From positions 682,001 to 746,000 of the forward strand of contig CP011392.1 in NCBI GenBank assembly GCA_001005265.1: a stretch of DNA of 64,000 bases, given 5' to 3'. Positions 1 to 64,000 of the stretch are shown piece by piece. Each line of letters starts with the position of its first letter. Within the stretch, counting starts at the first letter, position 1. A model generated the notes under the pieces. The model was not told the DNA's origin and did no database searches. It saw only the letters and a program-made list of their open reading frames with translations. The position numbers and the translations under genes were made by a program. The stretch comes from Dehalogenimonas sp. WBC-2 (GTDB lineage Bacteria; Chloroflexota; Dehalococcoidia; Dehalococcoidales; Dehalococcoidaceae).

Positions 1-313
1 TCCGTCCACCGCGCTTTAGATTAAGGGACAATACAACCTGGCAGTCATGATCGAGCTCAATGCCTTTTGTTGTTAACCAGTCGGCGACATCGGATCGAGT
101 TTGAATATCAAAAATGCCTTCCAACCGTGTTTCATCGGCACCATGCCGGATAGCAAATTCTTCAAGACGACCGGTCATGAGGGCGTCTACTGCGTCCACC
201 ACCAGAGATTTGCCGGCACCGGTCTCACCGGTTAATACATTGAATCCAGCGCCGGGCACCCAGTCAAAGTCATCAATGATACCGAAATTTTTAACTCTTA
301 AACGTACCAGCAA
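1..313 (-). CDS. recN: DNA repair protein RecN, N-terminal part (cut by window edge)
   Basis: This is the first ~104 residues of a RecN-type SMC-like ATPase, which acts at double-strand breaks during recombinational repair. The translation has the family N-terminus (LRVKNFGIIDDFDWVPGAG) followed by a Walker A motif GETGAGKS at about residues 29-36, then VVDAVDALMTGR and a residue run rich in charged residues, as in RecN. The start is taken as TTG at 311-313, because an in-frame TGA lies two codons upstream and no ATG precedes the conserved block. No convincing Shine-Dalgarno sequence is visible. The rest of the gene lies to the left of the window. The family assignment rests on the N-terminus only, but the motif context is characteristic. 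Confidence 0.9.
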   Translation of the reverse strand, partial: MLVRLRVKNFGIIDDFDWVPGAGFNVLTGETGAGKSLVVDAVDALMTGRLEEFAIRHGADETRLEGIFDIQTRSDVADWLTTKGIELDHDCQVVLSLNLKRGGR

Positions 314-419
314 ATTTCAAATTCTACCGTAATTTTGGCTTCAATTGTGGCATAAATGGAGTAGGGGTACAAATAGAAACCTTGGTCAATCACTAACAAC
401 GAAATTGCGGTGAGGATTC

Positions 420-2390
420 TCAGGGGTTATTTTTAATGATAGTAGCGGTAATTCCCAAGTGATCTGACGCAGTACCGGTGACTAGCTCCACATTGGTCCA
501 ACCTAGGTCGGCAGAAACCCAAATATAGTCAATGCGCTGGTATAAGTCGTCAGCACGAAAAGTGAATGCTGGCGGCGGCTCAATTGACTGAAGGACATCC
601 TGTAAACCGGCGGCACGCATAAGGTCGATCTCGGGATCCTCAGGTTCGGCATTGAAGTCTCCCATGATTATGGTATCACTGGTGTTGCCGAAGAAATCAA
701 GAAAAGCGGTAACTTGTGCCACGCGTATATCTGAATCATCTGCGACGTGATGCAGGTGAATGTCAATCACCTGAAAATTTTTCCCTCCGACTTCAATAAT
801 CATAGAAATAAAACCGCGTTCAAGCGGCAGGTCTTGAGACGGCAGAGGGATATTGGTTGCCGAAATTATGGGATAGCGGGATAATATTGCGTTTCCCCAG
901 AAAGCACCGGATGTAGACCCGAAATAATGTGGCATACCGAGACGCACAGATAACCACTCCAGCATATCTGTGCGGCCGCTTACCAGCCAACCTCGGGAAA
1001 TCTCTTGGAGAGCAATTATATCCGCGCCGCTGCTTTCAATGCTTTTAGCCAAAGCTTCCAGGTCCAGCCATCCGTCAGCGTTAAATCCATTATGCAGATT
1101 GTAGGTGATGACCTTTAACGGGAAGCCGGTGTCCGCTGTACTGGGAGTTGGTTTGGTCATAACCAGTCCTAATGGCAGGGTCAGAGCAATTAAGCCGGTC
1201 AGGATGCCTAAAAACCATTGCTGGCGTCGGATGCGAAGCCTCGGCCCCATATGACGAAGTGAGGTCATTGCTCCGCCAGCCACTAACACTGCGGCCACGG
1301 TCAAAATGATGGAATTGTTGTAGGGAAGGGCGATTTGATAAACGGCATAATAGCCAAGGATAAAAATAACTAGCAATAGCATGCCGATGCCGTTGGCGAG
1401 TGGCAATGACATAGAACCACCGCGGCGGGTGCTGGCGGAAAGTCCGATAATAACCGCGAAGAAGAGCTGCGAAGTAGCAACAACACCGATGAAAAACAGT
1501 ATCCCTTCAAGCCAGCCTGCCAGATAAGGGAAAAAGATGAAAGTTATTAGCAGACCTGCTGAGAACAGGGTGATAAAATAAATCGTATCTTCGTGTAAAG
1601 AATGGAAATAATAAGCTGCTATTATCCCGATTACCTGGGCGGCGGCAATCAATAAAAAGGTCAGACCGGTATCCCATCCGGTCAAAGTAGAAAGTGCGGG
1701 AATGTTCTGAAGGATGAGAAGTTGTAAAAAAAGGAATGGGCCGACCGAAAGCCAGGCCCCCGCCTTGTTTCTGAGGTTTGGGGTACTTATGGGATGCCGC
1801 TTGTAGTAGTTTTTAAAGGCAAGGAATGATAGTACCATCGCAATTATGGTGGTCACTAAAATGGGGAACAGACTTTGTTGCCAGGCAAGATCATAGGTTC
1901 CAGCTGCGCCGTAAATCAAGGTGTCCAAAGCAATACCACCCAAGAAACCACCGGCAAAGAGCGGCATAGCCAGGTTATCATGCCGTCTGACTTCATCAAC
2001 ATAAACCGGTAAAAAAATGGTAAAGAAGGCTACCCCGAGAGCGGCAAAAACCAGGCCAAAAATTGGGGCCCCCGGCCAGAATTGAAGACTCAACCTGAAA
2101 AATATTAACCCTGCGAGGCTGACGGTAACAAGTGTCCTGTAGTTGAGGCGGCGCTGTAAGGGTTCTACAAGAAAGGCAATCGAAAAAACCAGAATAGCGA
2201 TTGCTCCCAGCGGAAAGGCTCCCAGGCCGTATTTATCACCGAGAGTCCAGGTCATACCGGAAACAAATACCCTGATGCTTTGTAATCCGAAGACCACAGC
2301 CAGCGCCGGAAGCAGGATAGCAGAGGCAGTTTCCGGCAGTTTTATATTTAGTTTGGATATTATTTCATCCCGGCGCACGGCGATAATCAT
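420..2390 (-). CDS. Polytopic membrane protein with C-terminal endonuclease/exonuclease/phosphatase (EEP) domain
   Basis: The 656-residue protein has two parts. Residues ~20-415 are very hydrophobic, with roughly ten or more predicted membrane segments. Residues ~423-656 form an EEP-superfamily domain (DNase I/sphingomyelinase/inositol phosphatase fold). The catalytic motifs are present in order: YNLHNG (~430), LQE with the metal-binding Glu (~463), NAILSRYP, GDFN (~577), RIDYIW (~619) and SDH (~642). It should therefore be a membrane-tethered metal-dependent phosphodiesterase or phosphatase. The substrate cannot be read from sequence; related domains act on lipids, phosphoinositides or nucleic acid. 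It lies 24 bases downstream of the RNase H-fold gene, so the two are probably co-transcribed. Confidence 0.82.
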   Translation of the reverse strand: MIIAVRRDEIISKLNIKLPETASAILLPALAVVFGLQSIRVFVSGMTWTLGDKYGLGAFPLGAIAILVFSIAFLVEPLQRRLNYRTLVTVSLAGLIFFRLSLQFWPGAPIFGLVFAALGVAFFTIFLPVYVDEVRRHDNLAMPLFAGGFLGGIALDTLIYGAAGTYDLAWQQSLFPILVTTIIAMVLSFLAFKNYYKRHPISTPNLRNKAGAWLSVGPFLFLQLLILQNIPALSTLTGWDTGLTFLLIAAAQVIGIIAAYYFHSLHEDTIYFITLFSAGLLITFIFFPYLAGWLEGILFFIGVVATSQLFFAVIIGLSASTRRGGSMSLPLANGIGMLLLVIFILGYYAVYQIALPYNNSIILTVAAVLVAGGAMTSLRHMGPRLRIRRQQWFLGILTGLIALTLPLGLVMTKPTPSTADTGFPLKVITYNLHNGFNADGWLDLEALAKSIESSGADIIALQEISRGWLVSGRTDMLEWLSVRLGMPHYFGSTSGAFWGNAILSRYPIISATNIPLPSQDLPLERGFISMIIEVGGKNFQVIDIHLHHVADDSDIRVAQVTAFLDFFGNTSDTIIMGDFNAEPEDPEIDLMRAAGLQDVLQSIEPPPAFTFRADDLYQRIDYIWVSADLGWTNVELVTGTASDHLGITATIIKNNP

Positions 2391-2414
2391 AGCATGTCTA
2401 GCAACGTTATGGTA

Positions 2415-2912
2415 TCAGATAACGTTGCTCCGGAGGATTATCAGGTTTTGGGTGTCTTCTTTATTATACTCAAGGAGTATTTGCAGAGCGGTCGAATCAT
2501 AGTCATTTATGTAACGCCACCATAAGCGTACCGCCTCATATCCATTTACATCGGGGAGGCGGCGTTTGATGCCCAGCATCGGTTCAATTTTTTTAAGACC
2601 GCCGCGCAAGCCTCTTCGATGACAATGGTACATCAGGTCGCAGTGGCTGATACCATGGGCTTCCAGGTCAACACCCAGCCGTTGGCGAATATATGGTAAA
2701 TCAAAACGTGAACCGTTGAAGGTATAGACGGTATTGACACCTGTCATAACCGTTAACAGCGCTTCAGCGGTTATATCGTCACCCACCAACTGGACGAACT
2801 CTTCCTCCAAGCCCCGGCAAAGATGAATCCCAATGACGGTTATATCGCAGGCATCCGGGCTTAACCCGGTAGTCTCGATATCTAAATAGGCGTCACAATG
2901 AATTCCTGTCAT
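2415..2912 (-). CDS. RNase H-fold 3'-5' exonuclease-like protein (YprB type)
   Basis: This 165-residue protein matches the ribonuclease H-like family seen in YprB-type proteins (DEDD exonuclease fold). Visible acidic residues are D11 and E13 in the motif LDIETTGLSP, D71 in YTFNGSRFD, D92 in CDLMYH and D153 in the motif YNKEDTQNL. That is the Exo I, II and III arrangement of DEDD nucleases. YprB proteins often carry C-terminal repeats, which are absent here, so this is the bare nuclease domain. It is the first gene of a likely two-gene transcript with the EEP membrane protein. The substrate is unknown; nucleic-acid 3'-end trimming is the reasonable inference. Confidence 0.82.
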   Translation of the reverse strand: MTGIHCDAYLDIETTGLSPDACDITVIGIHLCRGLEEEFVQLVGDDITAEALLTVMTGVNTVYTFNGSRFDLPYIRQRLGVDLEAHGISHCDLMYHCHRRGLRGGLKKIEPMLGIKRRLPDVNGYEAVRLWWRYINDYDSTALQILLEYNKEDTQNLIILRSNVI

Positions 2913-3173
2913 ATTGCCTGATTATATCAAATTGAAGCAGTAAACGATGGAGACTGCCATAAAATTAACATAAAATATAGTTTTTACACATAAAATAAAT
3001 ATATTGCGAATCAACAAAACAGCGTTTTGATCATCGATGATGGCTGAAAAAGGTCGGATGAGTGCTGAGTTGTGCAGCTTTGTTTTGAAACAGGATTTTA
3101 ATTTATAGCAAAGCGGAAATAGATTGCCGATTAAAGGTTTCTATCTATCCGAGCACAAAAAATCTATTGGTGA
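2913..3173. other. AT-rich intergenic stretch
   Basis: This 261-base stretch lies between two minus-strand genes. It is AT-rich, with several A/T runs at 2970-3005, and probably holds the promoter of the exonuclease gene to its left. I see no RNA gene, strong hairpin or coding signal. No clear terminator for the DUF5343-like gene could be identified. Confidence 0.4.
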
Positions 3174-3890
3174 TTATTTTTTAATTGTCGGGACTTTTTG
3201 GAGTAGTTCATCAAAGGCTCCGAACCACCGTAATTTAACTTCCTCAGTCCAAGTGGGATCAAATGCCGGAAATTTGGCAAGAAGCAACTGGCTTATGGAT
3301 GGAGAAGCAGGAGTTTCACCGGATTCGGATGTCATGTTAAGGTCAGATGGATCCCCGTTCACTAAAGGATCAGAGGATTGCGTTAACCCTTTTCTGGGTT
3401 TTTTAGCGGGTGAGGTCGTCCGTGTATTTTTGGATTTTCGGGTAATAAATGGAGAAAGACTTATACCTGCATCTCCAGATATCCCGATAAAAAACTTAAT
3501 GCATTTGTGGCCGACATCTGTCGTGATTTGGAAATTTTCCTTTAATTTTTCTTCCAGTTGGGAATATGTGGCAGCGGCGGGGTCGAGGGCTTCAATAAAA
3601 AAGGGATAAGCCTCACGCGTCAGCTGTTGCAATAAGTCAGATCGCTGTGGGCCTTTGGCGAATACTATTTGTCGCAGGCGAAGAGTGGGTACTCCGACAC
3701 CATCAATAAGCCGAAGGTATTTTAATGCCGCAATCAACTGGCCGCCTGTACTGCCGGAAAATTTATCTCCCCAATAACTGCGATCTATGCGCGCTGGCAC
3801 TGCGGCCTTCAGTCCGTCCAGGAAATTCCAGAACGTCCGGTATGAAATATAAGGCGGCAAAGATTTGGGAACAAGTAGATTCATAGCCAA
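3174..3890 (-). CDS. DUF5343-like hypothetical protein
   Basis: This 238-residue protein resembles the DUF5343 family. Its N-terminus has PPYISYRTFWNFLDGLK, then RIDRSYWGDKFSGSTGGQLIAALKYL, the usual beginning of that family, which looks like a helix-turn-helix-type fold. Residues ~140-195 are a Ser/Pro/Thr-rich, probably disordered linker. The C-terminus has a second short conserved-looking block (LLAKFPAFDPTWTEEVKLRWFGAFDELL). The function is unknown and I do not assign one. It is transcribed divergently from the small ORF and ftsA. Its predicted promoter (3899-3927) overlaps the first copy of a 9-base direct repeat, so its expression may be controlled by a factor binding there. Confidence 0.7.
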   Translation of the reverse strand: MAMNLLVPKSLPPYISYRTFWNFLDGLKAAVPARIDRSYWGDKFSGSTGGQLIAALKYLRLIDGVGVPTLRLRQIVFAKGPQRSDLLQQLTREAYPFFIEALDPAAATYSQLEEKLKENFQITTDVGHKCIKFFIGISGDAGISLSPFITRKSKNTRTTSPAKKPRKGLTQSSDPLVNGDPSDLNMTSESGETPASPSISQLLLAKFPAFDPTWTEEVKLRWFGAFDELLQKVPTIKK

Positions 3891-3898
3891 GTCTCTCC

Positions 3899-3927
3899 AT
3901 TTTAGGCTAAGAGGACAAAAATAACAA
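3899..3927 (-). promoter_or_regulatory. Predicted promoter of the DUF5343-like gene
   Basis: On the minus strand a -35 element TTGTTA (3922-3927) and a -10 element TAAAAT (3899-3904) are separated by exactly 17 bases. The start codon lies about 9 bases downstream of the -10, so the leader is very short. The first AGGACAAAA repeat lies in the spacer. Confidence 0.5.
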
Positions 3928-3966
3928 TATCACCAGGACAAAATGGAACTGGACAATAGGACAAAA
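3912..3966 (+). repeat. Three AGGACAAAA repeats at exact 23-base spacing (possible operator)
   Basis: AGGACAAAA occurs at 3912-3920, 3935-3943 and 3958-3966, an exact 23-base period, about two helical turns. Partial copies with the core GGAC follow: GGACAAT at 3951, TGGACG at 3989 and TGGACA at 3999. The first copy sits inside the promoter spacer of the leftward gene, and all three lie upstream of the rightward ftsA-operon promoter. This arrangement suits cooperative binding by a regulator, but the protein is unknown. Confidence 0.6.
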
Positions 3967-4008
3967 AATATTCAGAGCGGAAATAGCCTGGACGAATTTG
4001 GACAGTTG

Positions 4009-4038
4009 TTGACGGGTGCTTTGAGTGACGATTAGTAT
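4009..4038 (+). promoter_or_regulatory. Predicted promoter of the small ORF-ftsA-ftsZ operon
   Basis: A -35 element TTGACG (4009-4014) is followed after 18 bases by TAGTAT (4033-4038). The -10 is only moderate. Transcription would begin near 4045 and leave a leader of about 30 bases before the small ORF. Confidence 0.45.
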
Positions 4039-4073
4039 AGCTGCAATTTGTCACGAAAGGCGGGGAAAAACAA

Positions 4074-4286
4074 ATGGGAACTGCAATCGACTACCAGAAA
4101 CTAATGACAGAAATCGTGTTCATCAATCTGCCGGGACCACAGGAACCAATGCCGGGGATGAGCGGCGGCGAGTTGCTGCATGGATTTTTAGCCGAATTAA
4201 AACGAGCGCCGGACGCTAACACCAAGGCCTTCATTGATAGTGTAGCGGCCAAATGGAGTGTCCGTTACCGGGAAGGTGGAAAATAG
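4074..4286 (+). CDS. Small hypothetical protein, 70 residues, first gene before ftsA
   Basis: This 70-residue ORF ends 34 bases before ftsA and is preceded by a purine-rich ribosome site (AAAGGCGGGG) at a suitable distance. The translation is soluble, with a Gly/Pro/Met-rich stretch (PGPQEPMPGMSGGELL) and a basic C-terminus, without any motif I recognise. A second frame overlapping the same DNA (4025-4219) has no ribosome site and is less likely. The position suggests co-transcription with the division genes. Whether it is conserved cannot be judged here, so both coding status and function are uncertain. Confidence 0.55.
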   Translation: MGTAIDYQKLMTEIVFINLPGPQEPMPGMSGGELLHGFLAELKRAPDANTKAFIDSVAAKWSVRYREGGK

Positions 4287-4320
4287 GCAGCCTATCGGCG
4301 GCATAAGATAAGGAGACAAT

Positions 4321-5526
4321 ATGAAGAAATCGAGATTATCGGCTATTGATGTTGGCACGACTAAAGTATGCACCATTATGGCCGATGCTGACGAGGCCGG
4401 GATCCGTATTCTCGGCGTTGGCGTAACACCTTCCCGCGGACTGCAAAAAGGCATGGTGGTCAACCTTAATGAGGCACGGGATGCTATTAAGCGTTCAATC
4501 ACTATGGCGGAACAATCGGCAGGTTACAAGGTCGACTCTGCCGTTTTGAGCATTACCGGGCGGCATATTCACTCTAATAATAACCGCGGCGTTGTTTCCA
4601 TCTCCCGGAAAGAGGAGACGGTACGACCAGCCGATGTTAACCGGGTATTGGAAGTAGCTAAAAATGTCACTATTCCGGGTGACCGGCGTTTACTCCATCT
4701 TTTACCTTTGTGCTACACCGTTGACGGACAGGAAGGGGTAAAGAGCCCTGTAGGTATGCATGGTTTCAAACTAGAAGTTGAAACTCATATGGTGACCGCT
4801 TCTGCCACTTCGGTGGAAAACTTAATAAAGTGTGTCAAAGGCGCGGGAGTGGAAATAAATGAAATCATCTTTAGTCCTCTGGCCAGCGCTGAGGCGACGC
4901 TCTCGACCGATGAAATGCAGAATGGAGTGGTATTAGCTGATATTGGCGGCGGCACCACCGATATTGCCGTATTTAAAGATGGCACTATCATTCACACATC
5001 AGTTTTACCTGTGGCGGGTTATCAGATAACCCATGATATCTCTGTAGGTTTAGGTGTCAGTTGGGAATTGGCCGAAGAAATCAAGATGCGCTATGGTTCG
5101 GTTTTTCCAGTTGCCGGTGATAATGAACAGATGCTGTCGGAGGGTGGACATTCTTTTCCTCATTCTCAGCTTTCTGAGATTATCCGCTCGCGTGTTGAAG
5201 AATTGGTACGCCTGGCACTTATGGAAGTTCCCAGCGAAGACTATCGCAATTTGTTGAGGAGCGGCATGGTTATCACCGGTGGCAGCGCTAACTTACCCGG
5301 CCTGACTGAACTTGGTGCTGAGGTGACACGTCTGCCAGTACGCATAGGCATGCCGCCGGCGATGTATGGGGTTTCAGAGCGTTTAGGCGACCCATCATTT
5401 GCAACTGCATTGGGTCTGATTATGTGGAAAGCTAATGATCGTACTGAAGTGCCGGTTAAATCCACGTCCGGTGGTATTTCAGATGGTGGAGCCGGGAAAC
5501 TTTTCGGTCTTTTTAAGAAGAAATAA
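4321..5526 (+). CDS. ftsA: Cell division protein FtsA
   Basis: FtsA is the actin-like ATPase that anchors FtsZ filaments to the inner face of the membrane. The 401-residue product starts at ATG after a good ribosome site (AAGGAG). It shows the family phosphate-binding loop SAIDVGTTKVCTIMA near the N-terminus, the 1C-domain region (ITGRHIHSNNNRGVVSI) and the second phosphate loop LADIGGGTTDIAVF. Further on are the adenosine-motif region VITGGSANLPGL and a short C-terminal amphipathic helix GKLFGLFKKK that should bind membrane. It is followed 26 bases later by ftsZ. No mur, fts transpeptidase or dcw genes adjoin it, as expected for a lineage without a normal wall. Confidence 0.96.
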   Translation: MKKSRLSAIDVGTTKVCTIMADADEAGIRILGVGVTPSRGLQKGMVVNLNEARDAIKRSITMAEQSAGYKVDSAVLSITGRHIHSNNNRGVVSISRKEETVRPADVNRVLEVAKNVTIPGDRRLLHLLPLCYTVDGQEGVKSPVGMHGFKLEVETHMVTASATSVENLIKCVKGAGVEINEIIFSPLASAEATLSTDEMQNGVVLADIGGGTTDIAVFKDGTIIHTSVLPVAGYQITHDISVGLGVSWELAEEIKMRYGSVFPVAGDNEQMLSEGGHSFPHSQLSEIIRSRVEELVRLALMEVPSEDYRNLLRSGMVITGGSANLPGLTELGAEVTRLPVRIGMPPAMYGVSERLGDPSFATALGLIMWKANDRTEVPVKSTSGGISDGGAGKLFGLFKKK

Positions 5527-5552
5527 AATTTATAAAAATAGTAGGAGAGAAC

Positions 5553-6686
5553 ATGGCTAAAACTATCTATGTCCCAAGTGGAGCCAGGATTAAAGTAATT
5601 GGCTGTGGTGGAGCTGGTTGCAACGCTATCACCCGCATGGTACGCGAGCAAATCAGAGGTGTTGAATTTGTCGCCATGAATACCGATGCACAGGCGTTAG
5701 CCATCACAGAGGCTCCGCTGCGGGTGCAACTTGGCGAACGTTGTACCCGGGGTCTTGGTGCCGGGGGTGACAATAAAATGGGCCGAAAGGCTGCCGAAGA
5801 AAGCAAGGAAGAGATCAAACAGGTTGTCGGTGAATGTGACATGGTGTTCGTTACCGCAGGTATGGGTGGCGGTACCGGCACCGGCTCAGCTTCAGTTGTT
5901 GCTGCTACCGCTAAGGCCTCAGGGGCGCTTACCATTGCTGTTGTTACCAAGCCGTTCAGTTTTGAAGGTACTCACCGCAGTAAAGTAGCCGAAGAAGGCA
6001 TTGCAGAACTCATGGAATGTGTCGACACCCTGATTCTGATCCCGAATGACAGGTTATTTGAGATCTGTGATCAGAAAACTGGCGTTGACGGTGCTTTCCG
6101 CATGGCTGATGAAGTGCTGCATCATGGCGTCCAGGCTATCGCGGAGGTTATCACTGTTCCCGGTATCATCAATCTTGATTTCGCTGATGTGCGTGCGGTG
6201 ATGAAAGACGCCGGTCCTGCCTGGATGAGTATCGGTCATGGCAAAGGTCAGAGACGGGCTGTCGAAGCCGCCAAACAGGCCTTAACCAGTCCCCTGCTGG
6301 ATGTCTCCGTTCAGGGCTCCAAGGGTTGTATCTTCAACGTTGTCGGCGATAGTACATTAACACTGTTTGAAGTCAACGAAGCGGCTGATATTATCCGCCA
6401 GGCGGTTGATCCTGATGCCAATGTTATTTTCGGTGTTACTGTTGACGACTCAATGCGCGACGAAGTTAGGTTAACCCTTATCGCTACCGGTTTTGCTGAC
6501 CGGACGACTTCTATCGACGGCCGTGATAAAGAAATTACAAGGCTTTTGCGGAATATAAAAACTGAGAAAGAACTGGAAATACCTGCTTTTCTGCGGCAAC
6601 GAGGCCTTGTCGGCACCGCCCGCCGGCCTGAACCGGCACGACAGGTTGCCCCGCCCGTTTCACATAGCTACCAAAAGCGTTGGTGA
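5553..6686 (+). CDS. ftsZ: Cell division protein FtsZ
   Basis: FtsZ is the tubulin-like GTPase that forms the division ring. The 377-residue product has [13 protein letters not shown] near the N-terminus, the tubulin signature [11 protein letters not shown] and the T7-loop region [12 protein letters not shown] good ribosome site (AGGAGAG) precedes the ATG. The FtsA-binding peptide IPAFLRQRG, normally at the extreme C-terminus behind a long linker, here follows the globular domain after a short linker. About 28 further residues, rich in Pro, Arg and Ala and ending in YQKRW, come after it. FtsZ and FtsA are probably co-transcribed. Confidence 0.97.
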
Positions 6687-6709
6687 TCCCGGTTGTTCCC
6701 TTAGACAAT

Positions 6710-6736
6710 GAGGTGGCGGTTGGTTACCGCCACCTC
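6710..6736 (+). repeat. Perfect 11-base-stem inverted repeat after ftsZ
   Basis: GAGGTGGCGGT (6710-6720) and its exact complement (6726-6736) flank a 5-base loop. No U-tract follows, so it is not a standard terminator. It ends 3-4 bases before the ribosome site (GGAG) of the winged-helix gene, so it may protect mRNA 3' ends or tune translation of that gene relative to ftsZ. Confidence 0.6.
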
Positions 6737-6750
6737 GCCTGGAGAAAAAT

Positions 6751-7077
6751 ATGGACTGTGGCATAGACAAAGATGAATTGCGCCAATTTATGCGGCAGTT
6801 TGCCGGGGACTATGAAAGCAGAGAGATGTTGCGCCTACTTGGTCGCCACCCGTTTACCCGTTTTAACAGATTGGCACTGGCGGACAGTTTGCGTATGAGG
6901 CTGTGTGATGTTGACAGGGCAATCAATCATCTGAAAGATAAAGGGTTGCTGATTACCATAGATGGGCAGAAAACTGCATTATACACTTTAACAGCAGTCG
7001 AACCGTGGCACGATATGGTTAGAAAAACGGCAGAACAGGATTATTGCCAATTTCTTCTCGAGGCAAGTTCCATTTAA
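6751..7077 (+). CDS. Small winged-helix-like protein downstream of ftsZ
   Basis: This 108-residue protein starts at ATG with the ribosome site GGAG seven bases upstream. Residues ~22-75 look like a winged helix: MLRLLGRHPFTRFNRLALADSLRM, then DVDRAINHLKDKGLL and a wing-like strand pair TIDGQKTALYTL. It has conserved hydrophobic spacing of a small ArsR/TrmB-like DNA-binding fold, but I cannot place it in a named family. Cysteine occurs only at positions 3, 46 and near the C-terminus, so no metal site is evident. It closes the ftsA-ftsZ operon before a strong terminator, so it may regulate that operon or act in division. Confidence 0.65.
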   Translation: MDCGIDKDELRQFMRQFAGDYESREMLRLLGRHPFTRFNRLALADSLRMRLCDVDRAINHLKDKGLLITIDGQKTALYTLTAVEPWHDMVRKTAEQDYCQFLLEASSI

Positions 7078-7108
7078 TTATTGATTTTTTCTGCCTCATT
7101 GATAAAAG

Positions 7109-7149
7109 AAAAAGACCGTTGGGACTCCTCCTCCCCCGACGGTCTTTTT
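7109..7149 (+). terminator. Rho-independent terminator of the ftsA-ftsZ operon
   Basis: The stem AAAAAGACCGT (7109-7119) pairs with its complement (7139-7149), which ends in TTTTT. The loop is C-rich. It follows the winged-helix gene by about 30 bases. Confidence 0.9.
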
Positions 7150-7186
7150 CATGGAGAAAGAATATCAAAGATTAGTTTGTAGCCAT

Positions 7187-7227
7187 GAAAAAGGGGGGGC
7201 CTTAATTGAAAGGCGCCCCCCTTTTTC
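7187..7227 (-). terminator. Bidirectional terminator, mainly of the alanine-rich protein gene
   Basis: A GAAAAAGGGGGG arm (7187 on) pairs with a CCCCCCTTTTTC arm ending at 7227. Both strands end in a run of five T. It lies 13 bases after the stop codon of the leftward alanine-rich gene and also backs up the rightward terminator. Confidence 0.88.
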
Positions 7228-7239
7228 AGATCAGTGTAC

Positions 7240-9432
7240 TTAGATCAGTTTGCTAATTGCGGCTCCAAGGATGGCAGCAATGAAAATTATTCCCAGGTTG
7301 ATCGCTAAAAGTACGGCTACCCATTCACCGGTAGTCAGGCGTTTAATGACCGCCTTGACCAGGGCTTCTTCAGCTAATGCCATAGCTTCTTTGGCAGCGG
7401 TACGAGCCGATGCGGCAATATCTGAGGCCCGAGCAGAGGCTTCCTGAGATGATTTAGCTGACTCTTCAGCGGCACGTATTGCCGTAGCAGCTGCGGAGCG
7501 GGCTGAGGCGTCGGCATGTTCCGCCCTGGCGCTGGCTTCCTCCGCAATTTTCCGGGCACTGGCGGCAGTAGTTTCTGCGTGTTTAGCTGCGGCATCCGCA
7601 CGAGCGATGGCCTCGGCAGCTGAACGGGCAGCCTGGTCGGCAGCTTCTTTGGCGGAACGGCCTGCGTCTTCGGTGGCTTTCCTGGCAGCAGCCTCGGCTC
7701 TGGCCGCGGCTTCAGCAGCGGCACGAATAGCTTCCTCAGCGGCTGTTTTGGCGGAACGGGAGGCCTCTTCGGCGGTCTTTCTAAAGGCTTCTACTGCAGA
7801 CTGGGCACCTTTATCTGCCATTTCTGCCTTTTGAGAAGCTTCCTGTGCGCGTCTGGTTGCTTCAGCGGCAGCGTTTTCAGCTTTACGGATCGCTTCATCG
7901 GTAGATTTTTTAAAACTCTCTACGGCTGATTGCGATCTTTGGTCGGCGGCTTCAGCCTTCTTGGCCGCTTCATCAGCAGCCAGACGGGCTACGCGAGATA
8001 TTTCCGAAGCTTTGGCCGCAGCTTCTTCGGCGGATTTTTTTACAGCTTCAGCGCGAAGGTTAGCGGATTCGACTGTAGAAGAAGTTAATTTATCGGCAGC
8101 TTCCCCAGCTGTATCAATTAAGTTATCGGCGATAGCGTCGGCGTTTTCTGCCTTTGTCTTTGTTTCTTTGGCAACTTTATAACCACGGACGGCAGTTTCC
8201 TTAGCAGCAGAACCGGATTCATTGACACCAATGGCGGCATCGCCGCTAATATTGGTAGCGGCCTCCAGGGCGACGTCTCCGGCGATGTTGGCTAACTCAC
8301 TCTTCCGAGCGGTATCCTCAGCGGCACGGAAAGCTGCGGCGGCCGCTGATTTGGTAACGCGTCCGGCTTTAAGCGCTTGTTGCACCGTTTCCCGGTTGGG
8401 ATTCTTTGTTAGAGTTGTTGCCGCATTTCGAGCAGAAACAACCGCATCATCCGCCCGTTTCCCTGCGGCCAATGCGTCTTCAATGGATTTTTCCAAAGCT
8501 TCCCGTGTAGCCAGGGCGGTGAGTTCGGCCCGAGCAGCGGCGTCTTCAGCAGCCCTCGCGGCAGCTTGGGCTGCTTCGCGGGCAGCCATTTCAACATCCT
8601 GGGCCTTGGCGGTAGCTTCTTCGGCGGCATATTTAGCAGCCCGTGCTGTTTTTTCAGCTTGGGCGGCGGCTTCTTCGGCGCGGCGGGCGGCTTCAGATGC
8701 TATCTGCGATGCTTGTTCAGCGGCATCTTTGGCTGCGTTAGAGGCTGATTCTGACCTGACGGCGGCAGCTTCCGCTAATTTTCGTGCCGCTTCAGCTGAC
8801 TCGGTTGCTTTTGCGGCGGCGGCATGGGCTTTGTTTACTGCGTCTGCGGATGCTGCCTGCGCGGCTTGCGCTGCAGCTTCGGCCTTCTTGGCGGCGGCTT
8901 CAGCAGCGGAACGGGCATTGTCGGAGGCCAATTTAGCTGCTTCAGCCATCTGTTTGGCGGCCAACCCGGCGGCCTCTGCACGTTTAGCAGCTTCATCTGA
9001 CATCTTGGAAGCGGCTTCAGCGGCAGTTTTGGACGCCATACTGGCGTCTTCTGCTCTCTTGGAAGCTTCATCGGCAGTCTTCTGAAACGCTTTAGCAGCA
9101 GATTCAGCCCCTAATTTGGCCTCATCGGCCTTTTTCATAGCCTCTTCGGCGGCCTTTTTAGCTTCTGAGGCAGCCAACGCTGCAGATCGAGTTGCCTGTT
9201 CTGCCGCTTTTTCTCCTGCCTGGCGAGCTTCAACGGCACGTTTCTCCGCTTCCTGGGCGGCCTGAGTGGCGCTACCTGCTGCCCCTGAAGCCAATCTGGC
9301 GGCGGCTTCAGCCTGCCGAGCTGCTTGGGCGGCGGCCCGGATATTACCATCCATTTCATCCAGGATCTGGGGTAAGGGTTTGGTTAGAATCTGGGCACCT
9401 TGTTGGTCTACTAGATTTTCCTTCGGCACCAT
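7240..9432 (-). CDS. Alanine-rich coiled-coil protein with C-terminal membrane anchor
   Basis: The 730-residue protein is almost entirely Ala, Glu, Lys, Arg, Ser and Thr, in a pattern of AAEAAxKAE-type helical repeats from about residue 28 to 700. There is no proline-rich or globular domain. Several long similar units recur, for example QSAVESFKKSTDEA and QSAVEAFRKTAEEA, 43 residues apart, with a third variant ESAAKAFQKTADEA near the N-terminus. The last ~25 residues are a single hydrophobic segment (WVAVLLAINLGIIFIAAILG), with no N-terminal signal peptide. It should therefore be a tail-anchored filament projecting into the cytoplasm. Start ATG is preceded by GGAG. No function is assigned; a structural or nucleoid/membrane scaffold role is speculation. 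Confidence 0.8.
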   Translation of the reverse strand: MVPKENLVDQQGAQILTKPLPQILDEMDGNIRAAAQAARQAEAAARLASGAAGSATQAAQEAEKRAVEARQAGEKAAEQATRSAALAASEAKKAAEEAMKKADEAKLGAESAAKAFQKTADEASKRAEDASMASKTAAEAASKMSDEAAKRAEAAGLAAKQMAEAAKLASDNARSAAEAAAKKAEAAAQAAQAASADAVNKAHAAAAKATESAEAARKLAEAAAVRSESASNAAKDAAEQASQIASEAARRAEEAAAQAEKTARAAKYAAEEATAKAQDVEMAAREAAQAAARAAEDAAARAELTALATREALEKSIEDALAAGKRADDAVVSARNAATTLTKNPNRETVQQALKAGRVTKSAAAAAFRAAEDTARKSELANIAGDVALEAATNISGDAAIGVNESGSAAKETAVRGYKVAKETKTKAENADAIADNLIDTAGEAADKLTSSTVESANLRAEAVKKSAEEAAAKASEISRVARLAADEAAKKAEAADQRSQSAVESFKKSTDEAIRKAENAAAEATRRAQEASQKAEMADKGAQSAVEAFRKTAEEASRSAKTAAEEAIRAAAEAAARAEAAARKATEDAGRSAKEAADQAARSAAEAIARADAAAKHAETTAASARKIAEEASARAEHADASARSAAATAIRAAEESAKSSQEASARASDIAASARTAAKEAMALAEEALVKAVIKRLTTGEWVAVLLAINLGIIFIAAILGAAISKLI

Positions 9433-9550
9433 TTTTGCTCCTTCAAAATCGCATCTCTATAATTTTATGGTACTGTAAGTGGTATATTACCATAGTTTAT
9501 CTAATATTAATCGGAATATATATGCTATATCGTTTACATAAAAAAATATT

Positions 9551-10687
9551 ATGACATCTGGAATTTCGGCCTATTTCCATTTGCCTTTCTGTCGGCGACG
9601 GTGTCACTATTGTTCGTTTTATTCCACGGCCGGACGGGAATCTCAAATTCCCGCATATGTTGACGCAGTAATAAAAGAAGTAGAACTGACTTGCCGCACT
9701 GATTCCGTATTGGAGACTATCTATTTTGGCGGCGGCACGCCGAGTCTATTTGCATCTTCAGAAATTGAAAAAATGATCTCGGCCGTCTCAAAGTGCTATT
9801 TTATCTCAGACAATGCAGAAATAACTCTTGAAGCAAATCCGGGTACTTTCGATAAGGAATATCTGAGATTATTACATCGCACCGGTGTTAACCGGTTAAG
9901 TCTTGGTATCCAAAGCCTGGACGATGCTGAATTGCGGTTATTAGGCCGCAACCATTCTGCCTCTGATGCCTTGCGATCAATAACATACGCTAAAAATGCC
10001 GGATTTCAAAACATCAGTCTGGACTTCATTTATGGGGTGCCGTATCGGGCGTTGGATAGATGGAACCGTATGCTGGATGTCATTATTGGTTTGGGCACCG
10101 AACACTTATCGCTTTATGGATTGACAGTGGAAGACGGAACGTCTTTAGACAACGCAATAAAAACAGGTAAAGTACCGGCGCCTGATCCGGATATGGCCGC
10201 GGCGGAATATGAATTGGCGGTGAAAAAACTAGCAGCTTCAGGTTACCGGCAATATGAGATCTCAAATTGGGCCAGACCTGGCGCCGAGAGCCGCCATAAT
10301 CTGGCATATTGGCAACGGAAGGAATACATCGGTTTAGGCGCGGCAGCTCATTCCTTTATTGATGGCCAACGTTTGGCCAACCCTGATAATTTGGATGAGT
10401 ACATGACCGCGCTTAATCAGGGTAAACTGCCAAATCAATCGATCGAAACTATTGACCAAAACCTTGCCTTATCTGAGACATTGTTTCTGGGGTTAAGGCT
10501 CTGCGATGGAGTCTCGCTGGATGACATCGGGCGTAAATTTGGTATAGACTTACAGAATCGGTTTGTCCAAGAAATTGCGGAACTGTCAGCTTTACAACTG
10601 ATTAAAGTTGAAGACCGGTACTTGAAACTTACGGATAGTGGCCGTTTGTTGAGCAATGAAGTTTTTATACGTTTTTTGCCATCCTAG
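9551..10687 (+). CDS. hemW: HemW-type radical SAM protein (coproporphyrinogen oxidase-like)
   Basis: The 378-residue protein has the radical SAM cluster motif CRRRCHYC (CxxxCxxC) in FHLPFCRRRCHYCSFYS near the N-terminus, followed by YFGGGTPS and LEANPGT, typical of the HemN/HemW family. The GIQS motif (SLGIQSLDDAELRLLGR) and a C-terminal HemN-type helical domain are present. HemW proteins lack the second-SAM features of oxidative HemN and act as heme chaperones; length and the single CxxxCxxC favour HemW. No ribosome site is visible upstream of the ATG. lepA follows after 15 bases, and the hemW-lepA pairing is common in bacteria. Confidence 0.9.
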   Translation: MTSGISAYFHLPFCRRRCHYCSFYSTAGRESQIPAYVDAVIKEVELTCRTDSVLETIYFGGGTPSLFASSEIEKMISAVSKCYFISDNAEITLEANPGTFDKEYLRLLHRTGVNRLSLGIQSLDDAELRLLGRNHSASDALRSITYAKNAGFQNISLDFIYGVPYRALDRWNRMLDVIIGLGTEHLSLYGLTVEDGTSLDNAIKTGKVPAPDPDMAAAEYELAVKKLAASGYRQYEISNWARPGAESRHNLAYWQRKEYIGLGAAAHSFIDGQRLANPDNLDEYMTALNQGKLPNQSIETIDQNLALSETLFLGLRLCDGVSLDDIGRKFGIDLQNRFVQEIAELSALQLIKVEDRYLKLTDSGRLLSNEVFIRFLPS

Positions 10688-10702
10688 AATTGAAAGGAAT
10701 AC

Positions 10703-12523
10703 ATGGATCAAAGTTTAATCCGTAATTTCTGCATTATCGCCCATATAGACCACGGCAAGTCAACACTGGCCGACCGCCTGATTGAAAGTACCGGCGCTAT
10801 GCGCCGTGAAGAGATGAGCGAGCAGGTGATGGACCGCATGGATCTGGAACGGGAACGCGGTATCACTATCAAAGCCAAGGCGATCCGTTTGAATTACACT
10901 GCTGTCAACGGCAAAACCTACCTGTTAAATCTCATCGATACTCCGGGACATGTCGATTTTTCCTATGAAGTATCGCGCACTTTAGCTGCTTGTGAAGGTG
11001 CGGTGCTGGTTATTGATGTCACTCAGGGAATCCAGGCCCAAACTCTTGCCAATGTGTATCTGGCAATGGAAAACAATTTAGAGGTCATACCGGCGCTTAA
11101 TAAGATAGATCTCCCAAGCGGTGAGCCGGAACGGGTGATGGATGAAGTTAAGAGTGTTTTGGGATATAAAGAAGCGGAGACGCTTAAGATCTCCGGTAAG
11201 TCCGGTTTGGGGGTTCCCGAGTTATTAGAGGCAATAGTGGCGCGGGTTCCGCCCCCCCGCGGCTATCCCGAGAAACCGCTCAGGGCGTTGATATTTGATT
11301 CCCATTACGATCCATATAAAGGTGTGATCGCTTATCTGCGTATTGTGGACGGCAAAATCAATGACGGCGACAGGTTAAAATTGATGGGGCAGGGTACGGT
11401 GCTTGAAGTGCTCGAGGTAGGATACTTCAATCCCAGGGAGTGTCCAGTTGAGGTTCTTGGGACGGGAGAAGTTGGTTATATCGCTACAGGTCTCAAGACT
11501 GTGGGTGACTGCTCGGTCGGTGATACTGTGACTTCGGTGGTCAATCCGGCATTAACACCACTGGCCAGTTATCGGCCGGCGAAGCCGATGGTCTTTGCCG
11601 GTATTTATCCAACCCAGGCCAGTGACTATCATGAACTCCGGGAAGCTATGGAGAAATTGAAACTCAATGATGCCTCTCTTTCATATGAGATGGAAAATAG
11701 TCCGCTGCTGGGACACGGATTCCGGTGCGGGTTTCTTGGGCTGTTGCACATGGATATTGTCTATGAGCGCTTGGAGAGGGAGTTCGGATTATCTTTAGTG
11801 ATCACTGCTCCTGGGGTAAATTACACTGTTACCAAGACCAACGCTGAAGTTATATCCGTGGTCAATCCCTCGGAGCTTCCGCTGCCGACGGAAATAACCA
11901 GGATAGAAGAACCATGGGTCAAGGTGCGTATTCTGACGCCATCAAAATACATCGGCCCAATAATGGAGCTTGAACGTGACGGCGGCGGAGTACACCGGCA
12001 CACAGAATTCCTGGGGCATTCCATGGGTTTGGAGGGCAATCAACGCGTTCAATTAGATTATGACATGCCGTTGCGTTCCATGTTAACCAGTTTTTATGAT
12101 CAACTGAAGAGCCGGTCAAATGGTTATGCCTCGCTTGACTATGAGTTTGATGGTTACCGTGATGCCCAGTTAGTGAAAATCGACGTATTGGTCAACAATA
12201 TGCTGGTGGATGCTTTCAGCCGGATAGTGCCGCCGAATCAAGCCCAGGACGTGGGTAAAGCCATTGTACATAAGTTGAAAGAAGTGATCCCCCGTCAGCT
12301 TTTTTCTATACCAATTCAAGCTGCGGTCGGCGGGCGCATTGTCGCCAGAGCTGATATATCTGCCAAACGGAAAGATGTTTTGGCAAAATGTTATGGCGGT
12401 GATATTACGCGTAAAAGAAAACTGTTGGAAAAGCAAAAAGAAGGCAAGAAGAAAATGAAATCAATTGGTCAGGTTGAAGTACCCAAAGAGGCCTTTCTGA
12501 GTGTACTTAAAACAGAAATTTGA
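10703..12523 (+). CDS. lepA: Elongation factor 4 (LepA)
   Basis: LepA is a ribosome-bound GTPase that back-translocates or remodels stalled ribosomes. The 606-residue product begins IRNFCIIAHIDHGKSTLADRL (G1 motif), then has DTPGHVDF (G3) and NKIDLP (G4). The C-terminal LepA-specific region, with SKYIGPIMEL and the basic tail rich in Lys, is complete. The length matches the family. It is preceded by AAAGGA at a good distance and lies 15 bases after hemW, so it is probably in the same transcript. Confidence 0.97.
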   Translation: MDQSLIRNFCIIAHIDHGKSTLADRLIESTGAMRREEMSEQVMDRMDLERERGITIKAKAIRLNYTAVNGKTYLLNLIDTPGHVDFSYEVSRTLAACEGAVLVIDVTQGIQAQTLANVYLAMENNLEVIPALNKIDLPSGEPERVMDEVKSVLGYKEAETLKISGKSGLGVPELLEAIVARVPPPRGYPEKPLRALIFDSHYDPYKGVIAYLRIVDGKINDGDRLKLMGQGTVLEVLEVGYFNPRECPVEVLGTGEVGYIATGLKTVGDCSVGDTVTSVVNPALTPLASYRPAKPMVFAGIYPTQASDYHELREAMEKLKLNDASLSYEMENSPLLGHGFRCGFLGLLHMDIVYERLEREFGLSLVITAPGVNYTVTKTNAEVISVVNPSELPLPTEITRIEEPWVKVRILTPSKYIGPIMELERDGGGVHRHTEFLGHSMGLEGNQRVQLDYDMPLRSMLTSFYDQLKSRSNGYASLDYEFDGYRDAQLVKIDVLVNNMLVDAFSRIVPPNQAQDVGKAIVHKLKEVIPRQLFSIPIQAAVGGRIVARADISAKRKDVLAKCYGGDITRKRKLLEKQKEGKKKMKSIGQVEVPKEAFLSVLKTEI

Positions 12524-12646
12524 TAGCGGTATGAATCTTAAGAAATAACCTGGTGATTATTGACACAGGTATGATTTTTGTTCTTTCTCTGGTCTATATG
12601 TTAACATTCATTATATTTGATATCTTTGAAGCGGGAGTATTTACAG

Positions 12647-13348
12647 ATGAATCAAGGCATAAAACCAATTTGCTATATTGTGGGTATCGGTCCAGGTGGT
12701 TCTCCGAAATGGTTGACGCATGCGGCTGAGGATGCAATCAAGGCATCAGATATTATATTAGCCTGGGATTGGTCTCTTAAGCCGGTGAAGGATCTGGTTT
12801 CAGGTAAAGCCATCTATTTCCAGGTGACCAAGGATTATCTCAATAAGGAACAAGAAGCCGCTGAACGCGCGCTCCAGACCGGTGAATCGGTGGCTGTACT
12901 ACGTGTTGGCGACCCCTGCGTGTCTTCCAGTTTGTCGCAGGTTCTGGAAGTCTTTAAAGATTTTGATATTCGTATTATCCCATCGGCCGGAGCCGCCCAA
13001 TTCGCGGCAGCCCGGGCTCATATCTGTCTTGATGAATCGGTGTTGGTTTCGTTTCACGACGGACGTGAATCCATTAAGGAAGTGAAACTAAAATTTCTTA
13101 TCGATAGTTTCAATATTGGCCGTCACCTGTTGATGTTGACTAATGAGACCCAAATACCGCGTCAAACCGCCCAATATCTTTTAGAGCACGGACTACCGGC
13201 AACAACTCCGGTACTGATATGTGAATATATGACTATGGATGATGAATGTGTTTATCATACCACCCTGGGTGATGTATCAAAGACTGAATATCGCCTTACA
13301 TCAGTGATGGTTGTGAAGAACCTGGATGTGAATCAGTGCTGCAAATAA
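12647..13348 (+). CDS. cbiE: Precorrin/cobalt-precorrin methylase, CbiE-like
   Basis: The tetrapyrrole methylase fold is clear: GIGPGG at the N-terminus, VLRVGDPCVSS (the SAM-loop GDP) and IIPSAGAAQFAAARA, the helix seen in CbiE/CobL N-terminal halves. It should methylate C5 of cobalt-precorrin-7 during corrin-ring synthesis or modification. The ATG at 12647 is chosen because GGGAG stands ten bases before it; an upstream TTG (12617) has no ribosome site. It is one base from the corrinoid adenosyltransferase gene. The partner CbiT and other ring-building genes are absent here, so the pathway may be partial. Confidence 0.78.
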   Translation: MNQGIKPICYIVGIGPGGSPKWLTHAAEDAIKASDIILAWDWSLKPVKDLVSGKAIYFQVTKDYLNKEQEAAERALQTGESVAVLRVGDPCVSSSLSQVLEVFKDFDIRIIPSAGAAQFAAARAHICLDESVLVSFHDGRESIKEVKLKFLIDSFNIGRHLLMLTNETQIPRQTAQYLLEHGLPATTPVLICEYMTMDDECVYHTTLGDVSKTEYRLTSVMVVKNLDVNQCCK

Positions 13349-13349
13349 A

Positions 13350-13937
13350 ATGAGTGACGCAAAAGATAGTCTTTCGGACTCCTATTGTCCTTCTGCCGCC
13401 TTGACCTATGAGCCTCTGAAACAGGGGCTAGTTCAGGTGTTTACCGGCGGGGGCAAAGGAAAAACGTCCGCCGGGATGGGCACGATATTAAGAGCCTCCG
13501 GCCGCGGCTATCGGATTTATGTGGTCTATTTTATGAATCGCAGTTATGATTCCGGTGAGCAGGAAGTGTTACATTGTCTGCCAGGAGTCAGCTGGGCAGC
13601 ATTCGGACCCGGACTGGTGCGCAATCCTGAAAACCCGTCACCTGAAATTAAAGAGAAGGCGGGACAGGCATTGGCTGACGCAAGGCGCGCCATGCTTTCG
13701 GGTGAATACGACGTTATCCTCATGGACGAGATCAATATTGTGACCGGTTGGGGTTGGCTGGAGATTTCGGAGGTTCTTGCTCTTGTTCAGGATAAGCCTG
13801 TGAATGTGGAACTTATTTTAACCGGGCGCCTTGCCCCGCAAGAAATCATCAATGCCGCCGATCTTGTTACCGAAATGGTCAAAGTAAAACATCCATATGA
13901 CCGCGGTATACCGGCACGCCGCGGTATCGAATACTGA
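13350..13937 (+). CDS. cobO: Corrinoid adenosyltransferase (CobA/CobO/BtuR type)
   Basis: The 195-residue protein transfers the adenosyl group of ATP to cob(I)alamin or cobyrinic acid a,c-diamide. The P-loop FTGGGKGKTSA near residue 32 and the middle motif VILMDEINIVTGWGWLE are diagnostic of the CobA/CobO family, as is the C-terminal end, RGIPARRGIEY. It starts one base after the stop of the CbiE-like gene, so the two are translated from one message. Together they suggest salvage or adjustment of corrinoids. This fits an organism that depends on corrinoid enzymes. Confidence 0.93.
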   Translation: MSDAKDSLSDSYCPSAALTYEPLKQGLVQVFTGGGKGKTSAGMGTILRASGRGYRIYVVYFMNRSYDSGEQEVLHCLPGVSWAAFGPGLVRNPENPSPEIKEKAGQALADARRAMLSGEYDVILMDEINIVTGWGWLEISEVLALVQDKPVNVELILTGRLAPQEIINAADLVTEMVKVKHPYDRGIPARRGIEY

Positions 13938-13944
13938 TCCGGCG

Positions 13945-14961
13945 CTATAGCTTCGCTTCAACCACCGGGGTCTTAACTTCCGGCGCTTCCTTATCCTCCC
14001 GCAATCTTAGGAATACCGGCGCCCGTAATAACCCGCCTTGTGTGCGTTCAGCAAATTTTATCTCGGCTACAAGCTCGGGTTTAACCCAGGTGATAGCAGA
14101 CGGGAGCGGTAGCTGTAAGTTAGATGGAGCTTTTTTGGTTGTCAGTTCTTCCAATTGAATCATCAGATCATTGAGAAGGGCTTCATCAAAGCCGGTACCG
14201 ACATTCCCGGAATAAACCAGATGTCCATTCAGATCATATTGGGCAAGTACAAGCGCGCCGAAACTGCCGTCGCGGGTACCCTGCCCTGGTGTATAACCGA
14301 TGATGACAAATTCATCGGTCAACACAGCTTTTATTTTCAGCCAGTCTGCTGAACGCTTCCCAGGGCGGTAGGTTGCATGTTTATTTTTTGCTATTATACC
14401 CTCAAACCCGCTTTTTACTGAGGCAGAAAATATTTCCTGACCGTCGCCCTCAAATCGCCGTACCGCCTTTACCGTACTGCCAGTTTTTATGGTCTTATCA
14501 AGACACTTGACCCGGGAGGATTGTGGCACCTCAGTAAGATCGTAACCATTCAGGTACAGAAGGTCGAAAACGTAGTACTTCAGCATTACGCCGCCCGAAT
14601 TCCCCGGATTCTTTTTAATATGATGCTGTAGACACTGGAAACAAGGCCGGCCTTGTTCATCCAGCGCAACTATTTCACCATCAAAAAGAGCCATATCTAC
14701 CGGTTGGGTTGCCATTTCTGCGGCAACGGCGGGAAATTGGACGGTATAATCATGAAAATTGCGCGATTGTAATCTTACTTGCCCGGAGTTGACTGATGCT
14801 ATCAGGCGATAACCGTCGAGCTTGGGTTCAAAATACCAATCAGGGTCATTGAACGGCTTTTCGGTCAGGGTGGCTAACATAGGCGGCAGACGCCCCGGCA
14901 TCGGAGCTTTCCGGGCACCGGTCAAGTGGGCAAGATCAAACATATCTGCCCTGTCCATCAT
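13945..14961 (-). CDS. ligD: ATP-dependent DNA ligase of the LigD ligase-domain type
   Basis: This 338-residue enzyme is the ligase domain of bacterial non-homologous end joining, without the polymerase or phosphoesterase domains of full LigD. The nucleotidyltransferase motif I is FEPKLDGYRLI with the catalytic Lys, and the motif EGIIAKNK, the later DWLKIKAV and the OB-domain end AEIKFAERTQGG follow. I chose the ATG at 14961 because it lies one base after the Ku stop codon, with AAAGG just upstream; the open frame starts earlier inside ku. Ku recruits it to broken ends. Only seven bases separate its stop from the convergent cobO. Confidence 0.9.
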   Translation of the reverse strand: MMDRADMFDLAHLTGARKAPMPGRLPPMLATLTEKPFNDPDWYFEPKLDGYRLIASVNSGQVRLQSRNFHDYTVQFPAVAAEMATQPVDMALFDGEIVALDEQGRPCFQCLQHHIKKNPGNSGGVMLKYYVFDLLYLNGYDLTEVPQSSRVKCLDKTIKTGSTVKAVRRFEGDGQEIFSASVKSGFEGIIAKNKHATYRPGKRSADWLKIKAVLTDEFVIIGYTPGQGTRDGSFGALVLAQYDLNGHLVYSGNVGTGFDEALLNDLMIQLEELTTKKAPSNLQLPLPSAITWVKPELVAEIKFAERTQGGLLRAPVFLRLREDKEAPEVKTPVVEAKL

Positions 14962-14962
14962 A

Positions 14963-15745
14963 TCAGCCTTTACCGGCAGTCTCTTTTTTTCTAGCCAGGC
15001 TGGCTTCCAAGGCGGCCATAAGGTCAATAGTATCCTTTTCTGGGGTTGTTTTGGGAGGTTCTATCTTCTTACCCTTTAATTTAGCGGCAATTATCTTTTC
15101 AAGGGCGATACGGTATTCATCACGGTAGAGTTCAGGATTGAAAGGTTGAACCATACTATTGATCAGCGATTCTGCCATATTCAGTTCGTTCTTTGATAAT
15201 TCAGTATTAGGCGGGTTGATTTCCGGAGGAGGCAATATTTCCCCGGGATACCGCATAGAATGAAGGATCAATCCTGTTTCAGACGGGCGGAGACAGGCCA
15301 AATGCTCTTTTCGAGAGAAAGTTACTTTGGCTACCGCCACTTTTCCGGTCGCCATCATCGCCTCTCTTAATAGTCTGAATGGTTTTTCTCCCATCGGCTG
15401 TGGTTCCAGGTAATGGCTGTCAAAAAAGTAAATCGGATCAATTTCAGCAGTATTCACAAAAGCCTGAAGATCAATACTGCGGGTAGTATGCACCGGCACA
15501 TTTTCAAAATCTTTATCGGTCATGACGATGTATTGACCCTTGGTATACTCATAACCGCGCACGGTATCCTTGACGCTGAAGTATTCACCATCTTCCGGGC
15601 AATGAAGAACCTGGTTTGGTTTTACAAGATCCTTTTTATGAAGGTAACTGAAACGTATCGGGCGTTCACGGATAGCGACGGACATTGATACCGGTATAAC
15701 TACCAGGCCAAAACTGATGGCCCCTTTCCAGAAGGCTTTCGGCAT
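14963..15745 (-). CDS. ku: Ku protein for non-homologous end joining
   Basis: The product (260 residues from the chosen start) is a prokaryotic Ku homodimer subunit that binds DNA ends and recruits the ligase. The family N-terminus KAFWKGAISFGLVVIPV is intact, followed by PIRFSYLHKKDL, the strand-rich Ku core and the Lys-rich C-terminal tail that contacts the ligase. ATG 15745 has the ribosome site GGAGG 5 bases upstream; the longer open frame to 15802 has none. ku and the ligase are translationally coupled (stop and start one base apart). Confidence 0.95.
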   Translation of the reverse strand: MPKAFWKGAISFGLVVIPVSMSVAIRERPIRFSYLHKKDLVKPNQVLHCPEDGEYFSVKDTVRGYEYTKGQYIVMTDKDFENVPVHTTRSIDLQAFVNTAEIDPIYFFDSHYLEPQPMGEKPFRLLREAMMATGKVAVAKVTFSRKEHLACLRPSETGLILHSMRYPGEILPPPEINPPNTELSKNELNMAESLINSMVQPFNPELYRDEYRIALEKIIAAKLKGKKIEPPKTTPEKDTIDLMAALEASLARKKETAGKG

Positions 15746-15876
15746 ACGTTCCTCCAAGACCAGTATAGTAATAATATACTGTATAGTTAGCGTTAAGGCC
15801 ATTTTACCAAGAACCGGGAGATTTCAAACAAATGCCAGCATTTGGTACAATGGGTCTAATATAATAAGGAGAAAAG

Positions 15877-16503
15877 ATGTCACCGGAAGAACCACTTAAT
15901 AAAAATTCAAATGAAATCAGGGTCATCACAGGTTGTGGTGAGGAGGAGCAAGATTGTCCCAAGCGTAAGCGGAAACGTGTTTCCAAACAGGAAGACATGG
16001 TGCTTACTATCCTGATAGAAATTCCCAAGGGCAGTCAGAACAAATATGAATATGATAAAGAGCGCAAGATAATCAAGTTTGACCGTATGTTGTTTTCTGC
16101 GGTGCACTATCCATCTGACTATGGTTTCATAATTGAAACATTGGCTGAGGACACTGACCCTTTGGACGCTTTGGTGCTTGTTTCAGAACCAACATTTCCG
16201 GGTTGCCTGATCGAAGCCAAACCGGTGGGTCTTTTCCGCATGACGGATGAGAAAGGGCCAGATGAGAAAATCTTGTGCGTTCCCATGGGTGATCCTCACT
16301 GGAATTTCATCAAAGAACTTTCTGATGTCCCGCCTCACTTGCTTAAGGAAATCGAGCATTTTTTTAGGATATACAAGGAATTAGAAAAGAAGAAAACGGG
16401 CGTTGAAGGCTGGGAAGATCGGGATTCGGCCATCAAGGCCGTCCATGACTCGCGGAAACGTTATCAGGACAACATAAAAGAATTGGGCGGCAGCCGGATT
16501 TAG
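15877..16503 (+). CDS. ppa: Inorganic pyrophosphatase (family I)
   Basis: This hydrolyses pyrophosphate to phosphate and pulls biosynthetic reactions forward. The 208-residue protein contains EIPKGSQNKYEYD and the metal-binding signature EDTDPLDALV, with YPSDYGFI before it, as in soluble family I enzymes. It carries an unusual N-terminal extension of about 40 residues, with CPKRKRKR, ahead of the usual start VLTILIEIPKGS. The ATG at 15877 has a good site (AAGGAG), but an internal ATG at 15997 with AGGA upstream could also be used. Confidence 0.93.
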   Translation: MSPEEPLNKNSNEIRVITGCGEEEQDCPKRKRKRVSKQEDMVLTILIEIPKGSQNKYEYDKERKIIKFDRMLFSAVHYPSDYGFIIETLAEDTDPLDALVLVSEPTFPGCLIEAKPVGLFRMTDEKGPDEKILCVPMGDPHWNFIKELSDVPPHLLKEIEHFFRIYKELEKKKTGVEGWEDRDSAIKAVHDSRKRYQDNIKELGGSRI

Positions 16504-16519
16504 ATTACGGTATGTCTGC

Positions 16520-17095
16520 CTACTGCCGCCGCTTGATCAGTTCAATATAAAGCGTATTTAACTGGGCGGCGGCAGTTGCTTGTTTTCCGTTTGCCCAATC
16601 TATTTGCTCAATGCGGTCTTCCGGCGCTTCCATCTGCCGTAACGCTTTGACAATATCGTCTTTGCCGCCGGTGATTTTTTCAAACATTTTTAAGGCATGC
16701 TCCGCTGACCAGCGTGTCATGCCAGACCGCGCATCAACCAGTACATCCCGGCCGCTGGTGGTAAGCACCATAGGTTTAAAACGTAGAAAACGGCGGTGTA
16801 CCGCCGCCATGATGCCGAATGTTGTTAAATAATGCGCATGGATAATATCAGGCTTTATTGACATAATCATTGGGGCGGCCATGAGGAAAGCTGCATAGGT
16901 CAAGGGGTAGGCAGGGCTGATCCACAGCCGGTGAATGGTTACATTGGGGTCTATCTTAAACTTAGCAGCCGGGGCATGGTGACTGATTAGGTGCACCCGC
17001 CAGCCTAAAGCCGCCATATGGTTTAGCAGGGTTAGGGTTTCAACTGATGAGGCATCGGCAAGATGTAGAACCGTCGGGATTTTGTTGTTTTTCAT
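16520..17095 (-). CDS. Truncated GT4-like glycosyltransferase (donor domain missing)
   Basis: The 191-residue protein matches only the N-terminal acceptor domain of a GT-B (family 4-like) glycosyltransferase: VLHLADASSVETLTLLNHMAALGWRVHLISHH, then KPDIIHAHYLTTFGIMAA and VLTTSGRDVLVD. A normal enzyme has ~370-390 residues with a donor domain bearing the Ex7E motif. Here that domain is missing, and only a tail resembling the family C-terminus (LNTLYIELIKRR) follows residue ~170. This suggests an in-frame internal deletion of an ancestral gene. The frame stays open, so it may be a pseudogene or a reduced binding protein. It diverges from the amino-sugar operon. Confidence 0.75.
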   Translation of the reverse strand: MKNNKIPTVLHLADASSVETLTLLNHMAALGWRVHLISHHAPAAKFKIDPNVTIHRLWISPAYPLTYAAFLMAAPMIMSIKPDIIHAHYLTTFGIMAAVHRRFLRFKPMVLTTSGRDVLVDARSGMTRWSAEHALKMFEKITGGKDDIVKALRQMEAPEDRIEQIDWANGKQATAAAQLNTLYIELIKRRQ

Positions 17096-17166
17096 GCGGT
17101 CACTATACCCGAAATCATGATGATTCGTAAACGCAGGATAACTGAAACATGATTTATTATTTAGCG

Positions 17167-17195
17167 TTGACAGGTGTGACCGGCGCGCCTAGAAT
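17167..17195 (+). promoter_or_regulatory. Strong promoter of the amino-sugar operon
   Basis: TTGACA (17167-17172) and TAGAAT (17190-17195) are separated by exactly 17 bases. This is one of the closest matches to the vegetative consensus in the window. Transcription should start near 17202, with an AAGG ribosome site before the TTG start at 17225. Confidence 0.8.
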
Positions 17196-17224
17196 GGCTG
17201 GTAATAGCTACAAGGATAATTTGT

Positions 17225-18439
17225 TTGAATAATCCAACAGCCGCAGTGATTATGGCTGCCGGTGAAGGTTCCCGGATGCGTCCGCTTACGGCGACGCGGC
17301 CTAAAGTAATGCTACCGGTAGCTGGTAAACCGATGTTGGAGCACTTGATATTGGAATGCTGCCGGGCTGGTGTATCACAATTTATTCTGATCGTGGGCTA
17401 CCATCAAGAGGATGTCAGGGCATATTTTGGCGCTGGCAAGGCTTGGGACGTCAACATCCGTTACGTGACACAACGGTGCCCCCAAGGCACAGCAGACGCC
17501 CTGCTGCAAGCCTTACCGTTACTGGATGGTCCATTCCTGTTGCTAAATGGCGATATTATGCTGAAGGCTGCCGATGTTGCCTCGCTACTGGGTTCTCAAG
17601 CGACCACCATGAGCCTAATTGAACTCCCAGATGTTTCGGGTATGGGTGTGGTCGAATTAGATGGGGAACTGGTAACGCGTCTGCACGAAAAAAGTTTGGA
17701 TCCGCCAACAAAGCTGGCAAATGCCGGAGCGTATTATTTTACCCCCGAAATTTATATAACACTGAATGCCACCCCGCGGTCTGCACGGGGTGAATATGAG
17801 ATCACTGACACCATCCAAATGATGATTGATAGTAGTGTGCCGGTGAGATACCAATTATTAACCGCTTGGCGTGACGTTGGCTATCCGTGGGAACTGCTGT
17901 CTGCCAATGAAGAATTATTAAAAGAAACAGTACCCGGGATTGCAGGCGTCGTTGAGCCCGGGGTTACGCTGCAAGGTGCAGTTGCAATTGGTAGCGGCAG
18001 TGTTATTCGTACCGGGGCTTATATAGTTGGGCCTGTTGTGATAGGCCGCAACTGCGATATTGGTCCGAATTGCTTTGTCAGGCCGTTTACATCTATCGGC
18101 GATCATTGTCATATAGGCGCCGGAGTTGAGATAAAGAACTCCATTATCATGGCTCATTCCAAGATTCCGCATTTAAGCTATGTCGGTGATAGCGTTATCG
18201 GTGAAAATTGTAATTTAGGCGCCGGTACCCAAGTGGGTAACCTGCGGCTTGACCGCGGTAATATCAGAGTGCAAGACAGGGATACCGGCCGGCGAAAATT
18301 GGGGGTTATGATGGGTGACGGCGTATCAACGGGCGTCAATGCAAGCATCAATCCGGGGACAACCATCGGCGCCAAGGCAATAATTGGGCCCGGGGCATTA
18401 GCTTCCGGGGACATAGCGGCTAACGCGAGAGTGTTTTAG
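17225..18439 (+). CDS. glmU: Bifunctional sugar-1-phosphate nucleotidyl/acetyltransferase (GlmU-like), copy 1
   Basis: The 404-residue protein has an N-terminal nucleotidyltransferase domain (AAGEGSRMRPLT, residues ~11-22; GKP and NGD near 110) and a C-terminal left-handed beta-helix from ~240 on. The helix contains PHLSYVGD with H316 and NLGAGTQVGN, the acetyltransferase active-site region of GlmU-type enzymes, here in the archaeal-type arrangement. It should form UDP-GlcNAc from glucosamine-1-phosphate. TTG is the start, with AAGG upstream. copy 2 follows after 31 bases, then glmS, so this is an amino-sugar operon. Confidence 0.85.
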   Translation: MNNPTAAVIMAAGEGSRMRPLTATRPKVMLPVAGKPMLEHLILECCRAGVSQFILIVGYHQEDVRAYFGAGKAWDVNIRYVTQRCPQGTADALLQALPLLDGPFLLLNGDIMLKAADVASLLGSQATTMSLIELPDVSGMGVVELDGELVTRLHEKSLDPPTKLANAGAYYFTPEIYITLNATPRSARGEYEITDTIQMMIDSSVPVRYQLLTAWRDVGYPWELLSANEELLKETVPGIAGVVEPGVTLQGAVAIGSGSVIRTGAYIVGPVVIGRNCDIGPNCFVRPFTSIGDHCHIGAGVEIKNSIIMAHSKIPHLSYVGDSVIGENCNLGAGTQVGNLRLDRGNIRVQDRDTGRRKLGVMMGDGVSTGVNASINPGTTIGAKAIIGPGALASGDIAANARVF

Positions 18440-18470
18440 TCATGATGTCCGGCTGGTATATAATAAAGCT

Positions 18471-19652
18471 ATGAGACAAGCGATTATCCTGGCTGCCGGT
18501 GAGGGTTCCCGGCTTCGGCCATTTACTGTTTCCAGGCCCAAAGTGATGCTGGCTTCAGGCGGAAAACCTATTCTGCAATCCGTTATTGAGGTGCTGGCAG
18601 CCTGCAATATTAGGGACATAATTATTGTAGCCGGCTATCACCGTGAGCAGATTTATGACGCCTTGGGCAGCGGTGATGAATTCGGAGTCTCTATCAGGTA
18701 TGTTACTCAGGAGCGGCAATTGGGTACCGCCCATGCCCTTAAACAGGCTGAAGCGTTAGCTGATGAGGAGTTTCTGGTCCTGCCGGGAGATCATCTTATA
18801 GAAGTGGAAACCATCCGGGATTTTGTTTCGCAATCGCCGTGGGCTTTATTATTAAAACGGGTGCCTGATAATCAGACAGTACGCTATGGTGTAGTGGCAG
18901 CCGAGGATGGGATTGTACAAGCCATCATCGAAAAACCAAAAGAACCGTGTGACGCTCCGGTAAGCACCGGTATATTTGCTCTCCGCCGGGAAATCTTTGA
19001 TGCCATCGGCACTGAATCAGATATGCCCTCGGTGATAAACCGCATGACCTGTAGTGGGGTCCGATTTAAAGCAGTAGAAACCAGCGGCCTATGGCTGGAT
19101 GCCGTATACCCGTGGGATCTTCTGATGTTGAATGATCACAGCCTCTTATCTATCCAGCCATCTCTTGAAGGTACCATTGAAAAAGGTGTTACCCTCAAAG
19201 GTCCCGTTGCTGTCGGAGTGGGGAGCGTTATCCGTTCAGGCAGTTATATCACCGGCCCCATCCTCATCGGACGAGGTTGCGCCATCGGGCCAGCGGTAGT
19301 TGCCGGGGCAGGTGTCAGCATCGGTGATAATGTTACTATCGGACCTTTTAGTGTCATACAAAACAGCATTATTGGAAACGATGTTGCCATTGGGGCAAGA
19401 GTATCTCTCCAGGACTCGGTTATCGGTTGCGGCTGTCATATCAGCACTGGCTTTTGTGGATTATCAAGCACTGCCGATGTCCGGGTGGCTGATGAATTTC
19501 ACCGTATCAATGTGGGAGTGATGATGGGCCAGAATTGTGATATTGGTAGCGGGGTAGTTGCCCAACCGGGGACAATACTGGGCAATGGCAGCCGGGTGAA
19601 TCCGCTAAAAGTGATTTCAGGCTATATCAACGACGGTAGTCAGGTAGTCTAG
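18471..19652 (+). CDS. Sugar-1-phosphate nucleotidyltransferase with beta-helix, GlmU-like copy 2
   Basis: This 393-residue paralogue begins AIILAAGEGSRLRPFT and has the same two-domain design as its neighbour: nucleotidyltransferase, then beta-helix repeats from residue ~230. It retains the pyrophosphorylase loop and GDH, but the beta-helix lacks the PHLSYVGD block with the catalytic His seen in copy 1. It is therefore probably a nucleotidyltransferase whose acetyltransferase site is lost or altered; the sugar is unknown. It arose by tandem duplication, and the two have diverged in active site. glmS starts 1 base after its stop codon, so the genes are coupled. Confidence 0.82.
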   Translation: MRQAIILAAGEGSRLRPFTVSRPKVMLASGGKPILQSVIEVLAACNIRDIIIVAGYHREQIYDALGSGDEFGVSIRYVTQERQLGTAHALKQAEALADEEFLVLPGDHLIEVETIRDFVSQSPWALLLKRVPDNQTVRYGVVAAEDGIVQAIIEKPKEPCDAPVSTGIFALRREIFDAIGTESDMPSVINRMTCSGVRFKAVETSGLWLDAVYPWDLLMLNDHSLLSIQPSLEGTIEKGVTLKGPVAVGVGSVIRSGSYITGPILIGRGCAIGPAVVAGAGVSIGDNVTIGPFSVIQNSIIGNDVAIGARVSLQDSVIGCGCHISTGFCGLSSTADVRVADEFHRINVGVMMGQNCDIGSGVVAQPGTILGNGSRVNPLKVISGYINDGSQVV

Positions 19653-19653
19653 C

Positions 19654-21438
19654 GTGTGCGGCATTGTTGGTTATGCAGGTGCCCGACCAGCCCGTCCGTT
19701 GCTGCTTGAAGCGCTTTTAAAACTTGAATACCGGGGTTATGATTCATGCGGTATCGCGGTGGCCGGAGATGATCTGGTAATTTATAAGGACGCGGTGAGA
19801 ATCACCGAATTTGCTTCCTCCGCCATGCCAGCCGCCGGAACAATTGGTATCGGGCATACCAGGTGGGCCAGTTGCGGCGCTCCTACCCGTGAAAATGCCC
19901 ATCCCCATGCGGATTGCAGCGGGCTAATAGCCGTGGTTCACAATGGCAATGTCCTTAATTATTCAACGCTCAAACTTCGCCTGGAAAAGCTGGGGCATAT
20001 TTTCAGATCCGAGACCGACAGTGAGGTCATCAGCCACTTAATCGAGCAGTATTATGATGGTGACCTGGCAGCGGCGGTTGAGCGGTCAATGGAAGATATT
20101 GAAGGGTCTTGTGCGCTGGCAGCCATACACCGTGATGAAAAGCGTCTGGTTGCTGTATGCCGCGGTAATGCACTGATTATCGGTCTGGGTGACAATGAAA
20201 ACTGGTTGGGGTCGGATGTGCTGGCTTTTCTGGAACATACCAACCGGGCAATATATTTAGAAAATGGCGATTTGGCTGTAATCAGCGCAAAGTCTGTTGA
20301 AGTTCATCGTGACAAGCAGTTGATAACACCACAAATAAAGATCATTGACTGGTCGCCTGAACAAGCCGGTAAATCCGGGTATGAGCACTTCATGCTTAAA
20401 GAAATCCATGAACAGCCAAGGGTGATCCGTGAGAATATTGGATTTGGACATACGAACAAAAAAAGTCGGGCAAATCTTATTTTAGGACAAGCAGGCATAT
20501 CATCAATTCTCATTCTGGGTTGCGGCAGTTCATATCATGCAGGGTTAGTGGCTAAAGGGTTTATCGAAGAACTTCTGGGAATCCCGGTAAATGTGGAATT
20601 GGCTTCTGAGTTCAGTCATGATATTGCTGTTTGCCAGGCCAATAGACTGGTCATAGGTCTGACTCAGTCCGGCGAGACAGCCGATACATTGTCGGCGATA
20701 ACGCGCTTGAAAAAAGCAGGGTCAAAAGTAATTGCCTTGACCAATGTGGCAGGTTCAAGTATTACGCGTATAGCTGAAGAAACACTATTTCTGAAAGCCG
20801 GGCCTGAAATCAGTGTCGCCGCAACTAAAAGCTTCACGGCGCAGTTAGTGGCTATGCTCATATTGACTCTGATACCTGATCGTCTCGGCCGGCGGCTCTA
20901 TGAGAGATTAACAACTGAATTAAAATCATTGCCAGCCAAAGTGCAACAGGTATTGGATGCATCGGCCAGTATTGAGGAAAACGCCAGATGGCTGGCAAAA
21001 TACAATGATGTTATCTGTATCGGTCGCGGTCTGCAATATCCCATCGCCCTTGAGACCGCGCTCAAACTGAAAGAAGTGGCCTATATTCACGCTGAAGGTT
21101 GTGCTGCCGGAGAATTAAAACACGGGTCTCTGGCGTTGCTGACAGAAGCCACTCCGGTTATCGCCATACTTGGTCAAGATGAGTCTCATGAAGCTATGAT
21201 TACAGCCATCAGGGAGATAAAAGTGCGTGGCGCGCCGGTCATCGCCGTTACACCGAACGCCGATAGCATCCTTGAATCGCTGGCAGATAGAATAATTGCC
21301 GTGCCAGCAACGGATAAATTGCTCCAACCGGTGGTTAATGCGGTTGCGCTGCAACTCCTGGCTTATTTTACCGCCCGGGAACTGGGCCATTCCATTGATA
21401 TGCCACGAAACCTGGCCAAGAGCGTTACCGTTGGCTAG
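19654..21438 (+). CDS. glmS: Glutamine-fructose-6-phosphate aminotransferase (GlmS)
   Basis: This makes glucosamine-6-phosphate from fructose-6-phosphate and glutamine. The 594-residue product starts with GTG directly before TGC: the catalytic Cys is residue 2 (CGIVGYAG), the N-terminal nucleophile of the glutaminase. It has the two SIS isomerase domains (GCGSSYHAG; GRGLQYPIALETALKLKE) and the C-terminal LAKSVTV. The length is standard. It begins one base after the second GlmU-like gene and supplies its substrate chain. The missing step is phosphoglucosamine mutase, which is not in the window. Confidence 0.96.
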   Translation: MCGIVGYAGARPARPLLLEALLKLEYRGYDSCGIAVAGDDLVIYKDAVRITEFASSAMPAAGTIGIGHTRWASCGAPTRENAHPHADCSGLIAVVHNGNVLNYSTLKLRLEKLGHIFRSETDSEVISHLIEQYYDGDLAAAVERSMEDIEGSCALAAIHRDEKRLVAVCRGNALIIGLGDNENWLGSDVLAFLEHTNRAIYLENGDLAVISAKSVEVHRDKQLITPQIKIIDWSPEQAGKSGYEHFMLKEIHEQPRVIRENIGFGHTNKKSRANLILGQAGISSILILGCGSSYHAGLVAKGFIEELLGIPVNVELASEFSHDIAVCQANRLVIGLTQSGETADTLSAITRLKKAGSKVIALTNVAGSSITRIAEETLFLKAGPEISVAATKSFTAQLVAMLILTLIPDRLGRRLYERLTTELKSLPAKVQQVLDASASIEENARWLAKYNDVICIGRGLQYPIALETALKLKEVAYIHAEGCAAGELKHGSLALLTEATPVIAILGQDESHEAMITAIREIKVRGAPVIAVTPNADSILESLADRIIAVPATDKLLQPVVNAVALQLLAYFTARELGHSIDMPRNLAKSVTVG

Positions 21439-21464
21439 ATATATAGAGAAAGGGAAATTTTAAA

Positions 21465-21917
21465 ATGTACAAAAAGATTCTGGTACCCCTTGATGGTTCG
21501 GAATTATCTGAATCCATCCTGCCTCAAGTAATAGCTGTCGCCAAGCCCTCTAAAGCAGATGTCGTGCTGTTCCGTGTCCTGGAACCCATGGATAAAGGCG
21601 TGCGGGATACCCTGGGTGATGACCTGGCGCACAAACTGGATACGGTAAATATGGAAGAAGCGCAATCTTACCTCCAGAAGATTGCCGGCACGCTGCAGCA
21701 GCAGGGACTCAAGGTAAGTATTATCACTGCTACAGGCCATCCATCTGCGTCAATTATTGAATACGCCGGAACTCACGCCGTTGATTTGATTACCATGGCC
21801 ACGCATGGCCGCAGCGGTCTGTCACGCCTGGCTTTTGGTAGTGTTGCTGATAAGGTTTTACGCCAATCGCCGGTGCCGGTACTGCTTGGTCCGGTGGTCG
21901 GTTCAGCCAGATCTTAA
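21465..21917 (+). CDS. Universal stress protein, UspA family
   Basis: The 150-residue protein has the family start KKILVPLDGSELSE and the ATP-binding C-terminal loop around THGRSGLSRLAFGSVADKVLRQSPVPVLL, in which the first Gly of the usual G-x2-G-x9-GS motif is Ala. It should be a small dimeric cytosolic protein that binds ATP or a similar nucleotide. It follows glmS by 26 bases with a usable AAAGGGAAA site, so it may be the last gene of the amino-sugar operon. The role in this organism is unknown. Confidence 0.9.
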   Translation: MYKKILVPLDGSELSESILPQVIAVAKPSKADVVLFRVLEPMDKGVRDTLGDDLAHKLDTVNMEEAQSYLQKIAGTLQQQGLKVSIITATGHPSASIIEYAGTHAVDLITMATHGRSGLSRLAFGSVADKVLRQSPVPVLLGPVVGSARS

Positions 21918-22098
21918 CGGCTGTACAGGCCGGTGACCGACGCTTCGGCGATTGTAACACCTTTCCAAATTCCGCCCGGCGGGCTCTTGGGGCGGGGTCT
22001 TAGCCGGTAATTTCCGGTGATAACCCGAGGTTGGTGAAAGTGTATCGGTCAGGGATGATGCCGTTTTTGTTAGTTCGTAGATTAACAATTCCATAAGC
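21918..22098. other. Intergenic stretch between convergent genes
   Basis: About 180 bases between the universal stress protein gene and the HAD gene. It holds G/C-rich blocks (21965-22030) with self-complementary patches such as CCGGTAATTTCCGG, but no recognised RNA family. I could not identify a coding frame or a U-tract terminator for the rightward operon. Confidence 0.4.
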
Positions 22099-22127
22099 AA
22101 CAAGCATGTTAATCTAACATGCTTGTT
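22099..22127. repeat. 13-base inverted repeat overlapping the HAD stop codon
   Basis: AACAAGCATGTTA (22099-22111) pairs exactly with 22115-22127 across a 3-base loop. It covers the stop codon of the HAD gene. There is no following U-run, so it may be a mRNA-stabilising hairpin or a weak convergent terminator. Confidence 0.55.
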
Positions 22128-22807
22128 ATCTGAAACAGACTACTCACCCTAGGGCATTCCGCTGGAGCATCGCTGAATCCACCCCGGTCAACCAGTATAC
22201 CTTTCATTCCGGCCGCGGTGGCGCCAAGTACGTCTATCTTATATTGATCCCCGACAAAGATGACATCTTCAGCCGCTATTTCCACCCGCCTCAAGGCCTC
22301 CTGGAAAATTTCCGGGTGTGGCTTGGTAAAGCCTGTTTCCTGAGAGGTGACCACGGTGGTGAGGAAAGAACTCAATCCTAAATCATCAAGTAAGCCTGTT
22401 ATATCCTTGTCCACATTGGAAATGAGACCGAGTGTCATGTTCATTCGCTTTAATTCCGTGAATGACGGCAGAACATCGTTAAAGAGTACGTGATTGAGTT
22501 TGGTATCACGCCATCTTGCCAGCATTGACCGCACCAGGTCAGGCGCCGGTTCAATCCCGCCCTCTTTAAGAACTATGGATTGATGATGGAAATATACTTT
22601 AGCCACATCCTCCGACGGACGCTTGCTCAAGGGTTTTTTGGCATTTTCGGAGTAGAAATATTCGTCAGCTAAGGTAAAAGACTTATTAAACGCCTGAGGA
22701 GATGCTTTTATGCCTAGTTTATCAAGCATTTGGGATTCCCATTCTTCACGCGGAGGGTTATAACCGACCAGCGTTTGATAGAGATCAAAAAAAACTGCCT
22801 GGGTCAA
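22109..22807 (-). CDS. HAD-superfamily hydrolase with DxY motif
   Basis: The 232-residue protein (TTG start 22807, AAGGAG upstream) is a class I HAD hydrolase. The nucleophile motif reads VFFDLYQTLVGY, so Asp8 is present, but the usual second Asp (general acid/base of phosphatases) is Tyr10. ISNVDKD (motif II), GFTKPHPEIF (motif III Lys) and VGDQYKIDVLGA (motif IV acids) follow. The DxY pattern is typical of L-2-haloacid dehalogenases, but motif IV looks phosphatase-like (GD...D rather than S-x-N...D). So substrate class is uncertain. The upstream ATG frame to 22882 lacks a ribosome site. Confidence 0.78.
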   Translation of the reverse strand: MTQAVFFDLYQTLVGYNPPREEWESQMLDKLGIKASPQAFNKSFTLADEYFYSENAKKPLSKRPSEDVAKVYFHHQSIVLKEGGIEPAPDLVRSMLARWRDTKLNHVLFNDVLPSFTELKRMNMTLGLISNVDKDITGLLDDLGLSSFLTTVVTSQETGFTKPHPEIFQEALRRVEIAAEDVIFVGDQYKIDVLGATAAGMKGILVDRGGFSDAPAECPRVSSLFQITSMLD

Positions 22808-22999
22808 AATGGTCTCCTTATTGAAATCAGTCTGCGCCCATTTTAGCCTAGGGGACAATAGTTGGCAAAAAGTCCCGTGCATTCAAATACAAAAATGCCA
22901 AATCAGCTTAGGCTTTTGAAGATTCCCCAAAATTGATACGCTATGCATTAATGGTGGTGTTGGACATTTATTCGCGGTACTAGCTATAGGGATTAAGAC

Positions 23000-23029
23000 T
23001 TGACCCCGTAATAGACGTTCTGCTATGCT
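23000..23029 (+). promoter_or_regulatory. Predicted promoter of the ATP synthase operon
   Basis: TTGACC (23000-23005) and TATGCT (23024-23029) are 18 bases apart. Transcription would begin near 23036, downstream of the first in-frame ATG (23025). This supports a start at 23049 for the first gene. Confidence 0.55.
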
Positions 23030-23048
23030 TTGGCGGGTTTTAAACAGG

Positions 23049-23276
23049 ATGAACCGATGGCAACAACCCCTGAAGTTCGTCGGTATCGGGTGGTATATCA
23101 GCCTAAGTATCCTTGGGGGCATTCTCCTGGGAAGATGGCTTGATTCCAAGCTTGACACCGGCCCGTTTCTGTTGATTTTGGGTTTGTTTATTGGTTTGTT
23201 CATGGCCTTTTTCGGTGCCTACCGGATGATGCCGCGGCCGCCCGATAACAAGAAATATGACAAGGAAAACCGATAG
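23049..23276 (+). CDS. atpZ: AtpZ/AtpI-type F0F1-ATPase accessory membrane protein
   Basis: This small protein, of 75 residues from ATG 23049 (or 83 from ATG 23025), has two hydrophobic helices with the pattern GGILLGRWLDSKLDTGPFLLILGLFIG, typical of AtpZ/AtpI-type accessory proteins encoded first in ATP synthase operons. It is thought to help assemble the c-ring or transport Mg2+/Ca2+. The 23049 start is chosen because the predicted -10 element covers 23025. It overlaps atpB by one base, so the two are translationally coupled. Confidence 0.82.
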   Translation: MNRWQQPLKFVGIGWYISLSILGGILLGRWLDSKLDTGPFLLILGLFIGLFMAFFGAYRMMPRPPDNKKYDKENR

Positions 23277-24256
23277 TGCCTGAAACACCGAAAAAAAAGA
23301 TAATCGGGTTGTCCAAACCGGTATTTATCGCTTTTCTGTTGGTACTTCTCGCTCTTAGTATTGTCAGCCTCCTTGGTGGGGCTATCGGTCGCGCCATTGT
23401 AGGTGATGTTGGTCTACCGGACTGGGTAATAGTTGATCAGCCACACCCTGAACTTCCGGCTGAAGCAATAGCGCACGTTGGCAGTATTCCCATTACCAAT
23501 ACGATGCTTGCCGCTTGGATCAGTATGGCAGTGTTGGGGATATTCTTCTTCCTGGCCACTCGTAAAATGAAGCTTATTCCCGGACGCTTACAGGCTACGG
23601 CCGAGTCTATCATCAACTACCTGTATGGATTCTGCACCGATATAGCCGGTGAAAAACACGGACGGCGTTTTTTCCCGCTGATGGCAACTATCTTTCTCTT
23701 CGTCATCACTAACGCCTGGATGAACCTTATTCCGGGCTATGGCTCCATACTGATAGGCGGTGAACATGGTTTCGTGCATCTTTTCCGAGGGGCTAATACA
23801 GATATAAATTTCCCGCTGGTTTTGGCGCTGGTCTCTTTTGTAATGGTAGAGTATTGGGGCCTCAAAACAATCGGTATTTTCCACTACCTTGGAAAGTTTT
23901 TTAACTTCAAGAAGTTTTTCTTTGGTTGGAAACAAGTTTTCAAAGGCAAACTTAAAGACGGTATCGTAAACATCCTAATGGGGATGATCGATATCTTTAT
24001 AGGTTTGATAGAGTTGCTTTCAGAGTTCATTCGTATTCTCTCTTTTACCTTCCGTCTTTTTGGCAACATGACAGGCGGAGAGATACTATTAATTTCAATG
24101 CTTTTCCTGGCTCCTTTCATCGTGGCTGTTCCGTTCTACGTTCTGGAAATATTTGTCGGCTACATCCAGGCGCTCATTTTCGCTGGATTGACACTGGTAT
24201 TCGCTTTCATGGCGGTCACTCCGCATGAAGTTGAGGCCGAAGGCTCTGATCACTAG
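23276..24256 (+). CDS. atpB: ATP synthase F0 subunit a
   Basis: The membrane subunit a forms the ion half-channels beside the c-ring. The 326-residue product starts at GTG overlapping the previous stop. The essential Arg lies in FTFRLFGNMTGGEILL, followed by the closing helix YIQALIFAGLTLVFAFMAV. Subunit a normally has ~240-270 residues; here an N-terminal extension with a long first helix and a Lys/Phe-rich loop (GKFFNFKKFFFGWKQVFKGK) in the middle add length. The loop is unusual and could be a soluble insert. The operon order is standard. Confidence 0.95.
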   Translation: MPETPKKKIIGLSKPVFIAFLLVLLALSIVSLLGGAIGRAIVGDVGLPDWVIVDQPHPELPAEAIAHVGSIPITNTMLAAWISMAVLGIFFFLATRKMKLIPGRLQATAESIINYLYGFCTDIAGEKHGRRFFPLMATIFLFVITNAWMNLIPGYGSILIGGEHGFVHLFRGANTDINFPLVLALVSFVMVEYWGLKTIGIFHYLGKFFNFKKFFFGWKQVFKGKLKDGIVNILMGMIDIFIGLIELLSEFIRILSFTFRLFGNMTGGEILLISMLFLAPFIVAVPFYVLEIFVGYIQALIFAGLTLVFAFMAVTPHEVEAEGSDH

Positions 24257-24305
24257 TTAGTAAATTATAAATATACCGGTAATCTAAGAAAGGGGATATT
24301 TCAAT

Positions 24306-24536
24306 ATGGAAACAGAAGCAGTAAAATTCTTGGCAGCTGGCTTGGCGATGGGTCTGGGGGCTATCGGACCAGGCATTGGTCTGGGTGTTCTTGGCATGGG
24401 TGCGGTTCAGGCTGTTAGCCGCAATCCGGAAGCGCGCGGCACTATTTTCACTAACTTCCTGTTCGCACTGGCGCTCACTGAAGCCGTTGCCATTTATGCC
24501 TTGGTTGTGGCCATTATCTTAATTTTCGTCGCTTAA
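24306..24536 (+). CDS. atpE: ATP synthase F0 subunit c
   Basis: A 76-residue hairpin of two membrane helices with the loop SRNPEA and the ion-binding glutamate in ALTEAVAIYALVV. No Gln on helix one and no Ser/Thr after the Glu are seen, so the ligands of Na+-coupled rings are lacking. A proton-coupled ring is inferred. It starts 49 bases after atpB with an AAAGGGG site. Confidence 0.96.
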   Translation: METEAVKFLAAGLAMGLGAIGPGIGLGVLGMGAVQAVSRNPEARGTIFTNFLFALALTEAVAIYALVVAIILIFVA

Positions 24537-24558
24537 CAGAACCCGGGAGGTTGGACTC

Positions 24559-25059
24559 ATGGCTGAATTAGGTATTAACCTATCTTCTTTTATAGCGCAG
24601 CTGGTAAACTTTTTGATCCTTTTTCTGTTGCTTTCGGTTTTGGCTTATAAACCAATTCTGAAAATGATGGACGAACGCACCCGCCGGATAAAAGAAAGTT
24701 TGGAACAGGCTGAAGTTGTCAAAGCTCAGGCAGAGAAAGCCCAGGAAGATTTCAAGTTGCAAATCGCCGAGGCCTCAAAGCAAGGACAACTGGTTATAGA
24801 ACGGGCTGCCAAGACCGGCGATGAAATCCGTGACAGGGCAAAGATTGAAGCTCAGGCTGAAGCTGAGGCATTGCTGACCCGGGCCAAGGCGGATATTCGC
24901 CGTGAGCGCGATGAGGTTATTGATGACCTGCGCAAAGAATACGCTGATATCATCATACTCGCCGCAGGTAAAGTTATCGGCAAGACTCTTGATACCAAGG
25001 CTCATCGTGAGTTAATCGACCAGGTGCTTGAAGAAAGCGCCGGGCTAAGAAAGAATTAG
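24559..25059 (+). CDS. atpF: ATP synthase F0 subunit b
   Basis: Peripheral-stalk subunit: one N-terminal membrane helix (SSFIAQLVNFLILFLLLSVL), then a long charged coiled coil (KMMDERTRRIKESLEQAEVVKAQAEKAQED onward) that reaches up to F1. The 166-residue length is normal. The ATG follows a GGGAGG site. Only one b-type gene is present, so the stalk is a homodimer. Confidence 0.94.
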   Translation: MAELGINLSSFIAQLVNFLILFLLLSVLAYKPILKMMDERTRRIKESLEQAEVVKAQAEKAQEDFKLQIAEASKQGQLVIERAAKTGDEIRDRAKIEAQAEAEALLTRAKADIRRERDEVIDDLRKEYADIIILAAGKVIGKTLDTKAHRELIDQVLEESAGLRKN

Positions 25060-25068
25060 GGGAACAAG

Positions 25069-25614
25069 TTGGCTAAAAACGCCTACGCACTGGCTTTAAG
25101 GTACGGCCAGGCAGTTTTTGAAATCGCGGTAGAGCAACAGAATTTCAATACCTGGCTGGCCAATCTTGGAACATTGGTTGACATGGTAAATGATAAAGAA
25201 GTGCTTTATTTCCTGGAGAATCCCCGGGTTTCAATAGCCAAAAAAAGAGACATCATTGACATAAAACTCAAAGGTGTCAACCCGATGGCGGTGAATCTGC
25301 TCTATCTTTTAGTTGAACGGGGCGGCTTGGCGATGATGCCGGATATCGCGGCTGATTTTGGCCGTCGTTTAGATGACCTTAAAGGTATCGCCCACGCCGA
25401 GGTACTGGCAGCTGTGCCGTTGTCCGATACGGAAACAAATGAAATTCGCCAGCAACTTGCCAAAGTATTTGATAAAGAGATTCAGATCACATCAAAAGTG
25501 GAGCCGTCACTATTGGGCGGTATTATTGCAAGGGTCGGGGACAAGGTTATTGATGGCAGCTTGTCACGGCGTCTGCAGGATTTAAAACGAGAAATTAATC
25601 AAGCCAGGTTATAA
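25069..25614 (+). CDS. atpH: ATP synthase F1 subunit delta
   Basis: Delta links the b stalk to the top of F1. The 181-residue product has the family N-terminus AKNAYALALRYGQAVFEIA and the C-terminal signature LLGGIIARVGDKVIDGSLSRRLQDLK. The start codon is TTG, with AGGGGAAC just upstream. It lies nine bases after atpF. Confidence 0.95.
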   Translation: MAKNAYALALRYGQAVFEIAVEQQNFNTWLANLGTLVDMVNDKEVLYFLENPRVSIAKKRDIIDIKLKGVNPMAVNLLYLLVERGGLAMMPDIAADFGRRLDDLKGIAHAEVLAAVPLSDTETNEIRQQLAKVFDKEIQITSKVEPSLLGGIIARVGDKVIDGSLSRRLQDLKREINQARL

Positions 25615-25647
25615 AACCCTGGATAACTCCCGGAAGGAGACTTAGGA

Positions 25648-27159
25648 ATGTCGCAAAAAGGGCTGGACATAGTAGCGGTCATCAAAGAACAGATCGAAAG
25701 CTTCGGCGCCGAAATGGCGGTCACTGACGTCGGAACAGTCATTGAGGTCGGTGACGGTATCGCCCGCATTCACGGTCTGGCTACCGCAGAATCCAACGAA
25801 TTATTAGAATTCCCTGGCGGGGTTATGGGTATCGTCTTCAATCTGGAAGAAGATAGCGTAGCCGCGGTGTTGCTGGGAGAAGACACTCTAATTAAAGAAG
25901 GCGATGAAGTCAGGCGTACCAACCGTATCATAGAAGTACCGGTGGGTGAAGAGATGATCGGCCGGGTGGTTAATCCGTTAGGTGAGCCCATTGACGGTAA
26001 GGGTCCTTTGAAAACCACCAAAAGACGGGCCGTTGAGCGGGTGGCTCCTAACGTCGTCACCCGGCAAAGCGTTGATACCCCGGTTCAAACCGGTATTAAA
26101 GCCATTGATGCCATGATCCCCGTTGGCCGTGGCCAGCGTGAGCTTATCATCGGTGACCGCTCCACTGGTAAAACGGCTGTTGCCCTGGATACCATTATCA
26201 ACCAGAAGGGCGGTGATTTGCTGTGCATTTACGTCGCCATCGGTCAAAAAACCTCTAAGATTGCTCAGATCGTAGGTACGCTGGAAAAGTACGGTGCCAT
26301 GGAACACACTATCGTCGTAGCCGCTTCCGCCGCTGATCCCGCAGCGTTTCAGTACATCGCCCCTTTTGCCGGCTGCGCTATGGGTGAAGAATTCATGGAC
26401 AGCGGTAAAGAGGCGCTTATCGTCTATGATGATTTGACCAAACACGCCTGGGCTTATCGCCAGTTATCGCTGTTATTGCGTCGCCCGCCCGGACGTGAAG
26501 CGTATCCCGGTGACGTGTTCTACCTGCACAGCCGTCTGCTTGAGCGTTCCGCCAAGCTTAATAAAGAACACGGCGGCGGTTCGCTGACGGCTTTGCCGAT
26601 CATTGAAACACAGGCTCAGGACGTCAGCGCCTATATTCCGACCAATGTTATCTCAATTACCGACGGTCAGATATATCTGGAGCCTGATCTTTTCAACGCC
26701 GGTATTCGCCCGGCTTTGAACGTGGGTATCTCCGTCTCCCGCGTCGGCTCTGCCGCTCAGACCAAGGCTATCAAAAAGGTGGCCGGACGTCTTAAACTGG
26801 AGATGAGCCAATATCAGGCTTTGGCGGCTTTTGCGCAATTTGGTACTTCAGAACTTGATAAGGCTACCCGGGCTCAGATTGACCGCGGTCAGCGTATCAC
26901 TGAAGTGCTGAAACAGTTGCAATACCAGCCGGTAGCTATGGAGAACCAGGTAATAATATTCTATGCCTTGTTAAACAGTTTCCTTGATGAAGTGCCTGTG
27001 GCCAGCGTGTCTAAATACGAGACTGATTTGTATCAGTTCCTACAGGCTAATTATGCTGATATTGCCAAGACCATTGCCAAAGAAAAAGCCCTTAGCGAGG
27101 CGACTGAAAAATCTCTCAAAGAGGCACTGGCAGAGTTCAAAAAGGGCTTTGTAGCTTAG
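25648..27159 (+). CDS. atpA: ATP synthase F1 subunit alpha
   Basis: Non-catalytic nucleotide-binding subunit of the F1 hexamer. The 503-residue product has the P-loop [13 protein letters not shown], the [11 protein letters not shown] segment and the [17 protein letters not shown]-like block (here [17 protein letters not shown]). The length is standard and the ATG follows AAGGAGA. Confidence 0.98.
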
Positions 27160-27169
27160 GAGTATTTTT

Positions 27170-28027
27170 ATGGCTAATTTAAGAGCCATACGGTTGCGTA
27201 TCCGCGGTGTTAAAAACATCGCCAAGATTACGCGCGCCATGGAGATGATTGCCGCTTCTAAAATGCGCAAAGCGCAGGAGCGGGGTCTGGCAGGGCGGCC
27301 GTACAGTGAAAAGATAACACAGGTCATCGCCGCTTTGTCGGCGCAGTCCCGGGGTGATAGCGTTCATCCGCTTCTGGCTCAAAGACCGGTTAAAAAGATT
27401 GCCGTTATTCATATTACCCCGGATAGAGGCCTGTCCGGAGGCCTGGTCGGTAACATCAACAGGGCAACTCTGAGCTTTAGTCAGGAACACAAAAATACAC
27501 CTCTTAACTTGATTGTCATCGGTAAGAAGGGGCTGGATTTTATGCGGCGTTCAGGGCAGAACATTGTGGCTGAATTTATCAATCTGGGTGACAAGCCAGG
27601 TCTGATGGATACTCTGCCGATTTCCAGAATCGTCATTGATGACTTTAAATCCGGGGCGGTAGATGAAGTTTATGTGGCTTACAGCCAGTTCGTATCCACC
27701 ATGGTACAAACGCCGGTTTTAACTAAGTTATTACCGGTGGAACCGGCACAAATCGCTCCCGAACAAAATGTTGAGTATATATATGAGCCTGATCCAGGCA
27801 CCGTACTCAATGCCCTTTTACCGGCTTATGTTGAAATGAAAATCTATCATTTGATACTTGAATCTATTGCCAGCGAGCAGTCGGCGCGCATGGTTGCAAT
27901 GAGAAGCGCCACTCAAAATGCCAATGAGCTTATTGGCGAACTTACATTGGAATACAACAAGGCGCGCCAGGAATCCATTACCGCTGAACTGCTTGATATC
28001 GTCGGCGGCGTGGCGGCGCTGGCTTAA
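27170..28027 (+). CDS. atpG: ATP synthase F1 subunit gamma
   Basis: The central rotor shaft. It has the N-terminal helix RAIRLRIRGVKNIAKITRAMEMIAASKM and the C-terminal helix MRSATQNANELIGELTLEYNKARQESITAELLDIVGG, both diagnostic. The 285-residue length is normal. It starts ten bases after atpA. Confidence 0.97.
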   Translation: MANLRAIRLRIRGVKNIAKITRAMEMIAASKMRKAQERGLAGRPYSEKITQVIAALSAQSRGDSVHPLLAQRPVKKIAVIHITPDRGLSGGLVGNINRATLSFSQEHKNTPLNLIVIGKKGLDFMRRSGQNIVAEFINLGDKPGLMDTLPISRIVIDDFKSGAVDEVYVAYSQFVSTMVQTPVLTKLLPVEPAQIAPEQNVEYIYEPDPGTVLNALLPAYVEMKIYHLILESIASEQSARMVAMRSATQNANELIGELTLEYNKARQESITAELLDIVGGVAALA

Positions 28028-28035
28028 TTCATTAG

Positions 28036-29436
<1,401 letters not shown>

Positions 29437-29466
29437 TCTGAATGATGTTAATAACGGAGTGCGGTT

Positions 29467-29916
29467 GTGGCAACAATAAGACTTGAAGTAGTAACGCCGG
29501 AACGTCAGGTATTTTCTGATGACGTTGATGTCGTTGTGGCGCCGGGCATTGAAGGCGAGCTTGGTATTTTGCCTCATCACACGCCGCTTATGACCGCTTT
29601 GAAAACTGGAGAATTAAGAGCCCGGAAGGGATCGGAAGACTTCTTGCTGTGTATCGCCGGTGGGTTCATGGAGGTGCGTCCGGAGCGTGTAATCGTACTT
29701 GCGGACACCTGCGAACGCGCTGAGGATATTGATCTGGCGCGTGCCCAGGAAGCTCGCAAGCGGGCTGAGCAAAGAATGTCTGAAAAATATGAACCCGGCT
29801 TTGATGCGGCGGAGAGTGAAGCTGCCTTGCACAGAGCAATAGCCAGGTTGGCCATCGCCGAAAAATCCAAACACCGCCGCAAGGGTGGTGTCGGTGGTCC
29901 GCCGCAAGTCGGCTGA
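29467..29916 (+). CDS. atpC: ATP synthase F1 subunit epsilon
   Basis: Regulatory subunit at the foot of the rotor. The beta-sandwich N-terminal domain ([38 protein letters not shown]) and the C-terminal helical hairpin ([16 protein letters not shown]) are present. The 149-residue product has an extra Lys/Gly-rich tail ([15 protein letters not shown]). GTG start with ACGGAGTG upstream. Last gene of the operon. Confidence 0.93.
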
Positions 29917-29940
29917 TACACTCTATAAGACGTACGAAAT

Positions 29941-29970
29941 AAAGCCCTCAGTGAAAACTGAGGGCTTTTT
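29941..29970 (+). terminator. Rho-independent terminator of the ATP synthase operon
   Basis: AAAGCCCTCAGT pairs with ACTGAGGGCTTT across a GAAA loop, ending in TTTTT, 24 bases after atpC. Confidence 0.95.
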
Positions 29971-30003
29971 GTATGGCAAAAAGTGATAAGACTCGAAAAG
30001 ATC

Positions 30004-30038
30004 AAAAATAAAAACAGGGTATATAAAATATACCCTGT
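30004..30038 (-). terminator. Rho-independent terminator of rpsP-khpA
   Basis: ACAGGGTATA (30014-30023) pairs with 30029-30038. Read on the minus strand it is followed by TTTTTATTTTTG. It is 20 bases after the khpA stop. Confidence 0.88.
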
Positions 30039-30057
30039 TCAATAATCAGGTTGATAT

Positions 30058-30285
30058 TTAGAGTATTTCGAGTCTTGCCTTGGTACCGGCCTTGGCCGCT
30101 TTTACTCTTATCAGTGAACGCATAGCCTGGGCAATACGACCCTGCTTGCCGATAATGCGGCCTTTATCCACATCATCAACCTTCAGGGAGATTTTAATGC
30201 CTTCTTCTTCCTGTTCCTCTGTTACCACCACCTCTTCGGGTTTGTCTGCTAGGGATTTGGCAATGTACTCAACTAGCTCTTTCAT
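30058..30285 (-). CDS. khpA: KH-domain RNA-binding protein KhpA
   Basis: This 75-residue KH protein has the GxxG loop GKQG in GRIIGKQGRIAQAMRSLIR. It follows rpsP by 24 bases, the usual context for KhpA (YlqC). It binds RNA, often with KhpB, and affects cell size in firmicutes. The role here is inferred from family. Confidence 0.93.
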   Translation of the reverse strand: MKELVEYIAKSLADKPEEVVVTEEQEEEGIKISLKVDDVDKGRIIGKQGRIAQAMRSLIRVKAAKAGTKARLEIL

Positions 30286-30309
30286 GGTGGCTCCTTCATG
30301 GTTCGAGTG

Positions 30310-30549
30310 TTACAGGACTCCGGCTTTTTTCAGGAGTCTGGCTGCGGTGTCGGTAGGTTGAGCACCTTTGACCATCCAACTTTTAGCCTTCTCAGCCTCA
30401 ATCTTAACAGTTTCGGGGTTGGTCATTGGGTCATAATGCCCGATAATCTCTATAAAAGCGCCGTTGCGTGAAGTATGAGAATCGGCAACAACAATCCTAT
30501 AGCTTGGCTTCTTCGGGGCACCCATTCTGCGCAGTTTGATTTTTAACAT
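30310..30549 (-). CDS. rpsP: 30S ribosomal protein S16
   Basis: The 79-residue protein has the family N-terminus [23 protein letters not shown] and the block [14 protein letters not shown]. It is a primary binder in small-subunit assembly. The usual partners rimM and trmD are not here. A near-consensus promoter lies at 30585-30613. Confidence 0.97.
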
Positions 30550-30584
30550 CTTGGTTTAGAATTACTCGCTTATATTTTTAAGCT

Positions 30585-30613
30585 ATTATCCGATATGCCA
30601 GTTATAGTGTCAA
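30585..30613 (-). promoter_or_regulatory. Promoter of rpsP-khpA
   Basis: On the minus strand TTGACA (30608-30613) and GATAAT (30585-30590) are 17 bases apart. The predicted transcript begins about 28 bases before the start codon. Confidence 0.8.
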
Positions 30614-30655
30614 CTATTGGGGTAAAAAATATCCTGTGATAAATTTAGCTTTCAT

Positions 30656-30685
30656 TTGGCAAGCCTGACCTTCGGCAAGTATAAT
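30656..30685 (+). promoter_or_regulatory. Promoter of the endonuclease V gene, giving a near-leaderless transcript
   Basis: TTGGCA (30656-30661) and TATAAT (30680-30685) are 18 bases apart. The transcript should begin within about three bases of ATG 30695, and no ribosome site is present. The TTG that opens the longer reading frame is itself the -35 element. Confidence 0.7.
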
Positions 30686-30694
30686 GACATAACG

Positions 30695-31369
30695 ATGAAT
30701 TTTAATGTGTTGCATGATTTTCATTTAACCCCTGCAGCGGCCATAGCATTACAGACAGAACTGGCATTGAATGTAGAGGCAGTTGATGTTTCAGCTAAAG
30801 TTGAATTGATAGCTGGGGTTGATGTGGCGGCGGGGAGGCAGGGCACCATCGGCCGCGCCGCCATAGTGGTGGTGCAGTATCCATCATTGGAAATTGTTGC
30901 TGAATCCGTTTATCAGGGCGTTACCGTTATGCCATATATTCCGGGATTGTTGTCGTTCCGTGAACTGCCTTTGATTATACCTGCGTTAGAAAAGCTGGCT
31001 CTGACACCCGATCTTTTTTTGGTTGATGGACACGGGATCGCGCACCCCAGGCGGCTTGGTATTGCCTCTCATCTGGGGCTTATTACCGGGATCCCGACTG
31101 TCGGCTGCGCAAAGTCGAGGCTTTGTGGTGAACATAAGGAGATTGCAACAGTTAAAGGCAGTAGTACTGATTTATTAGATGACAATGAAATTACAGGCAG
31201 AGTGTTGCGTACCAAGTCATGCTGTAAACCATTGTATATATCTGTAGGTCACAAGATCACTCTTGAAACAGCGGTGGCATGGGTGCTTAAATTAGACAGG
31301 GGTTACCGGCTGCCGGAACCGGTGCGGCTGGCACATAAAACCGCTGGAGAATACTGCCAGGCGGGCTAA
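30695..31369 (+). CDS. nfi: Endonuclease V (deoxyinosine 3' endonuclease)
   Basis: It nicks DNA one base 3' to deoxyinosine and other damaged bases. The 224-residue product has AGVDVAAG (first metal Asp), YIPGLLSFRELP, the motif LFLVDGHGIAHPRRLGIASHLG, and PTVGCAKSRLCG with the conserved Lys. ISVGHKITLETAV follows. All match the family. The start at 30695 is chosen because the only upstream frame start coincides with the promoter. Confidence 0.93.
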   Translation: MNFNVLHDFHLTPAAAIALQTELALNVEAVDVSAKVELIAGVDVAAGRQGTIGRAAIVVVQYPSLEIVAESVYQGVTVMPYIPGLLSFRELPLIIPALEKLALTPDLFLVDGHGIAHPRRLGIASHLGLITGIPTVGCAKSRLCGEHKEIATVKGSSTDLLDDNEITGRVLRTKSCCKPLYISVGHKITLETAVAWVLKLDRGYRLPEPVRLAHKTAGEYCQAG

Positions 31370-31404
31370 CCTTAAGGCTATATTATTCGTTATATAAGTG
31401 AGAA

Positions 31405-32506
31405 ATGACTTTGGAAGTACCAGCCAGATTTACTGACATCATTGCGCGGATTAATCAAGACATGGTGCGTCTTTGACGTTCCGGAAAAAGAAGCTGAGAT
31501 AAAAAAACTGGAAGCTACGTCGGTTGAACCCGGTTTCTGGCAGGATAGCCAGCAGGCGCAAGTTGTTATGCGCCGTCTGACGGAGCTTAAAAAATCAGTT
31601 GTGCAGTGGCGCAGCCTTGATAAGAGATTATCTGACTTGATTGAACTTGAGGAACTCTCCAGGGATGATCCCGGGCTTGCAAATGATGTTGAAAAAGACT
31701 TTGTGACCATTGCAGATGAGTTAGACAGTCTTGAATTTGAGTTGGCCTATTGCGGTGCCTATGATGAACGCAATGCCATTGTGGCCATTCACGCCGGAGC
31801 CGGTGGTGTTGAAAGTCAGGACTGGGCTCAGATGTTGTTTCAGATGTATCTGAAATGGGCGGCAAAGAGTGACTTTGAAACAGAGGTCTTAGAGTCATCG
31901 GTCAGCGATGAGGCCGGCATTAAAAGCGCGACAATCATGTTTCGTGGCCGCTATGCTTATGGCAAGCTTAAGGGTGAACATGGGGTTCACAGGTTGATAA
32001 GGTTGTCGCCGTTTGATTCTGATCATGCACGGCACACTTCATTCGCTCTGGTTGAAGTCATGCCTGAAGCTGAGGCAGATACTGATATTGAGATTAACTC
32101 TGATGATATTAAACTTGAAGCGTTTCGGGCCAGCGGTGCCGGGGGACAGAACGTCCAGAAGGTTTCAAGTGCCGTTCGTCTCACCCATATACCTACCGGA
32201 ACAGTAGTCACCGCGCAAACCGAACGCTCTCAATACCAGAACCGTGAAATTGCTATGAGTCTGCTGAAAGCCCGGCTGCTTAAGCTTAAGATAGCAGAGC
32301 AGGACGCTGAAAGAGCTAAGATTAAAGGCGAGCGCATTTCGGCCGAGTGGGGCAGCCAGATCCGTAGTTATGTTTTGCATCCATATAAAATGGTAAAAGA
32401 CCATCGGACCGGAATGGAAACCGGCAATCCCCAGGCGTTATTGGAGCAGGGTGAATTGGACCCATTTATAGAAGCTTATTTAAGGGGACAGATTGGCAGT
32501 GATTAG
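31405..32506 (+). CDS. prfB: Peptide chain release factor 2, with programmed +1 frameshift
   Basis: RF2 ends translation at UGA and UAA. ATG 31405 opens a 23-codon frame that stops at UGA (31474-31476) in the canonical site CTT-TGA-C. Skipping the T at 31474 puts the ribosome in the frame that runs from GAC (31475) to 32506. A GGTG anti-Shine-Dalgarno match lies three bases before CTT, the place of the E. coli stimulator. The long frame has the stop-recognition tripeptide SPF (RLSPFDSDHARHTSF), specific for RF2, and GGQ in ASGAGGQNVQKVSS. The complete product is about 366 residues. Autoregulation by RF2 level is expected. Confidence 0.95.
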
Positions 32507-33743
32507 GCGATTAAGCTATGTGTTTTTAACCTTCGCCATACTATTAGGTGTCGCTATACCGATACCACTGGCCGCTGACGACGCGATTGTTATCACCCGT
32601 TCAACACATTCGGTTTCTTTCCCCACCTATATCAGTTTTAGCCTTACAGCGTCCGGTGATGCTGATATAGTTGATGCCAGACTGCACTACCGCGTTGACA
32701 GGCAGAGTTTCGCTGATGTTGTAAATGAGGTATCCGTCAATGTTGTTCCAGCCAAAGAAGTTAACCTGAACTATTCACTGGACCTGCGTCGGGTTGGCGG
32801 TTTACCGCCGGGGATTTCTATTGATTATTGGTGGACCTTAACCGATGCCAACGGGCATGAGATTACCAGTCAAACAACTCGGATGCAATTTGATGATGCA
32901 CGTTATACCTGGAAGACTCTAAAAGAGGGTATGGTCACTCTCTACTGGTATGCAGGCTCTGATTCATTCGCCCGGTCTCTTATGGACACGGCACAGTCGG
33001 CGTTAATCAAACTTGAGAAAGATACCGGCGCCCATCTTTCAGCGCCGGTATTTCTCTATATCTACGATGGCGCACAGGCGCTTCAGGGGTCGATGATATT
33101 CGCACAAGAGTGGACCGGTGGGGTAGCTTTTACAAATTTCAACACCATTGCCATCGGTATTGAGACTTATAATCTTGACTGGGGTAAACGGGCAGTTGTT
33201 CATGAGTTGACCCATCTGGTAACTAACCAGATGACCATGAATCCTTATAACTCTATCCCGGTGTGGCTTAACGAGGGGCTTTCCATGTATGCTGAAGGCC
33301 CGCTTGATGCCATATATGTGGTCTTTTTTAACCAGGCCTTGGATCAAAAAACTCTGATCTCGGTACGCAGTCTGTCAAGTCCTTTTTCAGCTTATGCCAA
33401 TATTTCATACCTTTCCTATGCTGAAAGCTACCAAATTGTAAAGTATCTTGTGGATAAATACGGGCAGGATAAACTGTTGCGGCTATTAGATGCTTTCGCC
33501 CAGGGAGCAACCAGCGACAGCGCTTTCTTGTCGGTCTATGGTTTTGATCTCAATGGCCTTGACCAGGAATGGCAATCATATATTTATACCGCTTCGCCGG
33601 ACCGGCCGCAGACTGGAGTAATATGGACACCGTGGTTAGCGGTGCTAATTGTTCTGGTTGCCGGTGCCTCGGTCATTACTGCTGTATGGCTTTTTTTCCC
33701 CGTGGCCGTAAAAAAAGCAGAGACCGGAGAAAAAGCTGAATGA
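32493..33743 (+). CDS. Secreted membrane-anchored gluzincin-like protease (peptidase MA family)
   Basis: The 416-residue protein has an N-terminal signal or anchor segment (~residues 5-27), a beta-rich region, then the zinc motif HELTH in KRAVVHELTHLVTNQ and the downstream VWLNEGLSMYAEG with the third ligand Glu. A C-terminal membrane segment (WLAVLIVLVAGASVITAVWLFF) ends in a charged tail. It should be a metalloprotease facing the outside. TTG 32493 is preceded by AGGGG; the gene overlaps the end of prfB. The following substrate-binding lipoprotein overlaps it by four bases (ATGA), so they form a pair that may degrade and capture peptides. Confidence 0.82.
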   Translation: MAVIRRLSYVFLTFAILLGVAIPIPLAADDAIVITRSTHSVSFPTYISFSLTASGDADIVDARLHYRVDRQSFADVVNEVSVNVVPAKEVNLNYSLDLRRVGGLPPGISIDYWWTLTDANGHEITSQTTRMQFDDARYTWKTLKEGMVTLYWYAGSDSFARSLMDTAQSALIKLEKDTGAHLSAPVFLYIYDGAQALQGSMIFAQEWTGGVAFTNFNTIAIGIETYNLDWGKRAVVHELTHLVTNQMTMNPYNSIPVWLNEGLSMYAEGPLDAIYVVFFNQALDQKTLISVRSLSSPFSAYANISYLSYAESYQIVKYLVDKYGQDKLLRLLDAFAQGATSDSAFLSVYGFDLNGLDQEWQSYIYTASPDRPQTGVIWTPWLAVLIVLVAGASVITAVWLFFPVAVKKAETGEKAE

Positions 33744-35362
33744 AAAAATACTTAGTCGTCTTTATCGCCGCTTTGCTCATTTCTGGTTCATTATTGACAG
33801 GTTGTTCTGTTTCCGATGACCAGTCTCCAGACCAGAATACTACTGGCGGCCGTCTCACGCTGGCCGCCTCTGAGCCTTATAACCTGGACCCGGCGCGGGT
33901 AGGTGATGCGGGTGCTTTGACTTTTATCACCCAAGTTTTCAGCGGTCTGGTGAAAATATCTAATGATGGGGTTCTACCGGATATCGCGCAGAGCTGGACT
34001 ATCAGCGATGACGGTACCGTCTACACTTTTAATTTACGCCATGACGTCAAGTTTCATGACGGGCGGCTGGTTACTGCTGCTGATTTTAAATTCTCCTGGC
34101 AACGTGCGCTGTTGCCGGCTACCGGCAGCACTACGGCGCGGACATATCTTGGCGATATCGTCGGTGCGGCAGCCATACTGGCTGGTGAAACCTCGGAACT
34201 GACTGGTGTGCGGGTCATTGATGATTACACATTGGAAGTGACTATTGATATGCCGCGGTCATATTTCCTATCCAAATTGACCTATGCTACCGCCAGCGTA
34301 GTTGATGAGCAGAATGTGTCCCAGGGTGGTGAATGGTGGCGTGCCCCCAATGGCACCGGACCATTCAAACTTACTGATTGGACTGTCAACGTAAATATAA
34401 TATTACAAAAGAACCCGGATTATTATGACGGCGTGCCGGCTCTGGATAGTGTGGTTTTCCGCTTCCTGGCTGGTCGCCCCATGGATCTTTATGAGACTGG
34501 CCAGATTGACGTTGCTGAGGTAGATCTGGCCTATATTGATCGTGTGCTGGATATCAGCGGCCCGTTCGCCAGTGAGGCTCAAGTGGTCTCTCAGCTCAGC
34601 TTCTATTTTATGGGTCTCAATGCCGCTGCGGCACCGTTTGATGACCCGCTTATCCGGCAGGCCTTTGCCCTGGCTCTGGACCGGGAGGAATTATTGAGGC
34701 TTGTTTTCAATAATACACCTCAAGGTGCTGAGGGTATTGTGCCTCCTGGTATTCCGGGCTATGACCCCAATATTACTGGCTTGGGTTTTGATATCGTCAA
34801 AGCCAAGGCACTTATTGCCCAATCAAAATATGGCAGCGTTGCCAACTTGCCGGAAATTACTTTGACCACATTGGGCTACGGCGGACTGATATCAGCGGAA
34901 TTGGAAGCTGTCATCTACCAGTGGCAAGTGAACCTGGGGGTTGAGGTCAAGGTTCGTCAGCTTGAGCCTGAACAGTTCCTTTACAATCTCAAAGAAGAGA
35001 AAGATCAGATTTACTATCAGGGTTGGATTGCTGATTATCCTCATCAGCAAAATTTTCTTGAACTACTTTTTAGAACTGGCGCTGACAACAACTGGGGTGA
35101 ATACTCCAACCTTGAGGTTGACCGGTTGCTTGATGAGGCCGCAGGACTTACTGACATCTTGCAAAGCCAGGCATTGTATCAGCAGATTGAACAGATACTG
35201 GTAACCGATGCCGCCGTATGGCCGTATTATTTTGGCCGGAGCTTCATACTGGTGGCGCCTTACGTTAAGGGCTATGAACTCAATCCCTTGGGGGTGCCTC
35301 TGCTACAGAATGTCACCGTTGATCGTGTCATTACGCCGCCTAGCGGTCTTACCGTAAGCTAA
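33740..35362 (+). CDS. Oligopeptide-binding lipoprotein of an ABC transporter (SBP family 5)
   Basis: The 540-residue protein has a lipoprotein signal peptide (LLISGSLLTGC with the lipidated Cys at ~22). A family 5 extracellular binding fold follows: LRHDVKFHDGRLVTAADFKFSWQRA, NGTGPFKLTDW, and YFMGLNAAAAPFDDPLIRQAFALALDREELL. It should bind peptides outside the cell and deliver them to a permease. No permease or ATPase genes follow, so the transporter parts are elsewhere or it acts alone. It is coupled to the protease gene by ATGA. Confidence 0.9.
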   Translation: MKKYLVVFIAALLISGSLLTGCSVSDDQSPDQNTTGGRLTLAASEPYNLDPARVGDAGALTFITQVFSGLVKISNDGVLPDIAQSWTISDDGTVYTFNLRHDVKFHDGRLVTAADFKFSWQRALLPATGSTTARTYLGDIVGAAAILAGETSELTGVRVIDDYTLEVTIDMPRSYFLSKLTYATASVVDEQNVSQGGEWWRAPNGTGPFKLTDWTVNVNIILQKNPDYYDGVPALDSVVFRFLAGRPMDLYETGQIDVAEVDLAYIDRVLDISGPFASEAQVVSQLSFYFMGLNAAAAPFDDPLIRQAFALALDREELLRLVFNNTPQGAEGIVPPGIPGYDPNITGLGFDIVKAKALIAQSKYGSVANLPEITLTTLGYGGLISAELEAVIYQWQVNLGVEVKVRQLEPEQFLYNLKEEKDQIYYQGWIADYPHQQNFLELLFRTGADNNWGEYSNLEVDRLLDEAAGLTDILQSQALYQQIEQILVTDAAVWPYYFGRSFILVAPYVKGYELNPLGVPLLQNVTVDRVITPPSGLTVS

Positions 35363-35424
35363 GGATCAGGAAATCCTTCCTGCCATCCAGTATTTGTCTT
35401 GTAAACACAAGCGATGCAGGAAAA

Positions 35425-35514
35425 TGGCGGAGGGTGTGGGATTCGAACCCACGGTTCTCTTGCAAGAACAACGGTTTTCAAGACCGTCACCTTAAGCCGC
35501 TCGGACAACCCTCC
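35425..35514 (-). tRNA. tRNA-Ser (UGA anticodon)
   Basis: Minus-strand cloverleaf of 90 bases including an encoded CCA. The acceptor GGAGGGT pairs with ACCCTCC. The anticodon loop reads CTTGAAA, giving TGA, with a long variable arm as in serine tRNAs. The T loop is GGTTCGAATCC. Confidence 0.97.
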
Positions 35515-36308
35515 ATGTTTTGGTCTTCGTGGGTTTGAAGACGTGAACGACATTTTAACATGAGCAAAAAGTTATTGCACTCACACCGGCATAATGATGC
35601 CCGGTTTCTTTTAGATCCTCCGAAATTTCATCCAGCTTTCGCAGGGATAATCCTGGTGTTCGCTGTCTCTGTTCTTGCTTTAAGTGAAACCGAATGTCTT
35701 TCATATTATTCTGCACTCTTCTTGTCACCAAAAATAAACCATCAAAAAGTTCCAAAACCCCATTGACAATATCACCACATGTGCTATATCATCTGTTCTC
35801 TATTCTTCCGATAGTTAAAAAGAGTATTTGATTTAGAGGTTGTTTTAGGCAAACAACCGGTTGTTTTTGCCGTTTTCAATCGTAAAAAGAAGGTTGTTTC
35901 AGTATTTTCCATTTTCAGGGAAACAACCCCCCGGCTACTCAACCACAGCCGCCCTGCGCGCCAAAAGTCGCACCTTGAAAACTGAAGAATTGAAATCCGG
36001 AAATAGTTGAATTGTTGCTTTGAATCAAAACTCCAGGTGCCAAAAAATGGGTATTTGTGTCAAAACAATTCGCTATTTTCCGTTCGCCCTTTGGGAATTG
36101 AAATTTTTTTACTATTTTTTTCGTGTAATTTGGAACTCACTGTCAACCTATATGACCAGTGCTTACAACAATATGGCCTCTACATTTGTGAATATGTTAA
36201 AATGACAGGGATATGCTTTCACATCACTTGTAACCTGACCCTTCGGAATCCCTCGTACATTCTATCGACTAGGGCTGTTCACAATCGTTTTTCATAGATA
36301 AGGGGTCT
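35515..36308. other. Gene-poor stretch of about 790 bases between tRNA-Ser and prfC
   Basis: No ORF here is convincing. A minus-strand frame (35555-35755, 66 residues) with a basic, soluble translation (KDIRFHLKQEQRQRTPGL) is the best candidate, but has no ribosome site or recognised motif. The plus-strand frames at 35560-35766 and 36007-36297 look like chance. The central part holds a cluster of GGTTGTTT repeats. prfC's promoter could not be fixed. Confidence 0.5.
35838..35938. repeat. Cluster of five GGTTGTTT elements with a 16-base palindrome
   Basis: GGTTGTTT is at 35838-35845, 35859-35866 and 35892-35899; its complement AAACAACC is at 35851-35858 and 35931-35938. The copies at 35851-35866 form the perfect palindrome AAACAACCGGTTGTTT. 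The first pair can form an 8-base stem with a 5-base loop; the last pair encloses about 31 bases. The arrangement resembles a multi-site protein-binding region or a folded RNA. No neighbouring gene identifies the binder. Confidence 0.7.
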
Positions 36309-37925
36309 TTGTTGGAAATTATTTCTCAGGAATCTAAACCAGGATTAGAGTCATTTGCCAAGGAAGTATCGCGGCGGCGCACCTTTGCTATCATATCTCA
36401 CCCTGATGCAGGTAAAACAACGCTAACTGAAAAGTTTTTACTCTATGCCGGGGCGGTGAATTTAGCCGGGTCGGTTAGAGCCCGCGCCAGCCAGCAGCAT
36501 ACCGCTTCTGACTGGATGACCATCGAAAAACAACGTGGTATCTCAATATCCGCAACGGCGCTGGAAATGGAATACAAGGGCTACCATATCAACTTGCTCG
36601 ATACCCCGGGTCACCAGGACTTCAGTGAAGATACATACCGCACACTGATGGCAGTGGACAGTGCGGTCATGGTGCTTGATAGCGCCAAGGGTATTGAGCC
36701 GCAGACGGAAAAACTTTTCCGTGTTTGCCGTATGCGGCAGATACCGATTCTCACTTTTATCAACAAGATGGATCATCCTGGAAGGGATCCGCTGGCCTTA
36801 ATTGATGAGATTGAGCGCATGCTGGGCATAACGGCTGTACCTATGAACTGGCCGGTGGGTGAAGCCCCTGATTTTCAGGGAGTGTATGACCTGCCCAACA
36901 ATAAAATATTGCGTTTTCAGAGGACAGAACATAATAAGTTCAAAGCCCCGGTTCAGGTTTCCGGTATAGATGATCCGGTTTTACCAGGACTGCTTGGTGA
37001 AAAAGCCTACGATAAACTGGTGGAAGATACAGACCTGTTGGCTGGGGTAGTCAGCAAGTTTGACCAGGCAAGGTTTCTATCCGGTGACATGACGCCGGTA
37101 TTTTTTGGCAGCGCCCTCAATAATTTCGGGGTGGCGGCATTTTTGGATGCCGTGCTTGAGTTAGCGCCGCCTCCGGTTGTCCGCAAGACCGAACAGGGTA
37201 TCATTGATCCAATAGACGATGTATTTCGGGGCTTCGTGTTCAAGCTCCAGGCCAATATGGATCCAAAACATCGTGACCGCATGGCATTTATGCGCATCTG
37301 TTCCGGCCATTTTCAAAAAGATATGCTGGTCTTGAATCCCAGGCTGAAGCAGAATATCCGGCTGTCACAAGCCTTCCGGCTTTTCGGGCGGGAGCGTGAA
37401 TCGGTTGAAGAGGCGTTTCCCGGTGATGTCATAGGCGTTATCAGTCCCGGGCTATTGACCATTGGGGACACGGTCACAACCGGAAAACCGATTGAGTTCG
37501 CAAAAATTCCGATCTTTCCACCGGAACATTTCGCTACCCTCTATAACTCAGATGTCGCACGCTACAAGCAATTCAACAAGGGCTTAGAGCAGCTGGAAGA
37601 AGAAGGGGCGGTGCAGGTGTTTTACGATGCAGACAGCATGCGGCGGGAGCCGATCTTAGCGGCGGTGGGTGAACTCCAGTTCGATGTGGTAATCGGCCGA
37701 TTAAAAGATGAATACGGCGTTACGGCGCAGTTATCGCGTTTAGGCTTAATAGGCGCCAGGTGGGCCAGATCAACAAAGGCCACCCCTGATAAGATGTCTT
37801 TGTCCCGTAATGTGCGCCGCTGCCGGGACCGCAACGGCAACGCCGTGATTTTGTATTCTTCACAATGGGAACTGGATTATTTCATTAAGGAAAATCCCAA
37901 TTTTACGCTGACAGAGATGATCTAG
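36309..37925 (+). CDS. prfC: Peptide chain release factor 3 (GTPase)
   Basis: RF3 is a GTPase that removes RF1/RF2 from the ribosome after termination. The 538-residue product has FAIISHPDAGKTTLTEKFLLYAG (G1), IEKQRGISI, LLDTPGHQDF (G3) and FINKMDHPGRDP (G4). The residue run AGSVRARASQQHTASDWM distinguishes RF3 from EF-G. The start is TTG at 36309 (or the next TTG at 36312); AGGGG is close upstream. The gene follows the repeat-bearing stretch. Confidence 0.95.
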   Translation: MLEIISQESKPGLESFAKEVSRRRTFAIISHPDAGKTTLTEKFLLYAGAVNLAGSVRARASQQHTASDWMTIEKQRGISISATALEMEYKGYHINLLDTPGHQDFSEDTYRTLMAVDSAVMVLDSAKGIEPQTEKLFRVCRMRQIPILTFINKMDHPGRDPLALIDEIERMLGITAVPMNWPVGEAPDFQGVYDLPNNKILRFQRTEHNKFKAPVQVSGIDDPVLPGLLGEKAYDKLVEDTDLLAGVVSKFDQARFLSGDMTPVFFGSALNNFGVAAFLDAVLELAPPPVVRKTEQGIIDPIDDVFRGFVFKLQANMDPKHRDRMAFMRICSGHFQKDMLVLNPRLKQNIRLSQAFRLFGRERESVEEAFPGDVIGVISPGLLTIGDTVTTGKPIEFAKIPIFPPEHFATLYNSDVARYKQFNKGLEQLEEEGAVQVFYDADSMRREPILAAVGELQFDVVIGRLKDEYGVTAQLSRLGLIGARWARSTKATPDKMSLSRNVRRCRDRNGNAVILYSSQWELDYFIKENPNFTLTEMI

Positions 37926-37986
37926 AGATTGTTCCCGTCTACAGAGGCAATTTGTCCAGGGTAATCTAAACAGATAGAATAATATC

Positions 37987-38907
37987 ATGGGTTATAACAT
38001 CAAAAAGGAACCAAAACTCAATAATCCTGACCTTATTGTCGGTTGGCCGGGCATCGGCAACGTCGGACTACTGGCGGTGGAAACACTTTGGCGACAACTA
38101 GAAGCCGAACATCTTGCTGAAATTGAGCCAGAGCAGTTTTTTTACCCCAATGGCTTGATTATCAAAAACAGCATATTAGAGAATTTGAGCTTTCCTGTTA
38201 GCCGTTTTTACTTTAAAAGATTGCCTCATCGGGATCTGATATTTTTTACCGGGGAAGAACAGCCAGCTGATGCCGGCTCTACTTATGCTTCAGGCATTAA
38301 GGCCTATGAAATGGCAAACCTGGTTTTGGACGTGGCTGAGCATTTCGGCTGCAAGAGAGTATTTACTTCCGGCGCTGCGGTAAGTGCTATACATCACAAT
38401 GCCGTGCCCGGAGTTTGGGCTGTAGCCTCTGACACAGCTCTTTTGGCAGCAATCAATCAAAGCCGCGGCAATCATTTGAAAAGCGAACTTCAGGGACGGG
38501 GTGCTCAAGCCAATATCAGCGGTTTGAACGGTTTGTTGGTGGGCATGGCAGCAAGGCGGGGTTTACCTGCAGCCTGTTTGATGGGAGAGATTCCGGATTA
38601 CCTTGCCAGGTCACCAATGCCGTACCCTGCAGCGGTCAAATCAGTGCTTGAAGTTATGAAAGGCTTTCTTGGTTTGACACTTGATTATTCAGAACTGGAT
38701 GAAATGCACCGTCAAATGAAAGATGTGGTGGACCAGTTCTTTAACCAATTCCCTGATGAGATCAAAGAAAAATTATCCCAACGTCATCAGTTGGCGGCTC
38801 AAGTCCAAAGTGGAGATGCCATAACCGACGAAGATAAAAAATGGTTGGAAGATCATATAGACGAGTTGTTCCAGCCAGAAGCAGGTGGGGATGATCGGGC
38901 GGCTTAA
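37987..38907 (+). CDS. PAC2-family protein, copy 1
   Basis: The 306-residue protein is of the PAC2 (proteasome assembly chaperone 2-like) family, also called the ATP-grasp-like or DUF75 family. The family N-terminus is DLIVGWPGIGNVGLLAVE, with LIFFTGEEQPAD and ISGLNGLLVGMAARRGLPAACLMGEIP as the other conserved blocks. C-terminal residues ~235-300 form charged helices. The molecular role in bacteria is unknown; in archaea and eukaryotes relatives bind proteasome subunits. It is directly followed and overlapped by a second, divergent copy. Confidence 0.85.
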   Translation: MGYNIKKEPKLNNPDLIVGWPGIGNVGLLAVETLWRQLEAEHLAEIEPEQFFYPNGLIIKNSILENLSFPVSRFYFKRLPHRDLIFFTGEEQPADAGSTYASGIKAYEMANLVLDVAEHFGCKRVFTSGAAVSAIHHNAVPGVWAVASDTALLAAINQSRGNHLKSELQGRGAQANISGLNGLLVGMAARRGLPAACLMGEIPDYLARSPMPYPAAVKSVLEVMKGFLGLTLDYSELDEMHRQMKDVVDQFFNQFPDEIKEKLSQRHQLAAQVQSGDAITDEDKKWLEDHIDELFQPEAGGDDRAA

Positions 38908-39706
38908 CTATTTGTGCTCCCCGCAGCTTGAAAGACCGGTGTTGGTAGTTGGGTGGCGTGAAGATTCCGGCAGTCTGGGTGAGCAGGTAATAAAATATTT
39001 GAATCAAGAGCTGTCTCTTGAGTCGTTGGCCGAGATTGACCCCGTGGGATACTTCTCACTTTCCGGTGTTCAGGTATCCGCGGATGTGGTCGGCTTTCCG
39101 GAAAGCCGGTTTTATTATTCGGAAAAAAGCTCGTTGATCTCTTTTATATCTGATATTCCTGTTTATGAGATAAACGAGTTTTTAAAGCTTGTATTGGAAG
39201 TGGCAACCCGCTACAACGTAAGCAGGATAATACTGGTCAATGGATTCCCGGTTATGGCATCCCACAATACCCCGAGCATGGTATTAGCCAATGTGAATTC
39301 ATCTTTGGTAAAAGAGTGGATTTCTGGTGATGGCATAAATACCGATGTCAACTTTGAATCCCCGCCGGGACAGAAACCACCTGTTAGTACTTACCTTATC
39401 TGGAAGGCCGGACAACAGGATATACCGGCTGTTTCGTTGTGGCTGCCAGTTCCTTTCTATTTGGCGGCGACTGTTGATAGTATTGGCGTAAGGCGGCTAT
39501 TAGCATTTTTAAAAGAGAAATTGACCTTGCCGTTAGATATGGACGCCGCGGTTGCCAATGAAAATCAGTTGCGGGAATTACTGGCAAACCTGCGATCAGA
39601 TTCCCATGATGTGGAAAAGTACCTTTCCATGATGGAAAGAAATCTTAGTTTGACAGAATATGAAGCTGGCCAATTAGTTGCTGCGGTACGTCAGGCAACC
39701 TCCTGA
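38891..39706 (+). CDS. PAC2-family protein, copy 2
   Basis: The 271-residue product (ATG 38891; GTG 38885 also possible) overlaps copy 1 by 17 bases. It shares the PAC2 architecture (LVVGWREDSGSLGEQVIKYL, VYEINEFLKLVLEVATRYNV, SRIILVNGFPVMASHNTPS) but has lost the GxGNVG-type loop of copy 1, where SGSLGE stands instead. The two may form a heteromer, as PAC1 and PAC2 do; this is inference. A strong hairpin follows. Confidence 0.78.
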   Translation: MIGRLNYLCSPQLERPVLVVGWREDSGSLGEQVIKYLNQELSLESLAEIDPVGYFSLSGVQVSADVVGFPESRFYYSEKSSLISFISDIPVYEINEFLKLVLEVATRYNVSRIILVNGFPVMASHNTPSMVLANVNSSLVKEWISGDGINTDVNFESPPGQKPPVSTYLIWKAGQQDIPAVSLWLPVPFYLAATVDSIGVRRLLAFLKEKLTLPLDMDAAVANENQLRELLANLRSDSHDVEKYLSMMERNLSLTEYEAGQLVAAVRQATS

Positions 39707-39754
39707 GACATCTGCTTCACCTATTTTGGTTCAATTTTTTAACCGTGGTTAAAA

Positions 39755-39792
39755 CAAGACACCGGGGATTGTCATAAATCCCCGGTGTCTTG
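39755..39792 (-). terminator. Convergent terminator hairpin
   Basis: CAAGACACCGGGGATT (39755-39770) pairs fully with 39777-39792 across a 6-base loop. On the minus strand it is followed by TTTT, so it ends trpB2; it also lies after the second PAC2 gene on the plus strand. Confidence 0.85.
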
Positions 39793-39814
39793 TCCCTGGT
39801 ACTAAAAATGATGG

Positions 39815-41179
39815 TTAACCCATATTACATTGAGGCAGATCTTTGAGTGCCTCTTTTACCTTGGCTTCCGGATACTCATAATCGGTGAGTTTGCCGGAGA
39901 GATAGGCCTCATACGCTGACATATCGAAATGGCCATGACCGGAGTGATTGAACAGAATAACCTTCTTTTCGCCTGATTCACGGCACTTGATGGCTTCATC
40001 GATAGTGGCACGAATAGCGTGATTGGTCTCCGGTGCACTAATAAACCCTTCGGTACGAGCAAATTGAATGCCGGCCTCAAAGGTTGGCAACTGATAGACA
40101 GCCCTGGCTTCTATGAGACCTAATTTATGAAGGTGAGATACGATTGGGGACATGCCATGGTATCGTAAACCGCCGGCATGTACGGGGGGGGGCATAAATT
40201 TTCGTCCCAATGTGAACATTTTGGTAATGGGGGCAATCCCTGCCACATCACCAAAGTCGTAAGCGAACAACCCCTTGGTCAAGCTGGGGCAACTGGTTGG
40301 TTCGACGGCGATGATTCGGGTAGTTTTTCCGGCAGTAAGGTTTTGGTGGACGAAAGGTAATGCCATGCCTCCGAAATTACTGCCACCACCGACACAGCCA
40401 ATCACAATATCCGGATATTCTCCGGCCATTTCCATCTGTTTTATGGACTCCAGACCGATAACCGTTTGGTGCATCAGCACATGATTCATGACACTACCCA
40501 AAGAATAGTGTGAGTCGGCCCGAGGCGCAGCGTCCTCAACAGCCTCTGAAATAGCCAAACCAAGGCTGCCAGGATTGTTTGGGTCCTCTGCCAGAGCGGC
40601 ACGGCCTGAATTGGTATCAAGGCTGGGGCTGGGGACGCATTGGGCACCCCAGGTTTCCATCATCATACGGCGATAAGGTTTTTGTTGATAACTTACCTTC
40701 ACCATATATACTTTAAGTTCAATACCGAACTGGTTACAGGCAAAAGCCAACGAACTACCCCACTGGCCGGCACCGGTTTCTGTGGTCAGGCGTTTAACAC
40801 CCTCTTTCTTGTTGTAATAAGCCTGAGGGACAGCGGTATTGGGCTTGTGACTCCCGGCGGGACTGGACCCTTCATATTTGTAAAAGATTTTGGCTGGAGT
40901 CTGAAGCGCCTTTTCCAATCGATGCGCACGGAAGAGAGTCGTTGGTCTCCAGCTACGGTATATGTCAATGACTTCGCCCGGAATATCAATGTAGCGTTCT
41001 TGTGAGACCTCTTGTTTGATAATTTCCATAGGGAAAAGAGGTGTTAAATCCTCGGGGCCTAGCGGTTTTTTGGTACCGGGGTGTAAGTAGGGCGCAAGCG
41101 GTACCGGCAAATCAGCCTGAATATTGTACCAACTGGTTGGCATGTCCTTTTCGTTCAGGAAATATTTTGTGCGATCCAT
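39815..41179 (-). CDS. trpB2: TrpB2-type tryptophan synthase beta-like enzyme
   Basis: The 454-residue PLP enzyme is of the TrpB2 type, longer than standard TrpB and working without TrpA. The PLP lysine is in GSHKPNTA, the phosphate-binding region is [11 protein letters not shown], and the catalytic Glu region is [10 protein letters not shown]. TrpB2 joins indole and serine to make tryptophan, scavenging indole. No trpA adjoins it. The ATG has GGAGG upstream. The message starts with a tryptophan T-box, so expression rises when charged tRNA-Trp is scarce. Confidence 0.93.
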
Positions 41180-41261
41180 AATGTCCTCCTCTTATTCTTG
41201 TTATTGCATCGCCGAAGGTCTGTAGTAGCATTCAATTCATGGCACCGCTCCTTTTTGCACA

Positions 41262-41300
41262 ATAAAAAAAGCCCCTGCCTTGTAAGGGGCAGAGGGCTCT
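41262..41300 (-). terminator. T-box regulated terminator
   Basis: The GCCCCT/AGGGGC arms lie within 41270-41290 on the minus strand, followed by seven T residues (41264-41270). This arm competes with the GGGTGGCACCGC antiterminator. Confidence 0.85.
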
Positions 41301-41547
41301 GCGGTGCCACCCTTTTTTAATCCTATAAGAAGGATATCTCTTCACAGGTACGTCCTTAATAAGGTTATACCCTGGGATTCTAACGCCTCCCCTGCGGCCG
41401 CGCCTACTCATCAGATACTTGATTTTAGGGCGGCGGCTCCCGGGTCCATTCAATCTCCGCTTAAGGCACCGGCTCCCACCTACCCCGGCTCTCTGGGCCT
41501 TGCTTAAGAGACTTACTAATCCCGTTCACAGCCATTATTATTCGATT
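41262..41547 (-). promoter_or_regulatory. T-box riboswitch, tryptophan-specific, upstream of trpB2
   Basis: The minus-strand leader has the T-box hallmark GGGTGGCACCGC at 41300-41315 and a stem I with AGAGAG and a specifier loop reading GAATGGACC. The codon TGG (41446-41448) in that loop names tryptophan. Downstream lies a terminator with a run of seven T. Binding of uncharged tRNA-Trp should stabilise the antiterminator and allow trpB2 transcription. The leader ends 80 bases before the start codon. Confidence 0.92.
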
Positions 41548-41553
41548 AAGGGC

Positions 41554-41582
41554 AATATAAACCAAATAAAACAGGTTGTCAA
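41554..41582 (-). promoter_or_regulatory. Promoter of the T-box-trpB2 transcript
   Basis: On the minus strand TTGACA (41577-41582) and TATATT (41554-41559) are exactly 17 bases apart. The transcript should start near 41547, just upstream of the T-box stem I. Confidence 0.8.
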
Positions 41583-41869
41583 GGACTCGAAAGCCCATAA
41601 CATATTGAATTGTGGTGGTTCTTTTAAAAACTGACCCACGTGGTCAAGTAATGGTGAATCTGCCAATAGCACGGTACGGTCTTTCGGTATTGTACCCGTT
41701 AATATCAATGTCTGGAGGGGGTCCGAGAGTAGGGGGTACGTACCCGCTTTTGAAGAACTTTTCCACATAGATTTGTTTCGCTCGGCTTCCTTGTATCTGC
41801 CCTTGAGAATCCAGTATATTTCTGAAGATTTGTATGTTATCCTAGTATTAGTCCTTTAGGGTTAAAACC
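41583..41869. other. Intergenic stretch upstream of trpB2
   Basis: About 290 bases with no convincing gene. A 76-residue minus-strand frame (41538-41768) covers the promoter and has no ribosome site, so it is likely chance. The near-palindrome TGACCCACGTGGTCA at 41632-41646 is the only striking structure. Confidence 0.4.
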
Positions 41870-41898
41870 TTGACGAAAGAACATCAAATCATTATTAT
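41870..41898 (+). promoter_or_regulatory. Promoter of the 38-residue membrane microprotein
   Basis: TTGACG (41870-41875) and TATTAT (41893-41898) are exactly 17 bases apart. The strong ribosome site GGAGG follows at 41916-41920. Confidence 0.7.
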
Positions 41899-41925
41899 AA
41901 GCGTAGCAAAATTTTGGAGGCAACC

Positions 41926-42042
41926 TTGAAAAGTTTAATTGATAATTTGGTCTCCGTCGCTATTATAGCAGGGATGGCGTTTGTTGCCTTTGGCTTGTCT
42001 TATGTTATTTTCTGGGGCTTTATGACCCACAATCCCGGTTAG
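41926..42042 (+). CDS. 38-residue single-span membrane microprotein
   Basis: A TTG start five bases after a perfect GGAGG opens a frame of 38 codons. The translation has a short charged N-terminus (MKSLIDNL), one hydrophobic helix (VAIIAGMAFVAFGLSYVIFW) and a short tail GFMTHNPG. A well-placed promoter precedes it. It lies between the trpB2 leader and two tRNA genes. I recognise no family. Its short length and well-placed control signals suggest a real small membrane protein, perhaps a subunit or regulator of a membrane complex. Confidence 0.65.
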   Translation: MKSLIDNLVSVAIIAGMAFVAFGLSYVIFWGFMTHNPG

Positions 42043-42135
42043 GCCTATAGGCCTACAGTTAACATAGCAACGGACTTGTGCTGAGTTCCTGATGGTTGCG
42101 GGTATTCGGTTGAGTCCGTTATAATGTCCGCACGC

Positions 42136-42209
42136 TGGGGATTCGTCTAGCGGTAGGACAGCAGACTCTGAATCTGCATACCCAGGTTCGAACCCTGGAT
42201 CCCCAGCCA
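42136..42209 (+). tRNA. tRNA-Gln (CUG anticodon)
   Basis: A 74-base cloverleaf with encoded CCA. Acceptor TGGGGAT pairs with ATCCCCA. The anticodon stem is GCAGA/TCTGC, and the loop reads CTCTGAA, so the anticodon is CTG. The T loop is GGTTCGAACC. Confidence 0.97.
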
Positions 42210-42218
42210 ACTTTTCAA

Positions 42219-42295
42219 GGCGCATTCGTCTAGCGGCCTAGGACGCTGCCCTCTCAAGGCAGAAACCACGGGTTCGAATCCCGTATGCGCTACCA
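42219..42295 (+). tRNA. tRNA-Glu (CUC anticodon)
   Basis: A 77-base cloverleaf with encoded CCA, nine bases after tRNA-Gln. Acceptor GGCGCAT pairs with ATGCGCT. The loop CTCTCAA gives the anticodon CTC, and TCGTCTAG follows the acceptor as in other glutamate tRNAs. Confidence 0.96.
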
Positions 42296-42607
42296 ATCTG
42301 TTCGATATATAGAACGCTATCCCCATCTAATTCCAATAGTCACCCCTACTTAAGGTAATATTTCACCATTGCAGATTAACCCACCTCTCGGTTGTTTCTT
42401 GAATGCTCTATTGATAATTCAAATTATGCATGTAACTACCGGAGAGTACTTCAGGCTTGGTGGATTAGCTCTTATCAATTATTTATGCATGTTTTTCTTG
42501 TTTCTGCTTGTGACGCGCCTACTTTCAGTTGGTACAAAATTGGATACAGCCAGTCTAGATCCTGTTTCCACTTGACAACCATGAATCACCCACATACGAT
42601 TACCCCT
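42296..42607. other. Intergenic stretch before nadE
   Basis: This 312-base stretch is AT-rich. A frame of 68 residues (42369-42575) with a hydrophobic core has no ribosome site, and a longer upstream extension of the nadE frame also lacks one. Both are likely chance. The only clear signal is the nadE promoter at its right end. Confidence 0.4.
42572..42600 (+). promoter_or_regulatory. Promoter of nadE, giving a leaderless transcript
   Basis: TTGACA (42572-42577) and TACGAT (42595-42600) are exactly 17 bases apart. The expected start falls at or next to ATG 42608, and no ribosome site is visible, so a leaderless message is predicted. Confidence 0.6.
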
Positions 42608-44332
42608 ATGAAACAAATACGTCTTGCTCTCGCTCAGATTAACCCAACTGTTGGAGATTTTGAAGGTAATGTTCGATTAATAATTGAACAAATTACAGAA
42701 TCTAAAATACTGGGAGTAGACATAATCGTATTTCCGGAATTAGCTATTACAGGTTATCCTCCCGAAGATCTATTACTTAAGAGCAGCTTCATCAAAGCAA
42801 ATTTAAAAGCTCTGTCCCGGGTGATAGATTCCACTTGTGACATTACTGCGGTGGTCGGGTTTGTCGACAGCCAACCTGAAGGAATATACAACGCTGCTGC
42901 TCTGGTACAATCGGGGAAAATGGTAGGGGTGTACCACAAAACACATTTGCCTAATTATGGCGTTTTTGATGAACAGCGTTATTTTATTCAGGGAAATAGC
43001 TGTCCGGTATTTCAAATTGCCGGAGTGAATATAGGTATAAACATTTGTGAGGATATTTGGAAAGACAATGGCCCATGCACAGTTCAGTCTAAGGCAGGGG
43101 CTGAAATAATTTTAAATATTAGCGCTTCGCCTTTTCACCATGGCAAACATTTGGTTCGAGAACGCATGCTGTGTGCTCGTGCGGTAGAAAATGCGACAAT
43201 TGTGGCTTTTTGCAACATGGTTGGCGGTCAAGATGAATTGGTGTTTGATGGTTCTAGTGAGATTTTTGATAGCCATGGTAACTTAATAGCGAGAGCAAAA
43301 CAGTTTGAATCTGAATTATTAATTGCGGACTTGGTTATACATGATGATACCAACCGGAAGAATATAACCTCAAAGAAGCCATTAGAGAATGGGGTTGAAC
43401 CCGAGTATACTTCAAGTTCGCGTTGCCAGGTGATGTATCCGGCGGTTAAAAACCCGATTGGCTCGCTGATGGAGACTAACGCTGAGATATACCAGGCTTT
43501 GGTGGTTGGCACTCGGGATTATATCCAAAAGAACGGGTTTGAAGGTGTTATCATCGGCTTGTCGGGTGGAATAGATTCATCAATTGTCGCCACGGTTGCT
43601 GTGGACGCACTGGGGGCTGAGAAAGTTAATGGGCTTATCATGCCTTCACGTTTTTCCTCAACTAAGAGTGCTTTATACGCTGAACAGTTGGCGACAAACC
43701 TGAGAATTAAGACTTTTACCATTTCTATTGAAGATTCCTACCAATCTTATCTTGATAGTCTGGAAGGGATTTTCGCAGGGACCAAACCTGATGTCACAGA
43801 AGAAAATATCCAGGCGCGTATTCGCGGAAATTTTCTGATGGCTTTATCCAATAAATTCGGCTGGCTGGTATTGAATACGGGCAACAAGAGTGAAGTCGCC
43901 ACCGGCTATACCACTCTATATGGCGATATGGCTGGCGGATTTGCTGTTATTAAAGATGTGCCCAAAACTATGGTCTACCAACTTTGCAAATATCGAAATA
44001 GTCTTGCTGGTATTGATTTAATACCGGCATCGGTGATCTCCCGCGCGCCCTCGGCGGAACTGAGACCGGAACAAAAAGATTCGGACAGTTTACCGGCATA
44101 TGACCTTCTTGACCCTATACTTTTAGCTTATATTGAAGAAGGCAGAAGTGTAGATGAGATCATTAAACTTGGGAATGACCCCGTGGTTGTCAGACGTGTG
44201 GCCAGACTTGTTGATCTAAGTGAATATAAACGACGCCAGTCTCCACCTGGCATAAAGATAACTCCTAAAGCCTTCGGTCGGGACTGGCGATTGCCAATTA
44301 CAAATAAGTTCCGTGACTCAGGGCCGCTATGA
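42608..44332 (+). CDS. nadE: Glutamine-dependent NAD+ synthetase
   Basis: The enzyme amidates nicotinic acid adenine dinucleotide to NAD+, using glutamine. The 574-residue product from ATG 42608 has an N-terminal nitrilase-type glutaminase with the catalytic Cys in NIGINICEDIW, Glu in FPELAITGYPPEDLL and Lys in YHKTHLPNYGVFDE. The C-terminal synthetase has SGGIDSS in LSGGIDSSIVA and the late motif TGNKSEVATGYTTLYGDMAGG. The frame extends 72 codons upstream, but that part shows no similarity to the family. The gene ends 15 bases from the convergent methyltransferase-Maf gene. Confidence 0.95.
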   Translation: MKQIRLALAQINPTVGDFEGNVRLIIEQITESKILGVDIIVFPELAITGYPPEDLLLKSSFIKANLKALSRVIDSTCDITAVVGFVDSQPEGIYNAAALVQSGKMVGVYHKTHLPNYGVFDEQRYFIQGNSCPVFQIAGVNIGINICEDIWKDNGPCTVQSKAGAEIILNISASPFHHGKHLVRERMLCARAVENATIVAFCNMVGGQDELVFDGSSEIFDSHGNLIARAKQFESELLIADLVIHDDTNRKNITSKKPLENGVEPEYTSSSRCQVMYPAVKNPIGSLMETNAEIYQALVVGTRDYIQKNGFEGVIIGLSGGIDSSIVATVAVDALGAEKVNGLIMPSRFSSTKSALYAEQLATNLRIKTFTISIEDSYQSYLDSLEGIFAGTKPDVTEENIQARIRGNFLMALSNKFGWLVLNTGNKSEVATGYTTLYGDMAGGFAVIKDVPKTMVYQLCKYRNSLAGIDLIPASVISRAPSAELRPEQKDSDSLPAYDLLDPILLAYIEEGRSVDEIIKLGNDPVVVRRVARLVDLSEYKRRQSPPGIKITPKAFGRDWRLPITNKFRDSGPL

Positions 44333-44347
44333 TTTGAAAACTGCCGA

Positions 44348-46180
44348 TCATTGTCCCCATTTATTACGGTTGGGACACTCTGTCTGGCATCGCCAGTGAG
44401 AAGAGATGACAGGATGGACGCCGAGTTTCAACAATATATCCAACATCAAACATACCGGCAAACCGACTACGTTGTTATAACACCCTTTAATCCGGGCGAC
44501 CGGATGGAATTCCTTATCCTGAATGCCATAAGCCCCGGCTTTGTCAGTCGATAGCCCGCTGTTGACATAATCTTGGATTTCTTCATCGGTGTAATGCCGC
44601 ATTGTGACCTGGCTGGTACAGCTATCTGCGATCGTTTCACCGGTGGCGGTATCTGTCACCGCTACAGCAGTGACCACACGGTGAGTCCTTCCCCGAAGTC
44701 TTCCCAGTATTCCAATAGCTTCTTCTGGTGATCTCGGCTTTCCGAGCAATTCATTGTCTAAAACCACGATAGTATCGGCGGTGATGACGACGCCATTTTC
44801 ATATTTTGACGCTACTGCTGTTGCTTTGGCCCGGGCAAATGCCTGTGCCTGGTCTTCAGGTAACAAACCATCGGTCGGTATCTCAGCAATGCCGGATTCT
44901 GTTATAGTAAATTTGAGCCCCATACTGGTTAGGATGTCGGCGCGGCGGGGTGATGCCGAGGCCAGAATAAGGCGCTGACGGTTCAGGAAGGCTTGTTCCT
45001 TCTCACTATTCCAACTTAGTGTAGACACTGTCTCTACATGGTAGGTTTGAGGAAAAAGATCGACTGGTGTAATACTTTCTATTTCATATGGCCCCCGACT
45101 CAATACCTTAAGATCACGAGCCAGGGTTTTGGGGTCACAGGAAACATACACCAACCGCTTGGGTGGATATAAATTGAGTGTTTTCAGGGTGGTATGGTGA
45201 CAGCCATTTCGTGAAGGATCTATAATAATGGCATCAGTTAATTTGCCAAGATGTGGTAGTACCGATTCCGTTTTAGCTTCAAGTATTTCAACGTTTTGAA
45301 GATTCCGGACATTTTCACGGGCGTCCTTTACCGCAGCGCCTGATTCTTCGATAGCTATAACCCTTTTCACATGGGGAGCCATCAGTGCGGCAAAGGTAGC
45401 TACACCCGCATAAGCGTCAATAATTGTTTCACTACCGTTAAGCTTTAAGTATTCAATGATGATCAAGGCCAAACGCTCTGCCTGAGGCGTATTTACCTGG
45501 AAAAATGATGGTGAAGAAACACGAAAATGATGCCCCAGTAATACTTCATGGTAATACTGCTGTCCGGTGGTCACTGTCACTTCAAGATTAGTCAGCTTTG
45601 GCTGAATAAGATACTCATCAGTGTTTATGCCACAGCGGATAGAAAATTGGGTCGTCTCGGTGCACTGACCTTCCAAAGATGCCATTAATTTGTTGATACC
45701 TTCGGTCATGATAAGACATTGCGAAACGGGCACGAAACGCCGGGTGATGCGGTTGATAAAACCGAATCTGTTCAAGCGGCGGCGTACTGTAAAACGGGCA
45801 TGATTTCGATAGCCGAATTCATCTGGAGAAGGAACTATGGGTAGCACCAGCGAGTCGTTCAAACCTTTTGCCAGGAGGGCGCGTCTAATCAGATCGCGTT
45901 TCAATTCCAGTTGGTGCTCATAATTAATGTGCTGCCATTGACAGCCAGAACATTCCCCAAATAGTGGGCAAGGCGGCATACGGCGGTGGGGAGAGGGAAT
46001 GGTAGTATCTTCTACGACAGCCTCAATTTTAATACCGTTATGCTCGATGATACGCGCCGCCACTGTCTCGCCTGGAATACCGCCAAAAACGTTGACTTGA
46101 ACGCCTTTATAGTCTCCGAGGGCATGGCCGAAATCATCTAAGCCACTTAGATCAACTGAGATGATTTCGGATTCCATCAT
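44348..46180 (-). CDS. Fusion of TrmA/RlmD-type RNA uracil-5-methyltransferase and Maf nucleotide pyrophosphatase
   Basis: The 610-residue protein joins two enzymes. Residues 1-~395 are an RNA m5U methyltransferase. The 4Fe-4S cysteines are C71, C77, C80 and C155, at the spacing seen in RlmD. The SAM domain has DAYAGVATFA (~255), and the nucleophile C348 is in YVSCDPKTLARDL, with E383 near the end. Residues ~403-590 are a Maf domain, with LILASASPRRADIL, ADTIVV and GKPRSPEEA, which hydrolyses non-canonical nucleoside triphosphates. The fused order is unusual. It follows typA by nine bases. Confidence 0.92.
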   Translation of the reverse strand: MMESEIISVDLSGLDDFGHALGDYKGVQVNVFGGIPGETVAARIIEHNGIKIEAVVEDTTIPSPHRRMPPCPLFGECSGCQWQHINYEHQLELKRDLIRRALLAKGLNDSLVLPIVPSPDEFGYRNHARFTVRRRLNRFGFINRITRRFVPVSQCLIMTEGINKLMASLEGQCTETTQFSIRCGINTDEYLIQPKLTNLEVTVTTGQQYYHEVLLGHHFRVSSPSFFQVNTPQAERLALIIIEYLKLNGSETIIDAYAGVATFAALMAPHVKRVIAIEESGAAVKDARENVRNLQNVEILEAKTESVLPHLGKLTDAIIIDPSRNGCHHTTLKTLNLYPPKRLVYVSCDPKTLARDLKVLSRGPYEIESITPVDLFPQTYHVETVSTLSWNSEKEQAFLNRQRLILASASPRRADILTSMGLKFTITESGIAEIPTDGLLPEDQAQAFARAKATAVASKYENGVVITADTIVVLDNELLGKPRSPEEAIGILGRLRGRTHRVVTAVAVTDTATGETIADSCTSQVTMRHYTDEEIQDYVNSGLSTDKAGAYGIQDKEFHPVARIKGCYNNVVGLPVCLMLDILLKLGVHPVISSHWRCQTECPNRNKWGQ

Positions 46181-46189
46181 CGGATAGAT

Positions 46190-48025
46190 TTAGCCGTCGG
46201 AGGCTTCCGGTCCAGTACGACCAACACGTTTGCGGTCATGGGCGGACAATGATTTTTTACGAAGGCGGATATTTTTGGGTGTTACTTCCAATAATTCGTC
46301 GTCTTCGATAAAGTCCAGTGATTCTTCCAATGACATTTTCATCGGTGTTGTTAATTTGGCGGCAATATCTGAAGTTGAAGAACGGATATTGGTCATCTTT
46401 TTTTCTTTACAGACGTTTACCTCAAGATCAGTGCCGCGGGCGTGTAAACCGACAATCATACCTTCGTAGACATCAGTCATCGGATCAATGAAAGTAATAC
46501 CGCGTTCCTGGGCATTATTCAGGCCGTAAGTGACGGCTGTGCCGGCTTGCGATGCTATTAAGACACCGGCACGGGTACTGCCGACCTCACCTTGCCAGGG
46601 TTCATAGTCTAGAAAAAGGGTATTCATTACACCACGGCCGCGAGTGGCAGTTAAAAAGCTACTCCTGAAGCCAATGAGACCACGGGTTGGGATATGGTAC
46701 TCCATCCGGACATTACCCAAACCATCGTGGTGTAGGTTGGTCATACGGCCTTTACGTTTGGCCAACATTTCGGTCAACTCACCGATGCATTCCTCAGCAG
46801 TGTCAATGGTTAAAGCTTCCATTGGCTCCATGACCTTGCCGCCGATATTTTTGGTTATGGCCTCCGGCTTGGAAAGCTCCAACTCATAGCCTTCGCGCCG
46901 CAACGTTTCGATAAGAATTGATAGATGCAGTTCTCCTCGGCCTGCTACTAGGAACACATCAGGTGAATCAGTATCCTCGACCCGCAGGCTGATATTGGTT
47001 TCCAGTTCGCGATAAAGCCGCGCACGTAGTTGGCGGGAGGTACAATATTTACCTTCACGACCGCCGAAAGGAGAAGTGTTAACCCCAAAGGTCATTTTAA
47101 CGGTCGGTTCACCTATGACGATGCCGGGCAATGCCTCTGGCCGCTCCGGGCTGGCTACAGTATCACCGATATTAACCGCTTCAAGGCCGGTAACAGCAAC
47201 AATATCCCCAGCTTCGGCCAGGTCAATTTCCTGACGCGCCAGACCCATATGAGTAAATACCTCATTTATCTGATATCTTTTGACTTCACCATTTTTATTA
47301 ATAACTACCACCGAGTCTCGAGGCTCAATTTTGCCGCGGTGGATACGCCCGATAGCGATACGACCTTTATGGGTCGAATAATCCAAGTTAGAAATAAGCA
47401 TCTGCAAGGGGCCTTCTTCAATTTCAGGCGGCGGTATATGTTTTAGAATACACTCAAAAAGGGGCACCAGATCTGTGCCAAGTGCTTCCGGGTCGGTGGT
47501 AGCATAACCACCGCGGGAACTGGAATAAATGACAGGGAAATCCAGTTGAAAATCATGGGTTGCCAGCTCCAGAAACAGATCCTGCGTCATGGACAAAACT
47601 TCTTTGATACGGCGCGTCGGCCGGTCCATTTTGGTAATTACCACGATTGGTTTTAGCTTCTTCTCCAAGGCTTGTTTTAAAACAAAGCGTGTTTGCGGCA
47701 TCGGGCCATCTACAGAATCAACTAATAGCAGGCAACCTTCGGCCATGTTAAGCACCCGCTCAACTTCACCTGAGAAGTCGGCGTGACCGGGAGTATCGAT
47801 GATATTAATCTTAAAACCGCGGTACTCTACGGCGGTGTTCTTAGCCAGGATAGTGATGCCCTTTTCTCTTTCCAAGGCATTACGGTCCATGATAAGCTCA
47901 CCCATTTCCTGGTTTTCCCGGAAAACATGACTTTGCTTTAATAATATGTCCACCAGGCTGGTCTTGCCATGGTCAACATGGGCGATAATGGCGATATTGC
48001 GTATATTGTCACGGTATTTGGGCAC
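46190..48025 (-). CDS. typA: GTP-binding protein TypA/BipA
   Basis: TypA is a translational GTPase that binds the 30S subunit under stress and helps ribosome assembly. The 611-residue product starts at GTG 48025, with AAGGAG six bases upstream (the open frame begins earlier, but the ribosome site lies inside it). It has IAIIAHVDHGKTSLVD (G1), IIDTPGHADFSGEVERV (G3) and ITKMDRP (G4), and the TypA C-terminal region. Length is standard. The methyltransferase-Maf gene follows after nine bases. Confidence 0.97.
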   Translation of the reverse strand: MPKYRDNIRNIAIIAHVDHGKTSLVDILLKQSHVFRENQEMGELIMDRNALEREKGITILAKNTAVEYRGFKINIIDTPGHADFSGEVERVLNMAEGCLLLVDSVDGPMPQTRFVLKQALEKKLKPIVVITKMDRPTRRIKEVLSMTQDLFLELATHDFQLDFPVIYSSSRGGYATTDPEALGTDLVPLFECILKHIPPPEIEEGPLQMLISNLDYSTHKGRIAIGRIHRGKIEPRDSVVVINKNGEVKRYQINEVFTHMGLARQEIDLAEAGDIVAVTGLEAVNIGDTVASPERPEALPGIVIGEPTVKMTFGVNTSPFGGREGKYCTSRQLRARLYRELETNISLRVEDTDSPDVFLVAGRGELHLSILIETLRREGYELELSKPEAITKNIGGKVMEPMEALTIDTAEECIGELTEMLAKRKGRMTNLHHDGLGNVRMEYHIPTRGLIGFRSSFLTATRGRGVMNTLFLDYEPWQGEVGSTRAGVLIASQAGTAVTYGLNNAQERGITFIDPMTDVYEGMIVGLHARGTDLEVNVCKEKKMTNIRSSTSDIAAKLTTPMKMSLEESLDFIEDDELLEVTPKNIRLRKKSLSAHDRKRVGRTGPEASDG

Positions 48026-48059
48026 AGGTATCTCCTTCAAGTGGCGTGGTTAAAACTTG

Positions 48060-48093
48060 GGAAAATAAAAACGACGCCCTAATCAAGCGCGTC
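48060..48093 (-). terminator. Possible terminator between mutS2 and typA
   Basis: GACGC and GCGTC arms (48073-48077, 48089-48093) are followed on the minus strand by TTTTTATTTT. The stem is only about five pairs but GC-rich. It would partly separate mutS2 from typA. Confidence 0.5.
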
Positions 48094-48219
48094 TAGTGTC
48101 GAAAGCGGCGCCGCCACCTTAACGGATGTGTTAAGCTCTGAGAATACATCTACCTACATTGTAGCGATTGCCATCTGTTTTGGCAATTAACATGGATCAA
48201 TTGATATATTATCAAAATA

Positions 48220-50577
48220 TTATTTCAAACAAATCACAGTAGCTCCGTCACCTCCCTGATCTCTGGGAGCACTATAAAATGATTTAACTAACGGATGCAC
48301 AGCCGCCTGTTCACGCACCATGGAGCGTATCGCACCTGTACCAAAGCCGTGTATTATACGTACCTCAGTAAGATTGGCTGTGACTGCATCATTGAGGTAT
48401 TCATCAAACATGGTTTCTATAGCATCTGCACGCTTACCCCTAAGATCCAGTTCCAGACCGATACTTCTTACTGAAGCATGTATTTGAACTTTAGGCTCAA
48501 CTATTTTCTTGGCGATTCCGGTCATTTTAATCAAGCCAGTACGGTTGAGTTTGAAACGTAGGGAGCCAGTTGTGACCTCTATTTGGTCAGATTTTTCAGC
48601 TATACTTGCCACTGTTGCTTCAATTTCAGCCTCTTTGAGCCATACGCGATCACCGATACAGACAGTCTCATTATCGCTGGCGGACGCATTGGGTTCGGCT
48701 TGAAAAATGCCTTGTTCCAGGCGACTGCGAACCAGAGATGAGACCTCTCGTGCGCTGGCTAGTGTAGCTAAAGAACGCTCGTGCTCCAGTGCTGTCTTTG
48801 CTCGGCGCAATTCTTTTTGTAATTCCGCAACTTGCTCAATTACCGTGTCGCGGGCGGTTTTAAGCATGGCTTGTTTCTCTTCACGAAATGATAACAACTC
48901 AGCGTCAAGAGCCTTGTTTTGTCTTTGAATACTGTCTCTTTCTCTTGACAATGATTCGATTACATCTTCCAATCGCTGTTTTTCAGATTGCAGTTGAGTC
49001 AGCAGTTCTTCAAGCTGGCGTGCCCCTTCGGACAGCATCCCTTTTGCAGATTCAATAACGTCTTCAGGTAGGCCAAAACGCGCGGCGGTAGCGATGGCGT
49101 TAGAACCACCGGGCAAACCAAGAGTTAGATGATATGTAGGGGTAAGTGTTTCGGGATTGAAGTCAAAAGAAGCATTTTGCAACCCTGGGGTGACATGTGC
49201 AAAAACCTTTAAATCAGTAAAATGAGAGGTTGCGACTGCCAATGCCCCATTTGCGTTCAAATGCAGAAGAATGGCGCGTGCCAAAGCCGAGCCTTCCTGG
49301 GGATCAGTGCTTGATCCCAATTCGTCCAACAATACCAGACTGTTAGGTTGTATATTCTTGAGAATGCGGCTGATATTGCTCATGTGGCCACTGAAGGTAG
49401 ATAGAGCTTCCTGCACACTTTGCGAATCACCGATATCGGCAAATATACCTTTCAATACTGGAATTCTGGTTCTTTCTTTAACTGGCACCGGCAATCCTGC
49501 CTGAGTCATTAAACATAGAAGCCCGATTGTCTTCAAGGCCACCGTCTTGCCACCGGTGTTGGGGCCGGTGATAACCAAGGTGGAGAAACCGTTACCCAGT
49601 TCTATCGACAACGGTACGGCAGTATCGCCCAGAAGGGGATGGCGGGCTGTATCAAGAGTAATTACCGCTGTTTCGGTCGCAGCGGCCTGGTAAACACTGG
49701 CTTCAATCGCACGGGCGCGCCGTGCGTAACGCGCCTTGGCAAATGTCAGATCAATCAGGGCGATGGAATTAAGACTTTGGATGATATTATGACTGGCGCT
49801 GCCGACCAGAATGCTGGCTTCTGTAAGAATACGCTCAATTTCACGTGCCTCTTCAATCTGCATTTCTTTGAATTCATTACCTAAATCCATAGCAGCGAAA
49901 GGTTCTACAAAAAGTGTGGCCCCGGAATTGGATACATCATGTACAATCCCTTTTATCTCGCCTTTATACTCAGCTTTAACAGCGATAGAAAAGCGGCCTC
50001 CACGTTCGGTGATGATTGGTTCCTGGATATAGCGGCGGGTTGTTTCTGATTGGATAAATGACTGCATTCTATCCATGATTTCAGCACGTTTGGTACGCAA
50101 GCGGTGGTGAAGGCTGGCCAGTTTGTCGGAAGCGTTGGGCAGTAATTCCCCTTCAGGTGATACTATCCGGTTAAGAGTCTTTTCAAGATGAAAAAGATCG
50201 GTGATATTTCTGGCAATATTATCTAACCGCGGTGCCACTGCTGCCGTTTCGTTGAGTTTGTTTTTTATTTGGCGCATCGCGCCAAGCGTGTCCCGTACCT
50301 CTGCCAGTATCTTTGTCCCTAATATTTGGCCCAGCGAGGCATAATGAGTATCTTCACTGATATCGGAAAGGCCATAGACTGGGATGTCTGTTTCGCCCCC
50401 CAGGACTTTACGTGCCTCGCTTGACTCTTCGAGCCAGCAAATAATTTGGCTGATGTCCGTCGAAGGTTCAAGCGCCAACGCCAGCGACTTGCTCAGGGAG
50501 AACTGACAGTATCCGGCAATGATTTCCCTCACACGGGGAAACTCCAATAGAGACAGGTCTTTTTCAAGCATCGTCAC
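48220..50577 (-). CDS. mutS2: MutS2 ATPase/endonuclease
   Basis: MutS2 suppresses recombination and rescues collided ribosomes. The 785-residue product has the MutS core (clamp helices) and Walker A GPNTGGKTVALK, Walker B LVLLDELGSSTDPQEG, and a long coiled coil (~530-640). The C-terminal Smr domain has LDLRGKRADAIETMFDEYL and HGFGTGAIRSMVR. No mismatch-recognition domain is present. GTG 50577 is the first start of the open frame; ATG 50571 is equally possible, and neither has a strong ribosome site. Confidence 0.95.
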   Translation of the reverse strand: MTMLEKDLSLLEFPRVREIIAGYCQFSLSKSLALALEPSTDISQIICWLEESSEARKVLGGETDIPVYGLSDISEDTHYASLGQILGTKILAEVRDTLGAMRQIKNKLNETAAVAPRLDNIARNITDLFHLEKTLNRIVSPEGELLPNASDKLASLHHRLRTKRAEIMDRMQSFIQSETTRRYIQEPIITERGGRFSIAVKAEYKGEIKGIVHDVSNSGATLFVEPFAAMDLGNEFKEMQIEEAREIERILTEASILVGSASHNIIQSLNSIALIDLTFAKARYARRARAIEASVYQAAATETAVITLDTARHPLLGDTAVPLSIELGNGFSTLVITGPNTGGKTVALKTIGLLCLMTQAGLPVPVKERTRIPVLKGIFADIGDSQSVQEALSTFSGHMSNISRILKNIQPNSLVLLDELGSSTDPQEGSALARAILLHLNANGALAVATSHFTDLKVFAHVTPGLQNASFDFNPETLTPTYHLTLGLPGGSNAIATAARFGLPEDVIESAKGMLSEGARQLEELLTQLQSEKQRLEDVIESLSRERDSIQRQNKALDAELLSFREEKQAMLKTARDTVIEQVAELQKELRRAKTALEHERSLATLASAREVSSLVRSRLEQGIFQAEPNASASDNETVCIGDRVWLKEAEIEATVASIAEKSDQIEVTTGSLRFKLNRTGLIKMTGIAKKIVEPKVQIHASVRSIGLELDLRGKRADAIETMFDEYLNDAVTANLTEVRIIHGFGTGAIRSMVREQAAVHPLVKSFYSAPRDQGGDGATVICLK

Positions 50578-50666
50578 ATTATCTTATAAATGTGTATTGT
50601 GGGCAAAATTATTGAGACGTATTGAGTGAGGCAATCGGAGAAAAGTACTGGTTAACAGGTTAATAA

Positions 50667-50743
50667 TGGCGACCCCGACGGGATTCGAACCCGTGATCTC
50701 CACCGTGACAGGGTGGCATGTTAGACCGCTACACCACGGGGCC
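50667..50743 (-). tRNA. tRNA-Asp (GUC anticodon)
   Basis: A 77-base minus-strand cloverleaf with encoded CCA. Acceptor GGCCCCG pairs with CGGGGTC. The anticodon loop CTGTCAC yields GTC, and the T loop is GGTTCGAATCC. Confidence 0.97.
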
Positions 50744-50816
50744 GCGCGAAGAGAAAGTGTATCCTAAACAGGCGTGAAATGTCAACCGTCCTACCGATGG
50801 TCTCGCCCGTGGAGTT

Positions 50817-51899
50817 TTATCTAAACCCGGCGTTGGCCTGATATTGAAGCAGTTTTTCAAGCTTCTCCGGGTGACTGCTCTTTAATAGCGCTTCATCTTT
50901 GGAAACAAGGTTTTTACGCAAGAGATTGGCCAGTGATTGATCCAGTGTTTGCATGCCTTCTTTACCCGAAAGCTGGATGACATTGGTCAGTTCATGGGTC
51001 TTTTGTTCGCGGATGAGATTTCTGACTGCCGGAGTAGCAGTCATCACTTCAAAGGCAGGCACCCGGCCTTTGGCATTCAGGCGTGGAACCAGTGTCTGAA
51101 CCAGCACCGCCTCCAGCACCTGGCTGAACTGAAGCCGGATCTGCTGCTGCTGAGAGGGTGGGAAAATATCAATGACCCGGTCTACCGTTTGAGCAGCATC
51201 AGTGGTGTGCAATGTTCCAACCACAAGGTGGCCTGTTTCTGCGGCGGAAATAGCCGTAGAAATGGTTTCCAGGTCTCGCATCTCACCGACTACGATCACG
51301 TCAGGGTCATGGCGCAGGGCGTGTTTTAAGGCCACAGCAAAGGAATTGGTATCATCACCGAGGTCACGCTGAGCGATGAGGCACTTCTTGTTAGAGTGCA
51401 GATATTCAATTGGGTCTTCTATAGTTATCACGTTACGTGAGGCATTTTGGTTGAGATGATCCACCATGGCTGCCATGGTGGTTGACTTGCCTGATCCGGT
51501 TGGGCCACAGATCAGAATCATGCCGCGAGGTTTCATTATCAGGTCTTTGCAGATATCAGGCACACCCAATTTTTCCATTGATAGTATTTGAAAAGGAACC
51601 TGGCGGAAGGCGATAGAAAGACTGCCGCGTTGGCGCATGACACTGACACGGAAACGGGCCAGACCGGGTATGCCATAAGCAAAATCAAGCTCCTTTTCTC
51701 GTAAAAAGGTTTCTTTTTGCTCTGGTTTGGCAATCTCATCCAGCACCTGTTCAAGGTCGGTAGTTTTAAGGTTGGGATATTGTTCCTGAATCACCAATTC
51801 TCCGTCAATCCGGATTACTGGCGGACTGGGAATTCGTAGATGCAGGTCGGAACCACCATTTTCCACAAGGAGACGGAGCCATTCATTTATCTGTGACAC
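50817..51899 (-). CDS. pilT: Twitching-motility retraction ATPase PilT
   Basis: PilT powers retraction of type IV pili. The 360-residue product has the N-terminal domain LLVENGGSDLHLR, Walker A GPTGSGKSTTMAAM, the Asp box TIEDPIEYLH, Walker B DPDVIVVGEMRDLETI, and the His box GHLVVGTLHTTDAAQT. The start is GTG 51899 with AGGAGG five bases upstream. The AIRNLIRE-like motif (here AVRNLIRE) marks PilT rather than PilB. No other pilus genes are nearby. Confidence 0.95.
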   Translation of the reverse strand: MSQINEWLRLLVENGGSDLHLRIPSPPVIRIDGELVIQEQYPNLKTTDLEQVLDEIAKPEQKETFLREKELDFAYGIPGLARFRVSVMRQRGSLSIAFRQVPFQILSMEKLGVPDICKDLIMKPRGMILICGPTGSGKSTTMAAMVDHLNQNASRNVITIEDPIEYLHSNKKCLIAQRDLGDDTNSFAVALKHALRHDPDVIVVGEMRDLETISTAISAAETGHLVVGTLHTTDAAQTVDRVIDIFPPSQQQQIRLQFSQVLEAVLVQTLVPRLNAKGRVPAFEVMTATPAVRNLIREQKTHELTNVIQLSGKEGMQTLDQSLANLLRKNLVSKDEALLKSSHPEKLEKLLQYQANAGFR

Positions 51900-51950
51900 T
51901 TTTGCCTCCTGAAATAATCCAATTATGCTTAGGCAAGACTACCTATAGGA

Positions 51951-52151
51951 TTAAAAAACACGGTTGGCCTCGGCCTTGAGCAGTTCTATCTCTGTTTCAG
52001 TGAATAGCCGCCATCCGCGCCGGTCACGGGCTACCCCATTACCCAGGAGGTCATTTTTTAACCATCGGAACAGCGTGGTACGGCTGATACCTGCCAGTTC
52101 GCAGACCTCGGCCGTGCGAAAATATTTGACTCCTTTTAACAATAGTGGCAT
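51951..52151 (-). CDS. MerR-like helix-turn-helix regulator, small
   Basis: A protein of about 66 residues containing a single winged HTH of the MerR/HTH_17 type: YFRTAEVCELAGISRTTLFRWLKNDLL, then a wing (RRGWRLFTETEIELLKAEA). It has no effector domain. The start is ATG at 52151 or the TTG three codons earlier. It lies about 50 bases upstream of pilT on the same strand, so it may regulate pilT or a distant target. The intergenic part 52161-52343 has no further gene. Confidence 0.8.
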   Translation of the reverse strand: MPLLLKGVKYFRTAEVCELAGISRTTLFRWLKNDLLGNGVARDRRGWRLFTETEIELLKAEANRVF

Positions 52152-52343
52152 TTTCAACAACCTTATACGGCTATATTCGGATATACTTTACCTTAAATCG
52201 GACCAGAGGTAAATGGGTCAAAAGTACGGGATGTATTATCTATTAGTACTATGTTCGACACGGGGTACGAGCATCGATTGTTTGCTAACAGGATGGTTGA
52301 GTAAAACCAAACAGAAGGTTAGTGAAGACGACAGTACCGGGAA

Positions 52344-53066
52344 TTATAGTTTTTTTAATTTTATATCTCCCCAGACTCCGAGTTGGTCATCTTTAATAGC
52401 TAAGGCTCCGGTCACGCCGCTGGTATTTTTTGCCAGTTCCAAAGCTAGCGGGATATCTGAAGCGGTTTGTATGAGGTTTGCGCATGCAGTTGCCGCTGCA
52501 TCGGCCAGGCTGGCCGATGCAGCGATGATGGTCATCGCATCTGCTCTCCCAAAGGAGAGAGAATGCCCCACTGTGCCGGATGAGGTACAGATGCCGCATG
52601 GTGTTTCCCCGGCCTTAATCTCAAGACCAATTGTGCCGCTTAAGGGAGAATTCCCGGCAAAGATACCGATGATGCGGTCTTTGGTGCTACAGATATAAAT
52701 ATCGCCGCCGTTCTCAATTATGACATCGGGAGTGTATTCCCGTAACTCTTCACCAACAAACTTTGCAACCGCCCCAGCCACCGCCGCCATTGGTCCAACA
52801 CCGGTATTCTGGGCTGCTTGAGCCATATCTAAAATTATATTCGGCGCTTGGGGCTCGGTCTCCACCGGTTTTAAAGATGTTAAAAAATCAGGGTGCTGGG
52901 CAATATACTGTTCAATGATCTTACGGTACTTAAGTACCAGGCGCTCCGTCTTGCGTTTGAGATCACAGCAGGCAGACACAAACAAATTAGTTTCTTTAAT
53001 GCTGACAACAAAAGACACCAGGTCAGAGCTTTCTGACCGGTTACGGTAGGTTCTAGGTTGATACAT
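52344..53066 (-). CDS. UPF0280 (ApbE-like) protein of the homocysteine cluster
   Basis: The 240-residue protein belongs to UPF0280, an ApbE-related family: GVGPMAAVAGAVAKFVGEEL, VIIENGGDIYI and CTSSGTVGHSLSFGRADAMTI. It matches MA1820 of Methanosarcina by family. It is the third gene of a cluster with a DUF39 protein and a NIL-ferredoxin, which in Methanosarcina acetivorans is required for homocysteine from aspartate semialdehyde. Only three bases separate it from the ferredoxin gene. Its individual role is not known. Confidence 0.88.
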   Translation of the reverse strand: MYQPRTYRNRSESSDLVSFVVSIKETNLFVSACCDLKRKTERLVLKYRKIIEQYIAQHPDFLTSLKPVETEPQAPNIILDMAQAAQNTGVGPMAAVAGAVAKFVGEELREYTPDVIIENGGDIYICSTKDRIIGIFAGNSPLSGTIGLEIKAGETPCGICTSSGTVGHSLSFGRADAMTIIAASASLADAAATACANLIQTASDIPLALELAKNTSGVTGALAIKDDQLGVWGDIKLKKL

Positions 53067-53069
53067 GGT

Positions 53070-53480
53070 TTAAAAATGTAATTCCATGGCACGTGAAGGG
53101 CAGGATAGAATACATAGACCACAGACAATGCAGGTGTCTTCGTGGAAAATTACTTCACGGGTTTGAGTATCAACAATGAATGAAGACACAGGGCAAACAG
53201 TAACGCACGCGCCACAATCGGTACAGCGGTCTTCATTGCGGGTAATCTCGCGGCAGAGTGTGTCAATAATAAGCCCGGTTCCGGTCAGATAATCTATGCC
53301 CTTATCGAAATTGGCGCGTTCTCCACGCAGTTCCAGTACCATATGGCCTTCTTCGCTACTGATAGAGGCTTTAAGGATATTTAATTCCAGATTGTAATCT
53401 TTAATCAGGTGGTAGACCACCGGGCGATCAACCAAATGGCGCGGAAAACGAAGAGATATTTTTTTACAAGTTACGGTCAT
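53070..53480 (-). CDS. NIL domain-4Fe-4S ferredoxin fusion of the homocysteine cluster
   Basis: The 136-residue protein has an N-terminal NIL domain (KISLRFPRHLVDRPVVYHLIKDYNLELNILKASI) and a C-terminal pair of 4Fe-4S sites with CTDCGACVTVCP and CIVCGLCILSCP. It matches MA1822. It should shuttle electrons for the homocysteine-forming DUF39 enzyme. It starts 2 bases after the DUF39 stop codon, so translation is coupled. Confidence 0.92.
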   Translation of the reverse strand: MTVTCKKISLRFPRHLVDRPVVYHLIKDYNLELNILKASISSEEGHMVLELRGERANFDKGIDYLTGTGLIIDTLCREITRNEDRCTDCGACVTVCPVSSFIVDTQTREVIFHEDTCIVCGLCILSCPSRAMELHF

Positions 53481-53482
53481 AT

Positions 53483-54703
53483 CTATTTCCCATCCACTCC
53501 ATTTATCGGGCGCTCATTGAGTAATTTGAATTTTATCCCGCTTTCAGGACCTGGTAAAGCCGCAACTGCCGCAGATAATTCGAACCCGCCCGCCTCTATC
53601 CATTTTTTGAGGGTCGCAGCAATTTCCCGTGCTCGCGGGTAGCTTGACAAGGAGGCGGTTGGAATTTCACGACGGTTGATCACCACTTTGCCGGATCGAA
53701 GTTCTCCATAGCTGACCTCGGCAACCACATCTGGATTGGTCTCCGGGTAAGCGTGGGAGTAATCAATAACAGCGGCAAAAATATCGTCGTCGGTTACGGT
53801 AGTGTACTTCAGTATTTCCTCATCAAGAATAGGAATGGGTATGCCGATGCCAACCGAGATGGTGGCTCCGTATCCCAGCATGCTGGCGCCCCTAAGATAG
53901 CGCGGATTCATTTGTTTAAGATCACCGATGACAGCTAGTGTTCCGGCGCCACGCTTGGGTACGCCGCCTTCAGTACGAATTACATCGGGGTTGAATTGAG
54001 TTCCAGGCCAGGTTACATAACCGGTTCCACCGCCCAAAAAAATCCGGGTGCCAATGCCAATAGTCTTGTAGAGCGGGTCGTTTAGCAATGGTGATAACTG
54101 GCCAGCGCTGCAATAGTTGATGTTACCCATGTTAGGTTTGAGAGTGCCCATATAGGTATAGATGGCGTGGTCCGAAAGGTTAACGGCAACATTATAGTTC
54201 TGGTAGCAGTTTCTCATGTTAAATAGAACGGCCTCGTTGAGGTCTTTGATATTTATCCAGGTCTCTAGTTTTTTACGCGGGTAGCAGTCTGTACCGTAGG
54301 CCTGGGCAACCAGTTTCACATCCCTGCCCGCCACCAATTCCTCAATAACATGTCCGCCACCGTAATTGAACTCACCAGGGTGCACTCTGTTTCGCGGATC
54401 ATCGTCGGGTAATGCGTTGGCGCCTAGCATAATGTCCGTCGCAGCAAAGCCTCCATAAGCGGGAACATCATTTAGATATATTTTACCGCCGCCGAGTTTG
54501 ATACGCGGCTTACTGTGACCGATATTGAAATAAGCGCCAGATGAACACATTGGACCGAAGGTGCCTGTAGTGACCACATCCACTTCTTTAGCGGCACGCG
54601 CCAGCCCTTTTTCCCGCACTACACCGATAATCTCTTCAGCGGTAAAAACCACCGCCTGACCGGTGCGAATCTTTTGATTGATCTCTTCAATCGTTTTGGC
54701 CAT
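53483..54703 (-). CDS. Homocysteine-biosynthesis protein of the DUF39 (COG1900) family
   Basis: The 406-residue protein is of the DUF39/HcyBio family, MA1821 in Methanosarcina. It has the family start KTIEEINQKIRTGQAVVFTAEE, the glycine-rich GTFGPMCSSGAYFNIGHSKPRIK, IGIGTRIFLGGGTGYVTWPGTQ, and a Cys-containing segment AQAYGTDCYPRKK. Family members convert aspartate semialdehyde and sulfide to homocysteine, bypassing O-acyl-homoserine. With the next two genes it is a complete cluster. It diverges from the his operon. Confidence 0.92.
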   Translation of the reverse strand: MAKTIEEINQKIRTGQAVVFTAEEIIGVVREKGLARAAKEVDVVTTGTFGPMCSSGAYFNIGHSKPRIKLGGGKIYLNDVPAYGGFAATDIMLGANALPDDDPRNRVHPGEFNYGGGHVIEELVAGRDVKLVAQAYGTDCYPRKKLETWINIKDLNEAVLFNMRNCYQNYNVAVNLSDHAIYTYMGTLKPNMGNINYCSAGQLSPLLNDPLYKTIGIGTRIFLGGGTGYVTWPGTQFNPDVIRTEGGVPKRGAGTLAVIGDLKQMNPRYLRGASMLGYGATISVGIGIPIPILDEEILKYTTVTDDDIFAAVIDYSHAYPETNPDVVAEVSYGELRSGKVVINRREIPTASLSSYPRAREIAATLKKWIEAGGFELSAAVAALPGPESGIKFKLLNERPINGVDGK

Positions 54704-54827
54704 CAGTTACCTCAAGCAGTTATGAACGTGTTGAACTTTAATATAACATTGTACGTCCAAGGCGTAAAGCGCTTCAGTCTGTTTAGGCTTTTGGTTAACG
54801 AGTATTTAAAACATTGGGGAGGATTAT

Positions 54828-54856
54828 TTGAAGCATACGTATGCCTAGTGTAAAAT
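54828..54856 (+). promoter_or_regulatory. Promoter of the his operon, with an operator-like palindrome
   Basis: TTGAAG (54828-54833) and TAAAAT (54851-54856) are 17 bases apart. The perfect palindrome GCATACGTATGC (54833-54844) lies in the spacer, where a bound repressor would block polymerase. The TSS is predicted near 54863. Confidence 0.65.
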
Positions 54857-54883
54857 CAGGCATTCAATATTGAGGGAGAAGTG

Positions 54884-56122
54884 ATGACTCAAGACCGATG
54901 TCGCGGTTGCCGTGATTTGATTCCCGATGAGATGCTTAAATTCCGCCTGGCGGAATCGGTGTTTATCGATACGACGCTAAAATGGGGCTATGAAGAGGTG
55001 CGAACTCCGGTGCTGGAATACCTGCACCTATTTACATCCACCGGTACTTTAACCCCTGGTATGCTGGGACAGGTGTATTCCTTCCTTGACTGGGATGGCT
55101 GGAGTGGAGAACGGGTGGTGATGCGCCCGGATGGTACGATACCTATTGCCAGACTGTTCATTGACAATCTGACTGACAGGGACGTGGCGCGTCTTTTTTA
55201 TGTGATTAATATTTTCCGGTTTGAGAATGACCCCTTGATCAACCGGGAGCGATGGCAGTGTGGCGCTGAGCTTATAGGCGGTAATTCACCACTCGCTGAT
55301 GCTGAACTGTTACGTATGGGATTAGAGGTTCTGGAGTTGCTGGGGCTAAACGTGCGTGTCAGTATCTCCCATTCTGGAGTCATCCAGGCGATACTGGCTC
55401 AACTTGAACCTAACTCTGAAGTCCGTCACCACATATTTGATCAGATTCTGGACGGTAATCAAGCCGTGTTGTCTGAACTGAAAGATAAGCATCCAGGTTT
55501 AATGGCTGGCCTGGAATTGTTGCTGAATGTTACAGGAGCTTCAGCAGAATATTTGGCTAATATCAAATCATTATTCACTTATTCCGATGAATTGAAAAAT
55601 GCGGCCGATAGTTTTGGTAACACGCTTGATATGCTGGACAGTCTGGGGGTTGCTTATGATATAGACCTCGCCTCGGGACGCGGCTTTGAGTATTACACCG
55701 GAATTATTTTTCACTTCACTGTTGAGGGAAAAGCTGTTGGCGGCGGCGGCCGGTACGACAATCTTATCGGGCTCATGGGTGGTGAACGGCGGCCGGCGGC
55801 CGGCTATGCTCTCTATCTTGATGAGATAATGAATCACATTGATGTCTCGGAATACAGTCTTGATGAACCAGATCGTTTCCTTATTAATTTTGCGCCTGGC
55901 GACGAAGCCCAGGCTTTCAGTGTAGCCACAGATTTGCGTGATGCGGATTATACTGCCGAGATTAAAATGGGCGATCCGAATGTTCAGGAATACGATTGGG
56001 TGCTTAATATCACCGATGAAGGTCTGCTGATTCTTTCAGACACTGAAACCGACGAGGAGTTTGAGTTTGATTCAATAGATGAATTGATCGAAATGTTGGG
56101 TGGGGAGGCATCGGAAGAATGA
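54884..56122 (+). CDS. hisZ: ATP phosphoribosyltransferase regulatory subunit HisZ
   Basis: HisZ is a histidyl-tRNA synthetase-like protein that activates and regulates short HisG. The 412-residue product (ATG 54884, GGGAG upstream) has class II motif 2-like and motif 3-like segments (VMRPDGTIPIARLF, GGRYDNLIGLMGG) and SGRGFEYYTGIIFHF. It has the HisRS catalytic fold but begins without the usual HIGH-like charging features. The acidic C-terminus resembles a reduced anticodon-binding domain. hisG overlaps by four bases (ATGA). Confidence 0.92.
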   Translation: MTQDRCRGCRDLIPDEMLKFRLAESVFIDTTLKWGYEEVRTPVLEYLHLFTSTGTLTPGMLGQVYSFLDWDGWSGERVVMRPDGTIPIARLFIDNLTDRDVARLFYVINIFRFENDPLINRERWQCGAELIGGNSPLADAELLRMGLEVLELLGLNVRVSISHSGVIQAILAQLEPNSEVRHHIFDQILDGNQAVLSELKDKHPGLMAGLELLLNVTGASAEYLANIKSLFTYSDELKNAADSFGNTLDMLDSLGVAYDIDLASGRGFEYYTGIIFHFTVEGKAVGGGGRYDNLIGLMGGERRPAAGYALYLDEIMNHIDVSEYSLDEPDRFLINFAPGDEAQAFSVATDLRDADYTAEIKMGDPNVQEYDWVLNITDEGLLILSDTETDEEFEFDSIDELIEMLGGEASEE

Positions 56123-57519
56123 GGATTGCCCTGCCTAAAGGTCGATTGCTGGCCGATACGGCTTCTCTTTTAGAAAGAGCAAATTGGCAGTTGAATGATT
56201 ACCAGCCAAAAGCCAGGCTATACCGGTTGACCAGTGCCCGCTTCCCTGACCTGTCCGCTAAAATGCTCCATGAAAAAGATATTCCGATACAGGTGGCTAT
56301 CGGCAACTATGACCTGGGGATCTGCGGTGCTGACTGGGTTGAGGAGCTCATCTCCCGCCATACATTAAGTTCACTGGTCAAAGTGAAAAATCTGGGTTAT
56401 GGTTATGGAGCTCTTTTCGCTGCCTCTGCGGCTGGTGACGGAGTAAACTCGCTGCTTGACCTGTCAAAGCGTAGCGGTAAAGTAAGATTGGCCTCAGAGT
56501 ACCCGAATTTGGCGGAAAAATTAGCTATTGATCTGCGGCTTAAAAATTTTGCCGTATATCCTTTATGGGGCAGTGCAGAGGCTTATCCTCCTGAGACGGC
56601 CGAAGTTGTTATTTTGCCCAGAAAAAATGCTGAAGAACTTGAAACCAAAGGTTTAAAGGTATTGGGCAAGGTTTTGGATTTTAAAGCGGTGCTGGTGGCC
56701 AACCGTAACAGCTTGGCGTCCAAAGATCTTTCAGCGGCAATTTCATCAATAGTTGAAAATCTCAATCCGGCTGTTTCCGGTGATCAGGCCACAATTTCCG
56801 GTGCTGGCGGCGCCCTTGAGGCTTACCATGAATATACTCAGGATGTGGTGCGTCTGGCACTGCCTGATGGCCATCAGCAACCTCACGTCCGCAAGATACT
56901 GGATGCGGCCAATATTAGTATCACTGACTACCCCTCTGATCGGGGATTGCGGCGTCCAGTGAGTGACATGGGTGGCTTTGCCATTAAGACTATCCGGCCT
57001 CAGGATATGCCTCTTCAAGTAGCCAACGGCAACTTTGATCTGGCTATAACAGGATGGGACTGGTTGACCGATCATCTGCATCAGTTTCCGGGCAGTCCGG
57101 TCAAGAGGCTATTAGATCTCAAATACGGTTGGGTGCGGATTGTGGCGGTAGTGGCCAATGAAGTGCCGGTAACCAACGCTGTCGAGCTTAAAGAATATTT
57201 CCGGGGACAAAACTTGCGGGTCGCCACGGAGTATATTAATATCGCTGACGACTATGCCCGGCACAATCACTTCGGCCGTTACCGCATTGCCCCCACCTGG
57301 GGTTCTACTGAGGCGTATATTCCTGAAGATGCTGATCTTCTGATAGAAAATACGGAAACAGGCGGCACCATTGCCCGTCACAACCTGCGCATCATAGACA
57401 CACTGTTTGAGTCTACCGCCTGTGTTATCGGCAATACTCAGGCTGCAGGCAACCCGGTCAAGAGGCAGCGTATGGAAACCTTTGTGAAGCGTCTGTCTGC
57501 GGCGTTGGAAAAGGTCTAA
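56119..57519 (+). CDS. hisG: ATP phosphoribosyltransferase HisG, two tandem HisG units in one protein
   Basis: A normal short HisG has ~210 residues; this one has 466, formed of two HisG-like units. Residues 1-~215 have IALPKGRL (3-10), IGNYDLGICGADWVEE (61-76) and RLASEYPNLAEKL. They lack the phosphate-binding TGxT loop and have PRKNAEEL (167-174) there. Residues ~240-466 have LALPDGHQ (246-253) instead of LPKGRL, but keep NGNFDLAITGWDWL, RVATEYINIA and ENTETGGT (410-417). Each unit retains a different active-site half. HisZ is adjacent and coupled. The unit forms one reading frame with no frameshift. Confidence 0.93.
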   Translation: MRIALPKGRLLADTASLLERANWQLNDYQPKARLYRLTSARFPDLSAKMLHEKDIPIQVAIGNYDLGICGADWVEELISRHTLSSLVKVKNLGYGYGALFAASAAGDGVNSLLDLSKRSGKVRLASEYPNLAEKLAIDLRLKNFAVYPLWGSAEAYPPETAEVVILPRKNAEELETKGLKVLGKVLDFKAVLVANRNSLASKDLSAAISSIVENLNPAVSGDQATISGAGGALEAYHEYTQDVVRLALPDGHQQPHVRKILDAANISITDYPSDRGLRRPVSDMGGFAIKTIRPQDMPLQVANGNFDLAITGWDWLTDHLHQFPGSPVKRLLDLKYGWVRIVAVVANEVPVTNAVELKEYFRGQNLRVATEYINIADDYARHNHFGRYRIAPTWGSTEAYIPEDADLLIENTETGGTIARHNLRIIDTLFESTACVIGNTQAAGNPVKRQRMETFVKRLSAALEKV

Positions 57520-57521
57520 TT

Positions 57522-58838
57522 GTGGAAATTATCCGGGGTTTCAAAGAGGCGTCAAAGACACTAAAGAGACGTGTCCATGGTGGTTTTATCAGTGAGGCAA
57601 CACGCCGGACATTATCTCAAAGATATCAGATACATGATCTTGAGGGTATGATCCAGGGTATTATCAATGAAGTATGGGAAAACGGTGATGAAGCGTTACG
57701 GCGCTTCACCAAAGAATATGATCACGCTGCCATTGATACAATTGAAGTCTCCAGGGCAGAAATTGAAGCTGCGGCGCTTTCAGTCGACACAGAACTGTTA
57801 GCAGCTTTGGAATTGGCTGCCGGGCGCATCCGTAATTTTCACCAACGGCAACACACGGCGTTGCTGGAGGCGGCAAAAAAAATGGACGGTGAACAAATGT
57901 ATCGTCCGCTGTCACGGGTAGGCTGTTACGCCCCGGGAGGGACGGCTTTTTACCCGTCCAGCGTGCTGATGACAGCCATTCCAGCTAAAGTAGCCGGAGT
58001 ATCTGAGATATGTCTGGTAACACCTCCGGGGGCAGACGGACAAGTACCGTCTGCAACTCTGGCCGCGGCAAAATTGGCTGGTGTTGATCATGTATATCGT
58101 ATTGGAGGGGCGCAGGCGGTGGCCGCGCTGGCTATCGGAACTAAGTCGGTACCTAAGGTTGACAAGATCTGCGGACCAGGTAGTATTTTTGTCACCGTCG
58201 CCAAGCGCCTTCTATATGGCATGGTAGCCATTGACGGTCTGCAGGGACCGAGTGAAGTTTTTATTATTGCTGATGATACGGCTAATCCGGTTTTTATTGC
58301 CGCTGATATGATGGCACAGGCAGAGCATGACCCGCTGGCGACTACGGTTCTGGCAACAACATCTGAGCGTGTTGCCGAAGCGGTGGCAGCAGAACTTAAC
58401 CGGGCGGTGGAGAGTCTTTCCCGACAGTTCGTTATTCACCAATCTTTGTCTAATATGTCCTGCATTGCCATTGTATCTTCGCCTGAAGAAGCGGTGGAGC
58501 TATCAAATATGTATGCTCCGGAACATTTGCTTATATTGACTGCCGGCGCAGAACAATTGGTACCTAAAATACAACATGCCGGTTGCGTCTTCATCGGCGA
58601 TAAGGCATCAGTAGCCTTCGGTGATTACATCGCCGGTCCCAGTCACGTTCTGCCAACCTCCGGTACGGCTCGTTTCAGTTCTCCGTTAAACATTTTGGAC
58701 TTTTTGAAGATTATTGATGTGGTCAGGGTTGATGACATAATGGTAAAAGAACTGGGACCGGCGGCAGCGACCATCGCTCATGCCGAAGGTTTGACTGCCC
58801 ACGAAAACGCCCTCAGATTAAGAATGGAGGCGCTTTGA
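57522..58838 (+). CDS. hisD: Histidinol dehydrogenase
   Basis: It makes the last two oxidations to histidine. The 438-residue product has CYAPGGTAFYPSSVLM, the KICGPGSIFVTVAKR signature, the zinc-ligand region PSEVFIIAD and MMAQAEHDPLA, and the C-terminal GPSHVLPTSGTARFSS. GTG start two bases after hisG. hisC overlaps the end by four bases. Confidence 0.97.
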   Translation: MEIIRGFKEASKTLKRRVHGGFISEATRRTLSQRYQIHDLEGMIQGIINEVWENGDEALRRFTKEYDHAAIDTIEVSRAEIEAAALSVDTELLAALELAAGRIRNFHQRQHTALLEAAKKMDGEQMYRPLSRVGCYAPGGTAFYPSSVLMTAIPAKVAGVSEICLVTPPGADGQVPSATLAAAKLAGVDHVYRIGGAQAVAALAIGTKSVPKVDKICGPGSIFVTVAKRLLYGMVAIDGLQGPSEVFIIADDTANPVFIAADMMAQAEHDPLATTVLATTSERVAEAVAAELNRAVESLSRQFVIHQSLSNMSCIAIVSSPEEAVELSNMYAPEHLLILTAGAEQLVPKIQHAGCVFIGDKASVAFGDYIAGPSHVLPTSGTARFSSPLNILDFLKIIDVVRVDDIMVKELGPAAATIAHAEGLTAHENALRLRMEAL

Positions 58839-59920
58839 TAGATCTCAGGCGTTTCATGCGCCGGGAATTAGATAAATTTGCCGGTTATGCCGCCTGCAAG
58901 TCTCCCGAGGTGCTTGATAAAGAAGTACGCCAGTTAGGCGTACTCAAACTGGACGCCAATGAGAACGTATACGGCGCATCGCCAAGGGTCAAAGCAGCTT
59001 TTTCGCATTTTGATGATGCTCACATCTACCCGGACAGTTGCCAAACAGAACTGAGAAAAGCGCTATCGGACTATGCCCATATCGGGGTTGAAAACATCGT
59101 GGCTGGCTCCGGCTCCGACCAACTCATTGATCTATTGGTGAGGCTCTTTGTCAATGCCGGTGATGAAGTCATAAGCTTCACGCCGACATTTGCCATGTAC
59201 AAGTTTTATACTGAGTTGTCTGGTGGACGCTTTATAGCTGTCCCGCGGGATGCTGAGTATAATGTCGTTTTGGAAGATTTGACGCCGGTAATCTCTTCCC
59301 GTACCAAACTGATATTTATTGCCATGCCCAATAATCCCACCGGCACTCAGCCACCGATTCAGACGGTCATGAAACTCATTGATACTGGCTTGCCAGTGGT
59401 AGTTGATGAAGCATATTATGAGTTTACCGGCCAAACCATGGCAGCACAACTTGAAAAATACCCCAATCTGATGATTCTGCGCACCTTCAGCAAATGGGCT
59501 GGGCTGGCCGGTTTGCGGGTTGGTTATGGCCTCTTCCCGCGTGTTGTCGCTGAACGAATGGACGCTATCAAGGACCCATATTGTGTTAACGCCGCAGCAG
59601 TGCTGGCAACACGGGAATCGCTTAAAGACATTGGTTTCCTCATGGATAAAGTTCAACTAATCGTCAATGAGAGGGAGCGGCTTTTCCAATTATTGATTAA
59701 GATCGACTACCTTAAACCATATCCATCCAGCGCTAATTTTATCTTGTGTAAGGTCATTGGCAAAAATGCGCTGGATATTCAATTTAAATTAGAGCGCCGG
59801 GGTATACTGGTGCGTCATTTTGATTCACCGCAGATGGAAAACTGCCTGCGTTTCAGTATCGGCAGACCCCAGGATACTGACAGACTTATCGCTGAACTCC
59901 AGAAAATAAAGGAGCTATAA
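58835..59920 (+). CDS. hisC: Histidinol-phosphate aminotransferase
   Basis: PLP aminotransferase of fold type I that transaminates imidazole-acetol phosphate. The 361-residue product has [10 protein letters not shown] near the start, NNPTGTQPP, the PLP-binding DEAYYEFTG and the Lys region [16 protein letters not shown], and ENCLRFSIG near the end. It starts at TTG overlapping the hisD stop (TTGA); ATG 58856 inside is less likely. Confidence 0.93.
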
Positions 59921-59921
59921 C

Positions 59922-60512
59922 ATGACTGAACGTAAAGCTACAGTTAAGCGGGAGACAAAAGAGACCACTATCAGCGTAACGGTGAATCTGGATGGCACCG
60001 GTAAGGATGAAATGTGCACCGGTATCAGGCTTTTTGATCATATGCTGTCTCAAATAGCCCGCCACGGAGTGATTGACATAAAAGTGTCGGCTACAGGGGA
60101 TGACGTGCATCATCTGGTAGAAGATGTCGGTATAACGCTAGGCAAGGCATTCAACGAGGCACTGGGTGACAAACGGGGGCTGGTGCGGGCCGGCGACTCC
60201 ACGGTGCCTATGGATGAGGCGCTGGCGACGGTAGCCATTGATATCGGGGGCCGGGGTTACTCTGTCCTTAGCATGGAATTTGAGAATAACGATATGTCCG
60301 GTTTTCCCGCTGATCTTATCCGTCACTTTTTAGAGAGCTTTGCGGCGGAAGGACGACTGAATTTGCACGCTGGTGTAGCCTATGGCACTAACGACCATCA
60401 CAAGGCCGAGGCGGTATTCAAAGCACTGGGCCGGGCTCTGGACAAAGCAACCCGCATTGACCCGCGGATAAGTGACAGATTGCCGTCTACCAAGGAGTTT
60501 ATTGAGGGGTAG
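59922..60512 (+). CDS. hisB: Imidazoleglycerol-phosphate dehydratase
   Basis: It removes water from imidazoleglycerol phosphate. The 196-residue protein has the duplicated His-rich metal sites: [42 protein letters not shown] and [19 protein letters not shown]. It is the monofunctional dehydratase without the phosphatase domain. ATG 59922 follows an AAGGAGC site next to the hisC stop. Confidence 0.97.
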
Positions 60513-60617
60513 ATGGCTGCTTCCTCTTTATTTGAAAGACCTGTAATTTCGGGTTGTCTTCTATTTATAATATTTAATATGACGTTGTTGGTGATTGGGT
60601 TTGGTTGGGCATGTTGA
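60513..60617 (+). CDS. Possible 34-residue hydrophobic microprotein after hisB
   Basis: An ATG directly follows the hisB TAG with GAGGGG just upstream, and the 34-residue translation is largely hydrophobic (VISGCLLFIIFNMTLLVIGFGW). A second frame (60611-60760, 49 residues) overlaps its stop in ATGTTGA and has a further hydrophobic start, then a basic tail. Both could be chance in AT-rich DNA; the ribosome site and coupling are the only support. Confidence 0.3.
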   Translation: MAASSLFERPVISGCLLFIIFNMTLLVIGFGWAC

Positions 60618-60846
60618 TTTTAGCAGTCTCAAACATTGGGATCATGCTAATTCCCTATAATCAAGCCATTGGCCGATTATTCATAGGAAACATGGGCTTT
60701 GAAAAGTTACGAGCTAACCCTGTTAAAACTTGGAATAAATGGACTTATAAAACTTTTTAAGTATAGTCTGGTTATTATTTGCCTTTTGGGGCCTTAGTAC
60801 TGAGACTCGTGGCTTACTCTGGTATATTTTCTGAAATCCACTTGAA
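60618..60846. other. Intergenic stretch after the his operon
   Basis: About 230 AT-rich bases. Apart from the weak overlapping 49-residue frame (60611-60760), no gene, terminator or RNA is evident between the convergent his and pur operons. Confidence 0.4.
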
Positions 60847-61767
60847 TCAGATTAAATTCTTCCCTGTCAGCACCTCGTAGGCATGAATATACCTTTGGCG
60901 TGTGCTCTCGATGACTTCTGGCGGCAGTGCTGGAGCCGGGGGTTCCTTATTCCAGCCAGAAGCTTCAAGCCAGTCACGGACCGGTTGTTTGTCGTAGGAG
61001 TCCTGAGGCTCGCCGACCTTGTAGATTTTCTCATCCCAGAAACGGGAGGAATCAGGTGTCAGTGCTTCGTCGATAATAATTAATTTGTCATCTGAGTCAA
61101 GACCGAACTCAAATTTAGTGTCAGCAATAATAATACCGTGGTGGCGGGCATGGTCACGGGCATAGGCATACAGGGCAATACTGATAGCTTTAAGCTTAAG
61201 AGCAATTTCAGCGCCGACGGCCTTTTCCACTTCCTCAAAAGTCATGGGAAGGTCATGAGTGTTATCGCCTTTGGTAGTTGGAGTAAAGATGATTTCCGGT
61301 AACATCTGGCTTTGGCGTAAGCCAGAGGGTAGCGGCACACTGCAAATAGACTGGCTCTTTTTGTACTCTGACCAGCCAGAGCCAGCTAGATAACCTCGGA
61401 CAACGCATTCTACCGGTAGACGCCTAACCTTTTTTACAATCATCGACCGGCCAACTAAATATGCCGGATAATCAAAGTGTTGAGATTCAGGGATGTATTC
61501 GTCGAGTTGGTTAACATCTTCAATGACCGCGACAACGTGGTTAGGGATGATCTTAGCGGTTAATTCAAACCAGAACGCAGAAATAAGATTAAGCACCTTA
61601 CCCTTGTCCGGTATGCCTACTGGCAGCACCACATCAAAAGCCGAAATACGGTCGCTGACCACGATCAGAAGATATTCACCGAGGTCATAGGTGTCACGTA
61701 CCTTGCCGGAGATAAAACGTTTCAGCGGAAGTTCGGTTTTGAGGATAACTTCATTCGCAGTGGCCAT
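60847..61767 (-). CDS. purC: SAICAR synthetase (PurC)
   Basis: It joins CAIR and aspartate in purine synthesis. The 306-residue protein has the N-terminus KRFISGKVRDTYDLGEYLLIVVSDRISAFD, VVRGYLAGSGWSEY, and IIADTKFEFGLDSDDKLIIIDEALTPDSSRFW. Slightly longer than the ~240-residue form, like the yeast-type enzyme. GGAGG precedes the ATG. Last gene of the pur operon here. Confidence 0.96.
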   Translation of the reverse strand: MATANEVILKTELPLKRFISGKVRDTYDLGEYLLIVVSDRISAFDVVLPVGIPDKGKVLNLISAFWFELTAKIIPNHVVAVIEDVNQLDEYIPESQHFDYPAYLVGRSMIVKKVRRLPVECVVRGYLAGSGWSEYKKSQSICSVPLPSGLRQSQMLPEIIFTPTTKGDNTHDLPMTFEEVEKAVGAEIALKLKAISIALYAYARDHARHHGIIIADTKFEFGLDSDDKLIIIDEALTPDSSRFWDEKIYKVGEPQDSYDKQPVRDWLEASGWNKEPPAPALPPEVIESTRQRYIHAYEVLTGKNLI

Positions 61768-61823
61768 ATTTACCTCCAGTTGTTTGACCTAAATTTTGAA
61801 GGGAAGAAACTACACAAAGCACC

Positions 61824-63179
61824 CTAAATTGACCGGGGAGAAAGTTTTTCAGCATCGGTCTCAGTGCGGCCTTTCCATTGGGCGGCGGTGAGACCGAGAC
61901 GTTTGAAAATTTCATCCACGTGACGTGTATAAAATTTGTAATCGAAAAGCTCAGCCAATTCTTCCGGGGAAAGGGCTGCCATTACTTCGGTATCATCTTT
62001 CAGCAGGTCAATGAATAGCCGGTCTTCACTATTCCAGGTAGCCATGGCATTACGCTGTACCAGTTTATAAGCGCCCTGGCGGGAAAGTCCTTTGTCAATA
62101 AGAGCTAGTAGTACGCGCTGAGAGAATAACAGGCCACGGGTAATTTCCATATTTTTACGCATGCGTTGCGGGAAGACGGTCATTCCTTTAATGACTGAGG
62201 TAAAGATATTCATGGCGTAATCCAGTACCAGGCAGGCGTCGGGTAAAATGACACGCTCTGTAGAAGAATGAGATATATCCCGCTCATGCCAAAGGGCGAT
62301 ATTCTCAAGAGAGGTTACGGCATAGCCCCGCAGCAGGCGAGAGATACCGCTGACGCGTTCACATAACTCTGGGTTACGTTTGTGGGGCATGGCAGAACTG
62401 CCTGTCTGTCCGGTTCCAAATGGTTCTTCAGCCTCACGGAACTCGGTCTTTTGTAGCGCCCGTATTTCGGTGGAAAATTTTTCCAAAGAGCCGCCGATAA
62501 TGGCCAGTGTTGTCATAAAGTGGGCATGCCGGTCTCGCTGGATGACCTGATTTGATATCGGTGAAGCGGTGATACCAAGCTTGGCGCAGGCAAATTCTTC
62601 AACCTCAGGCGGTACCGTGGCGTAAGTGCCCACCACACCGCTCATTTTACCCACCGCAATACCCCTGACAGCGTCTGCCAAACGTTGACGGTTGCGCTGC
62701 ATCTCTTCCATCCACAGCGCCAATTTCAGGCCAAAGGTTATTGGTTCGGCGTGTACACCGTGAGTCCGCCCGACCATAACAGTGTATTTGTGTTCAATAG
62801 CTCGTTTACCCAGGGCCGTGATAAGTTCTTTGATGTCGTCAGCCAGAATTTTGGAAGCTTCTAATAGCTGCAAACTGGTGGCGGTATCCATAATATCAGA
62901 AGAAGTAAGTCCCAGATGGATAAAACGGGACTCTTCACCAACACTGTCCGCCACCGAACCGAGAAATGCCGTCATATCGTGGTGCGTTTCTTGTAGAAGC
63001 TCCTCCATGCGCTTGATGTTGAGGCGTGCCATCTTAATTTTGGGCAAAGCTTCACGGGGAATGACACCCTGTTTAACCCAGGCTTCACAAACAGCTATCT
63101 CAATATCCAGCCATTTGGCGAATTTATTCTCGTCACTCCAGACCTTTTTCATCTGGGGACGACTATAACGTTCAATCAT
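61824..63179 (-). CDS. purB: Adenylosuccinate lyase (PurB)
   Basis: It releases fumarate from SAICAR and adenylosuccinate. The 451-residue product has HHDMTAFLGSVADSVGEESRFIHLGLTSSDIMDTA, GRTHGVHAEPITFGLKLALW and the signature GSSAMPHKRNPELCERV. The start is three bases after the purE stop. purC follows after 56 bases. Confidence 0.97.
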   Translation of the reverse strand: MIERYSRPQMKKVWSDENKFAKWLDIEIAVCEAWVKQGVIPREALPKIKMARLNIKRMEELLQETHHDMTAFLGSVADSVGEESRFIHLGLTSSDIMDTATSLQLLEASKILADDIKELITALGKRAIEHKYTVMVGRTHGVHAEPITFGLKLALWMEEMQRNRQRLADAVRGIAVGKMSGVVGTYATVPPEVEEFACAKLGITASPISNQVIQRDRHAHFMTTLAIIGGSLEKFSTEIRALQKTEFREAEEPFGTGQTGSSAMPHKRNPELCERVSGISRLLRGYAVTSLENIALWHERDISHSSTERVILPDACLVLDYAMNIFTSVIKGMTVFPQRMRKNMEITRGLLFSQRVLLALIDKGLSRQGAYKLVQRNAMATWNSEDRLFIDLLKDDTEVMAALSPEELAELFDYKFYTRHVDEIFKRLGLTAAQWKGRTETDAEKLSPRSI

Positions 63180-63182
63180 AAC

Positions 63183-63641
63183 CTAATGTCCTTTTAATTC
63201 GTTGCGGTAGTCTTCATACGTTCTGGCAATTTCCGGATACTTCAGCCCCAGCATCTGTGCCGCAAGATAAGCGGCATTCTTGGCACCGGCAACACCTATG
63301 GCTACGGTGGCTACCGGAATGCCGGCGGGCATTTGGACAATGGCATACAGGGAATCGACACCTTTAAGCTCACTTGAGGCAATGGGTACCCCGATAACTG
63401 GTATAGTCGTCCATGAAGCGATGACGCCGGGGAGATGGGCCGCAGCGCCAGCGCCAGCAATGATAACTTCTACCCCTGATTCCCTGGCGTTCTTACAGAA
63501 AGTCTGGACTTTCTCTGGTTGGCGGTGAGCCGACATAACCAGCACTTCCGGTTCAATTCCCATTTTCTCAAGGGCATCAGCAGTGTTTTGCATAACATCC
63601 ATGTCAGATTTAGAACCCATAATGACGGCGACTTTAGGCAT
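63183..63641 (-). CDS. purE: N5-carboxyaminoimidazole ribonucleotide mutase (PurE)
   Basis: It converts N5-CAIR to CAIR. The 152-residue product has VAVIMGSKSDMDVMQ, VLVMSAHRQPEKV and IIAGAGAAAHLPGVIASWTTIPVIGVP, the class I active site. ATG 63641 is chosen as it is eight bases from CGGAGG; an ATG two codons earlier is too close to it. The matching purK is not in the window. Confidence 0.95.
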   Translation of the reverse strand: MPKVAVIMGSKSDMDVMQNTADALEKMGIEPEVLVMSAHRQPEKVQTFCKNARESGVEVIIAGAGAAAHLPGVIASWTTIPVIGVPIASSELKGVDSLYAIVQMPAGIPVATVAIGVAGAKNAAYLAAQMLGLKYPEIARTYEDYRNELKGH

Positions 63642-63661
63642 ATTCATAACCTCCGAAAGGT

Positions 63662-64000
63662 TTATTGCTCCTCAGTGAATAGCGCAATATCGCGGCGATA
63701 GTGGGCGCCGTTAAAAGAGATGCAGTTGATATTCTCATACACTTTACGACGGGCTTCATCGAGTGAGTGGCCGCAGCCGGTAATTGACAGCACGCGGCCT
63801 CCGGTAGTAACCACCCGTCCGTTATGGGAAATTTTAGTGCCGGCGTGGAAAACGGTTGCCTCCGGATTAATGTCAGCCAACCCGCTTATTGTGACGCCTT
63901 TCTTATACTCTTCCGGGTAGCCGCCGGACGCCATAACTACAGCAACACAATTAGTGTCTGCCCATTCAATGTTTATCTTATCCAGTGAACCATCAATTAC
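63662..64000 (-). CDS. purD: Phosphoribosylamine-glycine ligase (PurD), C-terminal part (cut by window edge)
   Basis: Only the last ~112 residues are inside the window. They have VVMASGGYPEEYKKGVTISGL, the conserved PurD C-terminal domain start, VFHAGTKISHNGRVVTTGGRVLSITGCGHSLDEARRKVYE and the end FNGAHYRRDIA. The frame is open to the right edge. It makes glycinamide ribonucleotide. It is first of the run purD-purE-purB-purC. Confidence 0.95.
   Translation of the reverse strand, partial: VIDGSLDKINIEWADTNCVAVVMASGGYPEEYKKGVTISGLADINPEATVFHAGTKISHNGRVVTTGGRVLSITGCGHSLDEARRKVYENINCISFNGAHYRRDIALFTEEQ

Follow-up and report, generated by a model that had tools for sequence, protein, structure and literature searches.

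Together with its regulatory subunit HisZ, the short form of HisG (HisG-S) serves as a model for allosteric activation. In the Psychrobacter arcticus enzyme (PaHisG) the mechanism is ordered with PRPP first, and the highly conserved Arg56 of one subunit extends over the dimer interface into the partner's site, where it meets the pyrophosphate of PRPP; HisZ is proposed to favour or to position this contact (PMC9734150). The R56A substitution costs 42-fold and R56K 24-fold, and Arg56 and Arg32, i.e. the R of the KGR motif, can partly replace each other (PMC9734150). Another arginine, Arg73, contacts the gamma-phosphate of ATP bound in the adjacent subunit (PMC10998830). A search of the literature, with most subscription journals lying outside it, turned up no paper on HisG units in tandem, nor any on hisG in either Dehalococcoides or Dehalogenimonas. 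We describe here a HisG of Dehalogenimonas sp. WBC-2 whose enzyme family is certain; what is new about it is its architecture and the asymmetry of its active site.

The window analysed is a stretch of 64,000 nucleotides of this genome. The hisG gene (56119-57519, forward strand) is an open reading frame with an ATG start that encodes 466 amino acids; the protein begins with MRIALPKGRLL and matches both PF01634 and TIGR00070 twice. It is preceded on the same strand by hisZ (54881-56122; 413 amino acids, GTG start; PF13393, 192.9 bits), which overlaps the start of hisG with its 3' end by 4 nt, and is followed in the same operon by hisD, hisC and hisB (57522-60512, forward strand; PF00815, PF00155 and PF00475), so that the gene order is hisZ-hisG-hisD-hisC-hisB. 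The Pfam profile search detected no anticodon-binding domain in the hisZ product. A second, separate PF13393 gene was found elsewhere in the genome by profile search and is presumed to be the real HisRS. Three genes at 52344-54703 on the reverse strand run divergently from the his operon; their products are HcyBio (PF01837, homocysteine biosynthesis), a NIL/4Fe-4S ferredoxin and a protein of 240 aa that matched no Pfam family.

The profile search found no further HisG in the genome (one contig, 1.73 Mb, 99.75% complete), which rules out a second, ordinary HisG elsewhere; HisI and HisA/HisF, the enzymes of step 2 and steps 4/5, are present. As the sole HisG of the genome, the fused protein has to carry out the first step if the organism makes histidine, and from this and from the presence of the other his genes we infer that it catalyses PR-ATP formation. 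The HisG_C domain (PF08029) had no match in the fused protein, where the only Pfam matches are to PF01634, nor in the genome; the protein is thus not a long-form HisG.

The first-pass annotation had read the 466-residue product as two HisG units, and the profiles bear this out. Against curated cut-offs of 25.5 bits (PF01634) and 75.75 bits (TIGR00070), unit 1 alone scores 89.6 and 129.3 bits and unit 2 alone 114.1 and 118.3 bits, respectively. Unit 1 (aa 1-220, 56119-56778) carries the KGR site K7-G8-R9 (56137-56145) and R33 (56215-56217), which aligns with PaHisG Arg56, a residue that acts in trans on the PRPP pyrophosphate (PMC9734150). The stretch that aligns with PaHisG D176-T183 reads LPRKNAEE (aa 166-173, 56614-56637) and is a degenerate remnant of the PRPP loop, in unconserved columns. 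A linker (aa 221-238, 56779-56832) leads to unit 2 (aa 239-466, 56833-57516), in which D250-G251-H252 (56866-56874) occupies the K-G-R position, R293 (56995-56997) is the equivalent of PaHisG Arg73 (role from PMC10998830), and the PRPP phosphate-binding loop is kept as E410-N-T-E-T-G-G-T417 (57346-57369). All of these features lie on the forward strand. The annotated motifs, i.e. LPKGRL and DLGICGADW without a TGxT loop in unit 1, and ENTETGGT with LPDGHQ at the KGR site in unit 2, are all as described, except that the KGR of unit 1 proved not to be invariant in relatives; the direct coupling to HisZ that had been claimed is seen both here and in most of the relatives.

The distribution of these sites was examined in 126 distinct fused proteins aligned to the P. 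arcticus HisG, the reference sequence being identical to that of 5m8h. The fact that 126 distinct relatives keep the arrangement rules out chance or assembly error as its source. Scored with the pattern [DE]xx[DE][TS]Gx[TS], the PRPP loop is intact in 125/126 sequences of unit 2 and in 0/126 of unit 1. At the KGR site of unit 1 the G is invariant, K is found in 114/123 and R in 96/123 of the sequences with letters there, and the deep branches read LPTGDL; unit 2 has D-G-H in all 126. The single-domain HisGs of the Chloroflexota also vary at this site, with T12, K6, Q6 and N3 at the K position and V9, R9, A7 and S4 at the R position (KGS, TGV, QGT, IGH and other variants), and loss of KGR is therefore no mark of a dead site. 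Cys115 is lost from both units. As unit 2 has D and H at the positions of Lys30 and Arg32 and V at that of Cys115, its site is non-standard. In one relative (L067, genome G174; 892-2580), unit 2 has two matchless stretches within a 563-codon open frame, possibly inserts.

The equivalent of Arg56, in a column anchored by a neighbouring R-x-Y-x-P-type motif that is shared with the long-form HisGs of the class, is R in 110/124 sequences of unit 1 as against 1/126 of unit 2. The exceptions in unit 1 are three relatives with K, all from the same family and one genus (L007, L011, L022), and 11 others with G, S, C or H; G or S occurs in the related Dehalococcoidales L003, L159, L162, L164, L181, L183, L185, L190 and L193. 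R9 of KGR is always kept in these K and G/S variants. More generally, R9 is present in 14/14 unit 1 sequences without R33, and R33 in 22/22 without R9; none of the 124 lacks both where about 2.5 would be expected, a difference that is not significant (P about 0.055, kinship ignored). The pattern is reminiscent of P. arcticus, where Arg32 and Arg56 rescue one another. A search of the alignment for covariation behind the loss of R33 showed lineage-specific changes only. The equivalent of Arg73 follows the opposite course: it is R in 126/126 sequences of unit 2 and H, Q or N in most of unit 1, where K or R stands two residues past this column in 123/124. Among 35 HisGs the Arg73-type residue is R in 31 and K in 4.

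The loss of the loop has not left unit 1 free to vary. Its columns Asp87, Asp94 (110/126) and Glu98 are strongly constrained, and its mean entropy is 0.71 bits at PaHisG columns 70-99 versus 2.56 bits at columns 174-188, the corresponding values for unit 2 being 0.53 versus 0.75 bits. In other words, the alignment columns show unit 1 to be strongly constrained outside the PRPP loop.

The same fusion, for which a search of the Dehalococcoidia had been proposed, is widespread there: one match spans both units in 108/197 sampled genomes of the class (by row count). In the order, HisG was found in 57/61 genomes, with exactly two matches in 54/57. A spread of this kind rules out chance or a frameshift artefact. 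The HisG_C domain of the long form occurs in 56/197 sampled genomes of the class, and the five single HisGs of the class that were examined were all long-form (5/5). One genome of the class (G172) holds both a fused HisG (C4:45341-46669) and a long-form HisG_C domain (C27:15645-15860). No tandem HisG was seen in other classes among 301 genomes drawn from the phylum, where the HisGs are single; five out-of-class genomes with two HisG matches have them in separate places or as fragments, and in 0/5 do two units share a frame. A scan of genome contigs of 84,980 species, the one search to cover phyla beyond the Chloroflexota, gave as its best 80 relatives MAGs titled Chloroflexota, mostly Dehalococcoidia, plus two bins titled Deltaproteobacteria, and absence elsewhere does not follow from these 80 matches. 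The two Deltaproteobacteria records (L136, L158) carry a fused hisG of the Dehalococcoidia type and are probably mislabelled bins. With 126 distinct copies in many Dehalococcoidia lineages, the fused HisG is an old protein, conserved class-wide. A hisZ gene lies upstream in 143/146 fused hisG loci with room for it, some of which share a genome, and the overlap is typically 4 nt. Since the short single HisGs of other classes likewise follow a hisZ-like gene, the hisZ-hisG pair is likely the ancestral layout.

In a tree of 25 unit 1, 25 unit 2 and 23 single HisG sequences, the first units, the second units and the single HisGs each form one side of a branch, with supports of 100/100, 99/98 and 100/96. 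The two units share states that are mostly missing from the single HisGs, namely Gln at PaHisG Tyr80, Asn at Ala85 and Trp at Val95. Given the well-supported clades and these shared states, the simplest reading is a single event of tandem duplication and fusion. In two genomes derived from metagenomes the units are adjacent, separately translated genes, a natural two-subunit version of the fused enzyme: L063 (G115; 1695-3451) has a TGATG stop/start overlap, and in L064 (G100; 1829-3194) an assembly frameshift is possible instead. The tree places both among the fused forms or close to them, with weak support, and their two-gene state is likely a secondary splitting. As they encode the units separately, the units can probably associate in trans.

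The AlphaFold2 model of the fused chain, made with 58 relatives, has a mean pLDDT of 91.6 and a pTM of 0.89; pLDDT is low only at linker residues 222-230, where it falls below 50 and flexibility is predicted. Unit 2 of the model matches solved HisGs with Z up to 19.6 (rmsd 2.0 over 223 residues) and Foldseek also lists HisGs, the structure-search alignments covering unit 2 only and so having no bearing on unit 1 or on the packing between units. The model suggests a defined mutual orientation of the two 220-residue units, as floating domains would hardly give a pTM of 0.89, and it supports their tight packing; the arrangement would be that of the ordinary HisG dimer, head to tail.

We consider it probable, on the residue patterns described above, that the protein is a covalent pseudo-dimer with one PRPP site, located in unit 2 and completed in trans by unit 1. 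The obligatory homodimer of a HisG-S would have become one chain through tandem duplication and fusion, and would then have become asymmetric. Unit 2 alone would bind PRPP and make PR-ATP. Unit 1 would be catalytically dead; its part would be to shape the crevice and to supply R33, which would reach over the pseudo-dimer interface to the pyrophosphate of the PRPP bound at unit 2. In normal HisG, HisZ is proposed to position this contact. Because unit 1 lost its loop and unit 2 lost the arginine that would serve that same site, both complementary losses hit one site. The site of unit 2 would retain both loop and donor, and no other argument speaks as strongly for a single composite site there. 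Neither half carries all catalytic residues, unit 2 being without the Arg56 equivalent. The first-pass annotation had proposed that complementary losses make the two units cooperate; the asymmetric decay and the probable dependence of the units on each other stand, whereas the idea that KGR and TGG are the halves of one site is weakened, because KGR varies in single HisGs and the trans residue in the structures is Arg56. The number of active sites is probably altered as well, and the complex would have half the usual sites, e.g. two fused chains per HisZ tetramer instead of four HisG chains.

Some observations run against a simple donor scheme. R33 is not universal, the R56K change was costly in PaHisG, and R293 is invariant in unit 2, the equivalent of Arg73 being mostly H, Q or N in unit 1. 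As the Arg73 pattern is opposite to the Arg56 pattern, the active site has been remodelled and the pseudo-dimer model is not proven. Alternatively, unit 1 could hold a nucleotide whose phosphate is gripped by R293; it would then be an allosteric, ATP/AMP-sensing pocket, with unit 2 as the sole catalytic site. The invariance of R293, the contact of PaHisG Arg73 with ATP in the adjacent subunit (PMC10998830) and the constrained Asp87, Asp94 and Glu98 columns of unit 1 agree with such a pocket, but it is unlikely on the whole: the constrained residues may be structural, Arg73-type residues are near-universal in HisGs so that R293 needs no special role, unit 1 has no PRPP loop left, and the PaHisG mechanism is ordered with PRPP first.

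It is improbable that the units do not pair within the chain at all, i.e. that unit 1 pairs with unit 2 of another chain in a domain swap, or that each unit pairs with its own kind. The linker is flexible and oligomerisation is not readable from sequence; against this, the pTM of 0.89 was obtained from a single chain, and two second units paired with each other would have no Arg56 equivalent at either site. An active site to which unit 1 contributes KGR and unit 2 the TGGT loop is, in our judgement, equally hard to credit, since in the HisG fold the KGR loop sits at the cleft within its own chain, KGR is variable in the single HisGs of the phylum, and deep branches of unit 1 have TGD instead. 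The observation that R9 and R33 are never both missing from unit 1 would suit such a site, as would the partial interchange of Arg32 and Arg56 in PaHisG (PMC9734150), but the literature that we found does not place Arg32 in trans.

Building on the pseudo-dimer with its single site in unit 2, we tentatively put forward a wider claim, with somewhat less confidence. The protein may be a natural, class-wide case of a covalent heterodimer made from an enzyme that is normally a homodimer. It would have one composite site, with the trans arginines shared out between a dead half and a live one, and HisZ would act via the dead half to regulate the remodelled, invariant D-G-H/E-N-T-E-T-G site. It would be a case of a homodimeric enzyme turned into an obligate pseudo-heterodimer. 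In ordinary HisG the subunits are identical and a mutation strikes both sites; the fused chain would separate donor from acceptor, so that each arm of the proposed HisZ mechanism could be mutated alone.

The protein shares with the known fusions of the his pathway (the internal duplication of hisA/hisF, hisIE, hisHF, hisNB and hisIED) the principle of gene elongation or fusion; hisG is not among the five fusions of a 2007 survey (PMC1963479). Like HisG-L, a homohexamer that occurs in the same class and consists of HisG plus HisG_C, it has an extra part in the chain. In HisG-L, however, this part is a histidine-binding domain and there is no HisZ, whereas here it is a second HisG. The closest likeness is to the HisG-S/HisZ systems of P. 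arcticus, Acinetobacter baumannii, Lactococcus lactis and Thermotoga maritima, with which it has in common the HisG fold, the PRPP loop, the adjacent hisZ and the lack of a regulatory domain of its own. HisG-S has a single unit of about 200-230 aa per chain and four chains per hetero-octamer; the fused protein, in contrast, has two units per chain, one PRPP loop, DGH in place of KGR in the loop-bearing unit, and its Arg56 and Arg73 equivalents divided between the units.
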